NCBI RefSeq assembly: GCF_014132355.1 | Contig: NZ_BLZO01000071.1 | Coordinates: forward strand, 1-64,000 | DNA: 64,000 bases | DNA from: Okeania sp. KiyG1 | GTDB taxonomy: Bacteria > Cyanobacteriota > Cyanobacteriia > Cyanobacteriales > Microcoleaceae | Direction of reading: 5' to 3' | In this document: in pieces, positions 1 to 64,000 of the stretch | Numbering within the stretch: position 1 is the first letter of the stretch | Layout of the letters: every line of letters starts with the position of its first letter | Position numbers and translations under genes: made by a program | The notes under the pieces: model-generated | Seen by the model: only the letters and a program-made list of their open reading frames with translations | What the model was told of the DNA's origin: nothing | Databases searched by the model: none

Positions 1-1
1 A

Positions 2-220
2 CCGAACTCAACTATAAATTATTGGCAAATTGACTTACGAAAACCTACACTAATAGTGTTAGGAAATGAGGGGTCTGGTATTTCACAAGATTTACTTGAG
101 TTGGCTGATTATTCTGTCAAGATTCCTTTGGGTAATGAAGTGGAATCTTTGAACGTTGCTGTCTGTACAGCGGTAATTTTGTATGAAGTTCAACGTCAAC
201 GTCAATCTCAATCAAATTAG
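2..220 (+). CDS. SpoU/TrmH-family RNA 2'-O-methyltransferase, C-terminal end (partial)
   Basis: The window opens inside this gene; only the last 72 codons are present, ending TAG. The segment contains IVLGNEGSGIS followed by IPLGNEVESLNVAVCTAV, the two C-terminal SPOUT motifs of the TrmH/SpoU family that form the trefoil-knot SAM pocket. Family members methylate a ribose 2'-OH in rRNA or tRNA. Which RNA is modified (an RlmB-like 23S site is the common annotation) cannot be decided from the tail. Confidence 0.85.
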   Translation, partial: PNSTINYWQIDLRKPTLIVLGNEGSGISQDLLELADYSVKIPLGNEVESLNVAVCTAVILYEVQRQRQSQSN

Positions 221-363
221 TTAAATGATGAACCTATCCCAGTAATAATATTTTGGCTAAAAACCCTAAGTATTTTGATAGTTAAAAACCAAAAATAAAG
301 CTTTCCAGACACATTTTACTTTAACAAATAAGTCGGTGAAAGATAATGGGATAGGTTATTGTA

Positions 364-602
364 TTATTCTGAATCAAGTTCCGATAATGATTTGCTTTGA
401 TGATTTGTCTCCATATATTGGTCTATGTCGGCGATCGCTTCCTCTAATTCTGATAAATTAAGTTTTTGATCTGACTGTTCAGTATCTTGAAGATAAGAAT
501 TAGATTTTTCATTGTTGGCTTCCTCAAGAGAGCTATTCAATTGTTTCTCAAAGGTCTCACTAAATGTTTTTGCTGCCTTACTACGAATATCTTTTTATCC
601 AT
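364..602 (-). pseudogene. Small hypothetical protein, frameshifted after codon 4
   Basis: On the minus strand an acidic ~78-residue reading frame runs from IRSKAAKTFSE through LNLSELEEAIADIDQYME to SELDSE and a TAA stop. The only ATG starts MDKK but is one base out of frame; restoring one A in the A run gives MDKKDIRSKAAKTFSE. The span of 239 nt is one short of a multiple of three, which fits a single-base deletion or a sequencing error. I do not recognise the family. It contains a HIP1 site and lies convergent to the methyltransferase end. Confidence 0.45.
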
Positions 603-681
603 ATTAATTTCTGTCCTTGTTATCTTCTGGTTAAGAGTTCAACTTATTTTTATAAATTATAGGCATACAAACAGCAGGAGT

Positions 682-793
682 CTAGTGCCGCTACGCGGAA
701 GTTAAAAGTCATGCATTTAAAAGTCAAAAGTATTGCTTAGTAAGGCTTTTAGGATTTTGTAACTGGTCAGTTATTTCCGCCATCCTGCACTAG
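682..793. mobile_element. MITE-like element, CTAGTGC family, copy 1
   Basis: The 112-bp element starts CTAGTGC and ends GCACTAG, and an imperfect inverted repeat (GCGGAA in both arms) continues inward. The same ends recur at 35729-35938 with a different, longer interior. It carries no coding capacity. Confidence 0.65.
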
Positions 794-1015
794 ATATTTT
801 ATTTCTAGTATCTTCCCGGAGCAAAAGTTAAATCTGCTCTATATTATTAATTAATAGCTAATATTTTGATGATTTGGGACTTTTGACAATTTTTTTCTAG
901 AGTGCTCGGATTATTAATTTTGACTACCTTTGTTGAGCTTTTAAATTGCCTCTACAATCAATGAAGATTTTAAGTTATTTTTAGCTATCTATCATTCAAA
1001 ATGTATCTAAATTAA

Positions 1016-1130
1016 GTTTATATAGCAATCTTATTTGAGTTGTGAGGTATTGTAGATTTTTAGGGAACAGGGAATGGGAAACACCGAAGCAATAAAATTC
1101 TCAGATCTGATTCCTGATTGCTATATAAAC
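1016..1130. mobile_element. MITE-like element, TATAGCAAT family, copy 1
   Basis: Perfect 15-bp terminal inverted repeats GTTTATATAGCAATC and its complement bound a 115-bp element. Related elements lie at 14411-14562 and 24173-24338, sharing the subterminal motif GAGTTGTGAGATATTGGAGA in part. Confidence 0.65.
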
Positions 1131-1679
1131 AATTTTTAATCAAATAAAATCATTATCCATAGCAGTTTTCATGTTTCATAGAGTACAGAGATTTTGGCTT
1201 AAAGGCAGAAGGCAGCTATGCTGAGGGCAGAAGTTTTTTAGTCTACCTTTGAGAAAACCGTTATAAATAGTAATATAAACTGAATACTCATAGATTTCAG
1301 TATTTTATCTGAAATAATTATATTTGTTTTTTTAAGCTCATTATATCATAAACATATAGCTAAGAATATAGCTAAGAAAGAATTGGTTAGGACATAGACT
1401 AATGAGGAATCTTAGGCTAGAAAATGTTTTTCCAACTGTTCCCTGTTCCCTGCTATAAAAATTTTATTTGTCGCAGCAAAAAAAGACTAAGTCAAGTAAT
1501 GTCTGTATGCAAGGCTAGCTCATACAGACACGAATGAATAGTTTCCCAATATGGATTATGTACTTAATTTTCTCGCTCCTTGTGCTTTAAACTTAATTAT
1601 TGGAGTTTATTTTGGTCAAGAATTAAGTTAATCTGGGATCTAGAGAAAATTAAGTCCAAACAAATCCCAATTAAAATAT

Positions 1680-2177
1680 TTAGCTACATCGCCTAGAAGC
1701 TTTATGGCATATTTGAAAAATTGGCGTGAGATAAATCGGTGGTAAATCTATTGGAGTCGATGTCCAAGGGATTAGCTAAAACCAGATTGAGCAAGTCAAT
1801 TAATGATGCTGGATGGGGACAATTTCTAACTATTTTAACTGTCAAAGCTGTTAGCGCAGCTCCGACCCAGGAGGCAAATGCTGGAGGTGAAGACTATAGC
1901 TGTGAATCTTCAAAAAAAAGAGCCAAAATTGTTCAAATTGTGGTGAAAAAGTTCCCAAAAAATTACCAGAAATAACTCATTCTTGTGCCAATTGCTGTGT
2001 GATTATTGACCGCGATTTGTTTGCGGAGCATGACAAACGGAAATGCAGCAATAAATATCAAAAATAGGGCGGTAGGGCATTCCGTTCTTAGAGCTTCGTG
2101 GAGTCCGACGGGGTACCGGGACTGCGAACCGAGAAGCCCACGCCATACCTTAAAGTTGGCGTGGGAGTATGTCACCT
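1680..2177 (+). mobile_element. Internally deleted IS200/IS605 derivative with TnpB C-terminal remnant
   Basis: The first ~85 bp resemble the left end of the full element at 45920 (CATCGCC...AGAAGC...ATAAATCGG). They are joined directly to the last third of tnp[20 protein letters not shown], then a frameshifted stretch, then IDRDL...[14 protein letters not shown]. The copy finishes with the conserved right end GTGGGAGTATGTCACC. The central catalytic part of TnpB is absent, so it cannot make an active nuclease. Two short palindrome-type inserts sit in the remnant: VSAAPTQEA replaces a single Glu, and FAEHDKR lies inside the final RuvC motif. Confidence 0.75.
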
Positions 2178-2241
2178 ACGTCCCTATAATTTCAAATATT
2201 ATAGTTTTTGCAAACATACAAACAGGTTTTAAAAACAACAG

Positions 2242-3669
2242 ATGACTCAAGAATTTGATTACGACTTAATAATTATTGGTGCAGGTGTTGGTGGACATGG
2301 TGCCGCATTACACGCTACAAGTTGTGGCCTAAAAACAGCTATTGTAGAAGCAGCGGAAATGGGTGGAACTTGTGTTAACCGAGGTTGTATACCATCCAAG
2401 GCGCTCCTAGCAGCATCTGGCAAAGTTCGAGAGTTACGAGATACTCACCACTTAAAAACTCTGGGCATTCAATTAGATAATGTAGTTTACGACCGACAAA
2501 CGATCGCTTCTCATGCTAGTAACATTGTTGACAAAATCAGAGGTGACATGACCAATAGTCTGAAACGTCTAGGTATAGATTTGATTAAAGGCTGGGGGCA
2601 AATGGCAGGTCAACAAAAAGTTATGGTCAAGACAGATAAGGGAGAAGAATACTTTACTGCTAAAGATATTATACTTGCCCCTGGCTCGATTCCATTTGTT
2701 CCTCCTGGAATAGAATTAGATGGTAAAACAGTTTTTACCAGTGATGATGCTTTGAAACTAGATTGGTTGCCACCCTGGGTAGCAATTGTTGGTAGTGGTT
2801 ATATTGGACTGGAGTTTTCTGATATCTATACTGCGCTTGGTTCTGAAATTACAATGATTGAGGCATTAGATAGATTAATGCCTACTTTCGACGAAGATAT
2901 AGCAAAAATTGCACAAAGAGTTCTAATTCAATCCAGAGATATTGAAACTAAGGTTGGTAAGTTAGCTATGAAGGTAACTCCTGGATCTCCGGTAATTATT
3001 GAACTAGCTGATGCTAAAACTAAAGAAGTAGAAGAGGTTCTGGAAGTAGATGCTTGTTTAGTTGCTACAGGTCGCATTCCCTACACAAAAAATTTGGGAC
3101 TAGATTATGTCGGTGTAGAGACTGACCGTCGGGGTTTTATTCCGGTGGATAATAAAATGGCTGTTTTGTCAAGTGGTGAACCTGTACCTAATTTATGGGC
3201 GATCGGCGATGCTACTGGAAAAATGATGTTAGCTCATACAGCTTCAGCTCAAGGTATAACAGTGGTAGAAAATATTTGTGGTCGTCATCGGGATGTCGAT
3301 TATCTTAGTATTCCGGCGGCTGCTTTTACTCATCCAGAAATTAGCTATGTTGGTATGACTGAAACAGCAGCTAAAGATTTAGGAGCAGAGCAAGGGTTTG
3401 AAGTGGCAAGTGTAAGAACTTATTTTAAGGGTAATTCAAAAGCAATTGCTGAAGGAGAAACAGATGGCATTGCTAAGGTAATTTATCGTCAAGATACAGG
3501 AGAATTATTAGGAGTACATATTATTGGCCTTCATGCGTCGGACTTAATTCAAGAAGCAGCAAATGCTATGGCTCAAAAGCAATCTGTTAATCAGTTATCT
3601 TTTAATGTACATACTCATCCTACTTTGTCAGAGGTTTTGGATGAGGCATTTAAAAGAGCAACTGTATAG
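2242..3669 (+). CDS. lpdA: Dihydrolipoyl dehydrogenase (E3)
   Basis: This 475-residue FAD flavoprotein re-oxidises dihydrolipoamide of 2-oxoacid dehydrogenase complexes (pyruvate dehydrogenase in cyanobacteria) and passes electrons to NAD+. An N-terminal GAGVGG dinucleotide motif (residues 13-18) is followed by the redox-active disulfide in [13 protein letters not shown] (Cys44/Cys49). A second Rossmann motif GSGYIG is near residue 180, the FAD motif AIGDATG is near 325, and the C-terminal catalytic HTHPTLSE lies in the dimerisation domain. The length is normal. It is monocistronic, sitting between two transposon relics. The ATG at 2242 directly begins the family N-terminus. Confidence 0.97.
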
Positions 3670-3927
3670 TTAGGGTTTGCTGAAAAAAGTATAGTGTGGG
3701 GACCCACCCCTAACCCCTCTCAGTAGGGGAAGTGTGGGGAGGGTGGGGAGGAGAAAGTAGGAACAGAGAAAGTAGGAGGAATAATTTTAGCTGTATCTTT
3801 ACTGTGTTTGTCTGCCTATCCTAACTTTTTGGCCACTCTAGCTGAAAAGTTGGCACTTTTTTTCCCTCCAAAAAGGCTAAAACTTTGATCTGTCAGTGCT
3901 TTGAGATTTAATCAGCCAACCCTAGTT
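3670..3927. mobile_element. MITE, TTAGGGTTTGCTGA family, copy 1
   Basis: The ends TTAGGGTTTGCTGA and TCAGCCAACCCTAGT form terminal inverted repeats. The interior has a G/C-skewed CCCACCCCTAACCCCT tract and the conserved CAAAAAGGCTAAA segment seen in all copies. It lies 1 bp downstream of the lpdA stop and may supply 3' RNA structure. Confidence 0.7.
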
Positions 3928-4217
3928 ATAGCAGGGAACAGGGAACAGCGGTGCGACCCCGCGACGACGATAGTCGCACCTGGTAGCGCACTCCTGTGAG
4001 GGAACAGTAGGAAAAATATGTCCCTGTCTAAGGTTTATCATCAGCATAAATTTTAACCAACTTGTTCTTTGCTATAGTTATTAATTTCAAGAAAATTGTT
4101 ATATTTAGTCTCCATAACTGATATAGCAATTTAGTATTCAGTAATCATTTTTTTTGTTTCTCAGGATTTAATTTTGCTTTGAAAGTTAGTAACTATAACT
4201 TTAGCAAATTAAGAAAT

Positions 4218-4308
4218 CAGGACTTACGCAGAGACTCTACATATAGCGAGGGCGAATACCATTCGCCCCTACAAATGGTGGTTTCAAAGTCAATTTGTGT
4301 AAGTCCTG
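4218..4308. mobile_element. MITE-like element with CAGGACTTAC ends
   Basis: The 91-bp sequence is bounded by CAGGACTTACGCAGA and GTGTAAGTCCTG. Its centre carries one copy of the GGGCGAAT...ATTCGCCC palindrome that is amplified into an array at 15632-16299. This is the only copy of these ends I see in the window. Confidence 0.5.
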
Positions 4309-4319
4309 GAAATGCTATA

Positions 4320-4920
4320 CTACCAAACATTGAAAATTTAAAGACTACAAAAAGAATCATTCTGAAAAAGCTTTGTAATAAGAGAGAATTCAAAATCAAT
4401 AATTATCTCGCGTATTGCATCCAGTTTGATGATTGATACCCTGATTAATGAGAAAATACGATCATTGATAATAGGGCACAATGAAGACTGGAAGGAAAAG
4501 ATAAACTTAGGGAAAAGAAACAATCATAATTTTGTATGTATCCCCTATAACAGGTTAATTGAAATGTTATCTTATAAAGCCAAGATGGTAAGGATAAATG
4601 TAATTATTACAGAATAATCTTATACCTCAAAAGCAAGTTTTATAGATAATGATTTTCTTCCAGTGTACAAGAAAGACAAAAAAAATCAAATCATTTTTTC
4701 AGGAAAAAGAGTAAAGCGATGCAGCGCGGCCAAAGGGGGTTTCCCCCATGAGCGACTGCATCAAGACAAAGAAGTTTGTATCGTACCGCCAACAAAGGAT
4801 TAATCAATGAGTTGCGTGAACGGTTCTCTAAACATTATTAGAAAAGCAGCTCCCTTTTGTCTTTGACCATGAAAAGCGAGGGTGTTGTAGTGCCTCCTCC
4901 GGAGGAGCTGCGCTAACACC
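4320..4920 (+). pseudogene. Decayed TnpB (IS200/IS605, IS891/IS1341 type)
   Basis: Consecutive fragments in shifting frames read LCNKREFKINNYL, then SLIIGHNEDWKEKINLGKR and FVCIPYNRLIEMLSYKA, then a TAA replacing the Glu codon of ITE(E)SYTSKASF, then FLPVYKKDKKNQIIFSGKR and finally VNGSLNIIRKAAP. This order matches the C-terminal half of TnpB. A palindromic repeat (CGATGCAGCGCGG...GACTGCATCAAGAC) interrupts it near 4718-4768. It has at least two frameshifts and a nonsense codon, so it is not functional. Confidence 0.7.
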
Positions 4921-5053
4921 CAGTTAAGGTAAAACTTGCAAAATAAGAATATGTCTTATCTGACTATATTTTTATCAACTATAAGGATATCGGTTAGTAT
5001 ATTCCTTTAATTTTCAGGAGTTAAGCTTCAAAAATTACTACTTGTTTAAGACT

Positions 5054-5145
5054 ATAGCAAGCAATGATTTGATGTTTAACTTATGTTGATGATGAACCTG
5101 AGACAGAGAAAAACTTTTGCTACTGTTCCTTGTTCCTTGCTATAC
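5054..5145. repeat. Possible short inverted-repeat element (TATAGCAAG ends)
   Basis: TATAGCAAGCAA on the left and TTCCTTGCTATA on the right make a weak terminal inverted repeat directly before trpC. It resembles the TATAGCAAT family but lacks its subterminal motif. Confidence 0.35.
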
Positions 5146-5176
5146 CAAAAATAGGAAATTATCAATACAAAATATA

Positions 5177-6061
5177 ATGCAAATTCGTCGCCGACCGCCA
5201 ACTTCAGCAGTAGAAATGGGTAGTTTACGCTATGAAGTGGCTTTACCAAATTCAAAACCTCAAAATATTCTGGAAGAAATTGTTTGGTATAAAGAAAAAG
5301 AGGTAGATTCTCTGCGGGATAAACAGTCATTAATTGAGTTAAAAAAGAAAATCAACTCAATGTCTGCTCCTCTGGATTTTTTAGCTATCCTATCCGCAGG
5401 AAAAACTCAACCTGCTGTAATTGCTGAAGTTAAAAAAGCTTCTCCTAGTAAAGGGATAATTAGAGAATATTTTGAACCAGTTACTATAGCTAAAGCATAT
5501 CAAGAAAATGGTGCAACTTGTATTTCGGTTTTGACAGACACAAAATTCTTTCAAGGTAGCTTTGAATATTTGTCAAATATTAGGAAAAATGTTGACTTAC
5601 CACTACTGTGTAAAGACTTTCTGATTTATCCATATCAAATATATCTTGCTCGTTTATATGGAGCTGATGCTGTACTACTAATTGCGGCAATTTTATCAGA
5701 CCAAGATTTAAAGTATTTTATCAAGATAGTTAATGCTTTAGGAATGACTGCTTTAGTTGAGGTTCATAGTTTAACAGAGTTAGACCGGGTATTGGCAATA
5801 GAAGGAGTTAAGTTAGTAGGTATAAATAATCGCAACTTAGCAGATTTTTCAGTAGATTTACAAACAACTTGTAAATTAATGGAAGCTAGGAAGAAAGAGT
5901 TAGAAAAACTTGGTATTTTAGTAGTAAGTGAATCAGGAATACATGGATATCAAGATGTAAATATTGTTAAAAATGTTGGTGTGGATGCTGTTTTAATAGG
6001 TGAGTCTCTGATGAAAAAAGCAGACCCAGGTGCAGCATTGCTACAGTTATTTACCGAATAA
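5177..6061 (+). CDS. trpC: Indole-3-glycerol phosphate synthase
   Basis: This 294-residue TIM-barrel enzyme decarboxylates and cyclises CdRP to indole-3-glycerol phosphate in tryptophan synthesis. Diagnostic motifs in order are [11 protein letters not shown] (substrate Lys), [41 protein letters not shown] and VVSESGI, ending with a phosphate-binding [13 protein letters not shown] start at the ATG of [15 protein letters not shown], the usual cyanobacterial N-terminus. An upstream in-frame ATG at 5117 would add 20 residues that fall partly in repeat sequence. It is not in a trp operon here. Confidence 0.95.
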
Positions 6062-6165
6062 TTAAGGGGTAAAGCTCTCCTTTAACTGCACAAAAGTCTG
6101 TCACTCTACAAGGAGAGAAAAGAAATGAGACACATGATAGAGTTATCAAAAAAATTACCGAATAA

Positions 6166-6441
<276 letters not shown>

Positions 6442-6552
6442 TAAACTTTAAACCCTCTCCTTGAAACTTGAAAGGAGCAAAAAATCCTTTTATTTAGTCC
6501 TATTCTTTTCATAAGAGGTAATTATTAATTATTAATTTTTGAATATCTCATT

Positions 6553-6653
6553 AGACATCTCCTCCAAAAGAGGGAGTAGAGAGTAGGGAGTAGAGAGAAA
6601 TAATTGATGATTTATGTACGATAATTGATTTGACTTTTGATTATTGGAGATAC
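6553..6653. mobile_element. MITE, AGACATCTCC family
   Basis: The element runs from AGACATCTCCTCCAAAAGAG to TTTTGATTATTGGAGATA, about 100 bp. Relatives are at 13459-13578, 39445-39551, 52909-53005 and 59206-59325, and inside every unit of the 205-bp array at 29069-30389. Confidence 0.6.
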
Positions 6654-7235
6654 AGCATTTTTTCAGGTAAATGAGGTACAAATATGAACGATAAAGTGAA
6701 TGCAAGTGCGGGTATTTTGCCCACGACTGGTGTACTAATATGAAATACCCTGTATCTATTTGCTGTCCTCAGTCTTTATGAAAAATTTCCCCATAACATA
6801 ACCTCAAATAATACTAAATCCTATTTTGATTAGGTTACTCTAGGAACAGAGAAAAATTATAAATCTGTTCGATCTACTGAACTCGGTATTAAGATGAAAA
6901 TTAAATCTTATTTGCTTAAACCACATAAACTATATATAGTTGTCCTGAATAGGTTTTGCACAGATGTTAGTTATCTAAATACTTATGGTTACTTATCTTG
7001 ATATGTAGCTAATGTTCATATTCTATCTTAGTGATTTATCTCAATATTTGTTGAAGCTTCATCCATGATGTCTACAATTAGTTGGGCTTAATACCCATAA
7101 ATTTTTTCTTTCTTCCTTCTTCCTTCTTCCTTCTTCAAGAAGAATTACTAATACAGCAACTCTATGATTTCTATTTATTTTTGAAATTATCGCATAGCAC
7201 AATTAACCAATCTGTAAACCTTTATAAATAAAACT

Positions 7236-7466
7236 ATGGAAGCAATACCAGTTCCCTCCCGTATCCATTATGAACTACTACTTCAGTTATTAGAAAAAAA
7301 GACGATTTTAGCAGTAGACTATAATACAAAGCAGCACGCAAAAGCACGGGAACTTATTGTAACTGTGAGAAAAGCTTTAGCGCTACAAAAACAATTAGAA
7401 GACATTTGCAAGCAAGCAAATTTACCCATTGAATATCAATGGTCTCTTAATGAAACAGAAAAATAA
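7236..7466 (+). CDS. Small conserved cyanobacterial protein (probably DUF5340)
   Basis: The 76-residue protein begins MEAIPVPSRIHYELLLQLLE, is mostly helical by eye, and has no membrane segment or signal peptide. The pattern PxPSxIHYELLLQLLE fits my memory of the cyanobacterial family DUF5340; no function is known. It stands alone, with about 1 kb of gene-free DNA on each side, yet keeps a clean frame, which argues that it is real. Confidence 0.7.
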   Translation: MEAIPVPSRIHYELLLQLLEKKTILAVDYNTKQHAKARELIVTVRKALALQKQLEDICKQANLPIEYQWSLNETEK

Positions 7467-8464
7467 ATATTACAGCGTATTTGGTGGTTTATGAAGCACA
7501 GTAGGGAGAAGAGAGTAGGGAGTAGGGAATAAGAAAGAACATAGTTTTTTCCATCGGCGAGTATGCGTTTTAAATAAGCTTTCATTATTGGGACACTAAA
7601 CTACTGTGCCACATTTACATGAAATCTGCTGTAAGTGCATTAAAGCAAGCAAAAAAAAGGTATCTATGAGCTTAATAATACTCAAAAATTAATATCTAAT
7701 ACTTTTGAGAACCCGAAGGTGGAATTGTTCAAGAATTTAGAATTTAGAATGCGCGAATTTAGAATTACCTCTCTTTGAAAAGAAGAGGATTGACGAACAG
7801 GAAAATTTTTATTTATTATCCCCTTAAAAGGGGAGGCTTTAAACCACAATATTTCGGTAATTAATAACTTCACTAAATAAAACCTAGAATAAAATTACCA
7901 ATGGATAATTAATTAACAATCATTCATTAATTAAACTTGAAAGTCTCTTGATTTTAAGAATCAATAAAAAAGCACACACTTCCTTTTTTTGATCAATCCT
8001 CTATTTCAAAGGAAGAAGTAATGATAAATTCTTGATTTCGCCTATCCAATTAATACAATTATTAAGGAATTAACTATTTATTAATTAGCTCAATGTAATA
8101 TTTTTAGTAATGATTAGGGGAATTTAATACAGTTAGTATTTCCGCGATAATTTGTGAAATTATTCAAAATCATTACTTATAACAACAAAAACTTTGTGAT
8201 TACTTTTAACTTCTAACTTTTACCAGATAAATAGTTGCTTTAATCATTGAATTATCCGTTAATATCTTAAATGTAAATTCTATAGAAAGAAAAATCAAAA
8301 ATCTCCTAAAAAAATAATTAAAATTAAATAACTCCTCAAATAACTAAAACTTTATTTTTATTAAGTGGGAATCTTAAAGAAAAATAAGTTTTTTAAATAA
8401 AATGCTTCTCAATCAATAAACATATAAACTAACTCAAGTAAAACAAAACAAAGGAATAGAAATA
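7467..8464. other. AT-rich gap, no gene seen
   Basis: Apart from the element at 7763-7865 there is only very AT-rich sequence. The region just upstream of 8465 probably includes the promoter of the aminotransferase gene, but no clear boxes can be assigned. Confidence 0.55.
7763..7865. mobile_element. MITE-like element, TTACCGAATAATT family, copy 1
   Basis: Its arms ATTACCTCTC...AAGAGGATTGA and CCCTTAAAAGGGGAGGC...TTTCGGTAA match the copies at 20800, 42040, 45708, 56302 and 62517. Each copy has two internal hairpins with an AGAGG/CCTCT core. Confidence 0.6.
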
Positions 8465-9622
8465 ATGAATGACAAACTAATGTTAATGATTCCTGGGCCT
8501 ACTCCAGTACCAGAAACAGCATTACTAGCTATGGCCAAACATCCAATCGGCCATAGAAGCAGTGACTTTTCCAAAATTATGGCAGAGGTGACAGAAAACC
8601 TTAAATGGCTACATCAAACAAAAAATGATGTGCTAGTTTTAGCATCTAGTGGAACTGGGGCTATGGAAGCAGGTATAATTAACTTCCTAAGTCCAGGCGA
8701 TCGCGTACTATGTGGATGTAATGGTAAATTTGGCGATCGCTGGGCAGAAGTAGCTACTGCCTATGGTCTAGAAGTCGAAAAAATCACAGCAGAATGGGGC
8801 CAACCTCTGGACTCGGAAAAATTTCGTGAACAACTAGAAGCAGATAAAGATAAAAAAATCAAGGCGGTCATTATCACCCATAGTGAAACTTCTACAGGTG
8901 TTCTCAACGACCTAAAAACTATTAATAGTTATGTTAAAGCTCATGGTGAAGCATTAATTATAGTAGATGCCGTCACCAGTATTGGGGCAGTCAATATACC
9001 AGTAGATGAATTAGGTCTTGATGTTGTTGCTTCAGGTTCTCAAAAAGGTTATATGATACCCCCTGGTTTAGCTTTTGTATCAGTGGGTGCTAAAGCTTGG
9101 ACTGCATATGAAACGGCCAAATTACCACGTTACTATCTTGACTTGGGTAAGTATCGTAAAGATGCAGCTAAAAATACTACACCTTTTACCCCGCCAGTAA
9201 ATTTATTCTTTGCCTTGCAAGCTACACTTAGAATGATGCAGGATGAAGGATTAGAAAATATATTTGCTCGGCATCAACGTTTAATGACTACGACTCGTGC
9301 AGCAGTCAAAGCTTTAGGGTTGCCCCTGTTTGGGCCAGATGCAGTAGCTAGTCCTGCTATTACGGCAGTTGCTCCTCCACCAGAAATAGACGCTGAAAAA
9401 ATACGGACTATTGTAAGTAAGCGTTTTGATATTGCTTTAGCTGGTGGACAAAACCACTTGAAAGGGAAAATTTTCCGTATTGGACATTTGGGTTTTGTTA
9501 GCGAACGAGATATTCTCACCGCTATCTCTGCATTAGAAGTTGCTTTGCGAGAGTTGGGATATGAAGCTTTTACTCCAGGAGCAGGTGTAGCTGCTGCTTC
9601 TAGGGTTTTAGCAGAGTTATAA
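8465..9622 (+). CDS. Class V (alanine--glyoxylate/serine--pyruvate type) aminotransferase
   Basis: This 385-residue PLP enzyme of the class V superfamily opens with MIPGPTPVPETALLAMA and HRSSDF, both typical of alanine--glyoxylate/serine--glyoxylate aminotransferases. LASSGTGAMEAGI contacts the cofactor phosphate, VDAVTSIG holds the PLP-pyridine Asp, and SGSQKGYMIPPG carries the Schiff-base Lys (near residue 195). The cyanobacterial orthologue has historically also been called a soluble hydrogenase 42-kDa subunit. The true amino donor is not decidable here. A purine-rich AAAGGAAT lies before the ATG. Confidence 0.9.
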   Translation: MNDKLMLMIPGPTPVPETALLAMAKHPIGHRSSDFSKIMAEVTENLKWLHQTKNDVLVLASSGTGAMEAGIINFLSPGDRVLCGCNGKFGDRWAEVATAYGLEVEKITAEWGQPLDSEKFREQLEADKDKKIKAVIITHSETSTGVLNDLKTINSYVKAHGEALIIVDAVTSIGAVNIPVDELGLDVVASGSQKGYMIPPGLAFVSVGAKAWTAYETAKLPRYYLDLGKYRKDAAKNTTPFTPPVNLFFALQATLRMMQDEGLENIFARHQRLMTTTRAAVKALGLPLFGPDAVASPAITAVAPPPEIDAEKIRTIVSKRFDIALAGGQNHLKGKIFRIGHLGFVSERDILTAISALEVALRELGYEAFTPGAGVAAASRVLAEL

Positions 9623-9630
9623 TTTAGCAT

Positions 9631-9712
9631 CTAAAATTTTGCAATAGTTAGGGGGGGGTTCCACGTTAAATTAATGAGTCTTAACAAATTTAGATGAACC
9701 CGCCTCCACCCC
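9631..9712. repeat. Dispersed ~80-bp repeat, copy 1
   Basis: The stretch from CTAAAATTTTGCAATAGT to GATGAACCCGCCTCCACCCC recurs in inverted orientation at 30516-30597 with few differences. It sits just behind the aminotransferase stop. Confidence 0.6.
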
Positions 9713-9882
9713 ATTAATGAAGTCAGAAGTCAGAAGTCAGAAGTCAGAAGTTATTTTTGTAACGGGGATTTTAGGAATTCTCCAAAAATATTTCGCCTTA
9801 AAAGGTGGGGTTGCGCGACCCAATCCTGTTTGATAATCTAACCCTAGCTACATATTGAAGAACCATTATTTTCAACGTTTAA

Positions 9883-10171
<289 letters not shown>

Positions 10172-10489
10172 TAGAGATTTTAAATTGAGTTCTGAACTAG
10201 AGTTAAATTGATTATTTCTAGTAATTATTCTGTAAGTATTCTGTAAGTATTCAGCTGTTAGCTATCAGCTTAGGGCAATAAGACTCCCTCCTGAAGGAAG
10301 TGTTTAAATCAAAATAGACTTTAAGGTTAAATAAACCTGCTTTTGTAAGATTTAATTATGACTGGATTCTGGCTTAATAAGAACCCTTAAAATAGGGTTT
10401 AAATCAACCTCAAAAACAATAGCTGATAGCTGATAGATGACGGCTGTTTGCGCAGCATTACCTAGAAAATGCCTACATTATTCTGGCAT

Positions 10490-10717
10490 TCAATTGAAAT
10501 CATAAGTGGTTTCTAGCCAATCAAATATTTTATCTAATTGCTCTAGAGTAACTAAACCGTATTGCCATAATATCATTGGTAAAGCACTGAAGTCTGGTTT
10601 ACGATCTACTAATGTTGAACTAATACTAGCTCTTTCAGCAACTGCTATAGAAGCTGAAGAAATAGATAAATCATCTTTCAAGAAATGGATAAAGCGAGCA
10701 TAATTATTTGGTGTCAT
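10490..10717 (-). CDS. DUF2949 family protein
   Basis: The 75-residue cyanobacterial protein has the family signature ALPMILWQYGLVTLEQLDKIFDWLE at its C-terminus and the N-terminal RFIHFLKDDLSIS helix. Its function is unknown. The middle (ERASISSTLVDRKPDFS) is more polar and variable. A purine-rich AGGAGGT stretch lies 8 nt before the ATG, a good ribosome site. Nothing is adjacent on the same strand, so it is probably monocistronic. Confidence 0.9.
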   Translation of the reverse strand: MTPNNYARFIHFLKDDLSISSASIAVAERASISSTLVDRKPDFSALPMILWQYGLVTLEQLDKIFDWLETTYDFN

Positions 10718-11295
10718 TTTTCTTTACCTCCTATTTTTCAGACACCACTCTCTTTGCAACTCTTGTTTACAAGAGAATATATAGAGTCACATATTTAAGA
10801 GAATTATGATGTCAATAAAATTAATATTTTTTGGGTATATTATCGATAGTTATTTACTATCATCAAGCAATAATTTTTCTTGGGTATTGCTAGATATGCC
10901 AGTTTTTTATCTGTTTACTAAACTCTGCATTTTTTCCAAAAATTTAGACTGAAACTCAACTATAACTACTACTCCTGGACTATACGAAGTTTTGAGAATA
11001 GCTCGGTTTGAATCTACATAAGTTGCATCAGCTATTCCGCAAAACTAGCTATTTAATTTCTAGAAATATTTAGTGAAATTATTGTTACTCAAAATGTATA
11101 TACATTCAGGTTGAAAAACAGTTCACTATCTTTCTTATCATTACAGAATGCTTTCTATTGACTTCTCTCTTTAGTCAAAAGATATAAATGGCGCAGACAC
11201 AGTATCTAAGTAGGTAGTTGCCTTTTTTCAAACTATTACTACTTACGAAGCTAAACTTGCTCGAGTCAATTTTTGGCAAAATAACTACTTTCTTT

Positions 11296-11554
11296 TAACC
11301 CACATTCCGCACCACAAAATGTAGCAACCGAATCAGGAGTCAGGAGTCAGGAGTCAGGATACAGAATTTGGGAGAAAACCATAGCTACTGTAATTGAGTA
11401 ATAAATCAAGCAAGTATTTATGCTTAATTATTTACTCGGAATTTAATCAACGAAAAAAGTAATTGAGATGATTTGCATAGTATAAATGCCTACCAAGCTA
11501 CGAATTTATATACTACTTTTAATGTTACAAATTGAAGTGCGGAATGTAGGTTTT
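11296..11554. mobile_element. MITE-like element with CCACATTCCGCAC ends
   Basis: TAACCCACATTCCGCACC on the left is matched by the inverted AAGTGCGGAATGTAGGTTT on the right. The same right end (TTGAAGTGCGGAATGTGGGTT) is present alone at about 18356-18385. The element carries only short tandem GAGTCAG repeats inside. Confidence 0.6.
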
Positions 11555-12190
11555 AATATTTGTTTGTATGTATAGCAATGTGCGCTGGCTTATGTACAAC
11601 TTACAGGAACTGTCCAAGAGCTAAAAGTCTTATATTATCAGTTTTTTATTCCCCCTGTTGCCTATTGCCTATTGCCTATTGCCTGCGCACAGCGCTATAT
11701 TTTCATTCACAATACAAACAATCTTTTATGCATAAATGCGCAAAAATATACAACTCGATTTTCACTCCTAGCACAAAATATGATTATCCTCACACCAATC
11801 AACAGAATTAAATTAAGCAAAGCAAAAATAGACTCTTAGCAAGACAAGTTTTTCTATATCTTCCATACCTTCTTGGTCAAAGTAATACTCGTAACTCAGT
11901 TCAGTATTATCGATATTGTCAAAATATTTTTCTTACGGCTTGCGAAACTTAATTTATTTTGATTTATTTCCGATGAATAGAATAACAGTATTACAAACCA
12001 TGAAAAATTTGAGAATGTATATTCTGAACTTTAGGTTAATAATACTTTGAATCCATCTAAATAATGTCTGGTTTACAAATATAGCAAACTAAAACTTTAG
12101 TGTAAATATATAGTAAGTAAAATAATAAAAAGTTTTATTAGGTTTTGTCAACATAATTCATAATTTCGCGATCTTTTAGCTTGCTATACA

Positions 12191-12337
12191 AAAGGGAGTG
12201 GGGGAGCACAGGAGTAGGGGAGTAGGGGAGTAGGGGAGTGGGGAGTAGGGAGTAGGGGAGTGGGGAGCAAGGGAGTAGGGGAGTAGGGGAGTGGGGGAGT
12301 AGGGGAGTGGGGAGTAGGGGAGTGGGGGAGTAGGGAA
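12191..12337. repeat. G-rich minisatellite (GGGGAGTA)n
   Basis: About 150 bp of GGGGAGT(A/G) repeats with runs of 3-5 G. Similar tracts lie at 21134-21173, 36895-36967 and 58945-59101. Opposite-strand open frames of proline/leucine repeats here are artefacts. Confidence 0.8.
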
Positions 12338-12563
12338 AAAACCGAAATATATCCTCATTTCTTTTAACTGGAACTGAAGCGATTGTAGCTAACATCATTA
12401 GGTAATTTATCCCCAGTTCAATCAATACCATTACCGTTGCACCGACTGCCCTAAATTTTTCGGTAGTCCTGCATAGTAATGGTGAAGATATATATTTTTA
12501 ATTTCTCCGACACTCCCCACACTCCCCACACTTCCCACAGTCCCCACAATCTCTCTAGCATTA

Positions 12564-13097
12564 CTATGCACCATCACCAATTTTTCTAATCATTATCCGG
12601 TCTCCTACTTTCAAACCTAATTCCTTTGCACGTCTTCCCCGAAGTTCAATTACTCGATCGACTAACACATCAGGTCCATAAGTAGGGCAAGGGTCAGCTA
12701 AACAGGGAGGGGCATTTTCAGCGATCGCCTTAACTATGCCAGAGTTAATAAATATAATATCAAGAGATATCTGGCAATTTTTCATCCAAAAGCTAACTTT
12801 CCGAGGTGGGTCAAAAGAGAATAACATTCCTCGGTCATCAGCAAGTTTAGTCCTGTACATTAAACCTATTGCTTGCTGTTGAGGAGTTTTCGCGACCTCT
12901 AAATTAATTATCTGATTCGATATATGAGCTTTTGCCGTAATTGGTAATATTTGGCCTTGTTGAGATATATGAGAATCTGATATATTTTCAGCTTGTGCTT
13001 GAGTATTAAAAACTTGAACAAATATTATTTGTAGCAAACAGCAAACCAATAGAAATAAGATTATTCTAGACTTAAGCAAACCAATTTTACGACTCAT
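12564..13097 (-). CDS. DUF192 family protein, exported
   Basis: The 177-residue protein has an N-terminal hydrophobic signal (residues 13-33) ending in an AQA-type cleavage site. The DUF192 domain follows: KTPQQQAIGLMYRTKLADDRGMLFSF, then FWMKNCQISLDIIFI and a C-terminal RVIELRGRRAKELGLKVGD. DUF192 proteins are small beta-barrels of unknown role, often periplasmic. The motif CLADPCPTYGP contains two cysteines that could form a disulfide. It is monocistronic; the ATG of MSRKIGLL gives a complete signal peptide. Confidence 0.9.
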   Translation of the reverse strand: MSRKIGLLKSRIILFLLVCCLLQIIFVQVFNTQAQAENISDSHISQQGQILPITAKAHISNQIINLEVAKTPQQQAIGLMYRTKLADDRGMLFSFDPPRKVSFWMKNCQISLDIIFINSGIVKAIAENAPPCLADPCPTYGPDVLVDRVIELRGRRAKELGLKVGDRIMIRKIGDGA

Positions 13098-13143
13098 AAT
13101 TAATTATTTATCAGATGTTCTATCAAAAATGGAGTTTTGAGGA

Positions 13144-13425
13144 CTCCCGGTATAATCTCCGATTTACCGGGAGATGAATCGCGACCAAACAAACAAGCCA
13201 GCATTTCATTGAGATAGAATTATGATACAATGGGAACATGATAACATTGAGTTGTTACTGTGGCCTTTGCAAATCGTAGCATAAATTGACGCTCGTTGGC
13301 GTACTTTCGGGGACTGGCAACAGTCTAGATAAGTGCCACTCAAGCAGTAAACCGAGCATCGTGAGGTTTGGGAATCTCCTGTTATAATCTTTGATTTAAC
13401 GGGAGAGAATGTGAAGTATGTTTGA
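13144..13425 (+). ncRNA. Relic of a TnpB element right end (omega-RNA-like hairpins)
   Basis: Two similar stem-loops are seen, CTCCCGG...CCGGGAG (13144-13173) and CTCCTGTT...AACGGGAG (13376-13405). The second is preceded by GTGAGGTTTGGGAAT and followed by AGAATGTGAAG, resembling the right-end architecture of IS200/IS605 elements whose 3' end encodes a guide RNA scaffold. No TnpB frame survives. A third related hairpin is at 50643-50672 on the other strand. Assignment is by resemblance only. Confidence 0.35.
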
Positions 13426-13458
13426 TTCAGCAGCGCCTAATTTTTTTGATACTTCACG

Positions 13459-13578
13459 AGACATCTCTAATAATAAAAAATCAAATCAATTATCGCACTC
13501 TTATTCATCAATTCTTTCCCCCTACTCTGTAAAGACGTGCCATAGAACGTCACTACTCACTCTTTTCTAGAGATGCCT
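13459..13578. mobile_element. MITE, AGACATCTCC family
   Basis: AGACATCTCTAATAATAAAA and the inverted TTCTAGAGATGCCT bound about 120 bp. It is inverted relative to the copy at 6553. Confidence 0.5.
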
Positions 13579-13702
13579 ATATAGATAGATTCCAAACAAA
13601 AAGGTTATATAAATCAGCTCTAATGTTAGTTTTAGCATTAAGAAACAACTAATGTAACTTTAATTAAAATAAATTTGCCAAGTTCAAATTTATTCCAAGA
13701 CT

Positions 13703-14404
13703 CTAAGTTTCCCTCAAAACATACCCAATACCACGGACTGTTTGAATTAATCGCTTCTCACCTTCTCGTTCAATTTTCAGCCGTAGATATCTAATATATA
13801 CCTCAATTACATTAGACTCACCCAAAAAATCATAACCCCAAACATTTTCCAAAATTTGTTCCCGACTCAATACTTCGCGAGGATGCTCCATTAAAAACCT
13901 TAATAACTCAAATTCCTTCATAGTCAACTCAATACTACGACCATGGCACAAGACCCGCCGAGTAGCCAACTCTAAAATTAAATTCCCAAATCTCAATTGG
14001 TCCTTTTCTGCTGTAGTGGGTTGTAAATAAAAACGGACTAATTTTAAGAATTCATCACTGCGATAAGGCTTAAGAAAATAGTCATCAGCTCCAGACTCCA
14101 GACAAGCAACTCGGTCATCAACTTGGTCACGAGCCATCAACAATAATATAGGCATATTATTACCCATTTCCCTCAGATGGCTACACAATGATAGTCCAGA
14201 CTCACCAGCCAACATTCGGTCAATTACAATCAAAGCAGGTTTAAGTTCTATTGCCTTGTCAAGACCCGCAGTAGAGTTAGTAGCTACAACTGGATGATAG
14301 CCTGACTCTTCTAGATCCAAACTCACATATTGGGCGAGAATTTCATCAGTCTCTATTAGTAAGACTGAACGGTCTCGATCTATAGTTAAGGTAGTCATAG
14401 CCAT
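13703..14404 (-). CDS. nblR: OmpR/PhoB-type response regulator, NblR-like
   Basis: The 233-residue two-domain regulator has a receiver domain (residues ~12-125: acidic pair D20/E21, phospho-acceptor Asp62 in VIDRML, Lys in FLKPYRSDE) followed by an OmpR winged helix with LTMKEFELLRFLMEHP and the wing TVRGIGYVLRE. The N-terminus and the atypical DRMLAGESGLSLC phosphorylation loop are like NblR, the cyanobacterial regulator of phycobilisome breakdown and stress survival. The family is certain; the NblR assignment is from memory. No histidine kinase gene is adjacent. MTTLTIDRD (two codons in) is an equally possible start. Confidence 0.85.
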   Translation of the reverse strand: MAMTTLTIDRDRSVLLIETDEILAQYVSLDLEESGYHPVVATNSTAGLDKAIELKPALIVIDRMLAGESGLSLCSHLREMGNNMPILLLMARDQVDDRVACLESGADDYFLKPYRSDEFLKLVRFYLQPTTAEKDQLRFGNLILELATRRVLCHGRSIELTMKEFELLRFLMEHPREVLSREQILENVWGYDFLGESNVIEVYIRYLRLKIEREGEKRLIQTVRGIGYVLRET

Positions 14405-14410
14405 AAGATT

Positions 14411-14562
14411 TTAGTTGTGAGATATTGGAGACTTTTAGGCAACAGCTCATCTGGCAACAGGGAATAAGGAAGAAACGAATACATAAGAATAAGATAACTG
14501 CTATATTCTATACTTTAAAGGAACACCTCAATTCTCACATCTGATTCGGTGATTCCTATATT
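14411..14562. mobile_element. MITE-like element, TATAGCAAT family, degenerate copy
   Basis: It shares the subterminal TTGTGAGATATTGGAGACTT and CAATTCTCACATCTGATTC segments with the element at 24173-24338. The outer TATAGCAAT tips are eroded. It lies in the promoter region of the NblR-like gene. Confidence 0.55.
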
Positions 14563-14661
14563 TCTGTACAACATTTATTATACTAAGCTCCTCTCATATA
14601 ATCCTGGCATATTGAAGTTAATCTAGCATTGAGAATTGTGAAAAATAACTACCAGGCTAAT

Positions 14662-15579
14662 TTAAGGCAATTCCACAGAAGTTGGCTTGGCAATGTGCGG
14701 TAGTCCCCATCCCAATTTCTCGCGCAGAACATGGAAAAACTCCGGTGGCTTTAGTCTAATGAAACGCGCCTTATAATGCGATCGCTTCACTCGTACTCGG
14801 TCCTCTGGCAAGACATAACATCCTCCATTACCATCTACAATCATCATCATACGATCTGTACTAGCAGGGAAAACAGTTACTGGCTCAGTATCAGCAAAAA
14901 CCAAAGCACGAGATGCTAGAGAATGGGGACAAATAGGCGAAAGCTCCAAAACGGGAACTCCCGGAGTCACAACAGGGCCACCTGCCGATAAAGAATAAGC
15001 AGTAGAACCAGTAGGAGTAGAAATAATAATACCGTCTGCCGCAATATCTATAGGAGCGTGCCGACCAATTTCGATTTCAAAATGGCACATACAGGTCATA
15101 GGTTCCCGATGTAAAACCATTTCATTTAAACAAAGGGCTTCCCATAATAATTCATTATCTCGGAACAGACGTACTTCTAGCATTGTCCGTTCTTCTACTT
15201 CATAGTTTCCGGCTAATACCTGTTCGATAGCTGGATATAACTGATTAACAAATGTCTCAGTTAAGAAACCCATGTGACCTGTATTGACGGCCAATAGTGG
15301 AATATGGCAAGGTGCTACTTGACGAAATGCAGATAAGACTGTACCATCCCCTCCTAAGACAACGGCAAATGTCATGTCTTTGGTAAAGCCAGAGGGAACT
15401 AATTGGTCTATAGAAGTATGACATAAGGGACGTTCTAGGCTGGGATAACCTAAAATTCCTCCCGATCCATTGTTGATGTGAATATCATAGCCATAAGTTG
15501 TCAGCTTGTCTTTTAACTCATTAGTTATGCGACAAGCTATTGGTTTGGCATCGTTATAAATAATTCCTATTTTTGACAC
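14662..15579 (-). CDS. nadK: NAD(+) kinase
   Basis: This 305-residue enzyme phosphorylates NAD+ to NADP+ using ATP. The hallmark GGDGT (residues 76-80, [15 protein letters not shown]) is followed by [19 protein letters not shown], the nucleotide-binding [21 protein letters not shown] and a C-terminal VDGNGG. Cyanobacteria usually carry two NAD kinases; this resembles the ~305-residue form. Its ATG lies only ~53 bp from a 26-unit palindromic array that occupies the region where a promoter would be expected, so expression may be influenced by it. Confidence 0.95.
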
Positions 15580-15631
15580 TCTAAAAAATCTAGTTCAGGG
15601 TGGTCATACCGTTTCACGGAAGTCAAAAGTA

Positions 15632-16299
15632 GGGGCGAATGGCATTCGCCCGTACAAAAGGCGAATGGCATTCGCCCGTACAAAAAGGCGAATGGCATTC
15701 GCCCGTACAAAAGGCGAATGGCATTCGCCCGTACAAAAGGCGAATGGCATTCGCCCGTACAAAGGCGAATGGCATTCGCCCGTACAAAGGCGAATGGCAT
15801 TCGCCCGTACAAAAGGCGAATGGCATTCGCCCGTACAAAAGGCGAATGGCATTCGCCCGTACAAAAGGCGAATGGCATTCGCCCGTACAAAGGCGAATGG
15901 CATTCGCCCGTACAAAGGCGAATGGCATTCGCCCGTACAAAGGCGAATGGCATTCGCCCGTACAAAAGGCGAATGGCATTCGCCCGTACAAAAGGCGAAT
16001 GGCATTCGCCCGTACAAAAGGCGAATGGCATTCGCCCGTACAAAAGGCGAATGGCATTCGCCCGTACAAAGGCGAATGGCATTCGCCCGTACAAAGGCGA
16101 ATGGCATTCGCCCGTACAAAAGGCGAATGGCATTCGCCCGTACAAAGGCGAATGGCATTCGCCCGTACAAAGGCGAATGGCATTCGCCCGTACAAAAGGC
16201 GAATGGCATTCGCCCGTACAAAGGCGAATGGCATTCGCCCGTACAAAGGCGAATGGCATTCGCCCGTACAAAAGGCGAATGGCATTCGCCCGTACAAAA
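15632..16299. repeat. Tandem array of 26 palindromic 24-27-bp units
   Basis: Each unit is the palindrome GGCGAATGGCATTCGCC (8-bp arms, 1-nt centre) followed by CGTACAAA with one to three extra A. I count 26 units with essentially no substitutions; only the A-run length varies. Because the units contain no stop in any frame, long open frames of 197-250 codons appear on both strands; these are artefacts. Single dispersed relatives are at about 4250, 31340, 35765 and 48805-48855. Confidence 0.95.
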
Positions 16300-16538
16300 G
16301 TCATGCATTAAGATTTTATGGACTAATAACTTTAAAGTTCCAGTAATTTCAGGCAATTATTTCACATATATAGCTTGTATAGTTTACAACTATTTTTTTT
16401 TGACCAAAAAATAAGGTCTCAAGGCTCTGGTTTTCCTAGGTCATGCTGCGCAAACAGCTAGAGGTACTGATAAGGCAGTTCCTCCGGAGGAGGCTAACTG
16501 ATAACTGAGATGATAACCTTAAAAATTGGTATTAAACT

Positions 16539-17516
16539 TTAGAAAAAGAAAGGTTTATTCTTGGAGGTTGATTTTCCTAGTTTTGCTTGCTCGTACTCTA
16601 TTTCCTTCAACTTTTTCATAATCCGACTATAGTATTCTTGCAGATAAGATTCTAGTGTGGTTATTTCTTCAGGATTAATGCCAAATACAGGATAAACATC
16701 GTCCATTGAAGCTGTTAAAGGCTGACTGTTGGCTAATACTTCTGCAAAAGCTAGTCTATCCGAGACATTCCAACCCCATTGAAATGACCTAGTAAGCTGA
16801 CGAAATATACGCAATAAGTTAATATTTGTACGGGTTACTTTTGCTTTTTCTCCAGACAGTCTTTCACACATCCGAATAATTTCACTGGCATCCCAAGCAC
16901 GGGGACCTACTACAGGAAAGCTTTGATTTTCTGTTTCGGGAAGTGAAATAGCACGGACAGCAAACTTGGCAATATCTTGAGTATCCATATATGCAATGGC
17001 TGTTCCTTGACCGGGAACCCAAACTGCTTGTTTGTCTAAAATTGGCACTGCATACTGACCAATTAATCCCTGTAAAAAACCACAGGGTTTTAAGATCGTG
17101 TATTTTAAGCCAGATTCAGCAATAAAAAGTTCTGTACATCGCTTAATTTCTAGGAGAGGGACTTGGGGGTATTTCTCTGCATTTAAAAAGGAGAAAAATA
17201 TGAAACGTTCTACACCTTTAGCCACTAGAGCTTGAATTAGCGCTACTTTTCCTTCCCAGTCTACCTGTTTAATACTCAGAGAGTCTGTTGGTCTGGAAGT
17301 TGCAGCATCAATAACTGCATCAACTCCTTCCAAAGCTGGTAGTAGAGTTTTAGGCTTACAGAGATTTCCTCCTATTAGTTCAGCCCCCCACTCTTTCAAA
17401 AAAGATGCTCTACTGTAGCTTCTGATTAAGCAGCTTACTTCATAACCTTCGTTTAGGGCACAACGTACTATTTGTCTACCAAGAGTACCAGTAGCCCCGA
17501 CGATTAATAGTTTCAT
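16539..17516 (-). CDS. ycf39: Ycf39-like NmrA-type SDR protein (photosystem II assembly)
   Basis: The 325-residue atypical short-chain dehydrogenase begins MKLLIVGATGTLGRQIVR, an NAD(P)-binding Rossmann motif. It continues with VDAVIDAATSRP, FIFFSFLNAEKYPQVPLLEIK and YTILKPCGFLQGLIGQYAVPI, all characteristic of Ycf39. Ycf39 works with high-light-inducible proteins to deliver chlorophyll to newly made D1 during photosystem II assembly. There is no catalytic YxxxK of classical SDRs, as expected. petM lies about 390 bp upstream on the same strand, with repeats between. Confidence 0.92.
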   Translation of the reverse strand: MKLLIVGATGTLGRQIVRCALNEGYEVSCLIRSYSRASFLKEWGAELIGGNLCKPKTLLPALEGVDAVIDAATSRPTDSLSIKQVDWEGKVALIQALVAKGVERFIFFSFLNAEKYPQVPLLEIKRCTELFIAESGLKYTILKPCGFLQGLIGQYAVPILDKQAVWVPGQGTAIAYMDTQDIAKFAVRAISLPETENQSFPVVGPRAWDASEIIRMCERLSGEKAKVTRTNINLLRIFRQLTRSFQWGWNVSDRLAFAEVLANSQPLTASMDDVYPVFGINPEEITTLESYLQEYYSRIMKKLKEIEYEQAKLGKSTSKNKPFFF

Positions 17517-17905
17517 AAACAGTTTTTTAATTATATTAAAGATTCTTTATCACTCTATCAAACTTCTCTCATTTTTTTACAAAACTTAATATTTTGAGTT
17601 AAATATATTTGAGTTTATATTTTTAATCTGTTAAATTTACCATAAAATTTATAAAAAGTAAATTCTTACGGTTTTTCATCATCGACGGTATGGGGCGCTT
17701 TTGTAGTCCCAAAGGAGGGTGCAGCTCTGGCGTGAAGTTTGCAGCGTAGGGTCAGACCAGACCCTGTACTCCCCACACAGACTACACTCCCCTATATTTT
17801 TAAATTAAATAAACAGATAAATAGATCCCAAATGGGTTCTATATGTCTTTTTATGTGGACTATTTGCGCTGACTGCTAGTAGCTGATAGCTGACAGCTAG
17901 TTAAA
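17517..17905. other. Interval between petM and ycf39
   Basis: The sequence is AT-rich next to ycf39, then holds GC-rich short repeats (GGTATGGGGCGCTTTTGTAG, AAAGGAGGGTGCAGCTCTGG) and TAGCTGATAGCTGACAGCTA motifs also found in the GTAAGCATTCAG elements. No gene is seen. Confidence 0.5.
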
Positions 17906-18007
17906 TTATTCGCCTCCTTGTAATTTAAGTAATAGGAAACCTCCTGCTAAACCAATCAGAATTATAGAAAAAGACAAAATAGCTGCATTGAAAATCTCGC
18001 CACTCAT
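17906..18007 (-). CDS. petM: Cytochrome b6f complex subunit 7
   Basis: The 33-residue protein MSGEIFNAAILSFSIILIGL...LLKLQGGE is a single transmembrane helix. The MSGEIFNAA start and LLKxQGxE end are the PetM signature. PetM is a small peripheral helix stabilising the b6f complex that links the photosystems. It was found by reading the minus strand, being too short for ordinary ORF listing. The start ATG is followed by an uninterrupted frame to TAA. Confidence 0.95.
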   Translation of the reverse strand: MSGEIFNAAILSFSIILIGLAGGFLLLKLQGGE

Positions 18008-18588
18008 ATTCTTAAAATACTCCTAGTAATTTGTGATATATATTTTAAGACATTTTGACTTCTTCCCAAACTAAAGTCACATACCAAGCGTGAAAAAAGA
18101 ATGCTACAAAAAGGTAGATATTGATCGGATATGCTTAAAAATAGCTACTCCAGTTCATTTAAGATAGTTATCCCTATCTTTTTTCCCTTTTTTTCAATAT
18201 TTACCCCTTCTTCCTTCTTCCCTCTTCCTTCTTTCTTACTTCTACCATTTGTAACAAACATTGATCAAATTGGTAATACAGTAGTTTCCGCGCGTTATGA
18301 GCTACATATCTTCACGGCTTGAGGGAGTAGACTGTTTTTCATGCTAATTTTGATACTACAAATTGAAGTGCGGAATGTGGGTTAGAACAATCTTGGGACA
18401 ATTCTTACTCCTACCTCTTCTAAATTCCCATTTCTCCTGACTTCCTCCCAGGAGGGGAGGGGAGAGGCGAGGGGTGGGTTGTCTCCTGACTCCTACCCCT
18501 ACTAAAAGACTTTTTCAGCAAACCCTAATTATTAATTATTCATTATTAATTATTCATTATTCGGTAAGTATTCTTCAATGCAATAAAT
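18008..18588. other. Repeat-rich interval upstream of pdxA
   Basis: It contains a pyrimidine-rich tract (TTCTTCCTTCTTCCCTCTTCC), a lone CCACATTCCGCAC-type end (about 18356-18385) fused to a left-truncated TTAGGGTTTGCTGA MITE (about 18388-18531, right end TTTCAGCAAACCCTAATTA), and short AATTATTCATTATT repeats. No gene is seen. Confidence 0.55.
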
Positions 18589-19659
18589 ATGAAAATACCA
18601 GGAACAGAAATAGAAAATACAAATCCTCGTTTAGCAGTGACAGTTGGAGACCCTGGGGGTATTGGACCAGAAATAATTCTTAAGGCTTTAGCAGACCCGA
18701 CTGTTACAGAAAATTGTGACTTGACAATTATAGGCAGTCATCGAATTTTGCAACAAACCTACCAAAAACTATCTCAATTGTCGAAAAAAACTCAATCGCC
18801 AGAATTACTTGTCAACTGGGAAAATTTAAAAATTTTAGATGTAGAGTTTAATGGAAAATTAGAAAATATCTTTCTCGGCAAAGGTAATGCTGTGAGTGGG
18901 GAAGCTAGCTTTTGTTTCATGGAAACAGCTATTGCTCAGACTTTAGCTGGAAAATTTCAAGGTATTGTCACTGCTCCTATTTCCAAAACTTGCTGGCAGA
19001 TGGCTGGTCATAAATACCCTGGTCAAACTGAACTTTTAGCAGAAAAAGCAGGGGTAAAAAAATTTGGGATGCTATTTTTTGCGCGATCGCCCCACAGTAA
19101 TTTTGTACTCCGCTCCCTTTTAGCGACCACACATATACCATTATGTCAAGTACCAAAAGCTTTGACGCCAGAGTTGCTGAGTTGGAAATTAGAATTGCTT
19201 ATAGAAAGTTTACAAAAAGATTTTGGGATTTCTCGGCCAAAAATTGCTGTTGCTGGTTTAAATCCTCACAGTGGAGAAAATGGACAATTAGGAACAGAAG
19301 AACAAGATTGGCTCATCCCTTGGTTGGACAAACAACGCGATCGCCGACCGGACATACAGTTAGATGGGCCAGTACCACCGGATACGATGTGGGTCAAACC
19401 AGGTCAAGCTTGGCTAGGTTTACCAGCTCAAACTTATGATGCTTATTTAGCGTTATATCATGACCAGGGCTTAATTCCAGTCAAGCTAATGGCTTTTGAT
19501 TTAGCAGTGAATACTACCATTGGTTTACCATTTGTTCGTACTTCTCCTGACCATGGTACAGCTTTTGATATTGCGGGTCAGGGTATTGCTGATGGGACGA
19601 GTATGAAGGCAGCAATAAAGTTAGCTAAAGAATTGATATTACAGAGAAGTTATTCATAG
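18589..19659 (+). CDS. pdxA: 4-hydroxythreonine-4-phosphate dehydrogenase
   Basis: The 356-residue enzyme oxidises 4-phosphohydroxy-threonine in pyridoxal-5'-phosphate synthesis. The N-terminal [13 protein letters not shown] motif is typical. The three metal-binding histidines lie in [22 protein letters not shown] and [10 protein letters not shown]. The length is slightly above the usual ~330 through a polar N-terminal extension and an insertion ([15 protein letters not shown]). It is monocistronic. Confidence 0.96.
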
Positions 19660-20014
19660 AATTGTTTCTGCAATAGTTGACTTAGGGAATCTACAATCTA
19701 AAATATACAAATAAGAGGTACAAAAAGCTGACAAATTTGATTGTCAAGCAAATATACCTACTAATACCATTTTAGTTGGCTCTCATATGATGTTCAACTC
19801 TATGGAGTGAAATGTAAATGTGGCTCGCGCTTACTGTTAAGGTTAAATGATTGGCTTTTACCCATATTTTTAATTCTATAAAGCTGAATGCTGACAAAAT
19901 TATTACTCTTAAATAAGCCTATTAAGCAATGAGTTAAAAAATAATAAAATGGTAAAAAATCAAAATTTATTGTAGACAAATTTGAAAAGTATATCCTTTA
20001 CTATCCAGGGAAAA
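19660..20014. other. Gap, nothing recognised
   Basis: AT-rich sequence with no repeat family I can match and no plausible frame. Confidence 0.5.
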
Positions 20015-20782
20015 ATGGATTATGAAACTTTAGGAAAAGCAGGAGGAATTAGCACAACTCCTGGTACACCCCAATGGGCACTTGCTATTAAGTTAAAACT
20101 ACAATCTGTTCTGAAAAAAGATGTAGTTGCTCATGGGGAACAATTAAAAGCATGGCGTGAATTAATGAAACAGCCAGCAGCTTATCAACAATTACTTGAT
20201 GAGCAAGGAAAACCATTTAATAGCTATGAAGAATTATGTCGTGCTCAACCACCTTATGGATTAGGTTGTGAAGCTGGAGAAATTGAAGAGTTAATTAGTA
20301 GATTAGAATCAACTGAAACAAAAACAGTCGAACTGCCGGAAGACCCATTAAAAGATTTAGGAAATCCATCAAATTATTTTCATAAATTCTCTAAACTTGT
20401 AGAAGCTTGCCCAGATAATCAAGCTTTAAATGCACCTAAAATCGGGCAGATTTTAGATTATGCTCATAGCACTGCTCAATTATGGAGAAAAAGATGGGAA
20501 CATTTAGGATGGTTAGAACAATCAAAAAGTAGTGGGAGAGGTTTTTACCAAATTACTGAATCAGGAAAAAATGCAGTTAAAAATTGGTTAGAGCAACAGC
20601 CAGAAGGTAAATTGAATGAAGAACTATGGGTAGTAGTTCCTAAAAATCCTCAAAAGGCAGCAGAAAAATTAATTAGGTCGTTTAAAGATGAAGATTTAAG
20701 AGAGATTTACAAACTAATTGGAGAGTCTTTTAGTCAAGAATTAACTGTATTTCATTCAGATTTAGATTCAGATATGGAATAA
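20015..20782 (+). CDS. Hypothetical protein with C-terminal winged-helix-like region
   Basis: The 255-residue soluble protein is not assigned to a family. The N-terminal third (KAWRELMKQPAAYQQLL, FNSYEELCRAQPPYGLGC) resembles cyanobacterial hypothetical proteins seen in mobile or accessory loci. Residues ~135-195 (APKIGQILDYAHSTAQLWRK, GWLEQSKSSGRGFYQITESG) look like a winged-helix DNA-binding unit. I choose the ATG with CCAGGGA six bases upstream; an in-frame TTG at 19982 would add 11 residues. It lies at the edge of the accessory region next to uvrB. Confidence 0.7.
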   Translation: MDYETLGKAGGISTTPGTPQWALAIKLKLQSVLKKDVVAHGEQLKAWRELMKQPAAYQQLLDEQGKPFNSYEELCRAQPPYGLGCEAGEIEELISRLESTETKTVELPEDPLKDLGNPSNYFHKFSKLVEACPDNQALNAPKIGQILDYAHSTAQLWRKRWEHLGWLEQSKSSGRGFYQITESGKNAVKNWLEQQPEGKLNEELWVVVPKNPQKAAEKLIRSFKDEDLREIYKLIGESFSQELTVFHSDLDSDME

Positions 20783-20799
20783 AATTTAGTGTTTGGTTA

Positions 20800-20897
20800 T
20801 TACCGAATAATTAAGGTTGAAACCCTTTTCTTTAAAGGAGAAATAAGAAAAAATTTTCCTTTAAGTCAATCCTCTTCTTTTCAAGGAGAGGTAATAA
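20800..20897. mobile_element. MITE-like element, TTACCGAATAATT family, copy 2
   Basis: Starts TTACCGAATAATTAAGG and ends AAGGAGAGGTAATAATTA; opposite orientation to the copies at 7763 and 56302. Confidence 0.6.
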
Positions 20898-21347
20898 TTA
20901 GGGCTTACTGAAAAAGTCTTTTAGTAGGGTTAGGAGTCAGAATTCAGAATTCAGAATTCAGGAGAAATGGGAATTATAGAAGAGGTAGGAGTAATAATTG
21001 TCCCAAGATTGTTCTACTATAGTCAGCCCAAAATACTAGCTTTTTGCAGCTCTTTGTACCGAAAAGCTGGCACTTTTTTGAACCCCAAAAAGGCTAATAC
21101 CATTTCTCAAAAACTTTTCTACATTTTGTTGAGCAGGGGAGTAGGGGAGTAGGGGAGTAGGGGAGTGGGGGAGAAGCAAAAATAAGAATAATTAACATTA
21201 ACTTAGCTGAAATTAGCATGCAAAGTGTTTTGCTTGTACTGATTAGTTGACAACTGAAGTACTGCCCAAGTATAGCAATAATGCATGGGAATTGGTATAA
21301 TACCTTATATTTATCAATACTTTGAAAATTAATCAGCAAACCCTAAT
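20898..21347. mobile_element. MITE, TTAGGGTTTGCTGA family, copy with extra insert
   Basis: Left end TTAGGGCTTACTGAAAA, right end AATCAGCAAACCCTAATTA. Longer than the other copies because of a G-rich minisatellite (21134-21173) and about 100 bp of extra AT-rich sequence. Confidence 0.6.
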
Positions 21348-21599
21348 TAATTATTAATTATTAATTGTTGAACAGATGACCGAATCTATAAATGTCAGGG
21401 TTTAACAGCATAAATTAATAGTTTAAACTTTTTATCCTTCAAGGTAATTTAATGCTCAAAAACAACGTTTTTTTTTGAGGAGATTATTAATGTTAAAAGT
21501 AGTCCTGAGCTGTAAGGAATAAGTATATTATTGAATAAATGAAAATAGGAGTTTTTTATCTGAGTCAGTTTCAATAAGAAAATAGGTACAAGGATTACT

Positions 21600-21786
21600 T
21601 TTAACTGGGTCATTCTGAGTGATTTGAGTGAAAATTTAAGAGAATTTTGTCAAGATTATTCAGGAAAAGTTTGAGAAATGCATGAAAGGTATTTTTCAGA
21701 AGCAGAAAAGCAAAAATTTGAAGGTGATGCTCGTGAATGAGTCAAAGCAGAATGTCAAAAAAGGTGGGGAAAATATTTCAAGTAAA
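21600..21786 (+). pseudogene. Small degraded reading frame with two in-frame TGA codons
   Basis: One frame reads LSENLREFCQDYSGKV*, then EMHERYFSEAEKQKFEGDAR, E*, then VKAECQKRWGKYFK and a stop. Both internal stops are TGA in positions where Trp would be natural. The composition is protein-like and charged, but I do not recognise the family. It precedes the distal uvrB 3'-end fragment. Confidence 0.3.
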
Positions 21787-21907
21787 AAGCATGCATATTA
21801 TCAAAAGTTGAAACTACAAAAGTAACTCCAGGTAAAAAAACAGGAAAAAATACGCCATCGCATTTCCGATCTATAATTATTTTGTTTTTTTGATAAATTT
21901 CAAGAAT

Positions 21908-22005
21908 GACCCACTAATTTATCCCGTAAATATTTAAGTAAATATTTAATCCGATCGCGCAATTTAGCTGTCTCCTCAAATTCCAATTTGTTCGCTGCTT
22001 TTTTA
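21908..22005 (-). pseudogene. uvrB 3'-end fragment (copy C, most diverged)
   Basis: CCACTAATTTATCCCGTAAA and CGCAATTTAGCTGTCTCCTC match the end of uvrB (26924-27030), with a small internal duplication of GTAAATATTTAA and several substitutions. Only about 95 bp of similarity remain. It lies about 4.9 kb from the intact gene, on the far side of the two-gene module. Confidence 0.7.
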
Positions 22006-22041
22006 AGAATTATTTACTAGAGACTTAATAAATTTATAGAT

Positions 22042-23261
22042 TCAAGATTTTTTTCTATCTATTCGGAAAAAATCAGTCAATAAACCGATTATACTTTGCA
22101 GCTCTATTGGGAGTTGTGAAGGTGTTGTAACAACTTGAGAATAAGCATGAAACTCAAATAAGCTAGCATTTTTAAACAAGGAATTCATATTAGTAGTTTT
22201 AGCAAAATAATCTGACAAAATTTCAACAGCTCTATCCTTAGTTTGTTTATCAACTTCTCTTTTAAGGGTTGTAGCAATACTTTTATTTACTATTACTGAA
22301 GATGCTAATTTAATAGCAGCATTAGTTATGCTTTCTGTACGTTCTTTACCTCTCTCTCCATAATTAAATCCATTCTGTAAAATTTCAATTCTAGTTTTTA
22401 CATCAACAGAAATAAATCCTTTAATAACAAAGTCAGTACAAATTAGTAAAAAGGTTGTATTGATATATAAAAGCCTTAGAAGACTGATATTATTATCTGC
22501 TTTTGTCATAGTTTGTTCTAGAAAAAACTTTATTTCTTGGAGATATTCATTACAACCATTAAAGTTCATATCGCTCAAAAGCCTACCTTTTGACATCTGA
22601 TATCTTCTTTTATAATCATCTTCTTTTTTTTCAACATTTTGAGTCAATATATCTGAAATAAAATTTTATTCTGTAATTCTATTTGAGTTAACTCTTCGAG
22701 AAATTATTTGTTTTAACACATCACCAGTTATCACAATAATATTATTTGCCAAACCAAATTTATGAGCTTCATCTTTTGTGGATGCTGTAGCAACAATAGC
22801 TCTTTCTAATTTTAAAGTAGTCTGTAAACCCTTAGCCCAAATTATTCTTTTAAATGCTCTAGGATTCTTTTTGTTTTTAATGTCAACATTAGTCCGTTTT
22901 CTAGAAAAAGCTGAAGCTTTACTATATAACCACAAATCAACATCTGTAATGTCAATTTGATTATACGCAAATGGAAGTGAACGAACTACAAAATAACCTT
23001 GCTCAATAAAATAGTTCCTAAGTGCTTCTTCTGCTGTTTCACCGTAAGCATTCAGCCGTCAGCTAACAGCTATCAGCTATGAGTTATTAGCTCATTATCA
23101 GCTCAAAAGAGGAATTAGTCTTCGAGGAGAATTAAAACTTATAAAAAAAATGTCTTCAGCTAACCTTAGTAATTTCTTGAATATGTTCAAAAGCTGATAG
23201 CTGAATGCTAATAGCTGAATGCCTACGTTTCACCTTTGCCAAGTTCTTGCTTGATAATCAA
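22042..23261 (-). pseudogene. Module gene B: putative PD-(D/E)XK nuclease-like protein, disrupted
   Basis: Removing the MITE at 23044-23226 and one 8-bp duplication joins IIKQELGKGET to AEEALRNYFIEQGYFVVRSL in frame. The frame continues through QIDITDVDLWLYSKAS and RTNVDIKNKKNPRAFKRI to RRVNSNRITE, where a single TAA precedes NFISDILTQNVEKKEDD in the same frame and 200 more residues to IDRKKS. The VDLW...VDIKNKK arrangement fits a PD-(D/E)XK restriction-endonuclease-like core (Asp, then D-x-K). The C-terminal part is helical and unrecognised. A TTG start directly abuts the stop of gene A, suggesting translational coupling. The function is unknown; a defence role is inference. Confidence 0.6.
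23044..23226. mobile_element. MITE, GTAAGCATTCAG family, copy 1, with 8-bp target duplication
   Basis: The ends GTAAGCATTCAGC and GCTGAATGCCTAC bound 183 bp. They are flanked by the exact direct repeat GTTTCACC (23036-23043 and 23227-23234). Excising the element plus one repeat restores the frame of module gene B. Confidence 0.85.
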
Positions 23262-23624
23262 CTATTTACCACTTCTCAACACATCTAATAATTCTGCAAT
23301 ATTTTTTCCCGTTTGTGAGTTTTGTGACTTTCTTTCGTAAGTTCTATTTTGCTCAGGAGCTATATAGTTTGTTATTGAAGCACTAGGAATTGAAATAAGT
23401 GCTTCAGTGCTAATATCACCATCATTAATTACTTTTAAAGCTAATTCTCCAACATCTTTTTTCAAAAGTTTCATATTGTACATATTTGAATCTTTTAGAG
23501 AGACTTTAACCTGAATTACACCACGAAGTTCTAACACTTTATAGTCGTTTCCAATAGCTGTTGCTGGACCAACCCATTCTCCATCAATTAGCTTTTCCAT
23601 AAGTCTCTGAATCATTGTAATTTT

Positions 23625-23836
23625 GTAAGCATTCAGCGGTCAGCTATCAGCTATCAGCTATGAGTTATTAGCTCATTATCGCACCTAAGTCTCTAAGGAG
23701 TGAAATATATTTGCTTCTGCATTCCGCGCAAAAGAAAAAGGTTATCAGATAACCTTAGTAAGTCCTGTACGTTTAAAAGCTGATAACGCAGTTCCTCTGT
23801 AAGAGGCTAACTGAATGCTAATAGCTGAATGCTTAC
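23625..23836. mobile_element. MITE, GTAAGCATTCAG family, copy 2, with 8-bp target duplication
   Basis: The ends GTAAGCATTCAGC and GCTGAATGCTTAC bound 212 bp, flanked by GTAATTTT on both sides (23617-23624, 23837-23844). Excision joins RGKIT to MIQRLMEKL of module gene A in frame. Confidence 0.85.
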
Positions 23837-24172
23837 GTAATTTTTCCTCTATAAGAATGACTTTTCGTCATGCCAAATGTTAAAGATGTTACAAATAATT
23901 TAGCTAAATCAAATGCGTCTTCAACAGCAGAGTTACCAAACTTTGAAAATGCTGATAGTTTGGTTACAAATTTGTGTCTACCTAGTTCATTGGTCACAGT
24001 ATTGACATCATATATACCTATAGAATTTAATTTCCTAAATAGTTTCTCTTCAATAATTTATTGTGCGATATCTAAAGGCAAACAGCTTTGATATTTCAGA
24101 AGTTCATCTAGTTCCTTCATTCTCCTCGTTTCTGATTCAGATAAATAAGAACAGACGGCATTAATTTTCCTT

Positions 24173-24338
24173 ATATAGCAATCAGGAATCAGATGTGAGA
24201 ATTGAGGTGTTTTTTTTAAAGCATAGAATATAGCAGTTTTTTTATTCTTATGTATTCGTTTCTTCCCTCCATACCTATTCCCTCCATACCTAGAACAAAA
24301 GTCTCCAATATCTCACAACTCAAATCATATTGCTATAT
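24173..24338. mobile_element. MITE-like element, TATAGCAAT family, inserted in module gene A
   Basis: The ends ATATAGCAAT and ATTGCTATAT bound 166 bp; the target duplication is probably TA or TATA. On either side, protein-like sequence of gene A continues (GNLLRHDDI before, KINAVCSYL after). Confidence 0.75.
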
Positions 24339-25100
24339 CATCATGCCTAAGTAAATTACCATTAAATAAAATTTTTCTAGAATCATCTACACTAGCTGCA
24401 TCTATAAATCCAATTTCTTCTGAACCAATTAGCAAATCATCAGTTTTTTTATTAGATATTTTGTAAGTGTCACTTATATATTCTTTTGCTTTTTATACCC
24501 CTGTGGTAATTCAGAAATTTTTTCTGATATATCTATAACAGCAATTTCAGTATTATCTGGATTTTAATCATAAAAAATCGATGTTGTATGTTCCAATGTA
24601 GCAGAAGTAGTCAGTCCTAGAATATGAATTTCAGTAGAGCTGGAGCTGATTAATTTTTGCTTTTCAAGTTTATCTAATATAACTGGCAGCTCCATTTTTA
24701 AGCTAATATGAGCTGCCTTAGCTAAGGTGTTTAACCTCTCCTTAGATATAGACTTTTCTTCAGAAGCAGCCAAACTAGATAGTAATAAACCACACTTTCC
24801 CGCAAGATTAATAGTCTCATAATCATTGGCAGCATATTTCATATCTTGGAGTTTATCAGTATGATGAATAATCCAAGCACCTTGAGTTCTTTCATCCATT
24901 TCCATACTTTTATCAATGATTTAGTTTTAAGATTAACTCTATCCTAAGATAGCCTTATTTAATTTAGCCACTTCTATATAAGCATTTGTGAGATTCAATC
25001 TTTAACATTACTCGTTTTCGACATAATTTTCACCTGACAATAATAATAAGTCTGACAAAATTATTCAAATAACTAATACCTAAAACTTACTCCCTATTAC

Positions 25101-25250
25101 CCACTAATTTATCCCGTAAATATTTAATTCTATCCCGCAATTTAGCCGCCTCTTCAAACTCTAAATTTTTCGCCGCTTCCTTCATCTGAGTTTCTAACTT
25201 TTTAATCAACTCTGGAACATCATCCAAAGATAATTAATCTACCTGTTTGT
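25101..25250 (-). pseudogene. uvrB 3'-end fragment (copy A)
   Basis: About 145 bp closely match the terminal part of uvrB (Uvr domain codons), up to CATCCAAAGATAATTAATC, where similarity stops. It is near-identical to copy B at 26019. Confidence 0.85.
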
Positions 25251-25270
25251 CAAATAATAATTAAAGTATT

Positions 25271-25759
25271 TTATTCCTGAATAATATCTGATACTTCTTT
25301 TTGATAATCGTTATAGTGTTTCACTTTTGTATAAATCTTAAGTGCATTTGTCGTCCAATTTACAATAACGAGTGAACCCAAAATTACAAATATTTTTGAT
25401 AGAGAATTTGCTGACATACTAGCAGGAAAAAGAGAATCAATAACAGTAATATATAAAATTATTACAACAGCTAAACTTATAGTCTCTAAGATATTAGCTA
25501 AAAGATACTCAACCAGCATCATTCTATTTTCATAATATTGTTTAACCTTTTGATACTCTTGCTTGATTTTTATAATTCTCTTTTGTTTTAATTGAGAATT
25601 GCGAGATGAAAGAAATTTCTCAATTTGGGAATTGCGAGATGAGAGAAATTTATCAATTTTGGGAGTTAACAAATTGGCAAGTATGGCAAATGGAACAGAA
25701 AGAAATAATCCCAGAAAAAATTTATAGTCAGTTAAAATATCAGTAAGAGTTTTTAACAT
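25271..25759 (-). CDS. Unknown 162-residue membrane protein, duplicate 1
   Basis: The protein has three predicted membrane segments: residues ~12-32 (FLGLFLSVPFAILANLL), ~84-108 (ANILETISLAVVIILYITV) and ~122-142 (SKIFVILGSLVIVNW). A basic, coiled-coil-prone loop contains an internal duplication FLSSRNSQIEKFLSSRNSQL followed by KQKRIIKIKQEYQKVKQYY. I do not recognise the family. The small size, the topology and the neighbouring uvrB repeats suggest an accessory gene. It differs from the second copy at only two residues (Gly/Glu near 17, Ile/Val near 104). AGGAG-like bases are weak; the ATG is clear. Confidence 0.7.
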   Translation of the reverse strand: MLKTLTDILTDYKFFLGLFLSVPFAILANLLTPKIDKFLSSRNSQIEKFLSSRNSQLKQKRIIKIKQEYQKVKQYYENRMMLVEYLLANILETISLAVVIILYITVIDSLFPASMSANSLSKIFVILGSLVIVNWTTNALKIYTKVKHYNDYQKEVSDIIQE

Positions 25760-26018
25760 GAAAGTTCTCCATTAAAAACTGAACATTAGACAACAAGTAA
25801 GACAATAATTTTCTTTTCAGAAAAGACTTACAGCGAATTCCACCTTGGTCAGGTAAACCCGCGCGAGCAAGGTGCTCGCACTGGGAACATTCAATTATTA
25901 ATATGTGTACTTTATATACTTGGAATCTGCTGTAAATATCTGACTAACCTGACAATTACCATATTACTAATCTTCTGTTCTTAATTTAGAATTGTTCTAG
26001 TACAGAAATCTATTTCAC

Positions 26019-26155
26019 CTAACGACCAACTAATCTATCCCGCAATTTAGCCGCCTCTTCAAACTCTAAATTTTTCGCCGCTTCCTTCATCTGAGTTTCT
26101 AACTTTTTAATCAACTCTGGAACATCATCCAAAGATAATTAATCTACCTGTTTGT
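26019..26155 (-). pseudogene. uvrB 3'-end fragment (copy B)
   Basis: It includes the uvrB stop context CACCTAACGACCAAC but lacks 21 bp present in uvrB and copy A, deleted between short TAAT/CTATCCCG repeats. The remaining bases match to CATCCAAAGATAATTAATC. Confidence 0.85.
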
Positions 26156-26175
26156 CAAATAATAATTAAAGTATT

Positions 26176-26664
26176 TTATTCCTGAATAATATCTGATACT
26201 TCTTTTTGATAATCGTTATAGTGTTTCACTTTTGTATAAATCTTAAGTGCATTTGTCGTCCAATTTACAATAACGAGTGAACCCAAAATTACAAATATTT
26301 TTGATAGAGAATTTGCTGACATACTAGCAGGAAAAAGAGAATCAATAACAGTAACATATAAAATTATTACAACAGCTAAACTTATAGTCTCTAAGATATT
26401 AGCTAAAAGATACTCAACCAGCATCATTCTATTTTCATAATATTGTTTAACCTTTTGATACTCTTGCTTGATTTTTATAATTCTCTTTTGTTTTAATTGA
26501 GAATTGCGAGATGAAAGAAATTTCTCAATTTGGGAATTGCGAGATGAGAGAAATTTATCAATTTTGGGAGTTAACAAATTGGCAAGTATGGCAAATGGAA
26601 CAGAAAGAAATAATTCCAGAAAAAATTTATAGTCAGTTAAAATATCAGTAAGAGTTTTTAACAT
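26176..26664 (-). CDS. Unknown 162-residue membrane protein, duplicate 2
   Basis: This is the tandem copy of the gene 905 bp away, with the same three membrane segments and FLSSRNSQ internal repeat. Residue differences are FFLELFLSV and ILYVTV. Because both copies keep intact frames while the neighbouring module decays, the duplication is recent or both are maintained. The gene lies directly downstream of uvrB on the same strand and might be co-transcribed with it. Function unknown. Confidence 0.7.
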   Translation of the reverse strand: MLKTLTDILTDYKFFLELFLSVPFAILANLLTPKIDKFLSSRNSQIEKFLSSRNSQLKQKRIIKIKQEYQKVKQYYENRMMLVEYLLANILETISLAVVIILYVTVIDSLFPASMSANSLSKIFVILGSLVIVNWTTNALKIYTKVKHYNDYQKEVSDIIQE

Positions 26665-26923
26665 GAAAGTTCTCCATTAAAAACTGAACATTAGACAACA
26701 AGTAAGACAATAATTTTCTTTTCAGAAAAGACTTACAGCGAATTCCACCTTGGTCAGGTAAACCCGCGCGAGCAAGATGCTCGCACTGGGAACATTCAAT
26801 TATTAATATGTGTACTTTATATACTTGGAATCTGCTGTAAATATCTGACTAACCTGACAATTACCATATTACTAATCTTCTGTTCTTAATTTAGAATTGT
26901 TCTAGTACAGAAATCTATTTCAC

Positions 26924-28921
26924 CTAACGACCAACTAATTTATCCCGTAAATATTTAATTCTATCCCGCAATTTAGCCGCCTCTTCAAACTCTAAATTTT
27001 TTGCCGCTTCCTTCATCTGACTTTCTAACTTTTTAATCAACTCTGGAACATCATCCAAAGACAACTCATCCACCTGTTCATAAACCTCTTCCAACTGTTG
27101 AGAATTTAAACGCCGCGACACATCCAAAAACGCCAAAATTGCATTACTTTGTTTCTTAACAATAGGCTTCGGTGTAATATTATTCATCTTATTATATGCC
27201 AACTGAATACCTCGCCTTCTTTCCGTTTCATCTATGGCTTTAATCATACTATCCGTCAAATTATCAGCATATAAAATAGCCTGACCCCGGACGTGACGCG
27301 CCGCCCTACCAATAGTCTGAATTAAAGAACGTTCCGCCCGTAAAAATCCCTCCTTATCCGCATCTAAAATAGCTACTAAAGAAACCTCCGGCAAATCCAA
27401 ACCTTCCCGTAATAAATTAACCCCAATTAAAACATCAAACTCTCCCTCTCTCAGCCCCTGTAAAATCTCAATTCTCTGAATAGAATTAATCTCCGAATGC
27501 AAATAACGAACCCTCACATTTTGCTCCTGCAAATATTCAGTCAAATCTTCAGCCATTCGCTTAGTTAAAGTCGTAATTAAAACCCTCTCTTCCAGCTTAA
27601 CCCTTTCCCTAATTTCACCCAATAAATCATCAACCTGACCCTCAGTCGGACGCACAAAAATTTCCGGGTCAACAACACCAGTCGGACGAATAATTTGCTC
27701 AACAATTCTATCCTCAGACTTTTCTATTTCCCAATTTCCAGGAGTAGCAGAAACCAAAATACATTGATTAACCTTTTGCCAAAATTCCTCTGATTTTAAA
27801 GGTCGATTATCCGCAGCACTAGGCAAACGAAATCCATGCTCAATTAAAACTCTTTTCCTAGCTTGGTCGCCATTATACATTCCGCGAATTTGTGGAACAG
27901 TCACATGAGATTCATCAATAATTAATAACCAATCTTCCGGAAAATAATCAATCAAACATTCCGGCGGTTCTCCTGCTTTTCTACCTGCTAAATGCCGAGA
28001 ATAATTTTCCACCCCATTACAATATCCCACCTCCCGCAGCATTTCCAAATCATATCTACAACGCTGTTCCAAACGTTGAGCTTCTAACAACTTTCCTGCC
28101 TTTTCTAACTCCTCTAATTGCTCATCTAATTCTGCTTCAATATCATTACAAGCTGCTTCTAACCTTTCTTCAGGAGTAACAAAGTGACGCGCCGGATAAA
28201 CATTTAAAGACTCTAAACTTTGGATAATCTTTCCAGTTACAGGGTCAACATAACGAATAGCATCTATTTCATCCCCAAAAAATTCTACCCGAATAACTCT
28301 ATCCTCATAAGCAGGTCCGATTTCCAAAACATCACCCTTAACTCTAAACTTTCCTCGACCTAAATCTAAATCATTTCTGCTGTATTGAACTGTCGCTAAA
28401 TCTCTCAAAATTTGTCGTTGATTAATTTCTTCTCCCACTTGCAAAGAAATAGCAGCTTTTAAATATTCAGCAGGCATTCCCAAACCATAAATACAACTAA
28501 TAGAAGCAACAACAATCACATCTCGACGTTCAAAAAGAGACCGAGTTGCTGAGTGACGCAACATATCAATTTCATCATTAATAGAAGCAGTTTTTTCTAT
28601 ATATGTATCCGTCACCGGAATATAAGCTTCCGGTTGATAATAATCGTAATAACTAACAAAATACTCAACCGCATTATTAGGAAAAAAATCCCTTAACTCA
28701 TTACACAATTGAGCAGCCAATGTTTTATTATGAGCCAAAACTAACGTCGGTCTGCCAACATTTTCAATTACAGAAGCTATAGAAAAAGTCTTACCCGTAC
28801 CAGTAGCTCCTAGTAATGTTTGAAAATTATGTCCGGTTTGAATATTAGAAGTTAATTGAGCGATCGCTCCTGGTTGGTCACCAGTAGGTTGAAAGGGAGC
28901 TTGCAAACAAAAATTTCCCAT
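26924..28921 (-). CDS. uvrB: Excinuclease ABC subunit B
   Basis: The 665-residue damage-recognition helicase-like subunit of nucleotide excision repair has Walker [10 protein letters not shown] near residue 40, followed by the [11 protein letters not shown] beta-hairpin, IIDESH (DEAD-type box), [33 protein letters not shown] and [11 protein letters not shown]-terminal UVR domain ([20 protein letters not shown]) completes it. The length is normal and the frame intact, ending LVGR. The 3' end is repeated three more times downstream, see findings. Confidence 0.98.
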
Positions 28922-28949
28922 AATAATTTTAGTAGTATTTATGTTATTG

Positions 28950-29002
28950 CAGAAGGAAGAAGGAAGAAGAAAGAAGAAAGAAGGAAGAAAGAAGGAAAAA
29001 TC
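28950..29002. repeat. Polypurine tract (GGAAGAA)n
   Basis: About 50 bp of GAAGGAAGAA-type repeats lie upstream of uvrB; a similar tract is at 62137-62216. Confidence 0.7.
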
Positions 29003-29068
29003 TTACTTTGTCTGAGTTTTAAGCTGTCGATCTGTCCTAATCTTTTCTTCGACAGCTTTCATTTTCAA

Positions 29069-30389
29069 TTGTATATTTTAATTTCAAAGTTAGGATTAAT
29101 ACCACTATATTCAGCCAACTTATCCAACCCTCAAAAACTCGGTAAAAATCGCAGTGCATTTTTGATTGACAACTATATTTTATAATAGAATCTCCATCAA
29201 AGAGGGAGTAGGAGGAAAAATTGATAATTTATGTACAATAATTAATTTTATTTTTGATTATTGGAGATATCTGTTGTATATTTTAATTTCAAAGTTAGGA
29301 TTAATACCACTATATTCAGCCAACTTATCCAACCCTCAAAAAACTCGGTAAAAATCGCAGTGCATTTTTGATTGACAACTATATTTTATAATAGAATCTC
29401 CACAAAAGAGAGAGTAGGAGAAATAATTGATAATTTATGTACAATAATTAATTTTATTTTTGATTATTGGAGATATCTGTTGTATATTTTAATTTCAAAG
29501 TTAGGATTAATACCACTATATTCAGCCAACTTATCCAACCCTCAAAAACTCGGTAAAAATCGCAGTGCATTTTTGATTGACAACTATATTTTATAATAGA
29601 ATCTCCACAAAAGAGAGAGTAGGAGAAATAATTGATAATTTATGTACAATAATTAATTTTATTTTTGATTATTGGAGATATCTGTTGTATATTTTAATTT
29701 CAAAGTTAGGATTAATACCACTATATTCAGCCAACTTATCCAACCCTCAAAAAACTCGGTAAAAATCGCAATTTTATAATAGAATCTCCATCAAAGAGTG
29801 AGTAGGAGGAAAAATTGATAATTTATGTACAATAATTAATTTTATTTTTGATTATTGGAGATATCTGTTGTATATTTTAATTTCAAAGTTAGGATTAATA
29901 CCACTATATTCAGCCAACTTATCCAACCCTCAAAAAACTCGGTAAAAATCGCAGTGCATTTTTGATTGACAACTATATTTTATAATAGAATCTCCACAAA
30001 AGAGAGAGTAGGAGGAAAAATTGATAATTTATGTACAATAATTAATTTTATTTTTGATTATTGGAGATATCTGTTGTATATTTTAATTTCAAAGTTAGGA
30101 TTAATACCACTATATTCAGCCAACTTATCCAACCCTCAAAAAACTCGGTAAAAATCGCAGTGCATTTTTGATTGACAACTATATTTTATAATAGAATCTC
30201 CATCAAAGAGGGAGTAGGAGGAAAAATTGATAATTTATGTACAATAATTAATTTTATTTTTGATTATTGGAGATATCTGTTGTATATTTTAATTTCAAAG
30301 TTAAGATTAATACCACTATATTCAGCCAACTTATCCAACCCTAAAAAATATTGGTAAATATCAAAGTGCATTTTTGATTAACAACTATA
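29069..30389. repeat. Tandem array of ~205-bp units, about 6.5 copies
   Basis: Each unit holds TTGTATATTTTAATTTCAAA, CTATATTCAGCCAACTTATC, AATCGCAGTGCATTTTTGAT, TAGAATCTCCATCAAAGAG and ATTATTGGAGATATCTG. The interval between copies is 205-206 bp, except for one unit missing about 22 bp near 29770. Half of each unit is an AGACATCTCC-family MITE. Six similar open frames of 61-74 codons follow the period and are artefacts. Confidence 0.95.
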
Positions 30390-30839
30390 GTTTTTTTATC
30401 TGGGATGTGGAGACCAAGTGCTATGAAAAAGGTATAAGGGGAATAAGGAATAGGGAATAGTAAAGTAGGAAAATGGGATTAGACTGACACAGCTAATTTT
30501 ATGCATTAGATTATTGGGATGGGGGTGGGTTCATCTAATTGGTTAAGATTCATTAATTTAACGTGGAACCCGCCCCTACTATTGCAACATTTTAGGTGTG
30601 TCAGTCCAGTAGTCCTATAGCAATTCTAAATTAGTTGTGACAATTCTTATAGTAGTTAATTTCAAGTGAAAACATGAGTAAATTCTGACTCCTGACTCCT
30701 GTACTCCTGTACTTCTTCTTTTTGACTTCTTGCTTTTAACTTCTTACTTTTAACTTCTGTAGTTCTTACTTTTGACTTTTGACTTTTGACTTTTGACTTT
30801 TAAAATTTTGACTTTTGACTTTTAAAATCAGGGTTTCTC
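30390..30839. other. Interval with dispersed repeats and GACTTTT microsatellite
   Basis: It contains the inverted copy (30516-30597) of the 80-bp repeat at 9631 and a TTTTGACTTTTGAC microsatellite (about 30715-30825), also seen at 53040-53092. No gene is seen. Confidence 0.55.
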
Positions 30840-31100
30840 GTGGTAAACGCTACACAAAAAAGACCAGCAAAATACTTAGATCCAACTATTGCTTTATTAC
30901 TCCCCCCATCCCTACAGAAATTGGCTAAACTACTCTATCGCACTTATCTGGAAACTCATCCTGACCTACTTAGACTTCCCTTTGGTGTAGCTATTAGTCC
31001 TGTCAGTTACAGAGCTAGTCTAATATTCTCTCACCAGCCAATTTTATTACCAGGTGAACTTTTCGTCCCTGTAGACCTAATTGAATCAAAAATCTATTAA
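30840..31100 (+). CDS. Small hypothetical protein
   Basis: The 86-residue protein has a GTG start and the core DPTIALLLPPSLQKLAKLLY, FGVAISPVSYRASLIF and LLPGELFVPVDLI. It contains no membrane segment and resembles no family I can name. It keeps a coherent frame despite being surrounded by repeats. A prepilin peptidase gene follows on the same strand after a repeat insertion, so the two may once have been closely spaced. Confidence 0.5.
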   Translation: MVNATQKRPAKYLDPTIALLLPPSLQKLAKLLYRTYLETHPDLLRLPFGVAISPVSYRASLIFSHQPILLPGELFVPVDLIESKIY

Positions 31101-31117
31101 CCAAATATGGACTTATA

Positions 31118-31470
<353 letters not shown>

Positions 31471-31487
31471 AAACTATTCAACCAAAT

Positions 31488-32315
31488 ATGGACTTACTAA
31501 TAATATGGCCTCTTACTCTCATTGTCTTTGCCCTTGGTGCATCCATTGGCAGCTTTCTCAACGTCGTCATTTATCGCATACCTTCTAAATTATCTATACT
31601 TTTGCCCCCCTCTCATTGCCCCCGTTGTAAAAGTAAATTAAAACCCTGGGAAAATATCCCCATATTTGCTTGGTTATGGTTAGGCGGACGTTGTAGCCAT
31701 TGTCACAGCCCAATTTCTATCCGCTATCCCTTAGTAGAAGTCATCACAAGTTTCTTATTTTTGCTCGTTTTCTGGAAATTTGGAACTACAATTCCCACCT
31801 TAGGTTATTGGACTTTTTTCAGTTGGCTACTTGCTCTGTCTATGATTGACTTAGACACCATGACTTTACCTAACTCTCTCACAAAATCTGGATTAGTCTT
31901 GGGTCTAGGCTTCCAGTTGCTTACCACATTAGAGACAAATATTCAAGAAAATAATCTAATCAATTTTTTAATGGTTGGTATTATCGGCGCAGTCGTTGGT
32001 TTATGGTTGTTTGACTTAATCTCCATATTTGGTTCCATAGGTTTCGGACAAACAGTTATGGGTGGAGGAGATGCCAAACTAGCAGCCATGATAGGAGCTT
32101 GGTTAGGTTGGAAATATCTACTATTAACTTGTTTTCTCGCCTGTACTATGGGAGCATTTGTAGGTGGAGGAGCGATCGCCCTAGGTTGGCTAGACCGAAA
32201 ACAACCAATGCCATTCGGGCCTTGTTTAGCAATGGGAGCTGGTTTGACTGTTATCTGGGGTGATGATATATTATCAACTTACTTCAATCTATTTTTCCCT
32301 GGATTCTCATCCTGA
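31488..32315 (+). CDS. pilD: Prepilin peptidase / N-methyltransferase
   Basis: The 275-residue bifunctional membrane aspartyl protease cleaves type IV prepilin leaders and methylates the new N-terminus. The N-terminal GASIGSFLNVVIYRIP and the cytoplasmic zinc-type CxxC pairs (CPRCKSKL, CSHCHSPIS) support the methyltransferase part. The catalytic aspartates are in SMIDLDTMTLPN and MGGGDAKLAAMIGAWLGW. About seven membrane segments are visible. The ATG lies inside the second copy of a 17-bp direct repeat, so the native upstream region has been displaced by about 380 bp. Confidence 0.95.
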   Translation: MDLLIIWPLTLIVFALGASIGSFLNVVIYRIPSKLSILLPPSHCPRCKSKLKPWENIPIFAWLWLGGRCSHCHSPISIRYPLVEVITSFLFLLVFWKFGTTIPTLGYWTFFSWLLALSMIDLDTMTLPNSLTKSGLVLGLGFQLLTTLETNIQENNLINFLMVGIIGAVVGLWLFDLISIFGSIGFGQTVMGGGDAKLAAMIGAWLGWKYLLLTCFLACTMGAFVGGGAIALGWLDRKQPMPFGPCLAMGAGLTVIWGDDILSTYFNLFFPGFSS

Positions 32316-32614
32316 TTTTTCTGGATGAATTCAATCATTCTTATATAGAGTGTATTACTCAGGAGATGCAAAGTATAGATACTTAGGACTATAACTTTTC
32401 TAAGCAGACAAAAACTAAGTAGAATAAACAGAATTTTAAGCCAAACTTTTAAAACTATGACAGAATTTTTTTGAATCAAAACAACCTTAGTTGATTTTGT
32501 ATTAGCCCATCGTCATAGCTCTATATTCTCTATACTTATTAACCTGAATAGGTGAAAAACACAACGCTTTAGCAAAAAACTTAATCACTTAACAACTAAT
32601 TCTAAATTATTTTA

Positions 32615-33595
32615 ATGTCTCTATTTGATTGGTTTGCAAATCGTCAAAAATCAGTCCAGAACTCTCAACAGAGACCTGAACGAGAAATTGCTGATGGACT
32701 GTGGATCAAATGTGAAGCTTGTGGTGCTTTAACTTATACCAAAGACCTCCAAGCTAATCAAATGGTTTGTCTCGAATGTGGATACCACATGAAAATATCC
32801 GGCAATGAAAGGATTCAGCATTTGATAGATAGTAACACATGGATGGCAATTAACGAAAAAATTAGAGGGACAGACCCTTTAAAATTCCGCGATCGCAAAG
32901 CATATAGCGATCGTCTCGCAGAATATCAAAGAAAAACAGGACTTTTAGATGCCGTACAAACAGGCATCGGCAACATCGAAGCTGAACCCGTAGCTTTGGG
33001 AGTGATGGACTTCCAATTTATGGGAGGAAGTATGGGGTCAGTTGTTGGAGAAAAACTGACTAGATTAATTGAACAAGCTACTAAAGAGCGCTTACCTGTA
33101 ATAATTATTTGTGCTTCTGGTGGGGCCAGAATGCAAGAGGGAATGTTGAGCCTGATGCAAATGGCCAAAATATCCGGAGCCTTAGAATGTCATAGAGAAG
33201 AGAAACTGCTATATATTCCAGTTTTAACCCATCCAACTACAGGTGGCGTTACTGCAAGTTTTGCCATGCTTGGAGATATTATTATCGCTGAACCAAAAGC
33301 CACAATAGGTTTTGCTGGACGACGAGTTATCGAACAAACTGTCCGTGAAAAGCTACCTGAAAACTTTCAGACCTCTGAATATCTACTGGCACATGGTTTC
33401 ATAGACATAATAGTACCTCGTACTCAGCTAAAGAAAACTCTGGCTCAGTTAATTCGCCTTCATAAAACTCATCCTACTGCTCCTACTTCTACTCAATCAT
33501 TAGAAACAGGGCCATACTGCCATTTACCCTTTCAGGCAGAACAACATAATTCCATTACAAACGACAACAAAATTCAAACCATGCCTCAGAATTAG
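32615..33595 (+). CDS. accD: Acetyl-CoA carboxylase carboxyltransferase subunit beta
   Basis: The 326-residue subunit of the multisubunit acetyl-CoA carboxylase (with AccA) transfers CO2 from biotin to acetyl-CoA, the first step of fatty-acid synthesis. The N-terminal zinc finger is [13 protein letters not shown]...[11 protein letters not shown]. The crotonase-like core has [57 protein letters not shown] and [15 protein letters not shown]. The C-terminal ~35 residues are polar and variable. A 61-codon gene follows 55 bp downstream. Confidence 0.97.
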
Positions 33596-33650
33596 ATTCT
33601 CAGTGCTTCAAGGAATTTTTTTTTAATTATTTATAAATTGAAAAAATCTT

Positions 33651-33836
33651 ATGGGTTTCGCAGATATATCAATCCAGGAAATAGCAGAAGACTTTAATGT
33701 CCATGTAGACGAAGTACTTCGTCTTTGTGACCAAATGAGGATTTCTTATAAGCACCCTCAGACTCGTTTGGCCTTAGAAGATGCTAAAGCAATCATGTCT
33801 CATTTATTAGCCCAAGAACAGAAATCCAATTCTTGA
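33651..33836 (+). CDS. Small protein similar to IF-2 N-terminal domain
   Basis: The 61-residue protein MGFADISIQEIAEDFNVHVD...LLAQEQKSNS has the helical IF2-N-like pattern (IAEDFNVHVDEVLRLCDQM). Such stand-alone cyanobacterial proteins are annotated as IF-2 N-terminal domain-containing, with no defined role. The spacing of 55 bp to accD suggests co-transcription. Confidence 0.75.
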   Translation: MGFADISIQEIAEDFNVHVDEVLRLCDQMRISYKHPQTRLALEDAKAIMSHLLAQEQKSNS

Positions 33837-33939
33837 TTAGAGTTGTTAAATACTTGACTAATTGACACACTGCCACTGATAAATAAAAATTAGATCAAAG
33901 TTCAGTAAATCTGAAGTAATAAATATATCTGTTTTAGCA

Positions 33940-34329
33940 CCAACCACCAGAAGCCCAGCGCTATATCCTTCCGGATTAGCGACGTGATGAATGGTGGACC
34001 AAATGCTGGTCAAATAAATGATGTAGGTAAAGTTATTTCAATAGCTAACCGCCACCTACAAAATGAACCTAGACAACAGAAGGTAGGGGGTTTTACAAGG
34101 AATTGTGCATTCAAAATACAGCTTGATTGTATGTAAAACTTTCACCGAACGTAGGTAGAGCAAGAAATTAATCTCTACTCCTTCTCCGGTGGCAGCACGG
34201 GGAAGTAAAACCAAAGTTTCTCCTGCGGAGCCGCTGCGCGAACGTGAAATTGTCCGACGGGTTGCCGGGAGTCAACGAGAACCCCGCGCTATAGCTCGCA
34301 AGAGTTTAGCGACGGGAGCTGTCACTTGA
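33940..34329 (+). pseudogene. TnpB element relic (C-terminal tail and right end) between accD cluster and psbV
   Basis: An open frame SPVAARGSKTKVSPAEPLRE...RRVAGSQREPRAIARKSL, ending TGA at 34327, matches the tail encoded by the 3' ends of some IS200/IS605-type tnpB genes. There the same bases form the guide-RNA scaffold (CCGACGGGTTGCCGGGAG, GCGACGGGAGCTGTCAC). Upstream, a second hairpin-rich piece (CCACCAGAAGCCCAGCGC...GATGAATGGTGG) may be another element end. The catalytic part is absent. Confidence 0.5.
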
Positions 34330-34355
34330 TTAACTTGCCAGTTTTAAGGAGAAGA

Positions 34356-34847
34356 ATGTTGAAAAAATTTTTCATAGCTGTAGTTGCCATTGTATTTCTG
34401 ACGTTTCAAACGTTCGTTAACGTTGCCACAGCCGCCGAATTAACAGATAATGACCGGACTCTACCTCTGAATGAGGAAGGTGAAAAAGTTGTACTTAAGA
34501 TTAAGGAATACGCCAGAGGCAAACAGGTATTTAATAATGTTTGTTCTCAGTGTCATGTGGGAGGAATAACCAAAACTAATCCTGATATTGGCCTTGGTCC
34601 AGAAGCTTTAGCTTTAGCCTATCCGTCACGAGATAACATAGAAGGTCTCATAGACTACATGCAAAATCCTACTACCTATGATGGGGAGACTGAGATATTT
34701 GAGTTTCATCCCAGCATTAAGAGTGCAGATATTTATCCAGAAATGAGAAATCTCACAGAGGATGATTTATACGCGGTCGCTGGTTACATTCTCGTACAAC
34801 CTAAAGTTTTAGGCAAACAATGGGGTGGCGGTAAAATATTCCGTTAA
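34356..34847 (+). CDS. psbV: Photosystem II cytochrome c-550
   Basis: The 163-residue precursor of the extrinsic lumenal PSII subunit stabilises the oxygen-evolving cluster. The signal peptide (MLKKFFIAVVAIVFL...ATA-AEL) directs it to the lumen. The heme attachment site is CSQCH, and the second axial His lies in FEFHPSIKSADIYPEM, both as in PsbV. I start at the ATG preceded by TAAGGAGAAGA; an in-frame upstream codon at 34326 would only extend the signal by ten residues into transposon sequence. A TnpB relic ends just upstream. Confidence 0.97.
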   Translation: MLKKFFIAVVAIVFLTFQTFVNVATAAELTDNDRTLPLNEEGEKVVLKIKEYARGKQVFNNVCSQCHVGGITKTNPDIGLGPEALALAYPSRDNIEGLIDYMQNPTTYDGETEIFEFHPSIKSADIYPEMRNLTEDDLYAVAGYILVQPKVLGKQWGGGKIFR

Positions 34848-34869
34848 AATTCCTTTTTCTTTGAAATAT

Positions 34870-35085
34870 TAGACTTCTTGCAGAAGTCAGAGAAGAGGGA
34901 ATAGCGGTGCGACCCCGCGTCGGCGTCAGACGCAAGCGGTCAGACCCCGCGACGACGCCAGCTCGCTTGCGGAATGCTGACCAAGAGAGGGAACGCGCAC
35001 TCCTGTGAGGGAATAGGGAATAGGGAGATGAAATTGTTAATTTCATATCTTGAATCTATTTAATTAATACTTTTGCAAGAAGTCT
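34870..35085. mobile_element. MITE-like element with AGACTTCTTGCA ends between psbV and psbV2
   Basis: AGACTTCTTGCAGAAGTC on the left is matched by ACTTTTGCAAGAAGTCT on the right, spanning 216 bp. Inside are GC-rich GCGGTGCGACCCCGCG repeats, also present at about 3950-4000. It separates the two cytochrome genes. Confidence 0.65.
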
Positions 35086-35217
35086 ATTGATTGATGATTT
35101 TAGATTATTGGTTTTTTGATGGGAGACAAAAAATTAGTTTTTTCTTCATTAAACCCTAATCTAAAATCAATTATTTATTATTCTAGATTTGTAGTTAACT
35201 AAAGTCAGAAAAATAGT

Positions 35218-35721
35218 ATGTTGAATAAATCATTACTGATTCGTTTTATGCTAGCTATATTAATTATTATTCAAGTAATAATTTTTGATACTCCATCGGC
35301 AGAAGCTGCTGTAGATTCCTATGTAGAAAGATATTTAGACGCTAAACAACCAGTAGAAATTAAACTAAATGAACAAGGTGAAACAAAGAAATTTTCTGCT
35401 GAAGATTTATCTACAGGCAAACAGATGTTTGCCAAAAATTGCCTTAACTGTCATGTAGGAGGAGCAAATTTAGTCAACCCTCCAATATCTCTATCCCTCA
35501 AAAACTTAGAAGGAGCAACACCACCACGAGACAATATTAATAATTTAGTTGCTTTCTTCAGAGACCCTATGATATATGACGGTAGTGATTATACTTATTT
35601 TTGTCGTCAAGTTACTGAAAACTGGATGTCTCAAGCTCAAGTAGAACAGATGGGCGCATTTATTTTGAGAGCTGCACAAAAAGCTCCTGCTTGGGGAGCA
35701 GAAGGGGTTGAACAAAATTGA
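35218..35721 (+). CDS. psbV2: PsbV2-type cytochrome c-550-like protein
   Basis: The 167-residue precursor has a signal peptide ending SAEAA and a single c-type heme site CLNCH. The rest follows the PsbV fold (TPPRDNINNLVAFFRDPMIY, QMGAFILRAAQKAPAWGAEG). Where PsbV has FHPSI with its second axial His, this protein reads YFCRQV, so a Cys occupies that position, a known hallmark of PsbV2 with His/Cys ligation. Its role in PSII is not settled. Tandem location behind psbV indicates an old duplication. Confidence 0.92.
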   Translation: MLNKSLLIRFMLAILIIIQVIIFDTPSAEAAVDSYVERYLDAKQPVEIKLNEQGETKKFSAEDLSTGKQMFAKNCLNCHVGGANLVNPPISLSLKNLEGATPPRDNINNLVAFFRDPMIYDGSDYTYFCRQVTENWMSQAQVEQMGAFILRAAQKAPAWGAEGVEQN

Positions 35722-35728
35722 CATCGTT

Positions 35729-35938
35729 CTAGTGCCGCTACGCGGAAGTTAAAAGTCAGTAGCGGCGAATGGCCATTTGCTGACGCAAAGCTGCCGAATG
35801 GCGCCCGTACAAAAGCGAGTGCTAATTGGCGAGGTTTCCTCAGAATGCAAGATGCACATCTGACAGTCAATCATTTTTGATTTGTAATTGTTCGCGCGAT
35901 TTTGTAACTGGTCAGTTATTTCCGCCATTCTGCACTAG
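35729..35938. mobile_element. MITE-like element, CTAGTGC family, copy 2
   Basis: The ends CTAGTGCCGCTACGCGGAAG and CCGCCATTCTGCACTAG are as at 682-793. The interior is replaced or extended by the GGCGAATGGCCATT / GAATGGCGCCCGTACAAAAG palindrome. It lies 7 bp after the psbV2 stop. Confidence 0.65.
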
Positions 35939-36164
35939 GAAACTTCAGACTAATATCCTTACTGAGAAATTAAAAAACACCCTCCTGAATAACTATTGAG
36001 ACTTGAGAAGTTCTGGAAAGAGTGGTGTATGGATTTCAATTAAAATCATTGAAACTACTTTTAACTTATATCTAAAAATTTTCCATAAGAAGTAGCAAAG
36101 AAGAACATAGTGGTATAGACACGACTATTATTAGTTAACAAGTTGCAAAATAGGAAAGATAACT

Positions 36165-36872
36165 GTGGTTCCACTAAACGACGAAAACCCTACTAGCAAA
36201 ACAGCCTTTGTAGTATACGGCTTAATTGTAGCTAATGTCCTATTATTTTTGTACGAGATTAGTTTGTCAGATATTCAACTTAGGCAGTTTTTTTATTCTT
36301 GGGCTGTAGTTCCTTGTCAACTCAGCAATACTTGTTCAGTTCCACTGCCAACTTCCCAATTTCCTGAATGGCTTACTCTATTCAGTTCCCAGTTTCTACA
36401 TGGAGGATGGTTGCATTTGGGTGGAAATATGCTATTCCTCTGGATTTTTGGCAATAATGTAGAAGACTGTTTAGGTCATGTGAAATTTTTAATTTTTTAT
36501 CTCGCTTGTGGTGTATTAGCATCTTTATCTCAGTGGTTTTTCTCACCCGGTTCAGCTATTCCCACTTTGGGTGCAAGTGGAGCGATCGCCGGTGTGATGG
36601 GAGCATATATTATCAGATTTCCCAAAGCTAAGGTTCTCACATTATTACCCCTAGGATTTTTTATTACCACTGTTCGTATTCCAGCATTCTTTTTCCTAGG
36701 TTTTTGGTTTTTGCAGCAAGCATTTTATAGTTTTGCTAGTCTTAACACACCAGCCAATATTGGCATGGAAGGAGGTGGTATAGCTTATTGGGCTCATGCT
36801 GGAGGCTTTGTCTTTGGAGCTATTCTAGGTCCTTTGTTTGGATTATTTTCCTCGCCAGACACAAATACTTAG
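36165..36872 (+). CDS. Rhomboid family intramembrane serine protease
   Basis: The 235-residue protein has six membrane segments. The catalytic Ser lies in LGASGAIAGVMGAY and the His in YWAHAGGFVFGAILG; the oxyanion-helix motif is FLHGGWLHLGGNMLFLWIFG. Rhomboids cut transmembrane substrates within the bilayer. The GTG start (MVPLNDENPTSKTAFVVYG) is the cyanobacterial N-terminus. It is monocistronic. Confidence 0.95.
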   Translation: MVPLNDENPTSKTAFVVYGLIVANVLLFLYEISLSDIQLRQFFYSWAVVPCQLSNTCSVPLPTSQFPEWLTLFSSQFLHGGWLHLGGNMLFLWIFGNNVEDCLGHVKFLIFYLACGVLASLSQWFFSPGSAIPTLGASGAIAGVMGAYIIRFPKAKVLTLLPLGFFITTVRIPAFFFLGFWFLQQAFYSFASLNTPANIGMEGGGIAYWAHAGGFVFGAILGPLFGLFSSPDTNT

Positions 36873-36894
36873 TGTTTGCGGGAAAAGTATTTTT

Positions 36895-36967
36895 AGGGAG
36901 TAGGGGAGTAGGGGAGTAGGGAGTAGGGGAGCAGGGGAGTAGGGGAGTGGGGGAGCAGGGGAGTAGG
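36895..36967. repeat. G-rich minisatellite (GGGGAGTA)n
   Basis: About 70 bp of GGGGAGTAGGGGAGT repeats directly downstream of the rhomboid gene. Confidence 0.8.
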
Positions 36968-37132
36968 CAAAATGTTTGGTAATGGTTGAAGATGGCACAT
37001 TTTTTATACCTAATTAATTAAACGAATTTGGTATAAAATCCCAGTATCACTCGCACTGCCTACAATTCGATAGGGTTTTATACCCCAACCAATTTTTCCT
37101 TCTGCCTTCTGCCTTCTACCTTCTACCTTTGT

Positions 37133-39337
37133 TCATCGATCGCGAACCAATGTTCCCACTCCAGTTTCAAGACTAGATGTTCTCCGTGAGTCAGCCAACT
37201 GTGGTTCGGGTATATCCAAATCATCAAATTGTTCCAATGGCACATCTATAGGAATATCAGCCGCGTTGACCACAACCCCCAAAAGCTTAGGAATATATTT
37301 ACCAGATTCGTCTTCATCATCACCTGTTAACTGTTCTATGACCTCTGCTAGTACACCTGATATAGTGAAATGTGGCCTAGCCACAATAATCATGCCATCA
37401 GTATAAGGTTCTAACATGTAAGCATCATTGTTTTTACTGATGCAAGGAGAGTCAAGGACCACAAAATCAAAACGATGTCGCGAATCAGAAAGTAACCTTT
37501 TCATCTCACTTGATTCAATAATACCTCCTGCTTGTTTCACCGGGCCCGGACTAGGGATGACATACAAATTTTCTACCTGTGGCACTGGTTGGATACAATC
37601 ATTAATGTCACTGTAATAACGAAGAGGTTCAATAGTTCTCTGTGGGTCGGGAACAATTTTAAGAGATTGAACTTTTGAAGGAGATCTTAAGTCTGCCTCA
37701 ATTAAAAGTGTCCGCCGACCTGCTCGTGCAGCAGCGATCGCTAAATTATAAGCACAAAATGTTTTACCTTCCCCTTTTGCTCCACTACTCAACAGCAAAA
37801 CTTTCAGAGGTTTAGTTCCTTGACGTTGTAAATTTGTCCGTAACTTTTCATAAGATTCAAGATAAGGAGAATTATGCTCAACTAATAAGGGCATTTCCTC
37901 TGCATCCATATCTTCTATGTTGTCAAAAAATATCACATCTGGCAACAAACCCAACAATGGTACATCTTTTTCCTTTAATGCTGTTTGAATTTCTTCCCAA
38001 GAATAGAACTTGCCAGAAAGCATTCCCAAAACAAAAATTAAGCCTCCACCAACAACTATGCCTGCTAGTCCCCCTACTGCCAACATCAAAGGCATACTTT
38101 TTTCTCCTCCTGCTTCACCCTTCTTGGCAACACCAGCTTTCTGAGCAATAGCTAGACTGCTAATTATCTCTGCCTCCGCTGCTTCAGCATCTTCTAAAGT
38201 CACTCGCATCTTATCCAAACGAGACTTTTTGATGGCAACTTCTTCTTGCAACTGAGTTAATTCTAATTGCTTATCAGGAATAGTAGCATACTCAGCTAGC
38301 AAGTCTTGCTCAATTTGAATTGTTGTTTGTAGTTGTTTTTGTAGTTGCTCCTGCTGAGTTTCCAGAGATATTAAGGCTTCCGCTAACTGTTGTCTTGTGG
38401 GGTCTAAAGAAGCATCTACTCGAATTTGATCTACCTTTCTTAATGGCGCTGCTATACCATTCCCCCCTAATACTTCTGTAGCACGTTGCTGTAGTTGTTG
38501 CTCTGCAACTTGTTTTTGCCTACGCAACTCAACTACAGCTGGATATTCTTCTGTAAAATCTAATAATAACTTATCTAACTCATTTTCTACTTGATACAAC
38601 TGCACTCGTAGTTGAGCTATAATTGGGTCTGCTGCCAGTGCCCGTGCTACATAAGCTTGATCTGTTGTCAACCCTAACTGTGTTTCTAAACTCTTAATCT
38701 GAGCTTCTACCCCATCTAACTGAAGTTTAATCTGATCCTGTTGTTGTCGGCTACCTGCGATCGCTGCTGGTAAACCTGCTGCTCTTGATGTAATTAGTAA
38801 AGCTTCCTCTTCCCTCTCAAATTTCTGTTGTGCTTGTTGAGCTTTTCTCAATTCTTCAATTGCTGCGGGTAAACGTTTTTTGACTTCATCAATAATTGCT
38901 CTTTGAGATGTAGTATTAATTTTTCGGCTTTGCTGCACTATTTGTTCCATCAGGGAGTTTACTATTTTTATAGCTTTTTCTTCATCTGTATCTTCATAAG
39001 ATAAAAAGAAGATGCCTTGTTTGAAAGCTAATTTTGCTCCTCTGAGCTTTCTTGGATCTACCAGTATTTGTTCTGCTACTATCTGTCGAACTTCATCATT
39101 CAGTAGCATTTCTGGAGTAACTGCTTGAGCATTTTCTTGGATTTTAGCACCAGTGTCTGAAAATAGTAAAACAGGTCTAACTTGCCTCAATGTACCTAGA
39201 ATTGTACTTTTTGCTTCTGGAGTTGGCTGCAAAGCAATTATTCCTGAAACACCTACTGCTAGAGTGAAAGTTGCTACTCCTACCCACTTGTATAGTCCTA
39301 AAGCGATTAAATAGCGTTTAATAATTGGTATAGCCAT
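37133..39337 (-). CDS. Wzz/Wzc-like polysaccharide co-polymerase with BY-kinase-type ATPase domain
   Basis: The 734-residue inner-membrane protein controls exopolysaccharide chain length and export. Membrane helix 1 is at ~18-37 and helix 2 at ~418-440 (LAVGGLAGIVVGGGLIFVLG), enclosing a long periplasmic coiled coil rich in Gln/Glu. The C-terminal ATPase has Walker A SGAKGEGKTFCAY, Walker A' LLIEADLRSPSK and Walker B FVVLDSP. The C-terminal tail (SSLETGVGTLVRDR) lacks the tyrosine cluster of classical BY-kinases, so autophosphorylation there is unlikely. It follows the export-protein gene in one leftward cluster. Confidence 0.9.
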   Translation of the reverse strand: MAIPIIKRYLIALGLYKWVGVATFTLAVGVSGIIALQPTPEAKSTILGTLRQVRPVLLFSDTGAKIQENAQAVTPEMLLNDEVRQIVAEQILVDPRKLRGAKLAFKQGIFFLSYEDTDEEKAIKIVNSLMEQIVQQSRKINTTSQRAIIDEVKKRLPAAIEELRKAQQAQQKFEREEEALLITSRAAGLPAAIAGSRQQQDQIKLQLDGVEAQIKSLETQLGLTTDQAYVARALAADPIIAQLRVQLYQVENELDKLLLDFTEEYPAVVELRRQKQVAEQQLQQRATEVLGGNGIAAPLRKVDQIRVDASLDPTRQQLAEALISLETQQEQLQKQLQTTIQIEQDLLAEYATIPDKQLELTQLQEEVAIKKSRLDKMRVTLEDAEAAEAEIISSLAIAQKAGVAKKGEAGGEKSMPLMLAVGGLAGIVVGGGLIFVLGMLSGKFYSWEEIQTALKEKDVPLLGLLPDVIFFDNIEDMDAEEMPLLVEHNSPYLESYEKLRTNLQRQGTKPLKVLLLSSGAKGEGKTFCAYNLAIAAARAGRRTLLIEADLRSPSKVQSLKIVPDPQRTIEPLRYYSDINDCIQPVPQVENLYVIPSPGPVKQAGGIIESSEMKRLLSDSRHRFDFVVLDSPCISKNNDAYMLEPYTDGMIIVARPHFTISGVLAEVIEQLTGDDEDESGKYIPKLLGVVVNAADIPIDVPLEQFDDLDIPEPQLADSRRTSSLETGVGTLVRDR

Positions 39338-39444
39338 AATCTAGTATTTATTAATATATTTAAAAATGAAATTTTAACTCTTAGCTCTGTTGAAGATTTT
39401 ATTCTATATTAGCTAATTACTTAAGTTCTCCCTCATTAATTATT

Positions 39445-39551
39445 AGAAATCTCCAATAATAAAAAATCAAATTAATTATCCTACAGAAATTGTCAATTAT
39501 TTTCCCCTCCAGGGAGGGGTTAGGGGTGGGTTCCCTACTCCCTCTTTTCTT
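39445..39551. mobile_element. AGACATCTCC-family MITE relic between wzc-like and wza-like genes
   Basis: TCTCCAATAATAAAAAATCA and the tail GGAGGGGTTAGGGGTGGG correspond to one arm and the G-rich insert of the family; the second tip is lost. It slightly overlaps the 3' end of the export-protein region. Confidence 0.4.
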
Positions 39552-39552
39552 A

Positions 39553-41067
39553 TTAATTATTATTCCTGTTTCTATTCCTATTATTACCTCCACCTCCACC
39601 AAAGAACACATTAGAAGTATCTTGCTGCAAAGACCGAAAAAACAGTACAAATTCCAGGCCACTCCTGATCGGCAGCGTATACTGTTCAAGTAGATTGTTA
39701 ATATTATCAATCCATGTTCTATCAATAACAACTATATCCTCATTCTGAAGTAAAATATTTTGAGAAGCATCGCCAAATATTGCATCTTTACCATTGAGTT
39801 CGCGTCTAACTATTTTTCTTGTGTCCCGGTCGAATCTAATCAAATTAATTGCTTCCAAATCTGCTGATTCTAATGCTATACCATTAAGAATATCTATCAA
39901 TCTACTACCGTTCGGAAGAGTAGTAGTAGCAAGGGTATCGTTAGGATTACTGAAAATACGAATAGTAATTTGTGGCGCACTTAGAGTCGATTTCCCTACT
40001 AGATCGCGGTCATAACCAAAATCCGCTCCTGGTTTTAATCTAGGTACAATTACAGCATCCCCATCCTTAAGAAGAATATTAGGCAATTCCGTAGAATTTT
40101 GCAAGGGAGTGTATAAATCTATTATTTCTTCAACCACACTACCATCACTTAATTTCCGACGTACTAAAATGTTTCGGATATCGGCAGTTAGAGATGCTCC
40201 ACCAGCAGCGAGTAAAGCAGAAGATACTTGATTTGCAGGATAATAACCAGGTCTTTCTACTTCCCCATTCACAGTCACAATACCAGTCGGTAATGGACCT
40301 GCTTGGCTATAATTAGTTAGTAATTCCCGATCGCTATCTTGGGCTACAATAGAAGTCTGATAAGGTACAATCACTACGTCTCCATCTTCTAGACGTAGAT
40401 CGGGAGGAGAGCCGCCCATTTGTAATGGGGTTAAAATATCAACTCCCTGAGTAACTACAGATCCATCAGCTAAAGTCCTACGCACTTCTACATTTCGTAG
40501 GTCTGCCGTAAAAGTGGTACCACCTGCTGCACTTAAAGCATCTGAAATTTGATAATTTCCTCCTACTGGATAATAGCCTGGTCTTGTAACTTCTCCAGCG
40601 ATCGTGACTCGGACTGGACGTTGAACAAGTAAGGATATGGAGACTTCTGGATTAATGATAAATTTATTTAATTCAGAAGTAATTTTTTCTATTGCTTCTA
40701 ATATTGTCAAATCTTGCAACAGCACTGTTCCTACTAAAGGTATTTGAATAGTACCTTCTGGCCCAATAGTTGTCGCTACATTCAGGTCTGGAAATCTCTG
40801 AACTTGAATCGAAAGTTGGTCTCCAGGTCCGAGTAAGTAACGTTTCAATCGTAAATCTGGGTCTGAGTCAAAATTCGGGTTTAAGGGGGGAGAACCTACG
40901 GATGGTGCTTTAAGCTGTGAAATATTTTGCTGAGAGTTATTTGGTAATGGGATTTGTCCATAAGCTCTTTTGGGAAAAATTAGAGTTGCGAAGGAAATAG
41001 TTACACTACTAGAGTAGAGACTGGCCAATAATAAAGGAGTTAACTTTTGATAACAGCAGTTAATCAT
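39553..41067 (-). CDS. Polysaccharide export protein (Wza-like, SLBB domains)
   Basis: The 504-residue exported protein has a signal-like hydrophobic stretch at residues ~12-30. A Poly_export domain follows (YLLGPGDQLSIQVQRFPDLN, then GPEGTIQIPLVG), then SLBB modules each containing V.GEV.RPGYYP (VTIAGEVTRPGYYPVGG, VNGEVERPGYYPANQV). The C-terminus is a Gly/Asn/Arg-rich tail (FFGGGGGNNRNRNRNNN). Wza-type proteins form the outer-membrane exit for exopolysaccharide. It is preceded by the exosortase-associated gene and followed by the Wzc-like gene. Confidence 0.92.
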   Translation of the reverse strand: MINCCYQKLTPLLLASLYSSSVTISFATLIFPKRAYGQIPLPNNSQQNISQLKAPSVGSPPLNPNFDSDPDLRLKRYLLGPGDQLSIQVQRFPDLNVATTIGPEGTIQIPLVGTVLLQDLTILEAIEKITSELNKFIINPEVSISLLVQRPVRVTIAGEVTRPGYYPVGGNYQISDALSAAGGTTFTADLRNVEVRRTLADGSVVTQGVDILTPLQMGGSPPDLRLEDGDVVIVPYQTSIVAQDSDRELLTNYSQAGPLPTGIVTVNGEVERPGYYPANQVSSALLAAGGASLTADIRNILVRRKLSDGSVVEEIIDLYTPLQNSTELPNILLKDGDAVIVPRLKPGADFGYDRDLVGKSTLSAPQITIRIFSNPNDTLATTTLPNGSRLIDILNGIALESADLEAINLIRFDRDTRKIVRRELNGKDAIFGDASQNILLQNEDIVVIDRTWIDNINNLLEQYTLPIRSGLEFVLFFRSLQQDTSNVFFGGGGGNNRNRNRNNN

Positions 41068-41182
41068 AGGGTTTGAGCTAGCTTAATCTGATTGAGTTTG
41101 ACTGACTTGGCGATCGAATTTTTGCCTACATTACTATCTTATGAAATCTCGATTGAAATCTTAATCGCTAACTATTGGCAGA

Positions 41183-41899
41183 TTATTTGAATGCTTCTTT
41201 TGTTAATGATGCTTGAATTTTTTGCCCAATAGATTTGAGTTGTGGCAGATAGGGGTCAATATCTCCCAAAGGTTCAATTGGAAATAAAATATTTACTGCT
41301 ACCCAAGGAACGCGATTCCGAGATACCATAGCTAGTCTATCAGTCCAAAACCAATCACCAGTTTCTGGACTACCACCTCCAGGCCAGGCATACCATTGCA
41401 TAACTGCATAGGTTTGTTGATTTGTCCAGCCTCTCAAGAATCTAGCTTCTATTATTATATTTTGTTTTCTTGAGTCTGTAATGCTATCTCCATCAGGTGT
41501 CTGTGAGGTAAAACTAACTCGCTTGTACGAATCAGTCTTCCAACGATAATACCCATTTATATCCATCCATTCTACTTGAGGTTTGTCTTTTGGTCCATTT
41601 TGAGTTAAAAGCAACAAAATGACAGATTTATTTTCATAGTTAATGTTTTGAAGCAACCATTTGTGGTCGGCAATTGTTATTTCTCGATGAGATGTTGTTG
41701 TCCAATCAGGAATAGTTAATCCATCTTTTCTTACTTGTCTTAAGCTTTTGAGATTAGTAATTCTGGGGGTATTTTCCCATGACCATTTTCCTGCTACATA
41801 ACCAGGTACAGTTCCTACTATTAAAACGATTAAAAGAAATACCAGCAATACTATTTGGGGAAATTTATACTTTTGCAGATTCTTTAAACTATAAACCAT
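41183..41899 (-). CDS. Cyanoexosortase system-associated protein (EpsI-like)
   Basis: The ~238-residue protein has one N-terminal membrane segment (FPQIVLLVFLLIVLIVGTVPG) and a soluble domain with WENTPRITNLKSLRQVRKDG, QWYAWPGGGSPETGDWFWTD and NRVPWVAVNILFPIEPLGDI. Proteins of this shape accompany cyanobacterial exosortases and are annotated as cyanoexosortase (B) system-associated. I use the ATG of MVYSLKNLQ; a TTG at 41980 would add 27 residues. The exosortase gene lies upstream on the same strand. Confidence 0.8.
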   Translation of the reverse strand: MVYSLKNLQKYKFPQIVLLVFLLIVLIVGTVPGYVAGKWSWENTPRITNLKSLRQVRKDGLTIPDWTTTSHREITIADHKWLLQNINYENKSVILLLLTQNGPKDKPQVEWMDINGYYRWKTDSYKRVSFTSQTPDGDSITDSRKQNIIIEARFLRGWTNQQTYAVMQWYAWPGGGSPETGDWFWTDRLAMVSRNRVPWVAVNILFPIEPLGDIDPYLPQLKSIGQKIQASLTKEAFK

Positions 41900-42039
41900 A
41901 TTGAAGAAGTCAGAAACTAAGAAGGAATAAGCAAAAAGTGGATGGGAATGGTTTTCCACAGTTATTAAGTTAAAAATCAAAAGTCAAAAGTCAGATTTGA
42001 TCTGCTCCAAACTTTGATGCTACATTCAATAATTAATAA

Positions 42040-42360
42040 TTAACAATTACCTCTCCTTGAAAATGGATAGGATTGACTAATCATGAAAATTTTTCTTTAT
42101 TATCCCCTTAAAAGGCTATGCTTTATAAACATCTTTCTTAACATAAAACGCGGACAAAAGTGAGAAGTTATGTGTAAGTCGTTTGAGAGGCTTTTTCCTC
42201 AGAAAAGTGTATTGAATTAGACGTTTTTTTGAATATTATTACGGACCACACTCCCCACACCTCCCCATCCTCCCCACCCTCCCATCAAGGTTTCAGGAGT
42301 TCCTTATCAGGGATAGCTTAAAAGTGGAGGCTTTCAACCACAATTTTTCGGTAATTTCAG
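42040..42360. mobile_element. MITE-like element, TTACCGAATAATT family, interrupted copy
   Basis: Left part ATTACCTCTCCTTGAAAA...CCCTTAAAAGGC and right part AAGTGGAGGCTTTCAACCAC...TTTCGGTAA are separated by about 200 bp of other sequence. Confidence 0.5.
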
Positions 42361-42559
42361 GAAATTATTTAACATTTAAACTAACATTCTGCACGTCAAC
42401 TTGTAACATTCAAAGAAGTGCCTCGTAAGTTAAGCATTCTTTTTTCTAGCTTGGTATTAAACCCATAAATAATAAAAATATCGAATTAAAGAAATTTTTA
42501 TTAATTTTTAGATAATTATCTTAACTAGGATACATCTCAAAATTCTATCTTATAAATAA

Positions 42560-42824
42560 TTAGGGCTTGCCGATCAAATATCAAAGAATTGATAGATATT
42601 GGCTAAAGCCTTTTTTGGATTGAAAAAAGTGCTAGGTTTTCACTTCCTCAGAGCTACAAAAAGTTAGGATCTTGGATAGAATAATTGCAGAAAAATCAAG
42701 GGACACTTCACACCGACTACCTCCTTTGTAATTCTCTGTTCCTCCTCTATTCCCCTCCTGGGAGGGGGAGGGGCGAGGGGTGGGTCCCCTACTCCCTAAA
42801 AAGACTTTTTCAACAAACCCTAAT
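42560..42824. mobile_element. MITE, TTAGGGTTTGCTGA family
   Basis: TTAGGGCTTGCCGATCAAAT on the left and TTTCAACAAACCCTAATTA on the right; the core CTCCTGGGAGGGGGAGGGG is as in other copies. Confidence 0.65.
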
Positions 42825-42828
42825 TATC

Positions 42829-43719
42829 CTAATCAGGCTGATTTGCAGGTTCAACTGATGTTGTAAAATAACTGTCTATCCAATTCATCATCAAAACTAA
42901 TAAGCCCAACATACAAGCAGAATACATATCTCCACCCCATCCATCATGTAACCAATGAAAAGCTTCATCTTGGGCTGTACCATGAAAAATTGTTAGTATA
43001 GTGTTTCTGATAATATTTGCAGTCACACTAACCACTACTGTGCTGGAAAGTAGAAAAATTGTTTTACCACGACTGGCTATAGCGCCAGTCCAGTAAAGTA
43101 ACATTAGTGAAACATAGAGGCTGGTAAACAACATTTTTAAACCTGCACAATGAGGGGCAACTTCGACGATTCTATCCCCTACATATAGATATATTTGTTC
43201 TACAATAACATCCATATTTAATTGTTTTAAAATAAAGCCAGCTACTGCAGCAATAAATTTTTGTAGAGGTAAGGCATAAGGTTCTATTAGATAAGGAATA
43301 TGGTTAGGACTAGCAAGCAAAACGAAAATTAGTGGCATAACCATTAATTTTAATCCAGGAATTCCTTTAAACCAAAGACAAATTCCTGCTAGTATTAATG
43401 GAAAAGATAAGTTGATTAAGTCTGGGATACCACTTACATACCAAGCTCCACCAAGTCCTAATAATACTGCTCCCAAGGGATGAGAAATATTTGGTAATTG
43501 TTGCCATTTATGGCGATTATTCCAAACAATATAACCAGCAAAAGGTAGACCTATTATTCCATGACTAAAGTATTCATGTTCTATACTTATACTTTTATTT
43601 AGCCAGCCATCATACCAATAAATTATGAGAGGAACATACATCAGTAATACTAAAGCGGCGATCGCTATTGTGAGTATGTTTTGTTCAATAGCAATGGGGA
43701 ATTTTTGGCGAGTTTGCAT
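42829..43719 (-). CDS. Cyanoexosortase B
   Basis: The 296-residue polytopic membrane protein has about eight helices and is predicted to process PEP-CTERM-type sorting signals during export. The catalytic triad is visible: Cys in EVAPHCAGLKMLF, Arg in ANIIRNTILT and His in FHWLHDGWGGD. The N-terminal SIEHEYFSHGIIGLPFAGYI and YLIEPYALPLQKF segments fit the cyanoexosortase B subfamily; the B label is from memory. It starts at ATG (MQTRQKFPI). It is followed by its associated protein and exopolysaccharide genes, the usual exosortase context. Confidence 0.88.
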   Translation of the reverse strand: MQTRQKFPIAIEQNILTIAIAALVLLMYVPLIIYWYDGWLNKSISIEHEYFSHGIIGLPFAGYIVWNNRHKWQQLPNISHPLGAVLLGLGGAWYVSGIPDLINLSFPLILAGICLWFKGIPGLKLMVMPLIFVLLASPNHIPYLIEPYALPLQKFIAAVAGFILKQLNMDVIVEQIYLYVGDRIVEVAPHCAGLKMLFTSLYVSLMLLYWTGAIASRGKTIFLLSSTVVVSVTANIIRNTILTIFHGTAQDEAFHWLHDGWGGDMYSACMLGLLVLMMNWIDSYFTTSVEPANQPD

Positions 43720-44236
43720 ATTTTTTAGTTTTATTGATATTTATTCTAAAGATTGAAGTTTTAGAGAATATCTGAAAAGTTTTTTGATACTGAATTTTGC
43801 CCCCCGAGCAAGCCAACTTTGGGGGGAAAAAGAGTCAATTTGCTTGCTCTAGTCCCACAATTTTGGTGGATTTAGGGGGCATTGGATGTAGCAAATGGAA
43901 CTTTTCAGGCAACCTCTTAGACCGATATAAATATTTGAGATAAAAACTTCACAAATTTCACTGGCTTTCAGTTTGGGTTCAAATTTCCTTGAGAGCATTT
44001 ATCTAAGTTTCAGTTATTTATCAAATATGCTAATTACTCTTTGCGGAGCATTCCATCAGGAAAAGTTTTTTAAATTTAATTTTGGGATAATTAATCTTTG
44101 GAGATAGCCACAAAAAAGATGCTTCTCCTCTTATTATTTATTCTGCTTTTTCATCTATTTTATAGCTAAAATTAATTGTTTTTAGCTGATATTTTTCTGA
44201 GAAAACCCTGAATCTTAAGATAGATATAATTAACAG
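43720..44236. other. Gap, no gene
   Basis: AT-rich sequence with one GC-rich inverted segment (CCCCCCGAGCAAGCCAACTT / TTTGCTTGCTC) near 43800-43850 that could form a hairpin. Nothing else is recognised. Confidence 0.5.
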
Positions 44237-45370
44237 TTATTTATTGACAATATTACTAATTGTCTCAACAACTTGATTAATTTGTTCTTCACTAATGACA
44301 GGATACATGGGTAGGGATAAAATCTGTTGACAGAGAATTTCACTATTGGGAAAGTCTCCTTGTTTGTAGCCTAAATTTTGATAGGCTGGTTGGAGATGAC
44401 AGGGTATAGGATAATGGATACCAACAGAAATACCTTCGGCTGTTAACTTATCTTTTAGGGTATCGCGGTTCATGGGAGATTTGTCCGTAACTCGAATCAC
44501 ATATAAGTGATAAATATGCCCACTCCCACTGAAATTCTGTATGGGAATAATACCTTTTTCTTTCATTGGACTGAGGAGGCGGTCGTATTTTTGAGCTGCT
44601 TGGTTGCGATCGCTATTCCAACTCTCTAAATAGGGAAGCTTGACATTAAGTACTGCGGCTTGTATCGTATCCAGTCTACTGTTAGTACCTACTTCTTCAT
44701 GGACATATTTACGAGGTGCGCCATAATTACGGAGAGTTCGCATTTTATTTGCTACCTCAGAATCATTAGTAATAACTATTCCTCCGTTACCAAAGCAGCC
44801 TAAATTTTTACTTGGATAAAAGCTAAATGCAGCGGCTTTTCCTATACTTCCAGCACGATATCCCTCTCTTTGTGCCAAATGAGCTTGGGCTGCATCTTCA
44901 AATATAATTAAATTGTTAGCTTGAGCAAAATCTTGTAATTCACTAGGAGCTACCATTTGACCATAAAGATGTACTGGTAATATTACCTTAGTTTTGGGGG
45001 TGACGGCCTTTTGAGCTGCTTCTAAGTCAATTAAGGCACTGTCAAGATTACAGTCCACTAGAACGGGGGTAGCACCAGCATCAAGTACCCCAATTAATGT
45101 TGCAATAAATGTATTAGCAGGTAAAATTACTTCATCACCCGCACCAATACCACAAGCTTGCAGTCCTAGTGTGATAGCATTAGTACCACAAGCAACTCCA
45201 ATAGCATTTTTCACTCCACAAGCTTCTGCAAATGAATACTCAAATTTTTCTACTGCCTGACCAAGTATAAAGTCTCCCCTATCTAATACTGCCTGGATGG
45301 CATTTTCTAGCTCTGTTTTTAACGGTTGATGTTGGAGCTTGAGGTCAACGAAAGGAATATTTTTTGCCAT
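44237..45370 (-). CDS. DegT/DnrJ/EryC1/StrS family sugar aminotransferase
   Basis: The 377-residue PLP enzyme aminates keto-sugars for surface glycans. MAKNIPFVDLKLQHQPLKTE is a classic N-terminus. GVACGTNAITLGLQACGIG binds PLP phosphate, FEDAAQAHLA holds the ring-binding Asp, and SFYPSKNLGCFGNGG carries the PLP Lys. HIYHLYVIR and SVGIHYPIPCHLQPAY are further family marks. It is the first gene of the leftward exopolysaccharide cluster, so a role in making an amino sugar for that polymer is likely but inferred. Confidence 0.93.
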   Translation of the reverse strand: MAKNIPFVDLKLQHQPLKTELENAIQAVLDRGDFILGQAVEKFEYSFAEACGVKNAIGVACGTNAITLGLQACGIGAGDEVILPANTFIATLIGVLDAGATPVLVDCNLDSALIDLEAAQKAVTPKTKVILPVHLYGQMVAPSELQDFAQANNLIIFEDAAQAHLAQREGYRAGSIGKAAAFSFYPSKNLGCFGNGGIVITNDSEVANKMRTLRNYGAPRKYVHEEVGTNSRLDTIQAAVLNVKLPYLESWNSDRNQAAQKYDRLLSPMKEKGIIPIQNFSGSGHIYHLYVIRVTDKSPMNRDTLKDKLTAEGISVGIHYPIPCHLQPAYQNLGYKQGDFPNSEILCQQILSLPMYPVISEEQINQVVETISNIVNK

Positions 45371-45919
45371 TATCTTAGTAATTATATCGAGCTAACTGAA
45401 ATATTGATTTACATTGTCTTAAGTGTTTAAAGTAATATTTTATACACTAAATTTGACCATATTATCAAGTATAATATAACACAAATAACTGCTGAGGATG
45501 AGCAAGGCAGTCAATAATCATCAAAAAAATGTTTTTATTATTGCTACAAATAATTATTGTTTATCTCAAATAAAAATCAAAGAATAGAAGCATCTGAATA
45601 ATATTTATATGTATCATCTAATAAAAGAAATTTAAAAATGTTACTATATATGCAGTATGCAAAACTACATTGATTAACTTGGGTAGCCATTCTGTAGAGG
45701 TTTTCGTTTACCGAATAATTAAGGTTTAAAGCCTCTCCTTTTAAGGAGAAACAAGAAAAAATTTTCCTTTGATTCAATCCTCTTCCTTTTAGGGAGAGGT
45801 AATTATCAATTATCCATTATCAATTATCAATTATTGAATAGCAGCCTCTGGAAACCATGGTAAATAAAATATACCTAGAAAATTAAATAAAGCTATGGGT
45901 TTTGTGAGACGGACATTTT
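45371..45919. other. Gap upstream of the sugar aminotransferase
   Basis: AT-rich, with one TTACCGAATAATT element (45708-45805) followed by short ATTATCAATTATCAATT repeats. No gene is seen. Confidence 0.5.
45708..45805. mobile_element. MITE-like element, TTACCGAATAATT family
   Basis: The element starts TTACCGAATAATTAAGG and ends AGGGAGAGGTAATTATC. It is almost the exact inverse of the copy at 56302-56399. Confidence 0.65.
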
Positions 45920-47362
45920 TTAGCTGCATCGCCGAGAAGCCTCACGCCATAATATGCAGATTTGGTGGATGAATCGGCAGCAAATTGAATAGGTTCGATG
46001 CCCAGTCAATTGGCCAAAATCCTAGCAGAAGCTTTCGCCCTGATTGAAAAACTTGTATTATTATCTTGCTATAACCCTGGAAATTTTCCACCATGCGCAC
46101 TGCCTACCAATATAAATTAAGGCCAAATAAAGAACAGTTAGCCACCATAGAAATGTGGTTGGAATTATTACGTTGGCAGTACAACTATCGGTTAGGTGAA
46201 AGATTCTCATGGTGGGAAGAAAATCGCTGTCCAGTTAACGCCTGCCCCTTAGTAATGCCAATTCCTCAACTAAGAGAAATTCCAGATTATTACTCTCAAA
46301 AAAAAGATTTGGTTAATACCAAAGACAAATTTCCGGAATACAAGCTAATTCACTCTCAGGTCCTGCAGGATTGCATAAAACGGGTAAAACTCGCCTTTGA
46401 TAGATGGTTGAAAACAGACAAAAATGGAGATAAATTAGGGAAACCAAGATTTAAAGGAAAAGGGCGTTATCGCAGTTTTACCTATCCTAAAATCAAACTT
46501 GACTGCATTGAAGGAAATAAAATTAATTTACCCAAAATAGGAAAGGTAAAGTTAATTCAGCATCGTCCAATACCAGAAGGGTTGATAATTAAAACTGTTA
46601 CTATTAGTCGTAAAGCAGATGGTTATTATGTGACTTTATCTCTAGAAGACAAATCGGCTCCAGCTTTTACAACTAAAGTTGAACCTACATTAAAAAATAC
46701 TCTGGGAATTGATATGGGGTTGAAGGAATTCTTAGTAACAAGTAAAGGAGAGTCTGTCTCCATCCCTCAATACTATCGAAAATCTCAGCAGCAATTAAAG
46801 AGTCTACAACAACGCTTATCTCGAAAAAAAAAGGAAGTAAAAGGTGGCTTAAGGCTGTTAAAGCTGTAGCCAAACAACATAAAAAAGTAGCCGATAAACG
46901 TAAAGATTTTCATTTCAAAACATCTAATAAATTGTTATCAAAAGCGGATGTTATTGCCCATGAAAACTTAAATATAAAAGGGCTAGCAAAGACCCGTTTG
47001 AGTAAATCAATTAATGATGCTGGATGGGGACAATTCCTGTTTATTTTGACTGTCAAAGCTGTTAGCGCAGCTCCTCCGCAGGAGGCAAATGCTGGACAGA
47101 AAACTATAGCAGTGAACCCTCAAAATACCAGCCAAGATTGCTCAAATTGTGGTGCAAAAGTGCCCAAAGAATTAAACATACGAACTCATTCTTGCCCATA
47201 TTGCGGTGTTGTAATAGACCGCGACTTGAATGCAGCGATAAATATAAAAAATAGGGCGGTAGGGCATTCCGTCTTTAAAGCTCGTGGAGCCCGACGGGAT
47301 ACCGGGGCAGGGAAACGAGAAGTCCACACTATAGCGCCTGCTTAGTGTGGGAGTATGTCACC
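45920..47362 (+). mobile_element. IS200/IS605-type element (TnpB only, no TnpA)
   Basis: The left end near 45920 contains CATCGCCGAGAAGCC; the right end is GTGGGAGTATGTCACC. Subterminal hairpins (GAGAAGCCTCACGCC at left, GAGAAGTCCACACTATAGCG at right) replace inverted repeats, as in this family. Only tnpB is present, with a frameshift. The right end lies about 45 bp before the recA start codon. A deleted copy is at 1680-2177 and a decayed inverted copy is at 49996-50340. Confidence 0.8.
46093..47345 (+). pseudogene. tnpB: RNA-guided nuclease TnpB with -1 frameshift
   Basis: Frame 1 (46093-46869) reads MRTAYQYKLRPNKEQLATIE to [10 protein letters not shown]; the rest continues in the -1 frame as [20 protein letters not shown] up to [14 protein letters not shown]. 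All RuvC residues remain: Asp in GIDMGLKEFLV, Glu in [11 protein letters not shown], Asp in VIDRDLNAA. The zinc-finger pairs are CSNC and CPYC. The break lies in a run of nine A (46824-46832) containing the slippery heptamer A AAA AAG. One insert, VSAAPPQEA, replaces a Glu between VKA and NAGQKT. It may be dead or expressed by slippage. Confidence 0.85.
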
Positions 47363-47385
47363 CTCAGAAAATATTAATTTCTAGT
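47200..47385 (+). ncRNA. Putative omega-RNA (reRNA) scaffold with downstream guide
   Basis: In this family the guide RNA is made from the tnpB 3' end through the element's right end. The strongly conserved block GGGCGGTAGGGCATTCCGT...GTGGGAGTATGTCACC is shared by the copies at 1680 and 49996, better than the protein frame. The guide would be the ~20 nt after GTCACC (CTCAGAAAATATTAATTTCT). The extent is inferred from family knowledge. Confidence 0.45.
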
Positions 47386-47406
47386 GTTAAGTTGGGAAAA
47401 AAATAA

Positions 47407-48488
47407 ATGGCTTCAGCTACAGATAATAAAGAAAACAAAGAGCTTTAGATTCAGTCCTGAAAACTATAGAAAAAAGTTTTGGTAAAGGATCAATTGTCCG
47501 TTTGGGAGATGCTACCCGCATGAAGGTAGAAACAATTCCTAGTGGGGCATTGACTTTAGACTTAGCATTGGGAGGTGGCTTACCCAAGGGCAGAGTTATT
47601 GAAATTTATGGCCCAGAAAGTTCGGGAAAAACTACTCTTGCTTTACACGCGATCGCCGAAATTCAGAAAACAGGAGGTATCGCAGCTTTTGTAGATGCGG
47701 AACACGCTCTTGACCCCACTTATGCTGCTGCATTGGGGGTAGATATTGAAAATTTACTGGTCTCCCAACCTGATACTGGGGAGATGGGTTTGGAGGTAGT
47801 GGATCACCTTGTTCGATCTGTAGCTGTTGATATTGTGGTTGTTGACTCGGTAGCAGCATTAGTTCCTAGAGCTGAAATTGAGGGGGACATGGGAGATTCT
47901 CACATGGGTCTTCAAGCTCGTTTAATGAGTCAAGCGTTACGGAAAATTACAGGTAATATTGGTAAGTCTGGTTGTACAGTGGTCTTTCTCAACCAACTTC
48001 GACAAAAAATAGGTGTTGTTTATGGTAATCCAGAAACTACTACTGGTGGTAATGCTCTTAAGTTTTATGCTTCGGTAAGAATGGATATTCGTCGTACACA
48101 AACTCTGAAAAAATCTTCAGAGGAATATGGTATTCATGTTAAGGTAAAGGTTGCTAAAAATAAGGTTGCTCCTCCATTCCGTATTGCTGAGTTTGATATT
48201 ATTTTTGGTAAAGGAATTTCTAGTGTCGGTTGTATTATTGACTTAGCTGAAGAGACAGATGTAATTAAGCGTAAAGGTGCTTGGTATAGCTACGAAGGAA
48301 GTAATTTTGCTCAAGGTAGAGAAAAGGCGATCGCTTATATGGAAGAAAATCCTGACTTTGCCAAAAAAGTTGAAGATAAAGTTCGGGAAAAATTAAATCA
48401 CGGTGCTTTGGTTTCTGCTAATTCTGTGGCACCACCTGATGAAATGGAAGAGGAAGAAGATGAAGAAGAAATTTTAGAGGAAGAGTAA
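47407..48488 (+). CDS. recA: Recombinase RecA, with apparent single-base frameshift near codon 12
   Basis: RecA catalyses strand exchange and LexA co-cleavage. The body is complete: [12 protein letters not shown] (Walker A), [17 protein letters not shown] (Walker B), [33 protein letters not shown] and an acidic tail [13 protein letters not shown]. The ATG at 47407 starts [12 protein letters not shown] and then hits TAG. The missing N-terminal helix ([20 protein letters not shown]) is encoded in the frame of the body from 47442, so one base is missing near 47440. The only in-frame start is TTG at 47502, which would delete this helix. A TnpB element ends ~45 bp upstream. Confidence 0.93.
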
Positions 48489-48942
48489 ATTTGATCTTTG
48501 ATTAAGTATTTCATAGTTGCAAGTATTTTATTAATTATAAATCTACAAATTATGCAACTATGATTTTTTTTGCTTTTTGCTAAAGTATGTTTCATATAAC
48601 TGAGGTATATCTTGCTAGTAATAACCCCCAGTTTATCGTTAATTTTTGTACCCCATGTACCACCGAGTTTGCTGTAATATCATGTCCGGATAATTAGGGA
48701 TAGAGCTCCGTTCCCCGCTCTGCGTTAACGTGCTTTGTGCGCCAGCAAACGAAAAACATTCTCCTTCTATTCGTCTTTACTTCTTATTTCTTCACTCCTG
48801 ACTCCTGTACGGGCGCTATTCGGCAGCTTTGCGTTATAAATGGCCATTCGCCCCTACTGAGTTCCCCTCCTGGGAGCGGTTAGGGGTGGGTTGACTCCTA
48901 AGTAATTAAGATTAATATCATACACACACTTCACCAACACCA
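48489..48942. other. Gap with dispersed repeat block, copy 2
   Basis: From about 48672 to 48935 it holds the second copy of the ATATCATGTCCGG block seen at 31118, followed by GCCATTCGCCCCTACT-type palindromes (CGGGCGCTATTCGGCAGC) and a GGGGTGGGTTGACTCCT tail. No gene is seen. Confidence 0.55.
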
Positions 48943-49830
48943 TTATTTCTTTCGTAAAAAATCAAGTAGCTCTCTATTGACTGTATGAGGTACTTCCTGC
49001 TGAATCCAGTGGCCACATTCAGGAATGACTTTTAACCAAAAAGGAGCTGCGATTAGTTTATCTAAACCTTCTGTAAGTTTTTGACTTAAAAAAGAATCTT
49101 CTTTTCCCCACAAAATTAAAGTAGGTGCTGTAATTAATGATGGCTGAGGATGAAAGCTTTTTAGCCAGTTTTGAGGTAAAAGAAATTGACGATAGTGATT
49201 AATTGCTGCTACAAGCGCTCCTGGTTTTTCCAGAGCTGCTTGATAAATTTGAGTAATTTCGGTACTAAAGACACTTTTACGAATAGCTTGTCCTTGAAAA
49301 ACCCCTTTAATAAATTCTCTTAAATTTTGTTGAATCAGCCATTCTGGAATACCAGGAACTTGAAAAGCTAATATATACCAACTTCGCCATAGTTGATCTA
49401 TATTTCCTGTTATTTCTTGAATAAGTTTTTGTGGATGGGCCGCATTCAAAATTGCTAGGCGGTTAAGATGTTGAGGAAACTTTTGGGCCATATGCCAGGC
49501 GATCGCTCCTCCCCAATCATGGCCTACAATATGGGCTTTAACATAACCCAAACGTTCAATTAGTCCTCGAATATCAGCAGCTAGGGTATCTAAGTCATAG
49601 CCGTTATCTGGTTTCTCGGAATCATTGTAGCCTCGTAAGTCTGGTACTACAACTTTATAATGACGGGCCAATGCAGGAATTTGATAACGCCAAGAATACC
49701 AAAACTCAGGGAACCCATGAAGGAGTATGACTAACTCTCCCTCACCTTGAGTAACATAATGTAGGCGTACGTTATTGGTGTCTACGAAAAAATGTTGCCA
49801 TTGAGACTCTAAAAGACTCATAGTTTGCAA
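48943..49830 (-). CDS. Alpha/beta hydrolase, epoxide hydrolase-like
   Basis: The ~295-residue alpha/beta-fold enzyme has an oxyanion motif HGFPEFWYSWRYQ. The nucleophile elbow VGHDWGGAIAWH uses Asp, as in soluble epoxide hydrolases and haloalkane dehalogenases. DLRGYNDSEKP, WGKEDSFLS (acid) and PECGHWIQQE (catalytic His) complete the set. HGFPE favours epoxide hydrolase. The substrate is unknown. AGGAGAG lies close before the TTG start; an ATG three codons in (49821) is an alternative. Confidence 0.9.
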   Translation of the reverse strand: MQTMSLLESQWQHFFVDTNNVRLHYVTQGEGELVILLHGFPEFWYSWRYQIPALARHYKVVVPDLRGYNDSEKPDNGYDLDTLAADIRGLIERLGYVKAHIVGHDWGGAIAWHMAQKFPQHLNRLAILNAAHPQKLIQEITGNIDQLWRSWYILAFQVPGIPEWLIQQNLREFIKGVFQGQAIRKSVFSTEITQIYQAALEKPGALVAAINHYRQFLLPQNWLKSFHPQPSLITAPTLILWGKEDSFLSQKLTEGLDKLIAAPFWLKVIPECGHWIQQEVPHTVNRELLDFLRKK

Positions 49831-49995
49831 TCAACTCTCCTATATTACCACCAGACTTGTCTAATGTAGTAGCTTTTGTCTGGCAAATGTTATATTTTTA
49901 ACTTATCTATTTCTAGATTAGCATTTGTTCAAGCTAGATTTACCCAAATAGTGTAAGCAAAATAGCTTTTACTTTCTGAGTAAAAGATATTGTAA

Positions 49996-50340
49996 GTTGG
50001 TGACATACTCCCACACGCTTGCTGACGCTATAGTGTGGGCTTCTCGCTTCTCAGTCCCGGTACCCCGTCGGACAAGCGCGTGCTTTAAGGACGTCTGGGC
50101 CCTACCGCCCTGTATTTTACATTTCTGGCAGCATTTTTATCGCGACACATCACAATGCCACAATGCGGACAGGAATGAACTCTATCTGATCATTTTTTTG
50201 AAACCTTTTCACCACAATTTGAGCAATCTTGGCTTGTACCATTGGGATTTACAGCTATTGTTTTCTGCCCAGCTTTCTCGGCTTTGACAGCAAGAGCTGA
50301 AAAATTGGGTCTGAAGTCTCATACTCTTATGGCTACTTTT
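49996..50340 (-). pseudogene. Decayed TnpB C-terminus and right end
   Basis: On the minus strand the relic reads [35 protein letters not shown], a stop, VHSCPHCGIVMCRDKNAARN and then the right end GTGGGAGTATGTCACC at 49999. It belongs to the same family as the element at 45920, but without the VSAAPPQEA insert, so it shows the uninterrupted sequence. The catalytic Asp of the last motif is present (CRDKNAA), but the frame is broken. Confidence 0.7.
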
Positions 50341-50944
50341 TTCTGCAATGTGTTATATTTAAGTAATATCTAAAAGCATAATTTTTAGGCGAGCGTCGGG
50401 GCACGCCTTCTCAAGAGGATATGCGTTAATGGAGACATTAAGCCAATACTGAATAAAGTATCAAACTAGCATTAATCACAGCACCCAATATTAGCAAAAG
50501 CTCTGCGCCAGAAAAAGTTTAACATACCAAGAAGCAATTGCTTGGTATAGGTCCTCCTATCTTTCAGGTTGAGAAGGATGTCAAAGGCCGATTAAGGTCT
50601 GCGTCATACCCAAAAGGTTTAACGCAGGAAATTCTTGTTACTCGCCCGTTCAATCGGAGATTATAACGGGTGATTCTTGCTTTGCTGACGCAACGCTACG
50701 CGAACAATAACTCTTAACTAGATAACAAATCAAACAAGTTGAGTTGTACCCCCTGTAGACAATCGACCCAAGCTTCTTATTTAACGGTATGCCCTACCGC
50801 TATCAATCCTCTACTATTAACTATAACAAATACTATATTGATTCGCTACTATTCAATTAATGGGCTGGTTGAAATTCATCTCACAGCTAAATTAAAAATT
50901 ATAGGAGAAGTCCTCTTTCAACATTCTCTGATATATCTGATAGA
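50341..50944. other. Gap with a hairpin related to 13376
   Basis: It contains the stem-loop CGCCCGTT...AACGGGTG (50643-50672), similar on the reverse strand to the hairpins at 13144 and 13376, and CTGACGCAACGCTACGCGAA-type small repeats. No gene is seen. Confidence 0.45.
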
Positions 50945-51310
50945 CTAGATGACCTGATTCAGACTTAAGTCTTCCTGCGGAAGTTGACCAGAGTGTTGAC
51001 AGGGCTGAATCTGGTTTTTCAGCAAATTAGCTAGCTCTTGTAACTGGCTAATTGCTTCAGCTCCTTCTAATTTCATTAGTTCGCGGTCGTCTCGCATCTC
51101 TGTCCATGTAATACCATAATCTGATACTAGAAAGCGAATCAGATGATTTTCTCCCAAGCTGACCATAAACGAGGCACTATTCATTTTGCCTCCGCAGGTA
51201 TAACAAGAAGCCAGATATCCTCTATTCTCCAGCACAATGGCCAGAGCCTGCAAGTTCATTACCAGGTCTTGTACAAATTGACGATGTTGTTCTGCAAGTC
51301 TCAGAAACAC
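50945..51310 (-). CDS. DUF1815 family protein
   Basis: The 121-residue cyanobacterial protein begins MFLRLAEQHRQFVQDLVMNL and contains LENRGYLASCYTCGGKMNSA, LIRFLVSDYGITWTEMRDDR and GAEAISQLQELANLL, matching DUF1815 nearly throughout. The last ~20 residues (CQHSGQLPQEDLSLNQVI) extend beyond the conserved part. The CYTCGG motif could bind metal. Function unknown. Confidence 0.93.
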   Translation of the reverse strand: MFLRLAEQHRQFVQDLVMNLQALAIVLENRGYLASCYTCGGKMNSASFMVSLGENHLIRFLVSDYGITWTEMRDDRELMKLEGAEAISQLQELANLLKNQIQPCQHSGQLPQEDLSLNQVI

Positions 51311-51519
51311 TGTTATCCTCCTATCACCACAACCATAGATTTTATATCTTGTTAAGTTTTATAAAAATCTGGTGTTTAGCTTTTGAACATAGAACATAGT
51401 AAGGTAAGCGCTCAATAATCCGGGGTAAATCGGTAAATAATAAGCCTCAAATGGCGTAAAATCCTTCGTAAACAGGTAGTCCGCCCCCATTTATTGAGCG
51501 GATACATAGTAAGTATATC

Positions 51520-51900
51520 CCTAATTGACATCCTCCGGATGCTGCTCTCACGAGACAGCGCTGGATTCCTAAACCTCGCGGATCAGGACTTTCTGCTTCC
51601 TCTTGAGGTGAGGAGCTGCGCTTTTTCCTATCGGAATGCTCCGCAAACATGTCGCGTTTGCGTTAGCATTCCGTAGGAAAGCGAAACGTAGCACCCGCCT
51701 CCGAGGCCAAACCTCTTTCTGGTCTAAAGGCGCGCTCCACAGACTGAAACTGCTAGCCCAGCAGCCTTCTTTGAGGGTAACACACTATTTGGTATGCGCC
51801 AAAAAATTGATTGGTTTTCCCATCCCTCCGCTCCCCTAATAGCTACCGCTAGGCTCCGCCAACGGGAGAGTGCGGGTTTCAACCAACGTTGAGATAAATT
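51520..51900 (-). pseudogene. Relic of another TnpB family (3' tail and right end)
   Basis: On the minus strand the sequence ends GGATCCG-like hairpin, then GGAGGATGTCAATTA, a right-end pattern of IS200/IS605 elements. Just before it, KKRSSSPQEEAESPDPRGLG matches the tail encoded by such tnpB 3' ends. Upstream GC-rich scaffold-like sequence (CCAGAAAGAGGTTTGGCCTC, TTACCCTCAAAGAAGG) is preserved without any catalytic domain. Small palindromes (GCGGAGCATTCC, GGAATGCTAACGCAAACG) interrupt it. Confidence 0.45.
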
Positions 51901-52454
51901 TTTACCACATCTATCAAGTAGCCTTTAATACCAGATGCCCTATGGGGTTACTAATAGGATTTCTGAGCAAGGTATCAAGAGCAACATTCATCTATGCCCT
52001 ATGTTTTTATTTTGATAGACTCAAACTTAAATTTAGGTTACAAAATTAGCTATTTGAGGAACTCAAACCAGAAAATTATCAAAATAATTAATCATGGTTA
52101 TAAGTTAAATAGTCTCAAGGTGCATTAAGATAACTTTCAACAATTAATTAATCATTAATCATTAATCATTAATCATTAATAAACAAGTTTTTAGACTGCT
52201 AGATTATATTCAATATTGGTTTTAATATATTGTTTTTGACATCTGTATATTAGTCTTTTAAAAATGTAAGATTTTTGTATCACTTTTCAATATACTTGAC
52301 TTTTACACTAAACTCATTAATGTTGTCAAATAAACAATTTGCGAAATATTTGACCATAAAAATATTCTTAATTAATGCTTGCTAATTAAAAATCAACTAT
52401 TAACTATTAAATTTCTCTAATCGTTAGAGTAACTTGATATAAATAGAGAAATAA
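51901..52454. other. AT-rich gap with ATTAATC microsatellite
   Basis: Contains four ATTAATC units near 52145-52180; nothing else is recognised. Confidence 0.5.
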
Positions 52455-52667
52455 TTATTCAATTTGCCACCATCCAAAAGCAGGACCAATGAATCTAACT
52501 GTTAACCAGGCAACAATGAGAAACCCAATACCAATCCATGCACCAGTTGAAGTTAACTGCATAAATTTCTGGCTTTGACTTTTAGTAATTGGCAACCAAG
52601 AAATAAACCGTGCTTCTTGGCCGTATTGTTCTCCTAATGATTCTTTACGACGCTTTGCTTCACCCAT
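52455..52667 (-). CDS. DUF2839 family protein
   Basis: The 70-residue cyanobacterial protein starts MGEAKRRKESLGEQYGQEAR, followed by FISWLPITKSQSQKFMQLTS and a single C-terminal membrane helix GAWIGIGFLIVAWLTVRFIG ending PAFGWWQIE. All are DUF2839 hallmarks. It is thought to be a thylakoid- or membrane-associated small protein, but the function is unknown. Monocistronic. Confidence 0.93.
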   Translation of the reverse strand: MGEAKRRKESLGEQYGQEARFISWLPITKSQSQKFMQLTSTGAWIGIGFLIVAWLTVRFIGPAFGWWQIE

Positions 52668-53095
52668 AATTATCTCAATAGTTATTAAAGTTATTTTAAT
52701 TTATATCATAACAGTGAGCTTCAACAAGAATAAGCTTTTTGTTAAATCTATTTAAGAAAGGATCAAAAAGTTAACTTTAAGAATTAGTTCTTAATCAATT
52801 GGGTGATTGAGCTACTACTCAGAATATTGCGAGAGGACCAGTCTGATAATTGCAGCATAATTTATTCAAAAATATTAAAAACACTATTGAACCCATTTGG
52901 GATATATTAGGCATTTCCTCCACAAGAGGGAGTAGGGAGTAGGGGTAAAAAATTGATGAATAAGAGTATAATAATTGATTTAATTTTTGATTATTGGAGA
53001 TGTCTATTTATGTACTTAAATCTTGATATTCTGACTTCTAACTTCTAACTTCTGACTTTTGACTTTTGACTTTTGACTTTTGACTTTTGACTTAA
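52668..53095. other. Gap with MITE and microsatellite
   Basis: Contains an AGACATCTCC-family MITE (52909-53005) and a GACTTTTGACTTTTGAC microsatellite (53040-53092) that runs up to the stop of the DinG-like gene. Confidence 0.55.
52909..53005. mobile_element. MITE, AGACATCTCC family
   Basis: AGGCATTTCCTCCACAAGAG on the left, TTTTGATTATTGGAGATGTCT (last 20 bases) on the right; about 97 bp. Confidence 0.6.
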
Positions 53096-54628
53096 CTAAC
53101 ATATAGTATCTAAGTAATCAATCTTGGCAAAAGGACTAAGAGCTGCTAAAACTTGCTTGCCATAACTACGACGAATTACACGACTGTCCAGCAAAGCAAC
53201 AACACCTTGAGATTCTCTGACAGAGGCAATAGCACGTTGTAACTCCTGTAGTGCCTTTGGTAAAAGGTATAATCTAAACCAATCTAAACCCCGTTGCTTA
53301 TAAAAATTTACTCGTCCAGATACTAAGGGGTTTTCCAAAGATGGAAGGGGTAAAGTAGCAATTATCAATAATTTAGGTGCTTTTAATTGCCTTTGATGCT
53401 TTTGCCAAAATTCCCAACCAGTAATCAAAATGCCTTGTACTCCAGGAGAACTTGTTTCTACTTGCACTCGGGAACCAAATTCAGAGGCCAAAACAGCGCC
53501 AACTTGAGCTTTAAGTGGTACATCTCCGATGACGATCGCGATTAATCCATCAACAGCATTAGAACTGATATATAATAAAGTCCTAATTTCTTGAATTAAT
53601 GCTGCCTGAAATTTAGGTGTATTTGGCATGGGCAAACCATTGGGCAGATATAGTTGAATCATCTCATTGCGACGATCAGGAGAAAATTTCACGCAGGTCA
53701 AGTCTCCTAACCCCATCATCTTTCTATAATTAGAAGCTTGGGCCTCTAAATCTAATGCTCCTCCAATAATTACTACAGGTTGTTGAGTCCATATATTATT
53801 AAGAGCTTTAGATAAATCACAAGGAGTACAGTATAAAGAAAACGATCCTCTCTGGCGATGAATTTCTGCCCATCTTAGTTGTCCATCACTTTGCCACTTC
53901 AACCAAAAATCGTTATTCAAATGATTATGATGTAATTCCTTGTTTGTTGGAGTTAATGACAAACGTTCAATTAAATTTTGTAAAATCTGCTCTTCATCTT
54001 GTTCCATTAAATAACAACTGTAGGGGTTTGCTGGATGTTGGAAGAGCGATCGTGTTAAATTTATCCTAGCTTCACGAATAAAGTCAGCTTGATCGGAGTA
54101 AACTTGCATCAGTTGATTCCAGTCAGCAGATAAAAAACTGGTAGTTAAATAATTTTGAACCCAAGTTTCTAGATTGTCTGCCCAATCTATAATTGTGGGA
54201 GTACCTGGAGAAAACTGCTCATTTTCCCATGGGTTAATTAACCAAGCTTCAGGAGTTATCAACAGTAGTCCATTAAAGTCAGGGTCTTGTTGTGGATAGG
54301 TTTGGATTGCTTTGTTGGGCAGTGATGAGCTACTGTATAAATTATTTGCCAGCAACTTAGGAATTTCTACCCTAAGTAAATGTTCCTGTACTTGCTGAGG
54401 AGCAACTAATATTGTTTTTTGAGGCCACATTAAAATTGGTACTAGGTAGCTTAACTGATATTGTTGATTATGACTACCTGGCGGAGACCCTGTTTGAATC
54501 AAAGCACTACGTCCCAGTCGCAAGGCCCTCGCTACTAAACGTGCCATCGTCAAATTATGAGGCCAGTGAGGTTCATTTTGCGATCGCAGAAAATTAAGCA
54601 GGGATCTATGGACTTCTACTTCGATCAC
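53096..54628 (-). CDS. DinG-like helicase-fold protein with degenerate motifs
   Basis: The 510-residue protein resembles the C-terminal half of cyanobacterial DinG-type superfamily 2 helicases: LARLGRSALIQTGSPPGSHN at the Walker A position, IIDWADNLETWVQNY near the DEAH position, GILITGWEFWQKH, and the tail QRAIASVRESQGVVALLDSR with RRSYGKQVLAAL. The Walker A lacks the GK(T/S) core and motif VI lacks the usual Q..GR..R spacing. It is therefore probably not an active ATP-dependent helicase. The start codon is 5 bp behind the stop of the pentapeptide gene, implying one operon. Confidence 0.75.
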   Translation of the reverse strand: MIEVEVHRSLLNFLRSQNEPHWPHNLTMARLVARALRLGRSALIQTGSPPGSHNQQYQLSYLVPILMWPQKTILVAPQQVQEHLLRVEIPKLLANNLYSSSSLPNKAIQTYPQQDPDFNGLLLITPEAWLINPWENEQFSPGTPTIIDWADNLETWVQNYLTTSFLSADWNQLMQVYSDQADFIREARINLTRSLFQHPANPYSCYLMEQDEEQILQNLIERLSLTPTNKELHHNHLNNDFWLKWQSDGQLRWAEIHRQRGSFSLYCTPCDLSKALNNIWTQQPVVIIGGALDLEAQASNYRKMMGLGDLTCVKFSPDRRNEMIQLYLPNGLPMPNTPKFQAALIQEIRTLLYISSNAVDGLIAIVIGDVPLKAQVGAVLASEFGSRVQVETSSPGVQGILITGWEFWQKHQRQLKAPKLLIIATLPLPSLENPLVSGRVNFYKQRGLDWFRLYLLPKALQELQRAIASVRESQGVVALLDSRVIRRSYGKQVLAALSPFAKIDYLDTIC

Positions 54629-54633
54629 AAACT

Positions 54634-56151
54634 TTAACCCAAATAATAAAAGCTGTTGATAAAATCAACCACCTTATTTTCCGGAGGCAAAGCAAATGTT
54701 TGTTCTCTTATATTTTGACAGTTTTCTTTATCAAAGTCTGGATTACTACTTAATACTAAACCCTGACCGCTGGAATTATTTAAAATCAACTGAGTAGGAC
54801 TGGAAAAAAAAGCAATTTTGCCTCTAACAGAGTCGATAATTGTTTGAATTCGCTGATTTTTTTTGACAAGTTGTTCCATTTTTATTTCTAATTCTAATAT
54901 TTTGGTATTCATTTCTTGTAAAGGAATATTTTTAACAATTTCTATCACATTAGTTTGAGCTTTTTTAGCATCAGCGAAAGGAAAAATCACAATAAATGCT
55001 AGCATAAATAAGAGTTCATCACTGTCTGCTCTAAAATTCAAAATAGTTTTTCGGTAGCTAACTTCAATGCTGGGAGGACGAGTAACACAATCATAATCCT
55101 TGCCCAAATGATAGTAAGTTGTAGCGAGAGCTACATTAGCTTTGAGGTCTAAAGGTGAATCAACAATAATTTGAACGGTTGGAGATTGTTGGCTAAAAAA
55201 TCTCTTAGATTCTGCTGATGATTTAAAATAATATACTTGGCTATTATCTCCGTTGGGGCTAGTATCAATCCATTCACAAACAATTTCATCAGCTTTAATA
55301 TTTAATCTGGGGACTTCATAAAGTTTTGCTCCAGTCAAAATTGCCCCTGATAAATCTACTCCCACTAAATCAGCTCTCATCAAATTAGCTTCAGTTAAAT
55401 CAGCATGAACTAAACTAGCATTAGTTAATTTTGTATTAGTTAAATTTGCTTTATGAAGATTGGCCCCACTCAGCTTAACATTACTCAGGTTAGCATTAGT
55501 TAAGTCAGCTCCATTAAGAGTAGCCCATCTCAGATTAGCTCCATTAAACTTAGCATTCCGGAGATTAGCCATGCTTAAGTTAGCTTGTCTTAATTCAGCA
55601 TTGGTAAGATCAGCTCCTTGTAAATCTGCTTTTGTTAGATCGGCACTATGGAGAATAGCTTGTTCTAGATGACTTCCTTGTATTGTGGCCACTCGAAGAT
55701 TTGCATTGCTAAGGTTAGCTTGCTTGAAGTTTGCTTCTGTCAGGATAGCTTCTCTCATATCAGCACCACTGAGATTAGCTCTGTTGAGATTAGCTAGAGT
55801 CATATCTACTCTGACTAATTCTCCTCTAACTAATGTAGCTCTAACTAATGTAGCTTCTCTCAGATTAGTTCGGACTAGATTGGCCACATTTAAAGTGGCT
55901 TGGTTCAATATTGCCTTGTTGAGATTGGCGTTGCTCAGGCGAGCTACATTGAGATTAGCTTTACTAAAATTTGATTCACTAAGATTAGCACCACTAAGAT
56001 TAGAGACAAATAAGACAGCATCACTGAAATTACTTTGACTTAGGTTCATCTTACTGAGGTTAACTTCTGTCAGGTTGATGGCAGTAAAATTTCTTTCCCC
56101 TTGTGCATATTTTTTGAGTAATTCGTATCTTCTGAGTATTTCTTCTGACAT
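54634..56151 (-). CDS. Pentapeptide-repeat protein with conserved C-terminal domain (paralogue 1)
   Basis: Of 505 residues, ~25-270 are A(N/D)LXX pentapeptides (FSDAVLFVSNLSGANLSESN through GANLHKANLTNTKLTNASLV), predicted to fold as a right-handed quadrilateral beta-helix. The C-terminal ~220 residues (ADEIVCEWIDTSPNGDNSQV, IIVDSPLDLKANVALATTYY, RPPSIEVSYRKTILNF, LLFMLAFIVIFPFADAKKAQ) form a domain I do not recognise, followed by a coiled-coil-like stretch. The same domain occurs in the paralogue at 59732. It lacks signal or membrane segments. It is first in a two-gene operon with the DinG-like gene. Confidence 0.88.
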   Translation of the reverse strand: MSEEILRRYELLKKYAQGERNFTAINLTEVNLSKMNLSQSNFSDAVLFVSNLSGANLSESNFSKANLNVARLSNANLNKAILNQATLNVANLVRTNLREATLVRATLVRGELVRVDMTLANLNRANLSGADMREAILTEANFKQANLSNANLRVATIQGSHLEQAILHSADLTKADLQGADLTNAELRQANLSMANLRNAKFNGANLRWATLNGADLTNANLSNVKLSGANLHKANLTNTKLTNASLVHADLTEANLMRADLVGVDLSGAILTGAKLYEVPRLNIKADEIVCEWIDTSPNGDNSQVYYFKSSAESKRFFSQQSPTVQIIVDSPLDLKANVALATTYYHLGKDYDCVTRPPSIEVSYRKTILNFRADSDELLFMLAFIVIFPFADAKKAQTNVIEIVKNIPLQEMNTKILELEIKMEQLVKKNQRIQTIIDSVRGKIAFFSSPTQLILNNSSGQGLVLSSNPDFDKENCQNIREQTFALPPENKVVDFINSFYYLG

Positions 56152-56301
56152 CTGTTGTTGATTAAGTTAAGTTGACTAAATCTAAATATATTTTTCTAAT
56201 GAATTTTAATATGTATATATGTATGATTTTTTGATCTAAGTTAGTTATTTGTGAAAAACAAAAGTAGTTCAATAATTGATAATTGATAATGGATAATTGA
56301 T

Positions 56302-56399
56302 AATTACCTCTCCCTAAAAGGAAGAGGATTGAATCAAAGGAAAATTTTTTCTTGTTTCTCCTTAAAAGGAGAGGCTTTAAACCTTAATTATTCGGTAAT
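56302..56399. mobile_element. MITE-like element, TTACCGAATAATT family
   Basis: ATTACCTCTCCCTAAAAGGA on the left, CCTTAATTATTCGGTAA on the right. It lies in the upstream region of the pentapeptide gene. Confidence 0.65.
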
Positions 56400-56669
56400 C
56401 TAATATAGTTAACTTTTAGACTTAAAGTAAATATTAATTTTCTAGATATAGTAGTTTTAAATAGTTTGTAAAAAATCCAGGAATATAAAATAAATTGAAC
56501 AGTTTTTCTCTAAGTTAAATTATTATTCAAAAAGTTTCTTTTTTCATGCATGGTATTATACAAAATTAAAATTAACACTGCGACATTAATCATAAATAGG
56601 GTTTGCGCTCAAAAGTCTTTTAGTAGGGGTAGGAGACAACCCACCCCTTGCCCCTCCCCCTCCCAGGAG

Positions 56670-58106
56670 CAGGGCTAATTCATTGTCGCCAGAGAAAAAT
56701 ATTGAGGAGTACAAGTTTGGCCATATTGTCAAGTATTTCATAGTCTTTTCCCCTAAATTATCATACTTATACAGGAAAAATTTATGTCACAGACTCAGTC
56801 GCGATCGCTAATATCAGTCGCGATCGCCAATACCAGAACTATTGAAATCGAAAACTAGGGGGGAGTGAGGTTCTGTGTATGGGCCAATTTCAATTCTCAA
56901 TGACTACAGTTCTAGATTTATAATCATCAGAAAAATCTGCTCCAAATCGTGAGCAATGGTACGAATCGCAGTAGTGAGGGAAGAATAACCATGAAGGCGA
57001 CAGATAGCGATCGCCAACTGACGAATCACAGAAAAATTAGCAGCAGCTTGAGAGTGCCGAATTAGACTTGTGTCCTCTCGAAACACTACATCTTTAACCC
57101 AATGTAGTCGATTCTCAATTCCCCAATGTCCCTGAATTCCTACTGCAAATTCTGCTGCACTTAATTTCAGACTGCTAATGTAGTAAGCTGTTTGATAATA
57201 GTCAACACTTGCTCGTGTACCCTGACGCTCAACTCTAATCACAGACTTAATTCCTTCCCACTCAGAGCTAATTCCCAACAGATTATTAAACACAGACACT
57301 GTTCTACAAACCACACGATTTCTAGATCTATCTTCTGATATATCAACACTACTTGGTTGTGTTTGTTCAGTTGTTAGTTGTACTTGCTGGTACAGTTTTT
57401 TTTGATTACCCTTGACTGCTATTGTGTAATGGTTACCTCTGTCAATGATTAACTTGACGGTTTTTTTTGACAATGTAAAGCATCGCAACTAAAAACTACT
57501 CCTTCAAGGTTTAAACTAGCCAATATGGCTTGGACAACAGCAATTTCACTACTTTCTTCCCACGTGAAATTGTTCTATGGCTACAGGTACTCCTTGACAA
57601 TTACTGAACACAGAAACAACATTGACAAAGTCTTGGTAAGAACCATAACAGTCACTGACAGTAGACCTAATACTCTTACCGTCCACTGCTAACCATTCGG
57701 CCTCTTGAATTGTTATTTGGTGTTGAGCCCATTGATTGAATACTTGAGCTAATTGAGCAAAATCAATTCTGGTCATAATTCGCCGAAATGTAGACTTCAG
57801 TTGGAAAACTCAAAGGCGATAGCTCTAGTTGTTGCTGTAATGCCAGATGATGACGACGAGCAAAATCTTCTAGGGCACAATAGGAGAAACAACCGCTCAT
57901 TGTACCCATAATTACTAACAGTAATACTAACCATAATGGATAACGTCTCCCTCTAGCAGCTCGAAAATCTGGTAATTGGGCCAATATTTGTAATAAGTTC
58001 ATTTCTATCTAAGCCCTAATATTGAGAATAGTTAGCTTAACTCAATACTTGACAACAATCATTGTACTCCTCAATATTTTTCTCTGGCGACAATGAATTA
58101 GCCCTG
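56670..58106 (-). mobile_element. ISAs1-family insertion sequence
   Basis: About 45-bp perfect terminal inverted repeats start CAGGGCTAATTCATTGTCGC and read inward to GGAGTACAA. The flanks carry an 11-bp direct repeat CCTCCCAGGAG. The length is 1437 bp. It encodes one broken transposase on the minus strand. Confidence 0.9.
56904..58002 (-). pseudogene. ISAs1-family (H-repeat) DDE transposase, frameshifted
   Basis: Three pieces in different frames: MNLLQILAQLPDFRAARGRR to LSPLSFPT (57763-58002), MTRIDFAQLAQVFNQW with AVDGKSIRST to VAIEQFHVG (57549-57776), and MRCFTLSKKTVKLIIDRGNH to LEQIFLMIINLEL (56904-57488). The AVDGK Asp and the GHWGIENRLHWVKDVVFRED block (catalytic Glu region) are those of ISAs1 transposases. 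At least two frameshifts separate the pieces, so the protein is not made unless these are sequencing errors. Confidence 0.85.
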
Positions 58107-58346
58107 CCTCCCAGGAGGGGAAGACAGGAGACAGTAGACAACCCACCCTAACCCCTCCCAGGAGGAGAAATGGGAATTGAGTGTAGGTAGGAGCTAAGTT
58201 TTGTAAGAATGATTTTTCTGCCCAACTGCTGCCTAAAATACGCTCCTTTTTGAGCATAAAGAGCTGAAACAGGCGCACTTTTTCTACCCGAAAAAGGCTA
58301 AAACCAATATCAATCAATGCTTTGATATTTAATCAACAAGCCCTAA

Positions 58347-58944
58347 ATATACAAAATATTTCATTTAACTGAGACTTACCAGTGGCGGACAAGATGTAAT
58401 ACCACAAAAGTTTTATTGTTAATTTTTTGACTTCATATACTTGTAATTGCCCATATTTATCTTTACTTTGGCTTTGAAGATAGAATTTTATTTCTAGTTT
58501 TTTCATTCTATCATATTATTATACATTGCAATTATATGAAGTACAAAATTAAAGATTTTCGGGAATAGAAAAAACTATAAATTTATTTGATAAAACCGGA
58601 TTATTTATCACAACATTTTAGTCAATCTAGAATCATTGTATTGTATTGTATACAAGTTTTTTATTGTACTGATGTAACAAATTTCTTATTCTGGTATCGG
58701 TCTCATTAATGAAAGTATAACAAACCACTCTTAAAGAATAAAACTTTTAAATTTTAGATAATCATTATTAAGAATGATGTTGTCTGAAGAGAGTCAATGC
58801 ACAAGCAAAGATTAAGACCGCGTATTGACTTAATATTCGGTATATTCCGTGAGTTACGGCGGACAGTTAAGATTTTGGTTAGCTACTCATAATTATTGCC
58901 ACCTAACCCACCCTAATGGACTGTTTCATCTAAAATAGTGCGGA
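58347..58944. other. AT-rich gap, nothing recognised
   Basis: No frame or repeat of note apart from TTGTATTGTATACAAG, a short palindrome near 58640. Confidence 0.5.
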
Positions 58945-59101
58945 GCGATGAGGAGGGTGGGAAGTGTGGGGAGGTGTGGGGAGTGTGGGAGGTGTGGGAG
59001 GTGTGGGGAGTGTGGGAGGTGTGGGAGGTGTGGGGAGTTTGGGGAGGGTGGGGAGTTTGGGGAGTTTGGGGAGTTTGGGGAGGGTGGGGAGTTTGGGGAG
59101 A
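58945..59101. repeat. G-rich minisatellite (GTGGGGA/GTTTGGGGA)n
   Basis: Runs of GGG and GGGG every 5-8 bases for ~155 bp, first as GTGTGGGAG, then as TTTGGGGAG units. Gly-rich and Pro-rich open frames on both strands are artefacts. Confidence 0.85.
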
Positions 59102-59205
59102 TCAAGACACTTAGAAACAAAAATAAGAGTGCATAGTTTTAGCTCAAACGCGCCACTAAGTCTGGATTTAAAATTACTTTGACAAACAGTTTCTAATAAA
59201 CTAAT

Positions 59206-59325
59206 AGACATCTCCTCCAAAAGAGGAAACAGGGAACAGGGAACCAACCCCTCCCCCTCCCAGGAGGGGAATAATTGATAATTTATGGATAAGAATTGAT
59301 TTTACTTTTAATTATCGTACTCTTA
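59206..59325. mobile_element. AGACATCTCC-family MITE relic
   Basis: AGACATCTCCTCCAAAAGAG starts the element; the distal tip is degraded near TTTAATTATCGTACTC. Confidence 0.5.
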
Positions 59326-59333
59326 TTCATTAA

Positions 59334-59632
59334 TTAGGGCTTGCTGATTAAATCTAAAAGCATTGACATATAAAAACTTTAGTCTTTTTGGAGTCGAAAA
59401 AAGTGCGCCTGTTTCAGTCTAAAACGCTCAAAAAGGAACGTATTTTAGACACATAGTTGGACAGAAAAATCATTCTTACAATTCTTACTCCTACCTACTC
59501 TCAATTCCCATTTCTCCCCTCCTGGGAGGGGTTAGGGTGGGTTGTCTCCTGTCTCCTGTCTTCCCCTCCTGGGAGGGGTTAGGGTGGGTTGTCTCCTACC
59601 CCTACCAAAAGACTTTTTCAGCAAACCCTAAT
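59334..59632. mobile_element. MITE, TTAGGGTTTGCTGA family
   Basis: Left end TTAGGGCTTGCTGATTAA and right end TTTCAGCAAACCCTAATTA. The internal segment CCTCCTGGGAGGGGTTAGGG is duplicated. Confidence 0.7.
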
Positions 59633-59731
59633 TATTTCCATCTAACTCTGTAGGGAAATTGCATACAACGTCCCTACGACCTACTCCCTCTTTTAGTGGA
59701 GATGTTTAATTTTCAAAGTTATGAAAACCAT

Positions 59732-61264
59732 CTAAAAATCCATAATTGTATTTATAGAATATGAATCTGCTTGAGGTACTTGAATAATAGTTTCTGCTTC
59801 ACTATTTTTACCAAGTTTATTAATTATTCGCTTACCAAATGTAGGATGATGGTAAACATTAAAATTTTGAGCGCTTGAATTCAGGAGGGTGATTTTTGTA
59901 GGTGTCTGAAAAAACTTAATTCCGTTGCAAAATCTCAGTAATTCCTTGTCTTGATTAATTTGATTAACTTGTTGAATAGATTGGTTGAAAACTGTAGTTA
60001 GCTGCTGAATTTTTTTAGCAGTTCTAGGAGTTAAATAGTCTGCATCTTGAGAGTTAAGCATTTCCATAATATTGCTAATTTTCTCTTGGGTCTTAGCAGC
60101 ATCATTAAAAGCAACAATAGCAGCATAAGCAGTAGCAAATAATTTCTTGTCGCTTTTCATTTGAAACGAGATTATTGTTCGACAAGAGTTAATGTGTATA
60201 GAAGGTGGTTGATTTAGCTCTGGTAAATACTTACTAATTTGATAATATGTTGCTGCTAGAGCATAATGACTAGAACTATCCAAAGGAGAATCAACAATAA
60301 TTTTTACTTTAGGAAGAGTCTCGTGAAAGAAACTTGTTATTTTTTCAGCATTGAGATAATGGACTTTACTTCGATCGCCATTAGCACTCAAATCAAACCA
60401 TTCACATATTGCTCCTTCTGCTTTAATTCCTAAGCGAGAAGCACCATGAATTTTTGCACCTGTTAAAGTTGCACCTGTTAAATCTGCTCCTATCCAATCT
60501 ACTTCAATTAAACAAGAATTTGATAAATCAGCATGAACTAAGCTAGTATTTAAAAGATTAGCTTGGGACAAATCAGCTCTACTTAGGTCAGCACCACTCA
60601 ATTTGGCATCACTAATATTAGCCCACTTGAGATTAGCTCCAACCAGACTCGCCCAACGTAAATTAGCCCCACTTAAATCAGCTCCATTCAAGTTAGCACC
60701 AGTCAAATTAGTTTGTCTAAGTTCAGCACCACTAAGGTCAGCGCCACTAAGGTCAGCACCACTAAGGTCTACTCCTTGCAGGTTAGTTTCTATTAAATTA
60801 GCTCCTGTCAGAGAAGCAAAGCGCAGGTTAGCTCCCTTTAAGTTAGCACCACTAAGATTCGTTTTTCTGAGGGTGGCTTCTACCAGACTTGCTCCACTTA
60901 AATCAGCAAAAGATAGATTAGCTTCACTTAATTCTGCCCTAATTAGCTCTGCTCTGATCAATTTAGCACCAACTAATTGAGCTTTTTTTAGATTAACTAA
61001 AACTAGATTAGCTACATTAAGATCGGCATCATTTAAGTTTGTGCCACTAAGATGAGCGCCGTTAAGTTTAGTAATATTAAGTTTAGCTTTACTGAGATTA
61101 GTGTCAGTTAAATTTGCGCCACTGAGGTTAGCAACACTAAGATTAACTCCGCTCAGGTTAGCACCACTGAGATTAATACCAGTAAGATTGGCCTCAAAAA
61201 GATTTAACTCAGTAAAGTCTCTTTCACCAGCAGCATATTTTTTTTGAATTTCTTCGATTATCAT
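59732..61264 (-). CDS. Pentapeptide-repeat protein with conserved C-terminal domain (paralogue 2)
   Basis: About 510 residues. MIIEEIQKKYAAGERDFTEL aligns with the start of the paralogue at 54634, so I prefer this ATG over the one nine codons upstream (61291). A long run of A(N/D)L(S/T)G pentapeptides occupies residues ~20-275. The C-terminal domain shares EWFDLSANGDRSKVHYL, IIVDSPLDSSSHYALAATYY, QPPSIHINSCRTIISF and FNDAAKTQEKISNIM with the paralogue. It ends in a helical tail. Function is unknown. It is divergent from tyrA, with about 33 bp between start codons. Confidence 0.88.
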   Translation of the reverse strand: MIIEEIQKKYAAGERDFTELNLFEANLTGINLSGANLSGVNLSVANLSGANLTDTNLSKAKLNITKLNGAHLSGTNLNDADLNVANLVLVNLKKAQLVGAKLIRAELIRAELSEANLSFADLSGASLVEATLRKTNLSGANLKGANLRFASLTGANLIETNLQGVDLSGADLSGADLSGAELRQTNLTGANLNGADLSGANLRWASLVGANLKWANISDAKLSGADLSRADLSQANLLNTSLVHADLSNSCLIEVDWIGADLTGATLTGAKIHGASRLGIKAEGAICEWFDLSANGDRSKVHYLNAEKITSFFHETLPKVKIIVDSPLDSSSHYALAATYYQISKYLPELNQPPSIHINSCRTIISFQMKSDKKLFATAYAAIVAFNDAAKTQEKISNIMEMLNSQDADYLTPRTAKKIQQLTTVFNQSIQQVNQINQDKELLRFCNGIKFFQTPTKITLLNSSAQNFNVYHHPTFGKRIINKLGKNSEAETIIQVPQADSYSINTIMDF

Positions 61265-61297
61265 TAGGGCGCACCCTGGTATGATCCCCATTTAATT

Positions 61298-62137
61298 ATG
61301 ATTAATATAGGTATTGTTGGATTAGGTTTAATCGGTGGTTCAATTGGATTGGATTTAAGAACCTTAGGCTATCGTGTTCTTGGGGTATCTCGTCGAGAAC
61401 AAACTTGTCAAAAGGCACTCGCTCTTGGGGCTGTTGATGAGGCCAGTTTAGATCTATCTTTACTATCTATTGCTGATGTAATATTTATTTGTACTCCCAT
61501 AGCTGTGATTATTCCTACTTTAGAAGAGCTGATTCCTTTTCTTTCTCCCGCCACAATTGTAACCGATGTCGGTTCGGTTAAGGTACCCATTGTGGAAGCT
61601 GTTTTCCAGCTTTGGCCTAATTTTGTAGGTGGACACCCCATGGCGGGCAAGGCAGAAAATGGAATTGAGGTGGCTCAGTTGGGTTTATTTCAAAATAGGC
61701 CTTATGTTCTAACCCCTACGGAAAATACTCCCCTAGAGTCTATGGAGAAAGTTGAGGCAATAGCTAGGATGCTCAAGAGCAAAGTTTACTTTTGCGATCC
61801 TCACGAACACGACCGAGCTGTTGCTTGGATTTCTCATTTGCCTGTTATGGCCAGTGCTAGTTTGATTCTTGCTTGTATAAGCGAGACTAATCCTACAGTT
61901 TTCAAGTTAGCACAAGATTTGGCTAGTTCTGGCTTCCGTGACACTAGCAGGGTGGGAGGGGGTAATCCTGAATTAGGGTTAATGATGGCCAAATATAATC
62001 GTGGAGAGGTGTTACGATCGCTCTATTCTTTTCGGGAACAAATTGACCAGCTTATTCAACAAATTGAACAAGAAAATTGGCAGATTCTGGAAGAAAAGTT
62101 AAGCTCTACAGAGCAGAATAGAAAACTATTTTTATAA
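61298..62137 (+). CDS. tyrA: Prephenate/arogenate dehydrogenase
   Basis: The 279-residue enzyme oxidatively decarboxylates prephenate or arogenate to the tyrosine precursor. The N-terminal Rossmann motif is GIVGLGLIGGSIGLDLR, followed by TDVGSVKVPIV, GGHPMAGKAENGIEVA and the catalytic HEHDRAVAWISHLPVM, then GFRDTSRVGGGNPELGLMM. The length is typical of the arogenate-preferring cyanobacterial form, but the substrate cannot be proven here. The first ATG is used; the divergent pentapeptide gene shares the 33-bp promoter gap. Confidence 0.95.
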   Translation: MINIGIVGLGLIGGSIGLDLRTLGYRVLGVSRREQTCQKALALGAVDEASLDLSLLSIADVIFICTPIAVIIPTLEELIPFLSPATIVTDVGSVKVPIVEAVFQLWPNFVGGHPMAGKAENGIEVAQLGLFQNRPYVLTPTENTPLESMEKVEAIARMLKSKVYFCDPHEHDRAVAWISHLPVMASASLILACISETNPTVFKLAQDLASSGFRDTSRVGGGNPELGLMMAKYNRGEVLRSLYSFREQIDQLIQQIEQENWQILEEKLSSTEQNRKLFL

Positions 62138-62688
62138 CGGAAGGAAGAAGGAAGAGGGAAGAGGGAAGAAGGCAGAAGGCAGAAGGAAGAAGGAAGAAGG
62201 AAGAAGGAAGAAGGAAAAATCTTACTTTTTCTGATACGATTTCTCCATGAAGTTGAACTTAATATAGAGATAAAAATAGTTAGTGTAATAAAGTCTGAAC
62301 AGCAATTATTAAGCGCATTGTTACAGAGAAATAGTATGAGTTTTAAGGTAAGTATTTCCTGCGGAATGCTGCGCAAACAGCTATTAGCGGTCAGCTTTTT
62401 AATGAAGTAAAAATTAGTTGAACTTACACTACATGTTTAGCCCATAAATTGAAGCACAAAACCCATGAATTAAAGCATAATAAAGGCTTTTAAACAATTA
62501 ATAATTAATTATTAATAATTACCTCTCCTTGAAAAGAAGAGGATTGACTCAAAGGAAATTTTTTTCTTATTTCTCCTTGAAAGGAGAGGCTTTAAAGCTT
62601 AATTATTCGCTAAGGTCAAAAAGCTGTTAACGCAGTTCTGAACTAGGAGGCTAGCTGATAGCTGAAATGCTGAAATGCTGATAGCTAG
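62138..62688. other. Repeat-rich gap
   Basis: Holds a polypurine GGAAGAAGGAAGAAGG tract (62137-62216), GCGGAATGCTGCGCAAACAG small palindromes (62353-62380), a TTACCGAATAATT-family element (62517-62613) and GCTGATAGCTGAAATGCTGA repeats. No gene is seen. Confidence 0.55.
62517..62613. mobile_element. MITE-like element, TTACCGAATAATT family
   Basis: TTACCTCTCCTTGAAAAGAA on the left, AAGCTTAATTATTCGCTAA on the right. Confidence 0.6.
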
Positions 62689-63725
62689 TTAATTAAATTC
62701 TGAATAGTAGCGGAGGTAATTAACAGTATTTTTGACAAAACCTGCTATGGGAACAGCAATTAATAAACCCAAAACTCCCCATACTTGTGCCCCAACTAAT
62801 AAACTGACTAAAATCCAGACAGGATTAAGACCAGTGAAACCTCCTAGTATTCTAGGAGCAATAAAGTTTTCAATTGCTTGTTCGATTAAAACTATCACAA
62901 TTAAAACTTTTATACCTAGCCAAAAATCTTCTAAAGTTATCAATAAACTTACGAGAGTTACACCTAAAGCCGTACCAAAAGGGATTAAAGTCATTAAACC
63001 AATTCCGATGCCAAATAATAAACCAAAAGGAGCTCCTAAAAGTAATAAACCTATGGTCATAGCTACACCCATTAAACAAGCTAATGTAGCTTGGCCAATA
63101 AAGTAATTTTGAAAGTTTTGTCTTAATGATTTGCGTACATGAATCTCTAGGTGATTAGGCAACCAATTAAATATTCCATCCCACAAGCGATCGCCATGCA
63201 ACATTAAGTAAAAAGTGATAATGATGGTGATTAAAATATCAAAAATTCTACCTAATGTATTAACAATAAAACTAATAATGTCTCCCGTAATATCTTGCAA
63301 TTGAGAAGATAAATTTTCTGTAAATTGATTTGTCCAAAGGGTTAAATTAATCGGTAATTTACGTTTATCTGCCCATTGGTCAAATGATTCTAATTGTTGA
63401 TTTCCTGATGCAAGCCAACTAGGAAATTTTTCAATAAATCCGGTAAGTTGTTCTAGTAGTAGGGGAATTAGAATAACTCCTAAAACTAATATAATTACTA
63501 ATGCTACTAAGAATACTAAAATAACTGCTCTGGGGCGTTTTACTTTATGTTTCTGCAAAAAAATCACTAGGTAATCTAACAAAAATGAGAGTAAGGTAGC
63601 AGAGACTACTATTGTAATTATTCGACCAAAATATTGAAATATTTGGAGTAAAGCCCAACCATTTATGACAATTATTGGTAATGCTAAGTACCACGATAAC
63701 TTCTGATTAAAAATTTTTTTATCAT
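62689..63725 (-). CDS. AI-2E family transporter/permease, N-terminal frameshift
   Basis: A polytopic membrane protein of the AI-2E (UPF0118/PerM-like) family. LLFGIGIGLMTLIPFGTALG, NFIAPRILGGFTGLNPVWIL and QVWGVLGLLIAVPIAGFVKN are family signatures, and about eight helices are visible. The uninterrupted frame with a usable start covers 62689-63582 (297 residues, TTG). The family N-terminus (KLSWYLALPIIVINGWALLQ, RIITIVVSATLLSFLLDYLV) continues upstream in the same frame to 63711. It meets the ATG at 63725 only if one A is restored in the A7 run. The substrate of such proteins is diverse and unproven here. Confidence 0.88.
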
Positions 63726-64000
63726 TGATTTTATAGATTTTTTTATGTAGCTTACCTAAATTATAAATGGTATATTTTTGATATTTAAATAATTTGTTAT
63801 TATATGATTATTTAGCGGGTGTATCTAAATTTTGAATAAAGCCAAAAAATTATCGCTTTTAGGGAACAGGGAACAAGGAATAGGAAATAGGGAATATTAT
63901 AGGAAAAAAGTATTTTTGCAAATATTGAGATGCAACCAATTTAGCTATGTAGCAGTAAGCGATCGCTAATTAATCATGAATATAGTAATTAGATAAAAAA
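63726..64000. other. Window end, no gene seen
   Basis: AT-rich sequence with a GGGAACAGGGAACAAGGAAT repeat and one HIP1 site at the very end. Confidence 0.5.

Follow-up and report, generated by a model that had tools for sequence, protein, structure and literature searches.

Downstream of the intact uvrB gene of Okeania sp. KiyG1 (G000), pieces of the gene's own 3' end alternate with accessory genes, which raises the question of how such an arrangement is built beside a housekeeping gene. We addressed it in a window of 64,000 nucleotides (the whole stretch of DNA analysed, to which all coordinates refer) and by comparison with other genomes and viral contigs. In the reading that we consider probable, the DNA 3' of uvrB is an array of layers that homologous recombination, and no site-specific recombinase, assembled and rearranged. 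The locus would then be a readable record of accessory-gene build-up beside a housekeeping gene with no visible recombinase, and a testable case of cargo exchange via short core-gene repeats.

Displaced copies of the uvrB 3' end and the genes between them

Intact uvrB (26924..28921, minus strand) codes for 665 amino acids, and its last ~157 bp (26924-27080) constitute the repeated tail, with a 3' end here termed R-type. Three partial copies of this end (tails A, B and C) lie 3' of the gene on the same strand with cargo between them, as a preliminary description of the DNA had reported; this was confirmed by searching the whole genome for the uvrB end and by self-comparison of the window. Tail A (25097..25250, minus strand) matched the uvrB end with 95% identity over 149 bp (E 4.5e-63), tail B (26019..26155, minus strand) with 95% over 119 bp (E 5.1e-48), its own last 20 bp matching at E 0.011, and tail C (21885..22005, minus strand) with 73% identity (E 1.5e-10). 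No strong match was found outside the locus in the 11 Mb genome, the next best (E 0.038) being at chance level. This confinement to the uvrB locus ruled out that the tails are a generic dispersed repeat, and the stepwise accretion proposed in the preliminary description withstood that check. An assembly artefact is unlikely, since identical junctions occur in the congeners G004 and G001. In the self-comparison of the window (repeats of at least 60 bp at E 1e-6, rows at 15.5-16.5 kb aside), uvrB was the only core gene seen with a displaced 3' end; the remaining repeats comprised a tandem array, repeats between genes, and ORFs resembling one another, of pentapeptide type or of a type that we take to be TnpB-like.

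The three tails differ in their ends. Tail A starts ~20 bp past the stop codon of a small membrane-protein gene (M) and has its own, A-type 3' end. Tail B, described earlier simply as a copy of the uvrB end, is indeed one, of hybrid make-up: its 5' part is like tail A and its 3' end like intact uvrB, with ~21 bp deleted near the end. It is the hybrid repeat at the joint of a tandem duplication with a unit of 905 bp, which bears out the earlier suggestion that the A/B step was a simple duplication. The uvrB-like part of tail C spans ~21905-22004, and a native flank carries the copy to ~21885. This tail preserves the native uvrB terminus together with roughly 25-45 bp of flank found in relatives without tails: the uvrB ends of G003, G011, G012 and G026 match tail C and its flank resembles theirs, and no displaced tail was seen in the uvrB flanks fetched from these four genomes. 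Because tail C keeps the native terminus and flank, the cargo between it and uvrB was added. Tail C lies distal to all cargo, as an older tail shifted 3' of newer cargo would, and its native end and flank support the view that it is the oldest tail and that accretion at the uvrB 3' end was stepwise.

Between uvrB and tail A the cargo consists of two copies of M (26176..26664, 162 aa, and 25271..25759, both on the minus strand) with 99.6% DNA identity. Each is preceded by an R-type spacer, one (26665..26923, minus strand) forming the flank and spacer 3' of uvrB and the other (25760..26018, minus strand) being 99.6% identical to it. The distal part of the spacer 3' of uvrB includes a dispersed repeat, which belongs to the M spacer and not to the tail. 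The first ~75 bp of the R-type flank are also found 3' of uvrB in G017, which belongs to another genus, there without M. Between tails A and C lies the two-gene module noted previously; it is present in a decayed form. Gene 1 (23262..24905, minus strand) was matched by judgement to a 417 aa counterpart in L178, and gene 2 (22042..23043, minus strand) contains one internal stop, being open in G004 (345 aa). A D-x-D...D-x-K pattern, as we read it in gene 2, suggests a nuclease fold. In addition, three small inserted elements without assigned strand are absent from G004: one with inverted-repeat ends (24177..24333) and two with GTAAGCATTCAGC-type ends (23625..23824 and 23044..23226). Searches with Pfam, NCBIfam and PADLOC models gave no match from which M or the module could be named.

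The uvrB region in other genomes

M was present in three of the 60 genomes searched (G000, G001 and G004), all of them with displaced tails, and was absent at E 1e-4 from the congeners G002, G003 and G005 and from 54 other genomes. Two weak matches (29% and 24%) within much larger ORFs, among 291 genomes of the order other than G000 itself, were not accepted as relatives, and none were found in viral contigs. Module gene 2 was restricted to G000 among the 291 genomes drawn from the order, and it was also found in G004. Thus the accretion reading also survived comparison with relatives that might have carried the same cargo without tails. The A-type flank gave strong matches in three of 62 genomes, again only G000, G001 and G004, and short matches in four more (E 0.001-0.005).

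At least two congeners, G000 and G004, have tails and cargo in alternation, with junctions common to both; in G001, one or more displaced tails are present. The order in G004 is uvrB-M-t2-M-t3-module-t4-M', that is, uvrB with three tails and three M copies. Its module/tail junction is that of the window, and the tail beyond has a different end. Tail t2 is a hybrid, with its 5' part from t3 and its 3' part from G004 uvrB. The first two M copies of G004 are 96.3% identical, versus 82-84% between G000 and G004. The third, M', has no tail 3' of the gene, shares 87-89% identity with its two sister copies and is the nearest relative of G001 M (95.8%), which points to a tangled history of the layers. 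A search for a donor, in which M or the module would come directly after an intact uvrB, found none.

Beyond the genus, relatives were compared for other cargo bounded by uvrB tails, as the preliminary description had proposed, and G200 showed different cargo followed by a displaced tail, an independent case. A related scar was present in G123. Both genomes belong to a genus of another family, and the cargo at their uvrB end is a GTPase module. The duplicated part comprises the uvrB end plus, as read in G123, the next gene, Uma2; the uvrB-Uma2 pair also occurs in G245 (L185). Since a GTPase module occupies the same gene end in another family, this end of uvrB may be a hotspot more widely among cyanobacteria. 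Because the tail query missed tail C at E 1e-7, the counts of displaced tails are minimum values. Among the 291 genomes, G170, G177 and G210 gave two tail-query matches each; G170 carries full-length uvrB twice, on separate contigs, and no second uvrB fragment was found in G177 or G210 with the whole protein as query (E 1e-6). The UvrB query matched at least 80 loci in the genome contigs.

These comparisons bear on the simplest alternative, in which M was always located 3' of uvrB, the tail and M multiplied as a unit, and the module arrived later by chance. The 905 bp duplication and the three M copies of G004 fit it well, and unequal recombination between direct repeats does account for tail B, for t2 of G004 and for the M copies. 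However, such recombination cannot alone import the module. Moreover, M is missing from three congeners and the 54 other genomes at E 1e-4, tail C has a native end without the M spacer, the end type of A differs from that of B, and G200 is left unexplained. We therefore regard tandem duplication on its own as highly improbable.

Gene body, tail and possible site-specific integration

The gene body and the tail of G000 uvrB gave different affinities. The first 1800 bp were 3.4-4.1% distant from four congeners, 6.2% from G003 and 6.1% from G017. The best gene-body tree placed G000 with those four congeners (support 68/93, unstarred), and grouping its gene body with G017 was rejected (AU p 6.6e-05). 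The six congeners did not form one clade in that tree, G003 lying outside, and a single clade was not rejected (p 0.45). The tail was 4.3% distant from both G017 and tail A, and 7.9-15.8% from the five congeners. Placing it with the congeners' tails was rejected (AU p 0.014), and constraining the A tails and that of G000 to group with the congeners' uvrB tails gave p 0.0445, a marginal indication of foreignness, the groups in both tests having been picked after the distances were seen. The tail tree was built on 149 columns and has no starred branch. The foreign-looking stretch of the intact uvrB tail varies in length between genomes. As the G000 tail is nearly identical to tail A (only three differing sites, at tail positions 20-151), exchange with the genome's own tail A can, as judged from the sequences, explain it with no import needed.

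The discordant tail of a uvrB gene that remained intact would also be expected if an integrase, since lost or acting in trans, had inserted elements site-specifically with the 3' end of uvrB serving as attB, the elements supplying a replacement tail. The direct orientation of the tails and the compact cargo between them agree with this, as does a relative of the module in one viral contig, placed between two tyrosine integrase genes. The identical junctions of G000 and G004 would fit such an event too, and common ancestry would explain them. However, no recombinase was detected among the cassette ORFs scanned, and none of the eight PF00589 (tyrosine recombinase) matches in the genome lies on contig C71, in line with the earlier remark that no integrase is visible. 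The starts of the displaced tails vary, from about -85 and about -155 to about -410 bp from the stop (the last in G200), leaving no constant crossover core; the start is constant within an event type (A in G000, G001 and G004; C in G000 and G004). Hybrid tails and variable replaced lengths demand homologous exchange in any case. Among the candidates listed from viral contigs, four places matched the uvrB tail and none of them was a displaced tail: in L174-L176 the match is where a whole uvrB-like gene ends, and in L177 it is an ORF with a UVR motif. As the general process, site-specific integration that rebuilds the target each time, as envisaged in the preliminary description, was thus not supported, and we consider it unlikely.

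Proposed assembly of the array and comparison with known systems

Homologous recombination was preferred because tail starts differ, foreign-looking lengths vary and several tails are hybrid; tail B and t2 of G004, together with the likeness of the G000 tail to tail A, can be read as its footprints. A layer would consist of a uvrB tail followed by cargo, either M or the two-gene module, and each new layer would separate the uvrB body from the older tail, the latter then moving downstream and decaying. The founding step may have been a one-sided homologous integration or an insertion with long target duplication. For the former, foreign or circular DNA with a relative's uvrB tail and cargo would have recombined at uvrB via one homologous end, either by homology-facilitated illegitimate recombination or by a single crossover leaving a long duplication. 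No clear homology was seen at the cargo/tail joints, and a donor molecule was not found. Once present, the direct repeats of 85-155 bp would permit RecA-type exchange by which cargo is duplicated, deleted or swapped, and which may also have rewritten the last ~40 codons of G000 uvrB. On this view, a tail in decay can become a source of sequence for uvrB itself. Several gains and losses must be assumed for the layered explanation. A bolder version, which we put forward only tentatively, is that the uvrB 3' end serves as a recombinase-free docking platform: cargo would travel between cyanobacteria joined to a uvrB tail that supplies the homology for targeting, pile up in cassettes and, in doing so, overwrite the C-terminal end of the host UvrB. 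If true, a core-gene tail would take the place of integron attachment sites, and RecA that of the integrase.

Insertion with long target duplication, reportedly described by Nobusato et al. in 2000, could also act as a full explanation, the host uvrB tail being duplicated beyond the cargo so that all tails descend from the host gene. The inserts are flanked by long and variable direct repeats (about 85-155 bp, and 409 bp in G200), and the repeat of G200/G123 reaches from the uvrB end into Uma2 as read in G123, a gene that also follows uvrB in G245. The excerpts of two reports available describe the pattern for restriction-modification genes (PMC3031569, PMC1643837), with accessory genes inserted between long variable direct repeats and tandem amplification between the repeats; compared with what those excerpts describe, the uvrB locus differs in having several layers stacked on one housekeeping gene end, and tails with differing ends and recombinant structure. 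Against this explanation, the G000 tail and tail A are no less similar to another genus than to uvrB of the congeners, which host duplication alone would not predict; later exchange could blur this signal. As an account of the whole array it appears doubtful.

The array has partial parallels in other systems. Prophage e14 brings a replacement 3' end to icd and leaves the old end displaced; displaced ends are likewise seen at uvrB. The prophage has an integrase gene of its own and a fixed site of integration, neither of which was seen at uvrB. For the T6SS effector-immunity displacement arrays of Vibrio cholerae, homology-facilitated illegitimate recombination has been proposed, and strings of orphaned Rhs 3' regions are mentioned alongside them in the portion of the article consulted (PMC5361080). 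As described there, new cargo likewise enters at the 3' end of a gene, anchored by upstream homology, and displaces the older parts in the downstream direction; in those arrays, however, the gene itself is the changing cargo, whereas here conserved uvrB is the anchor and the cargo consists of unrelated downstream genes. In the open-licence literature we found no report on uvrB as an integration site (with an integrase or a genomic island), on uvrB gene fragments in cyanobacteria, or on repeats that flank islands in cyanobacteria. Tails are not the only partial copies of uvrB, since G003 carries a 5' fragment of the gene (residues 1-105) on a separate contig.

The uvrB-tail array and its direction of growth

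In Okeania sp. KiyG1 (G000), the intact uvrB gene (26924-28921) is followed by a spacer, a small membrane-protein gene, here called M (26176-26664), a displaced copy of the uvrB 3' end, tail B (26019-26155), another spacer, a second copy of M (25271-25759), tail A (25097-25250), the decayed remains of a two-gene module (about 24905 to 22042) and tail C (about 22005 to 21885), all on the minus strand. This array is real and unusual. A DNA query with the uvrB end gave three copies in the whole genome (E 4.5e-63, 5.1e-48 and 1.5e-10), the top match away from the locus having an E of 0.038. Self-comparison of the window for repeats of at least 60 bp, outside 15.5-16.5 kb, revealed no second core gene with a displaced end. 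A tandem array with a unit of ~206 bp (29069-30393) lies immediately upstream of uvrB, and a dense short-repeat array of GCGAATGGCATTCGCC type, in which several frames of both strands are long open, occupies 15604-16356.

UvrB was present in 58 of 60 searched genomes (own genome counted), and a 50 aa tail query at E 1e-7 matched in 55 of 62 genomes of the family. With this query, extra tails were found in three of the 62, all of the same genus: KiyG1 and its congeners G001 and G004. The same three genomes were the only ones among the 60 to contain M, which was found only at the uvrB locus and only in members of the genus Okeania. The order in G004 is uvrB-M-t2-M-t3-module-t4-M' (t2, t3 and t4 being displaced tails, M' a third M copy), with no tail downstream of M', and in G001 a separate contig bears M, tail A and a shortened module. 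The congeners G002, G003 and G005 have a single uvrB end with different genes downstream, and a relaxed tail search of the fetched ~10 kb detected no tails in them. G003 additionally carries, near the end of another contig (689; L132:9912-10246), a fragment of the uvrB 5' region that covers residues 1-105 at 87% identity. Farther downstream of uvrB in G004 (L122:9003-10957) there is an AAA ATPase gene (top PADLOC match PDC-M07A) with an unnamed partner.

Three types of uvrB terminus could be distinguished among the tails. The native type (ATTCTTGAAATTTATCA... or near it) was seen in G003 and in the relatives G011, G012 and G026, and tail C ends in it as well, the similarity running on into about 25 to 45 bp of flank. 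The R-type (TTAGGTNAAATAGATTTCTGTACTAG...) ends the intact uvrB and tail B of KiyG1, the uvrB of G001, the uvrB, t2 and t4 of G004, and the uvrB of G017, a member of another genus that has this end without M. The A-type is that of tail A and its counterparts, and its flank had strong matches in 3 of the 62 family genomes (KiyG1, G001 and G004). Directly at the uvrB stop of G002, G005 and the relative G022 lies a short element beginning GTAAGCATTCAGC, which appears to provide the stop codon. Because of its native-type terminus, tail C is read as the old gene end, cargo having apparently been added between it and uvrB; the stepwise accretion at the uvrB 3' end proposed in the preliminary description stands.

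Cargo genes

M is predicted, by reading of its sequence, to encode a small membrane protein, and domain searches gave no family assignment. The copies are 99.6% identical within KiyG1; in G004 (L122:3001-3465, 3912-4376 and 7318-7773) the first two share 96.3% identity with each other and 87-89% with M'. Copies of KiyG1 and G004 share 82-84% identity, and M of G001 is nearest to M' of G004 (95.8%). Between KiyG1 and G004, M had a dN/dS of 0.62-0.98 and the uvrB body one of 0.13, whereas their dS values were alike (0.12-0.18 for M, 0.126 for the uvrB body). M thus evolves fast but was probably already at the locus before the two species split.

Among 291 genomes sampled from the order, module gene 2 was found only in KiyG1 itself; G004, outside this sample, also bears it. 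The decayed module in the window contains three small insertions missing from G004, in which gene 2 has an open frame and gene 1 is divided between two frames. The GTAAGCATTCAGC element is inserted twice in the decayed module (23044-23226 and 23625-23824), and another element, ~165 bp long and bounded by inverted repeats, lies at 24173-24336 and, in opposite orientation and 81% identical, at 14397-14561. A viral contig carries a counterpart of the module as a two-gene operon with overlapping frames (417 and 344 aa; L178:3751-6032), flanked by two tyrosine integrase genes, its gene 2 being 41% identical to that of G004. Relatives of gene 2 were detected by tblastn in 7 of 72,556 plasmid records; a weaker one (24% identity), on a Mesorhizobium plasmid, likewise follows an overlapping gene and has restriction-modification genes nearby. 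Neither Pfam, NCBIfam nor PADLOC gave gene 2 a name; its D-x-D...D-x-K pattern reads as nuclease-like, and the neighbouring genes suggest that the module may have a defence role.

Tail exchange and mode of integration

At informative sites, the 5' part of tail B resembles tail A and its 3' end resembles intact uvrB, and t2 of G004 is first t3-like and then like the uvrB of G004. Both are what unequal crossing-over of neighbouring tails would leave. Over the first 1800 bp, the KiyG1 uvrB is 3.4-4.1% different from those of G001, G002, G004 and G005, 6.2% from that of G003 and 6.1% from that of G017. The gene-body tree groups it with the former four (support 68/93, unstarred). The best tree splits the six congeners, but testing did not reject their forming a single clade (p 0.45); a grouping of KiyG1 with G017 was rejected (p 6.6e-05). 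The tail of the KiyG1 gene is 4.3% different from that of G017, 4.3% from tail A and 7.9-15.8% from those of the five congeners. Constraining it among the congeners' tails was rejected (AU p = 0.014), as was constraining both it and the A tails there (p = 0.0445), and, because the tested groups were picked after the distances had been seen and the tail tree has 149 columns and no starred branch, these tests provide moderate evidence that the KiyG1 tail is set apart from the congeners' tails. It differs from tail A at 6 of 139 sites, 3 of them among the first seven compared. This is most simply explained by an exchange in which tail A sequence took the place of most of the KiyG1 uvrB tail; import from another genus is possible. 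The joint between module and uvrB tail falls at the same base in KiyG1 and G004, and the tail beyond it has the native end in KiyG1 and the R-type end plus M' in G004, which would be explained by shared descent followed by exchange, or by two insertions at the same position.

The tails might also be read as traces of an integrase acting at the gene's 3' end. This reading is not supported: no recombinase was found among the scanned cassette ORFs, none of the 8 tyrosine recombinase matches in the genome lies on the array's contig, and the start points of the tails vary from event to event. The hybrid tails require homologous recombination. These observations together favour founding events by one-sided homologous integration, after which exchange would have been mediated by the repeats. 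Insertion with long target duplication is a close rival to one-sided integration and hard to separate from it. Both processes are described in passages of PMC5361080, PMC3031569 and PMC1643837, and natural competence of a filamentous cyanobacterium is reported in PMC9429965.

A separate case in another family

The tail query matched in 274 of 291 genomes of the order, and more than once in five (KiyG1, G170, G177, G200 and G210); among the latter four, a second uvrB end close to uvrB was found in G200 only, and G200 was also the only one with a displaced tail among 20 genomes searched in its family. There, uvrB is followed by a gene that we take to be Uma2-type, a three-gene module in opposite orientation and then the displaced uvrB end (409 bp), which shares 88.8% identity with the G200 uvrB and 90.0% with that of G123, a genome of the same genus. 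The module, which lies downstream of uvrB at L160:5321-9567 and L161:3696-7994 in this genus, codes for a dynamin-type GTPase, a Double-GTPase 2 and a third protein whose sequence reads as coiled coil. G200 is an independent case of cargo followed by a displaced uvrB tail. G123 has kept uvrB, Uma2 and the GTPase module, and at the matching place only a short uvrB scar, followed by a second Uma2 end, can be read.
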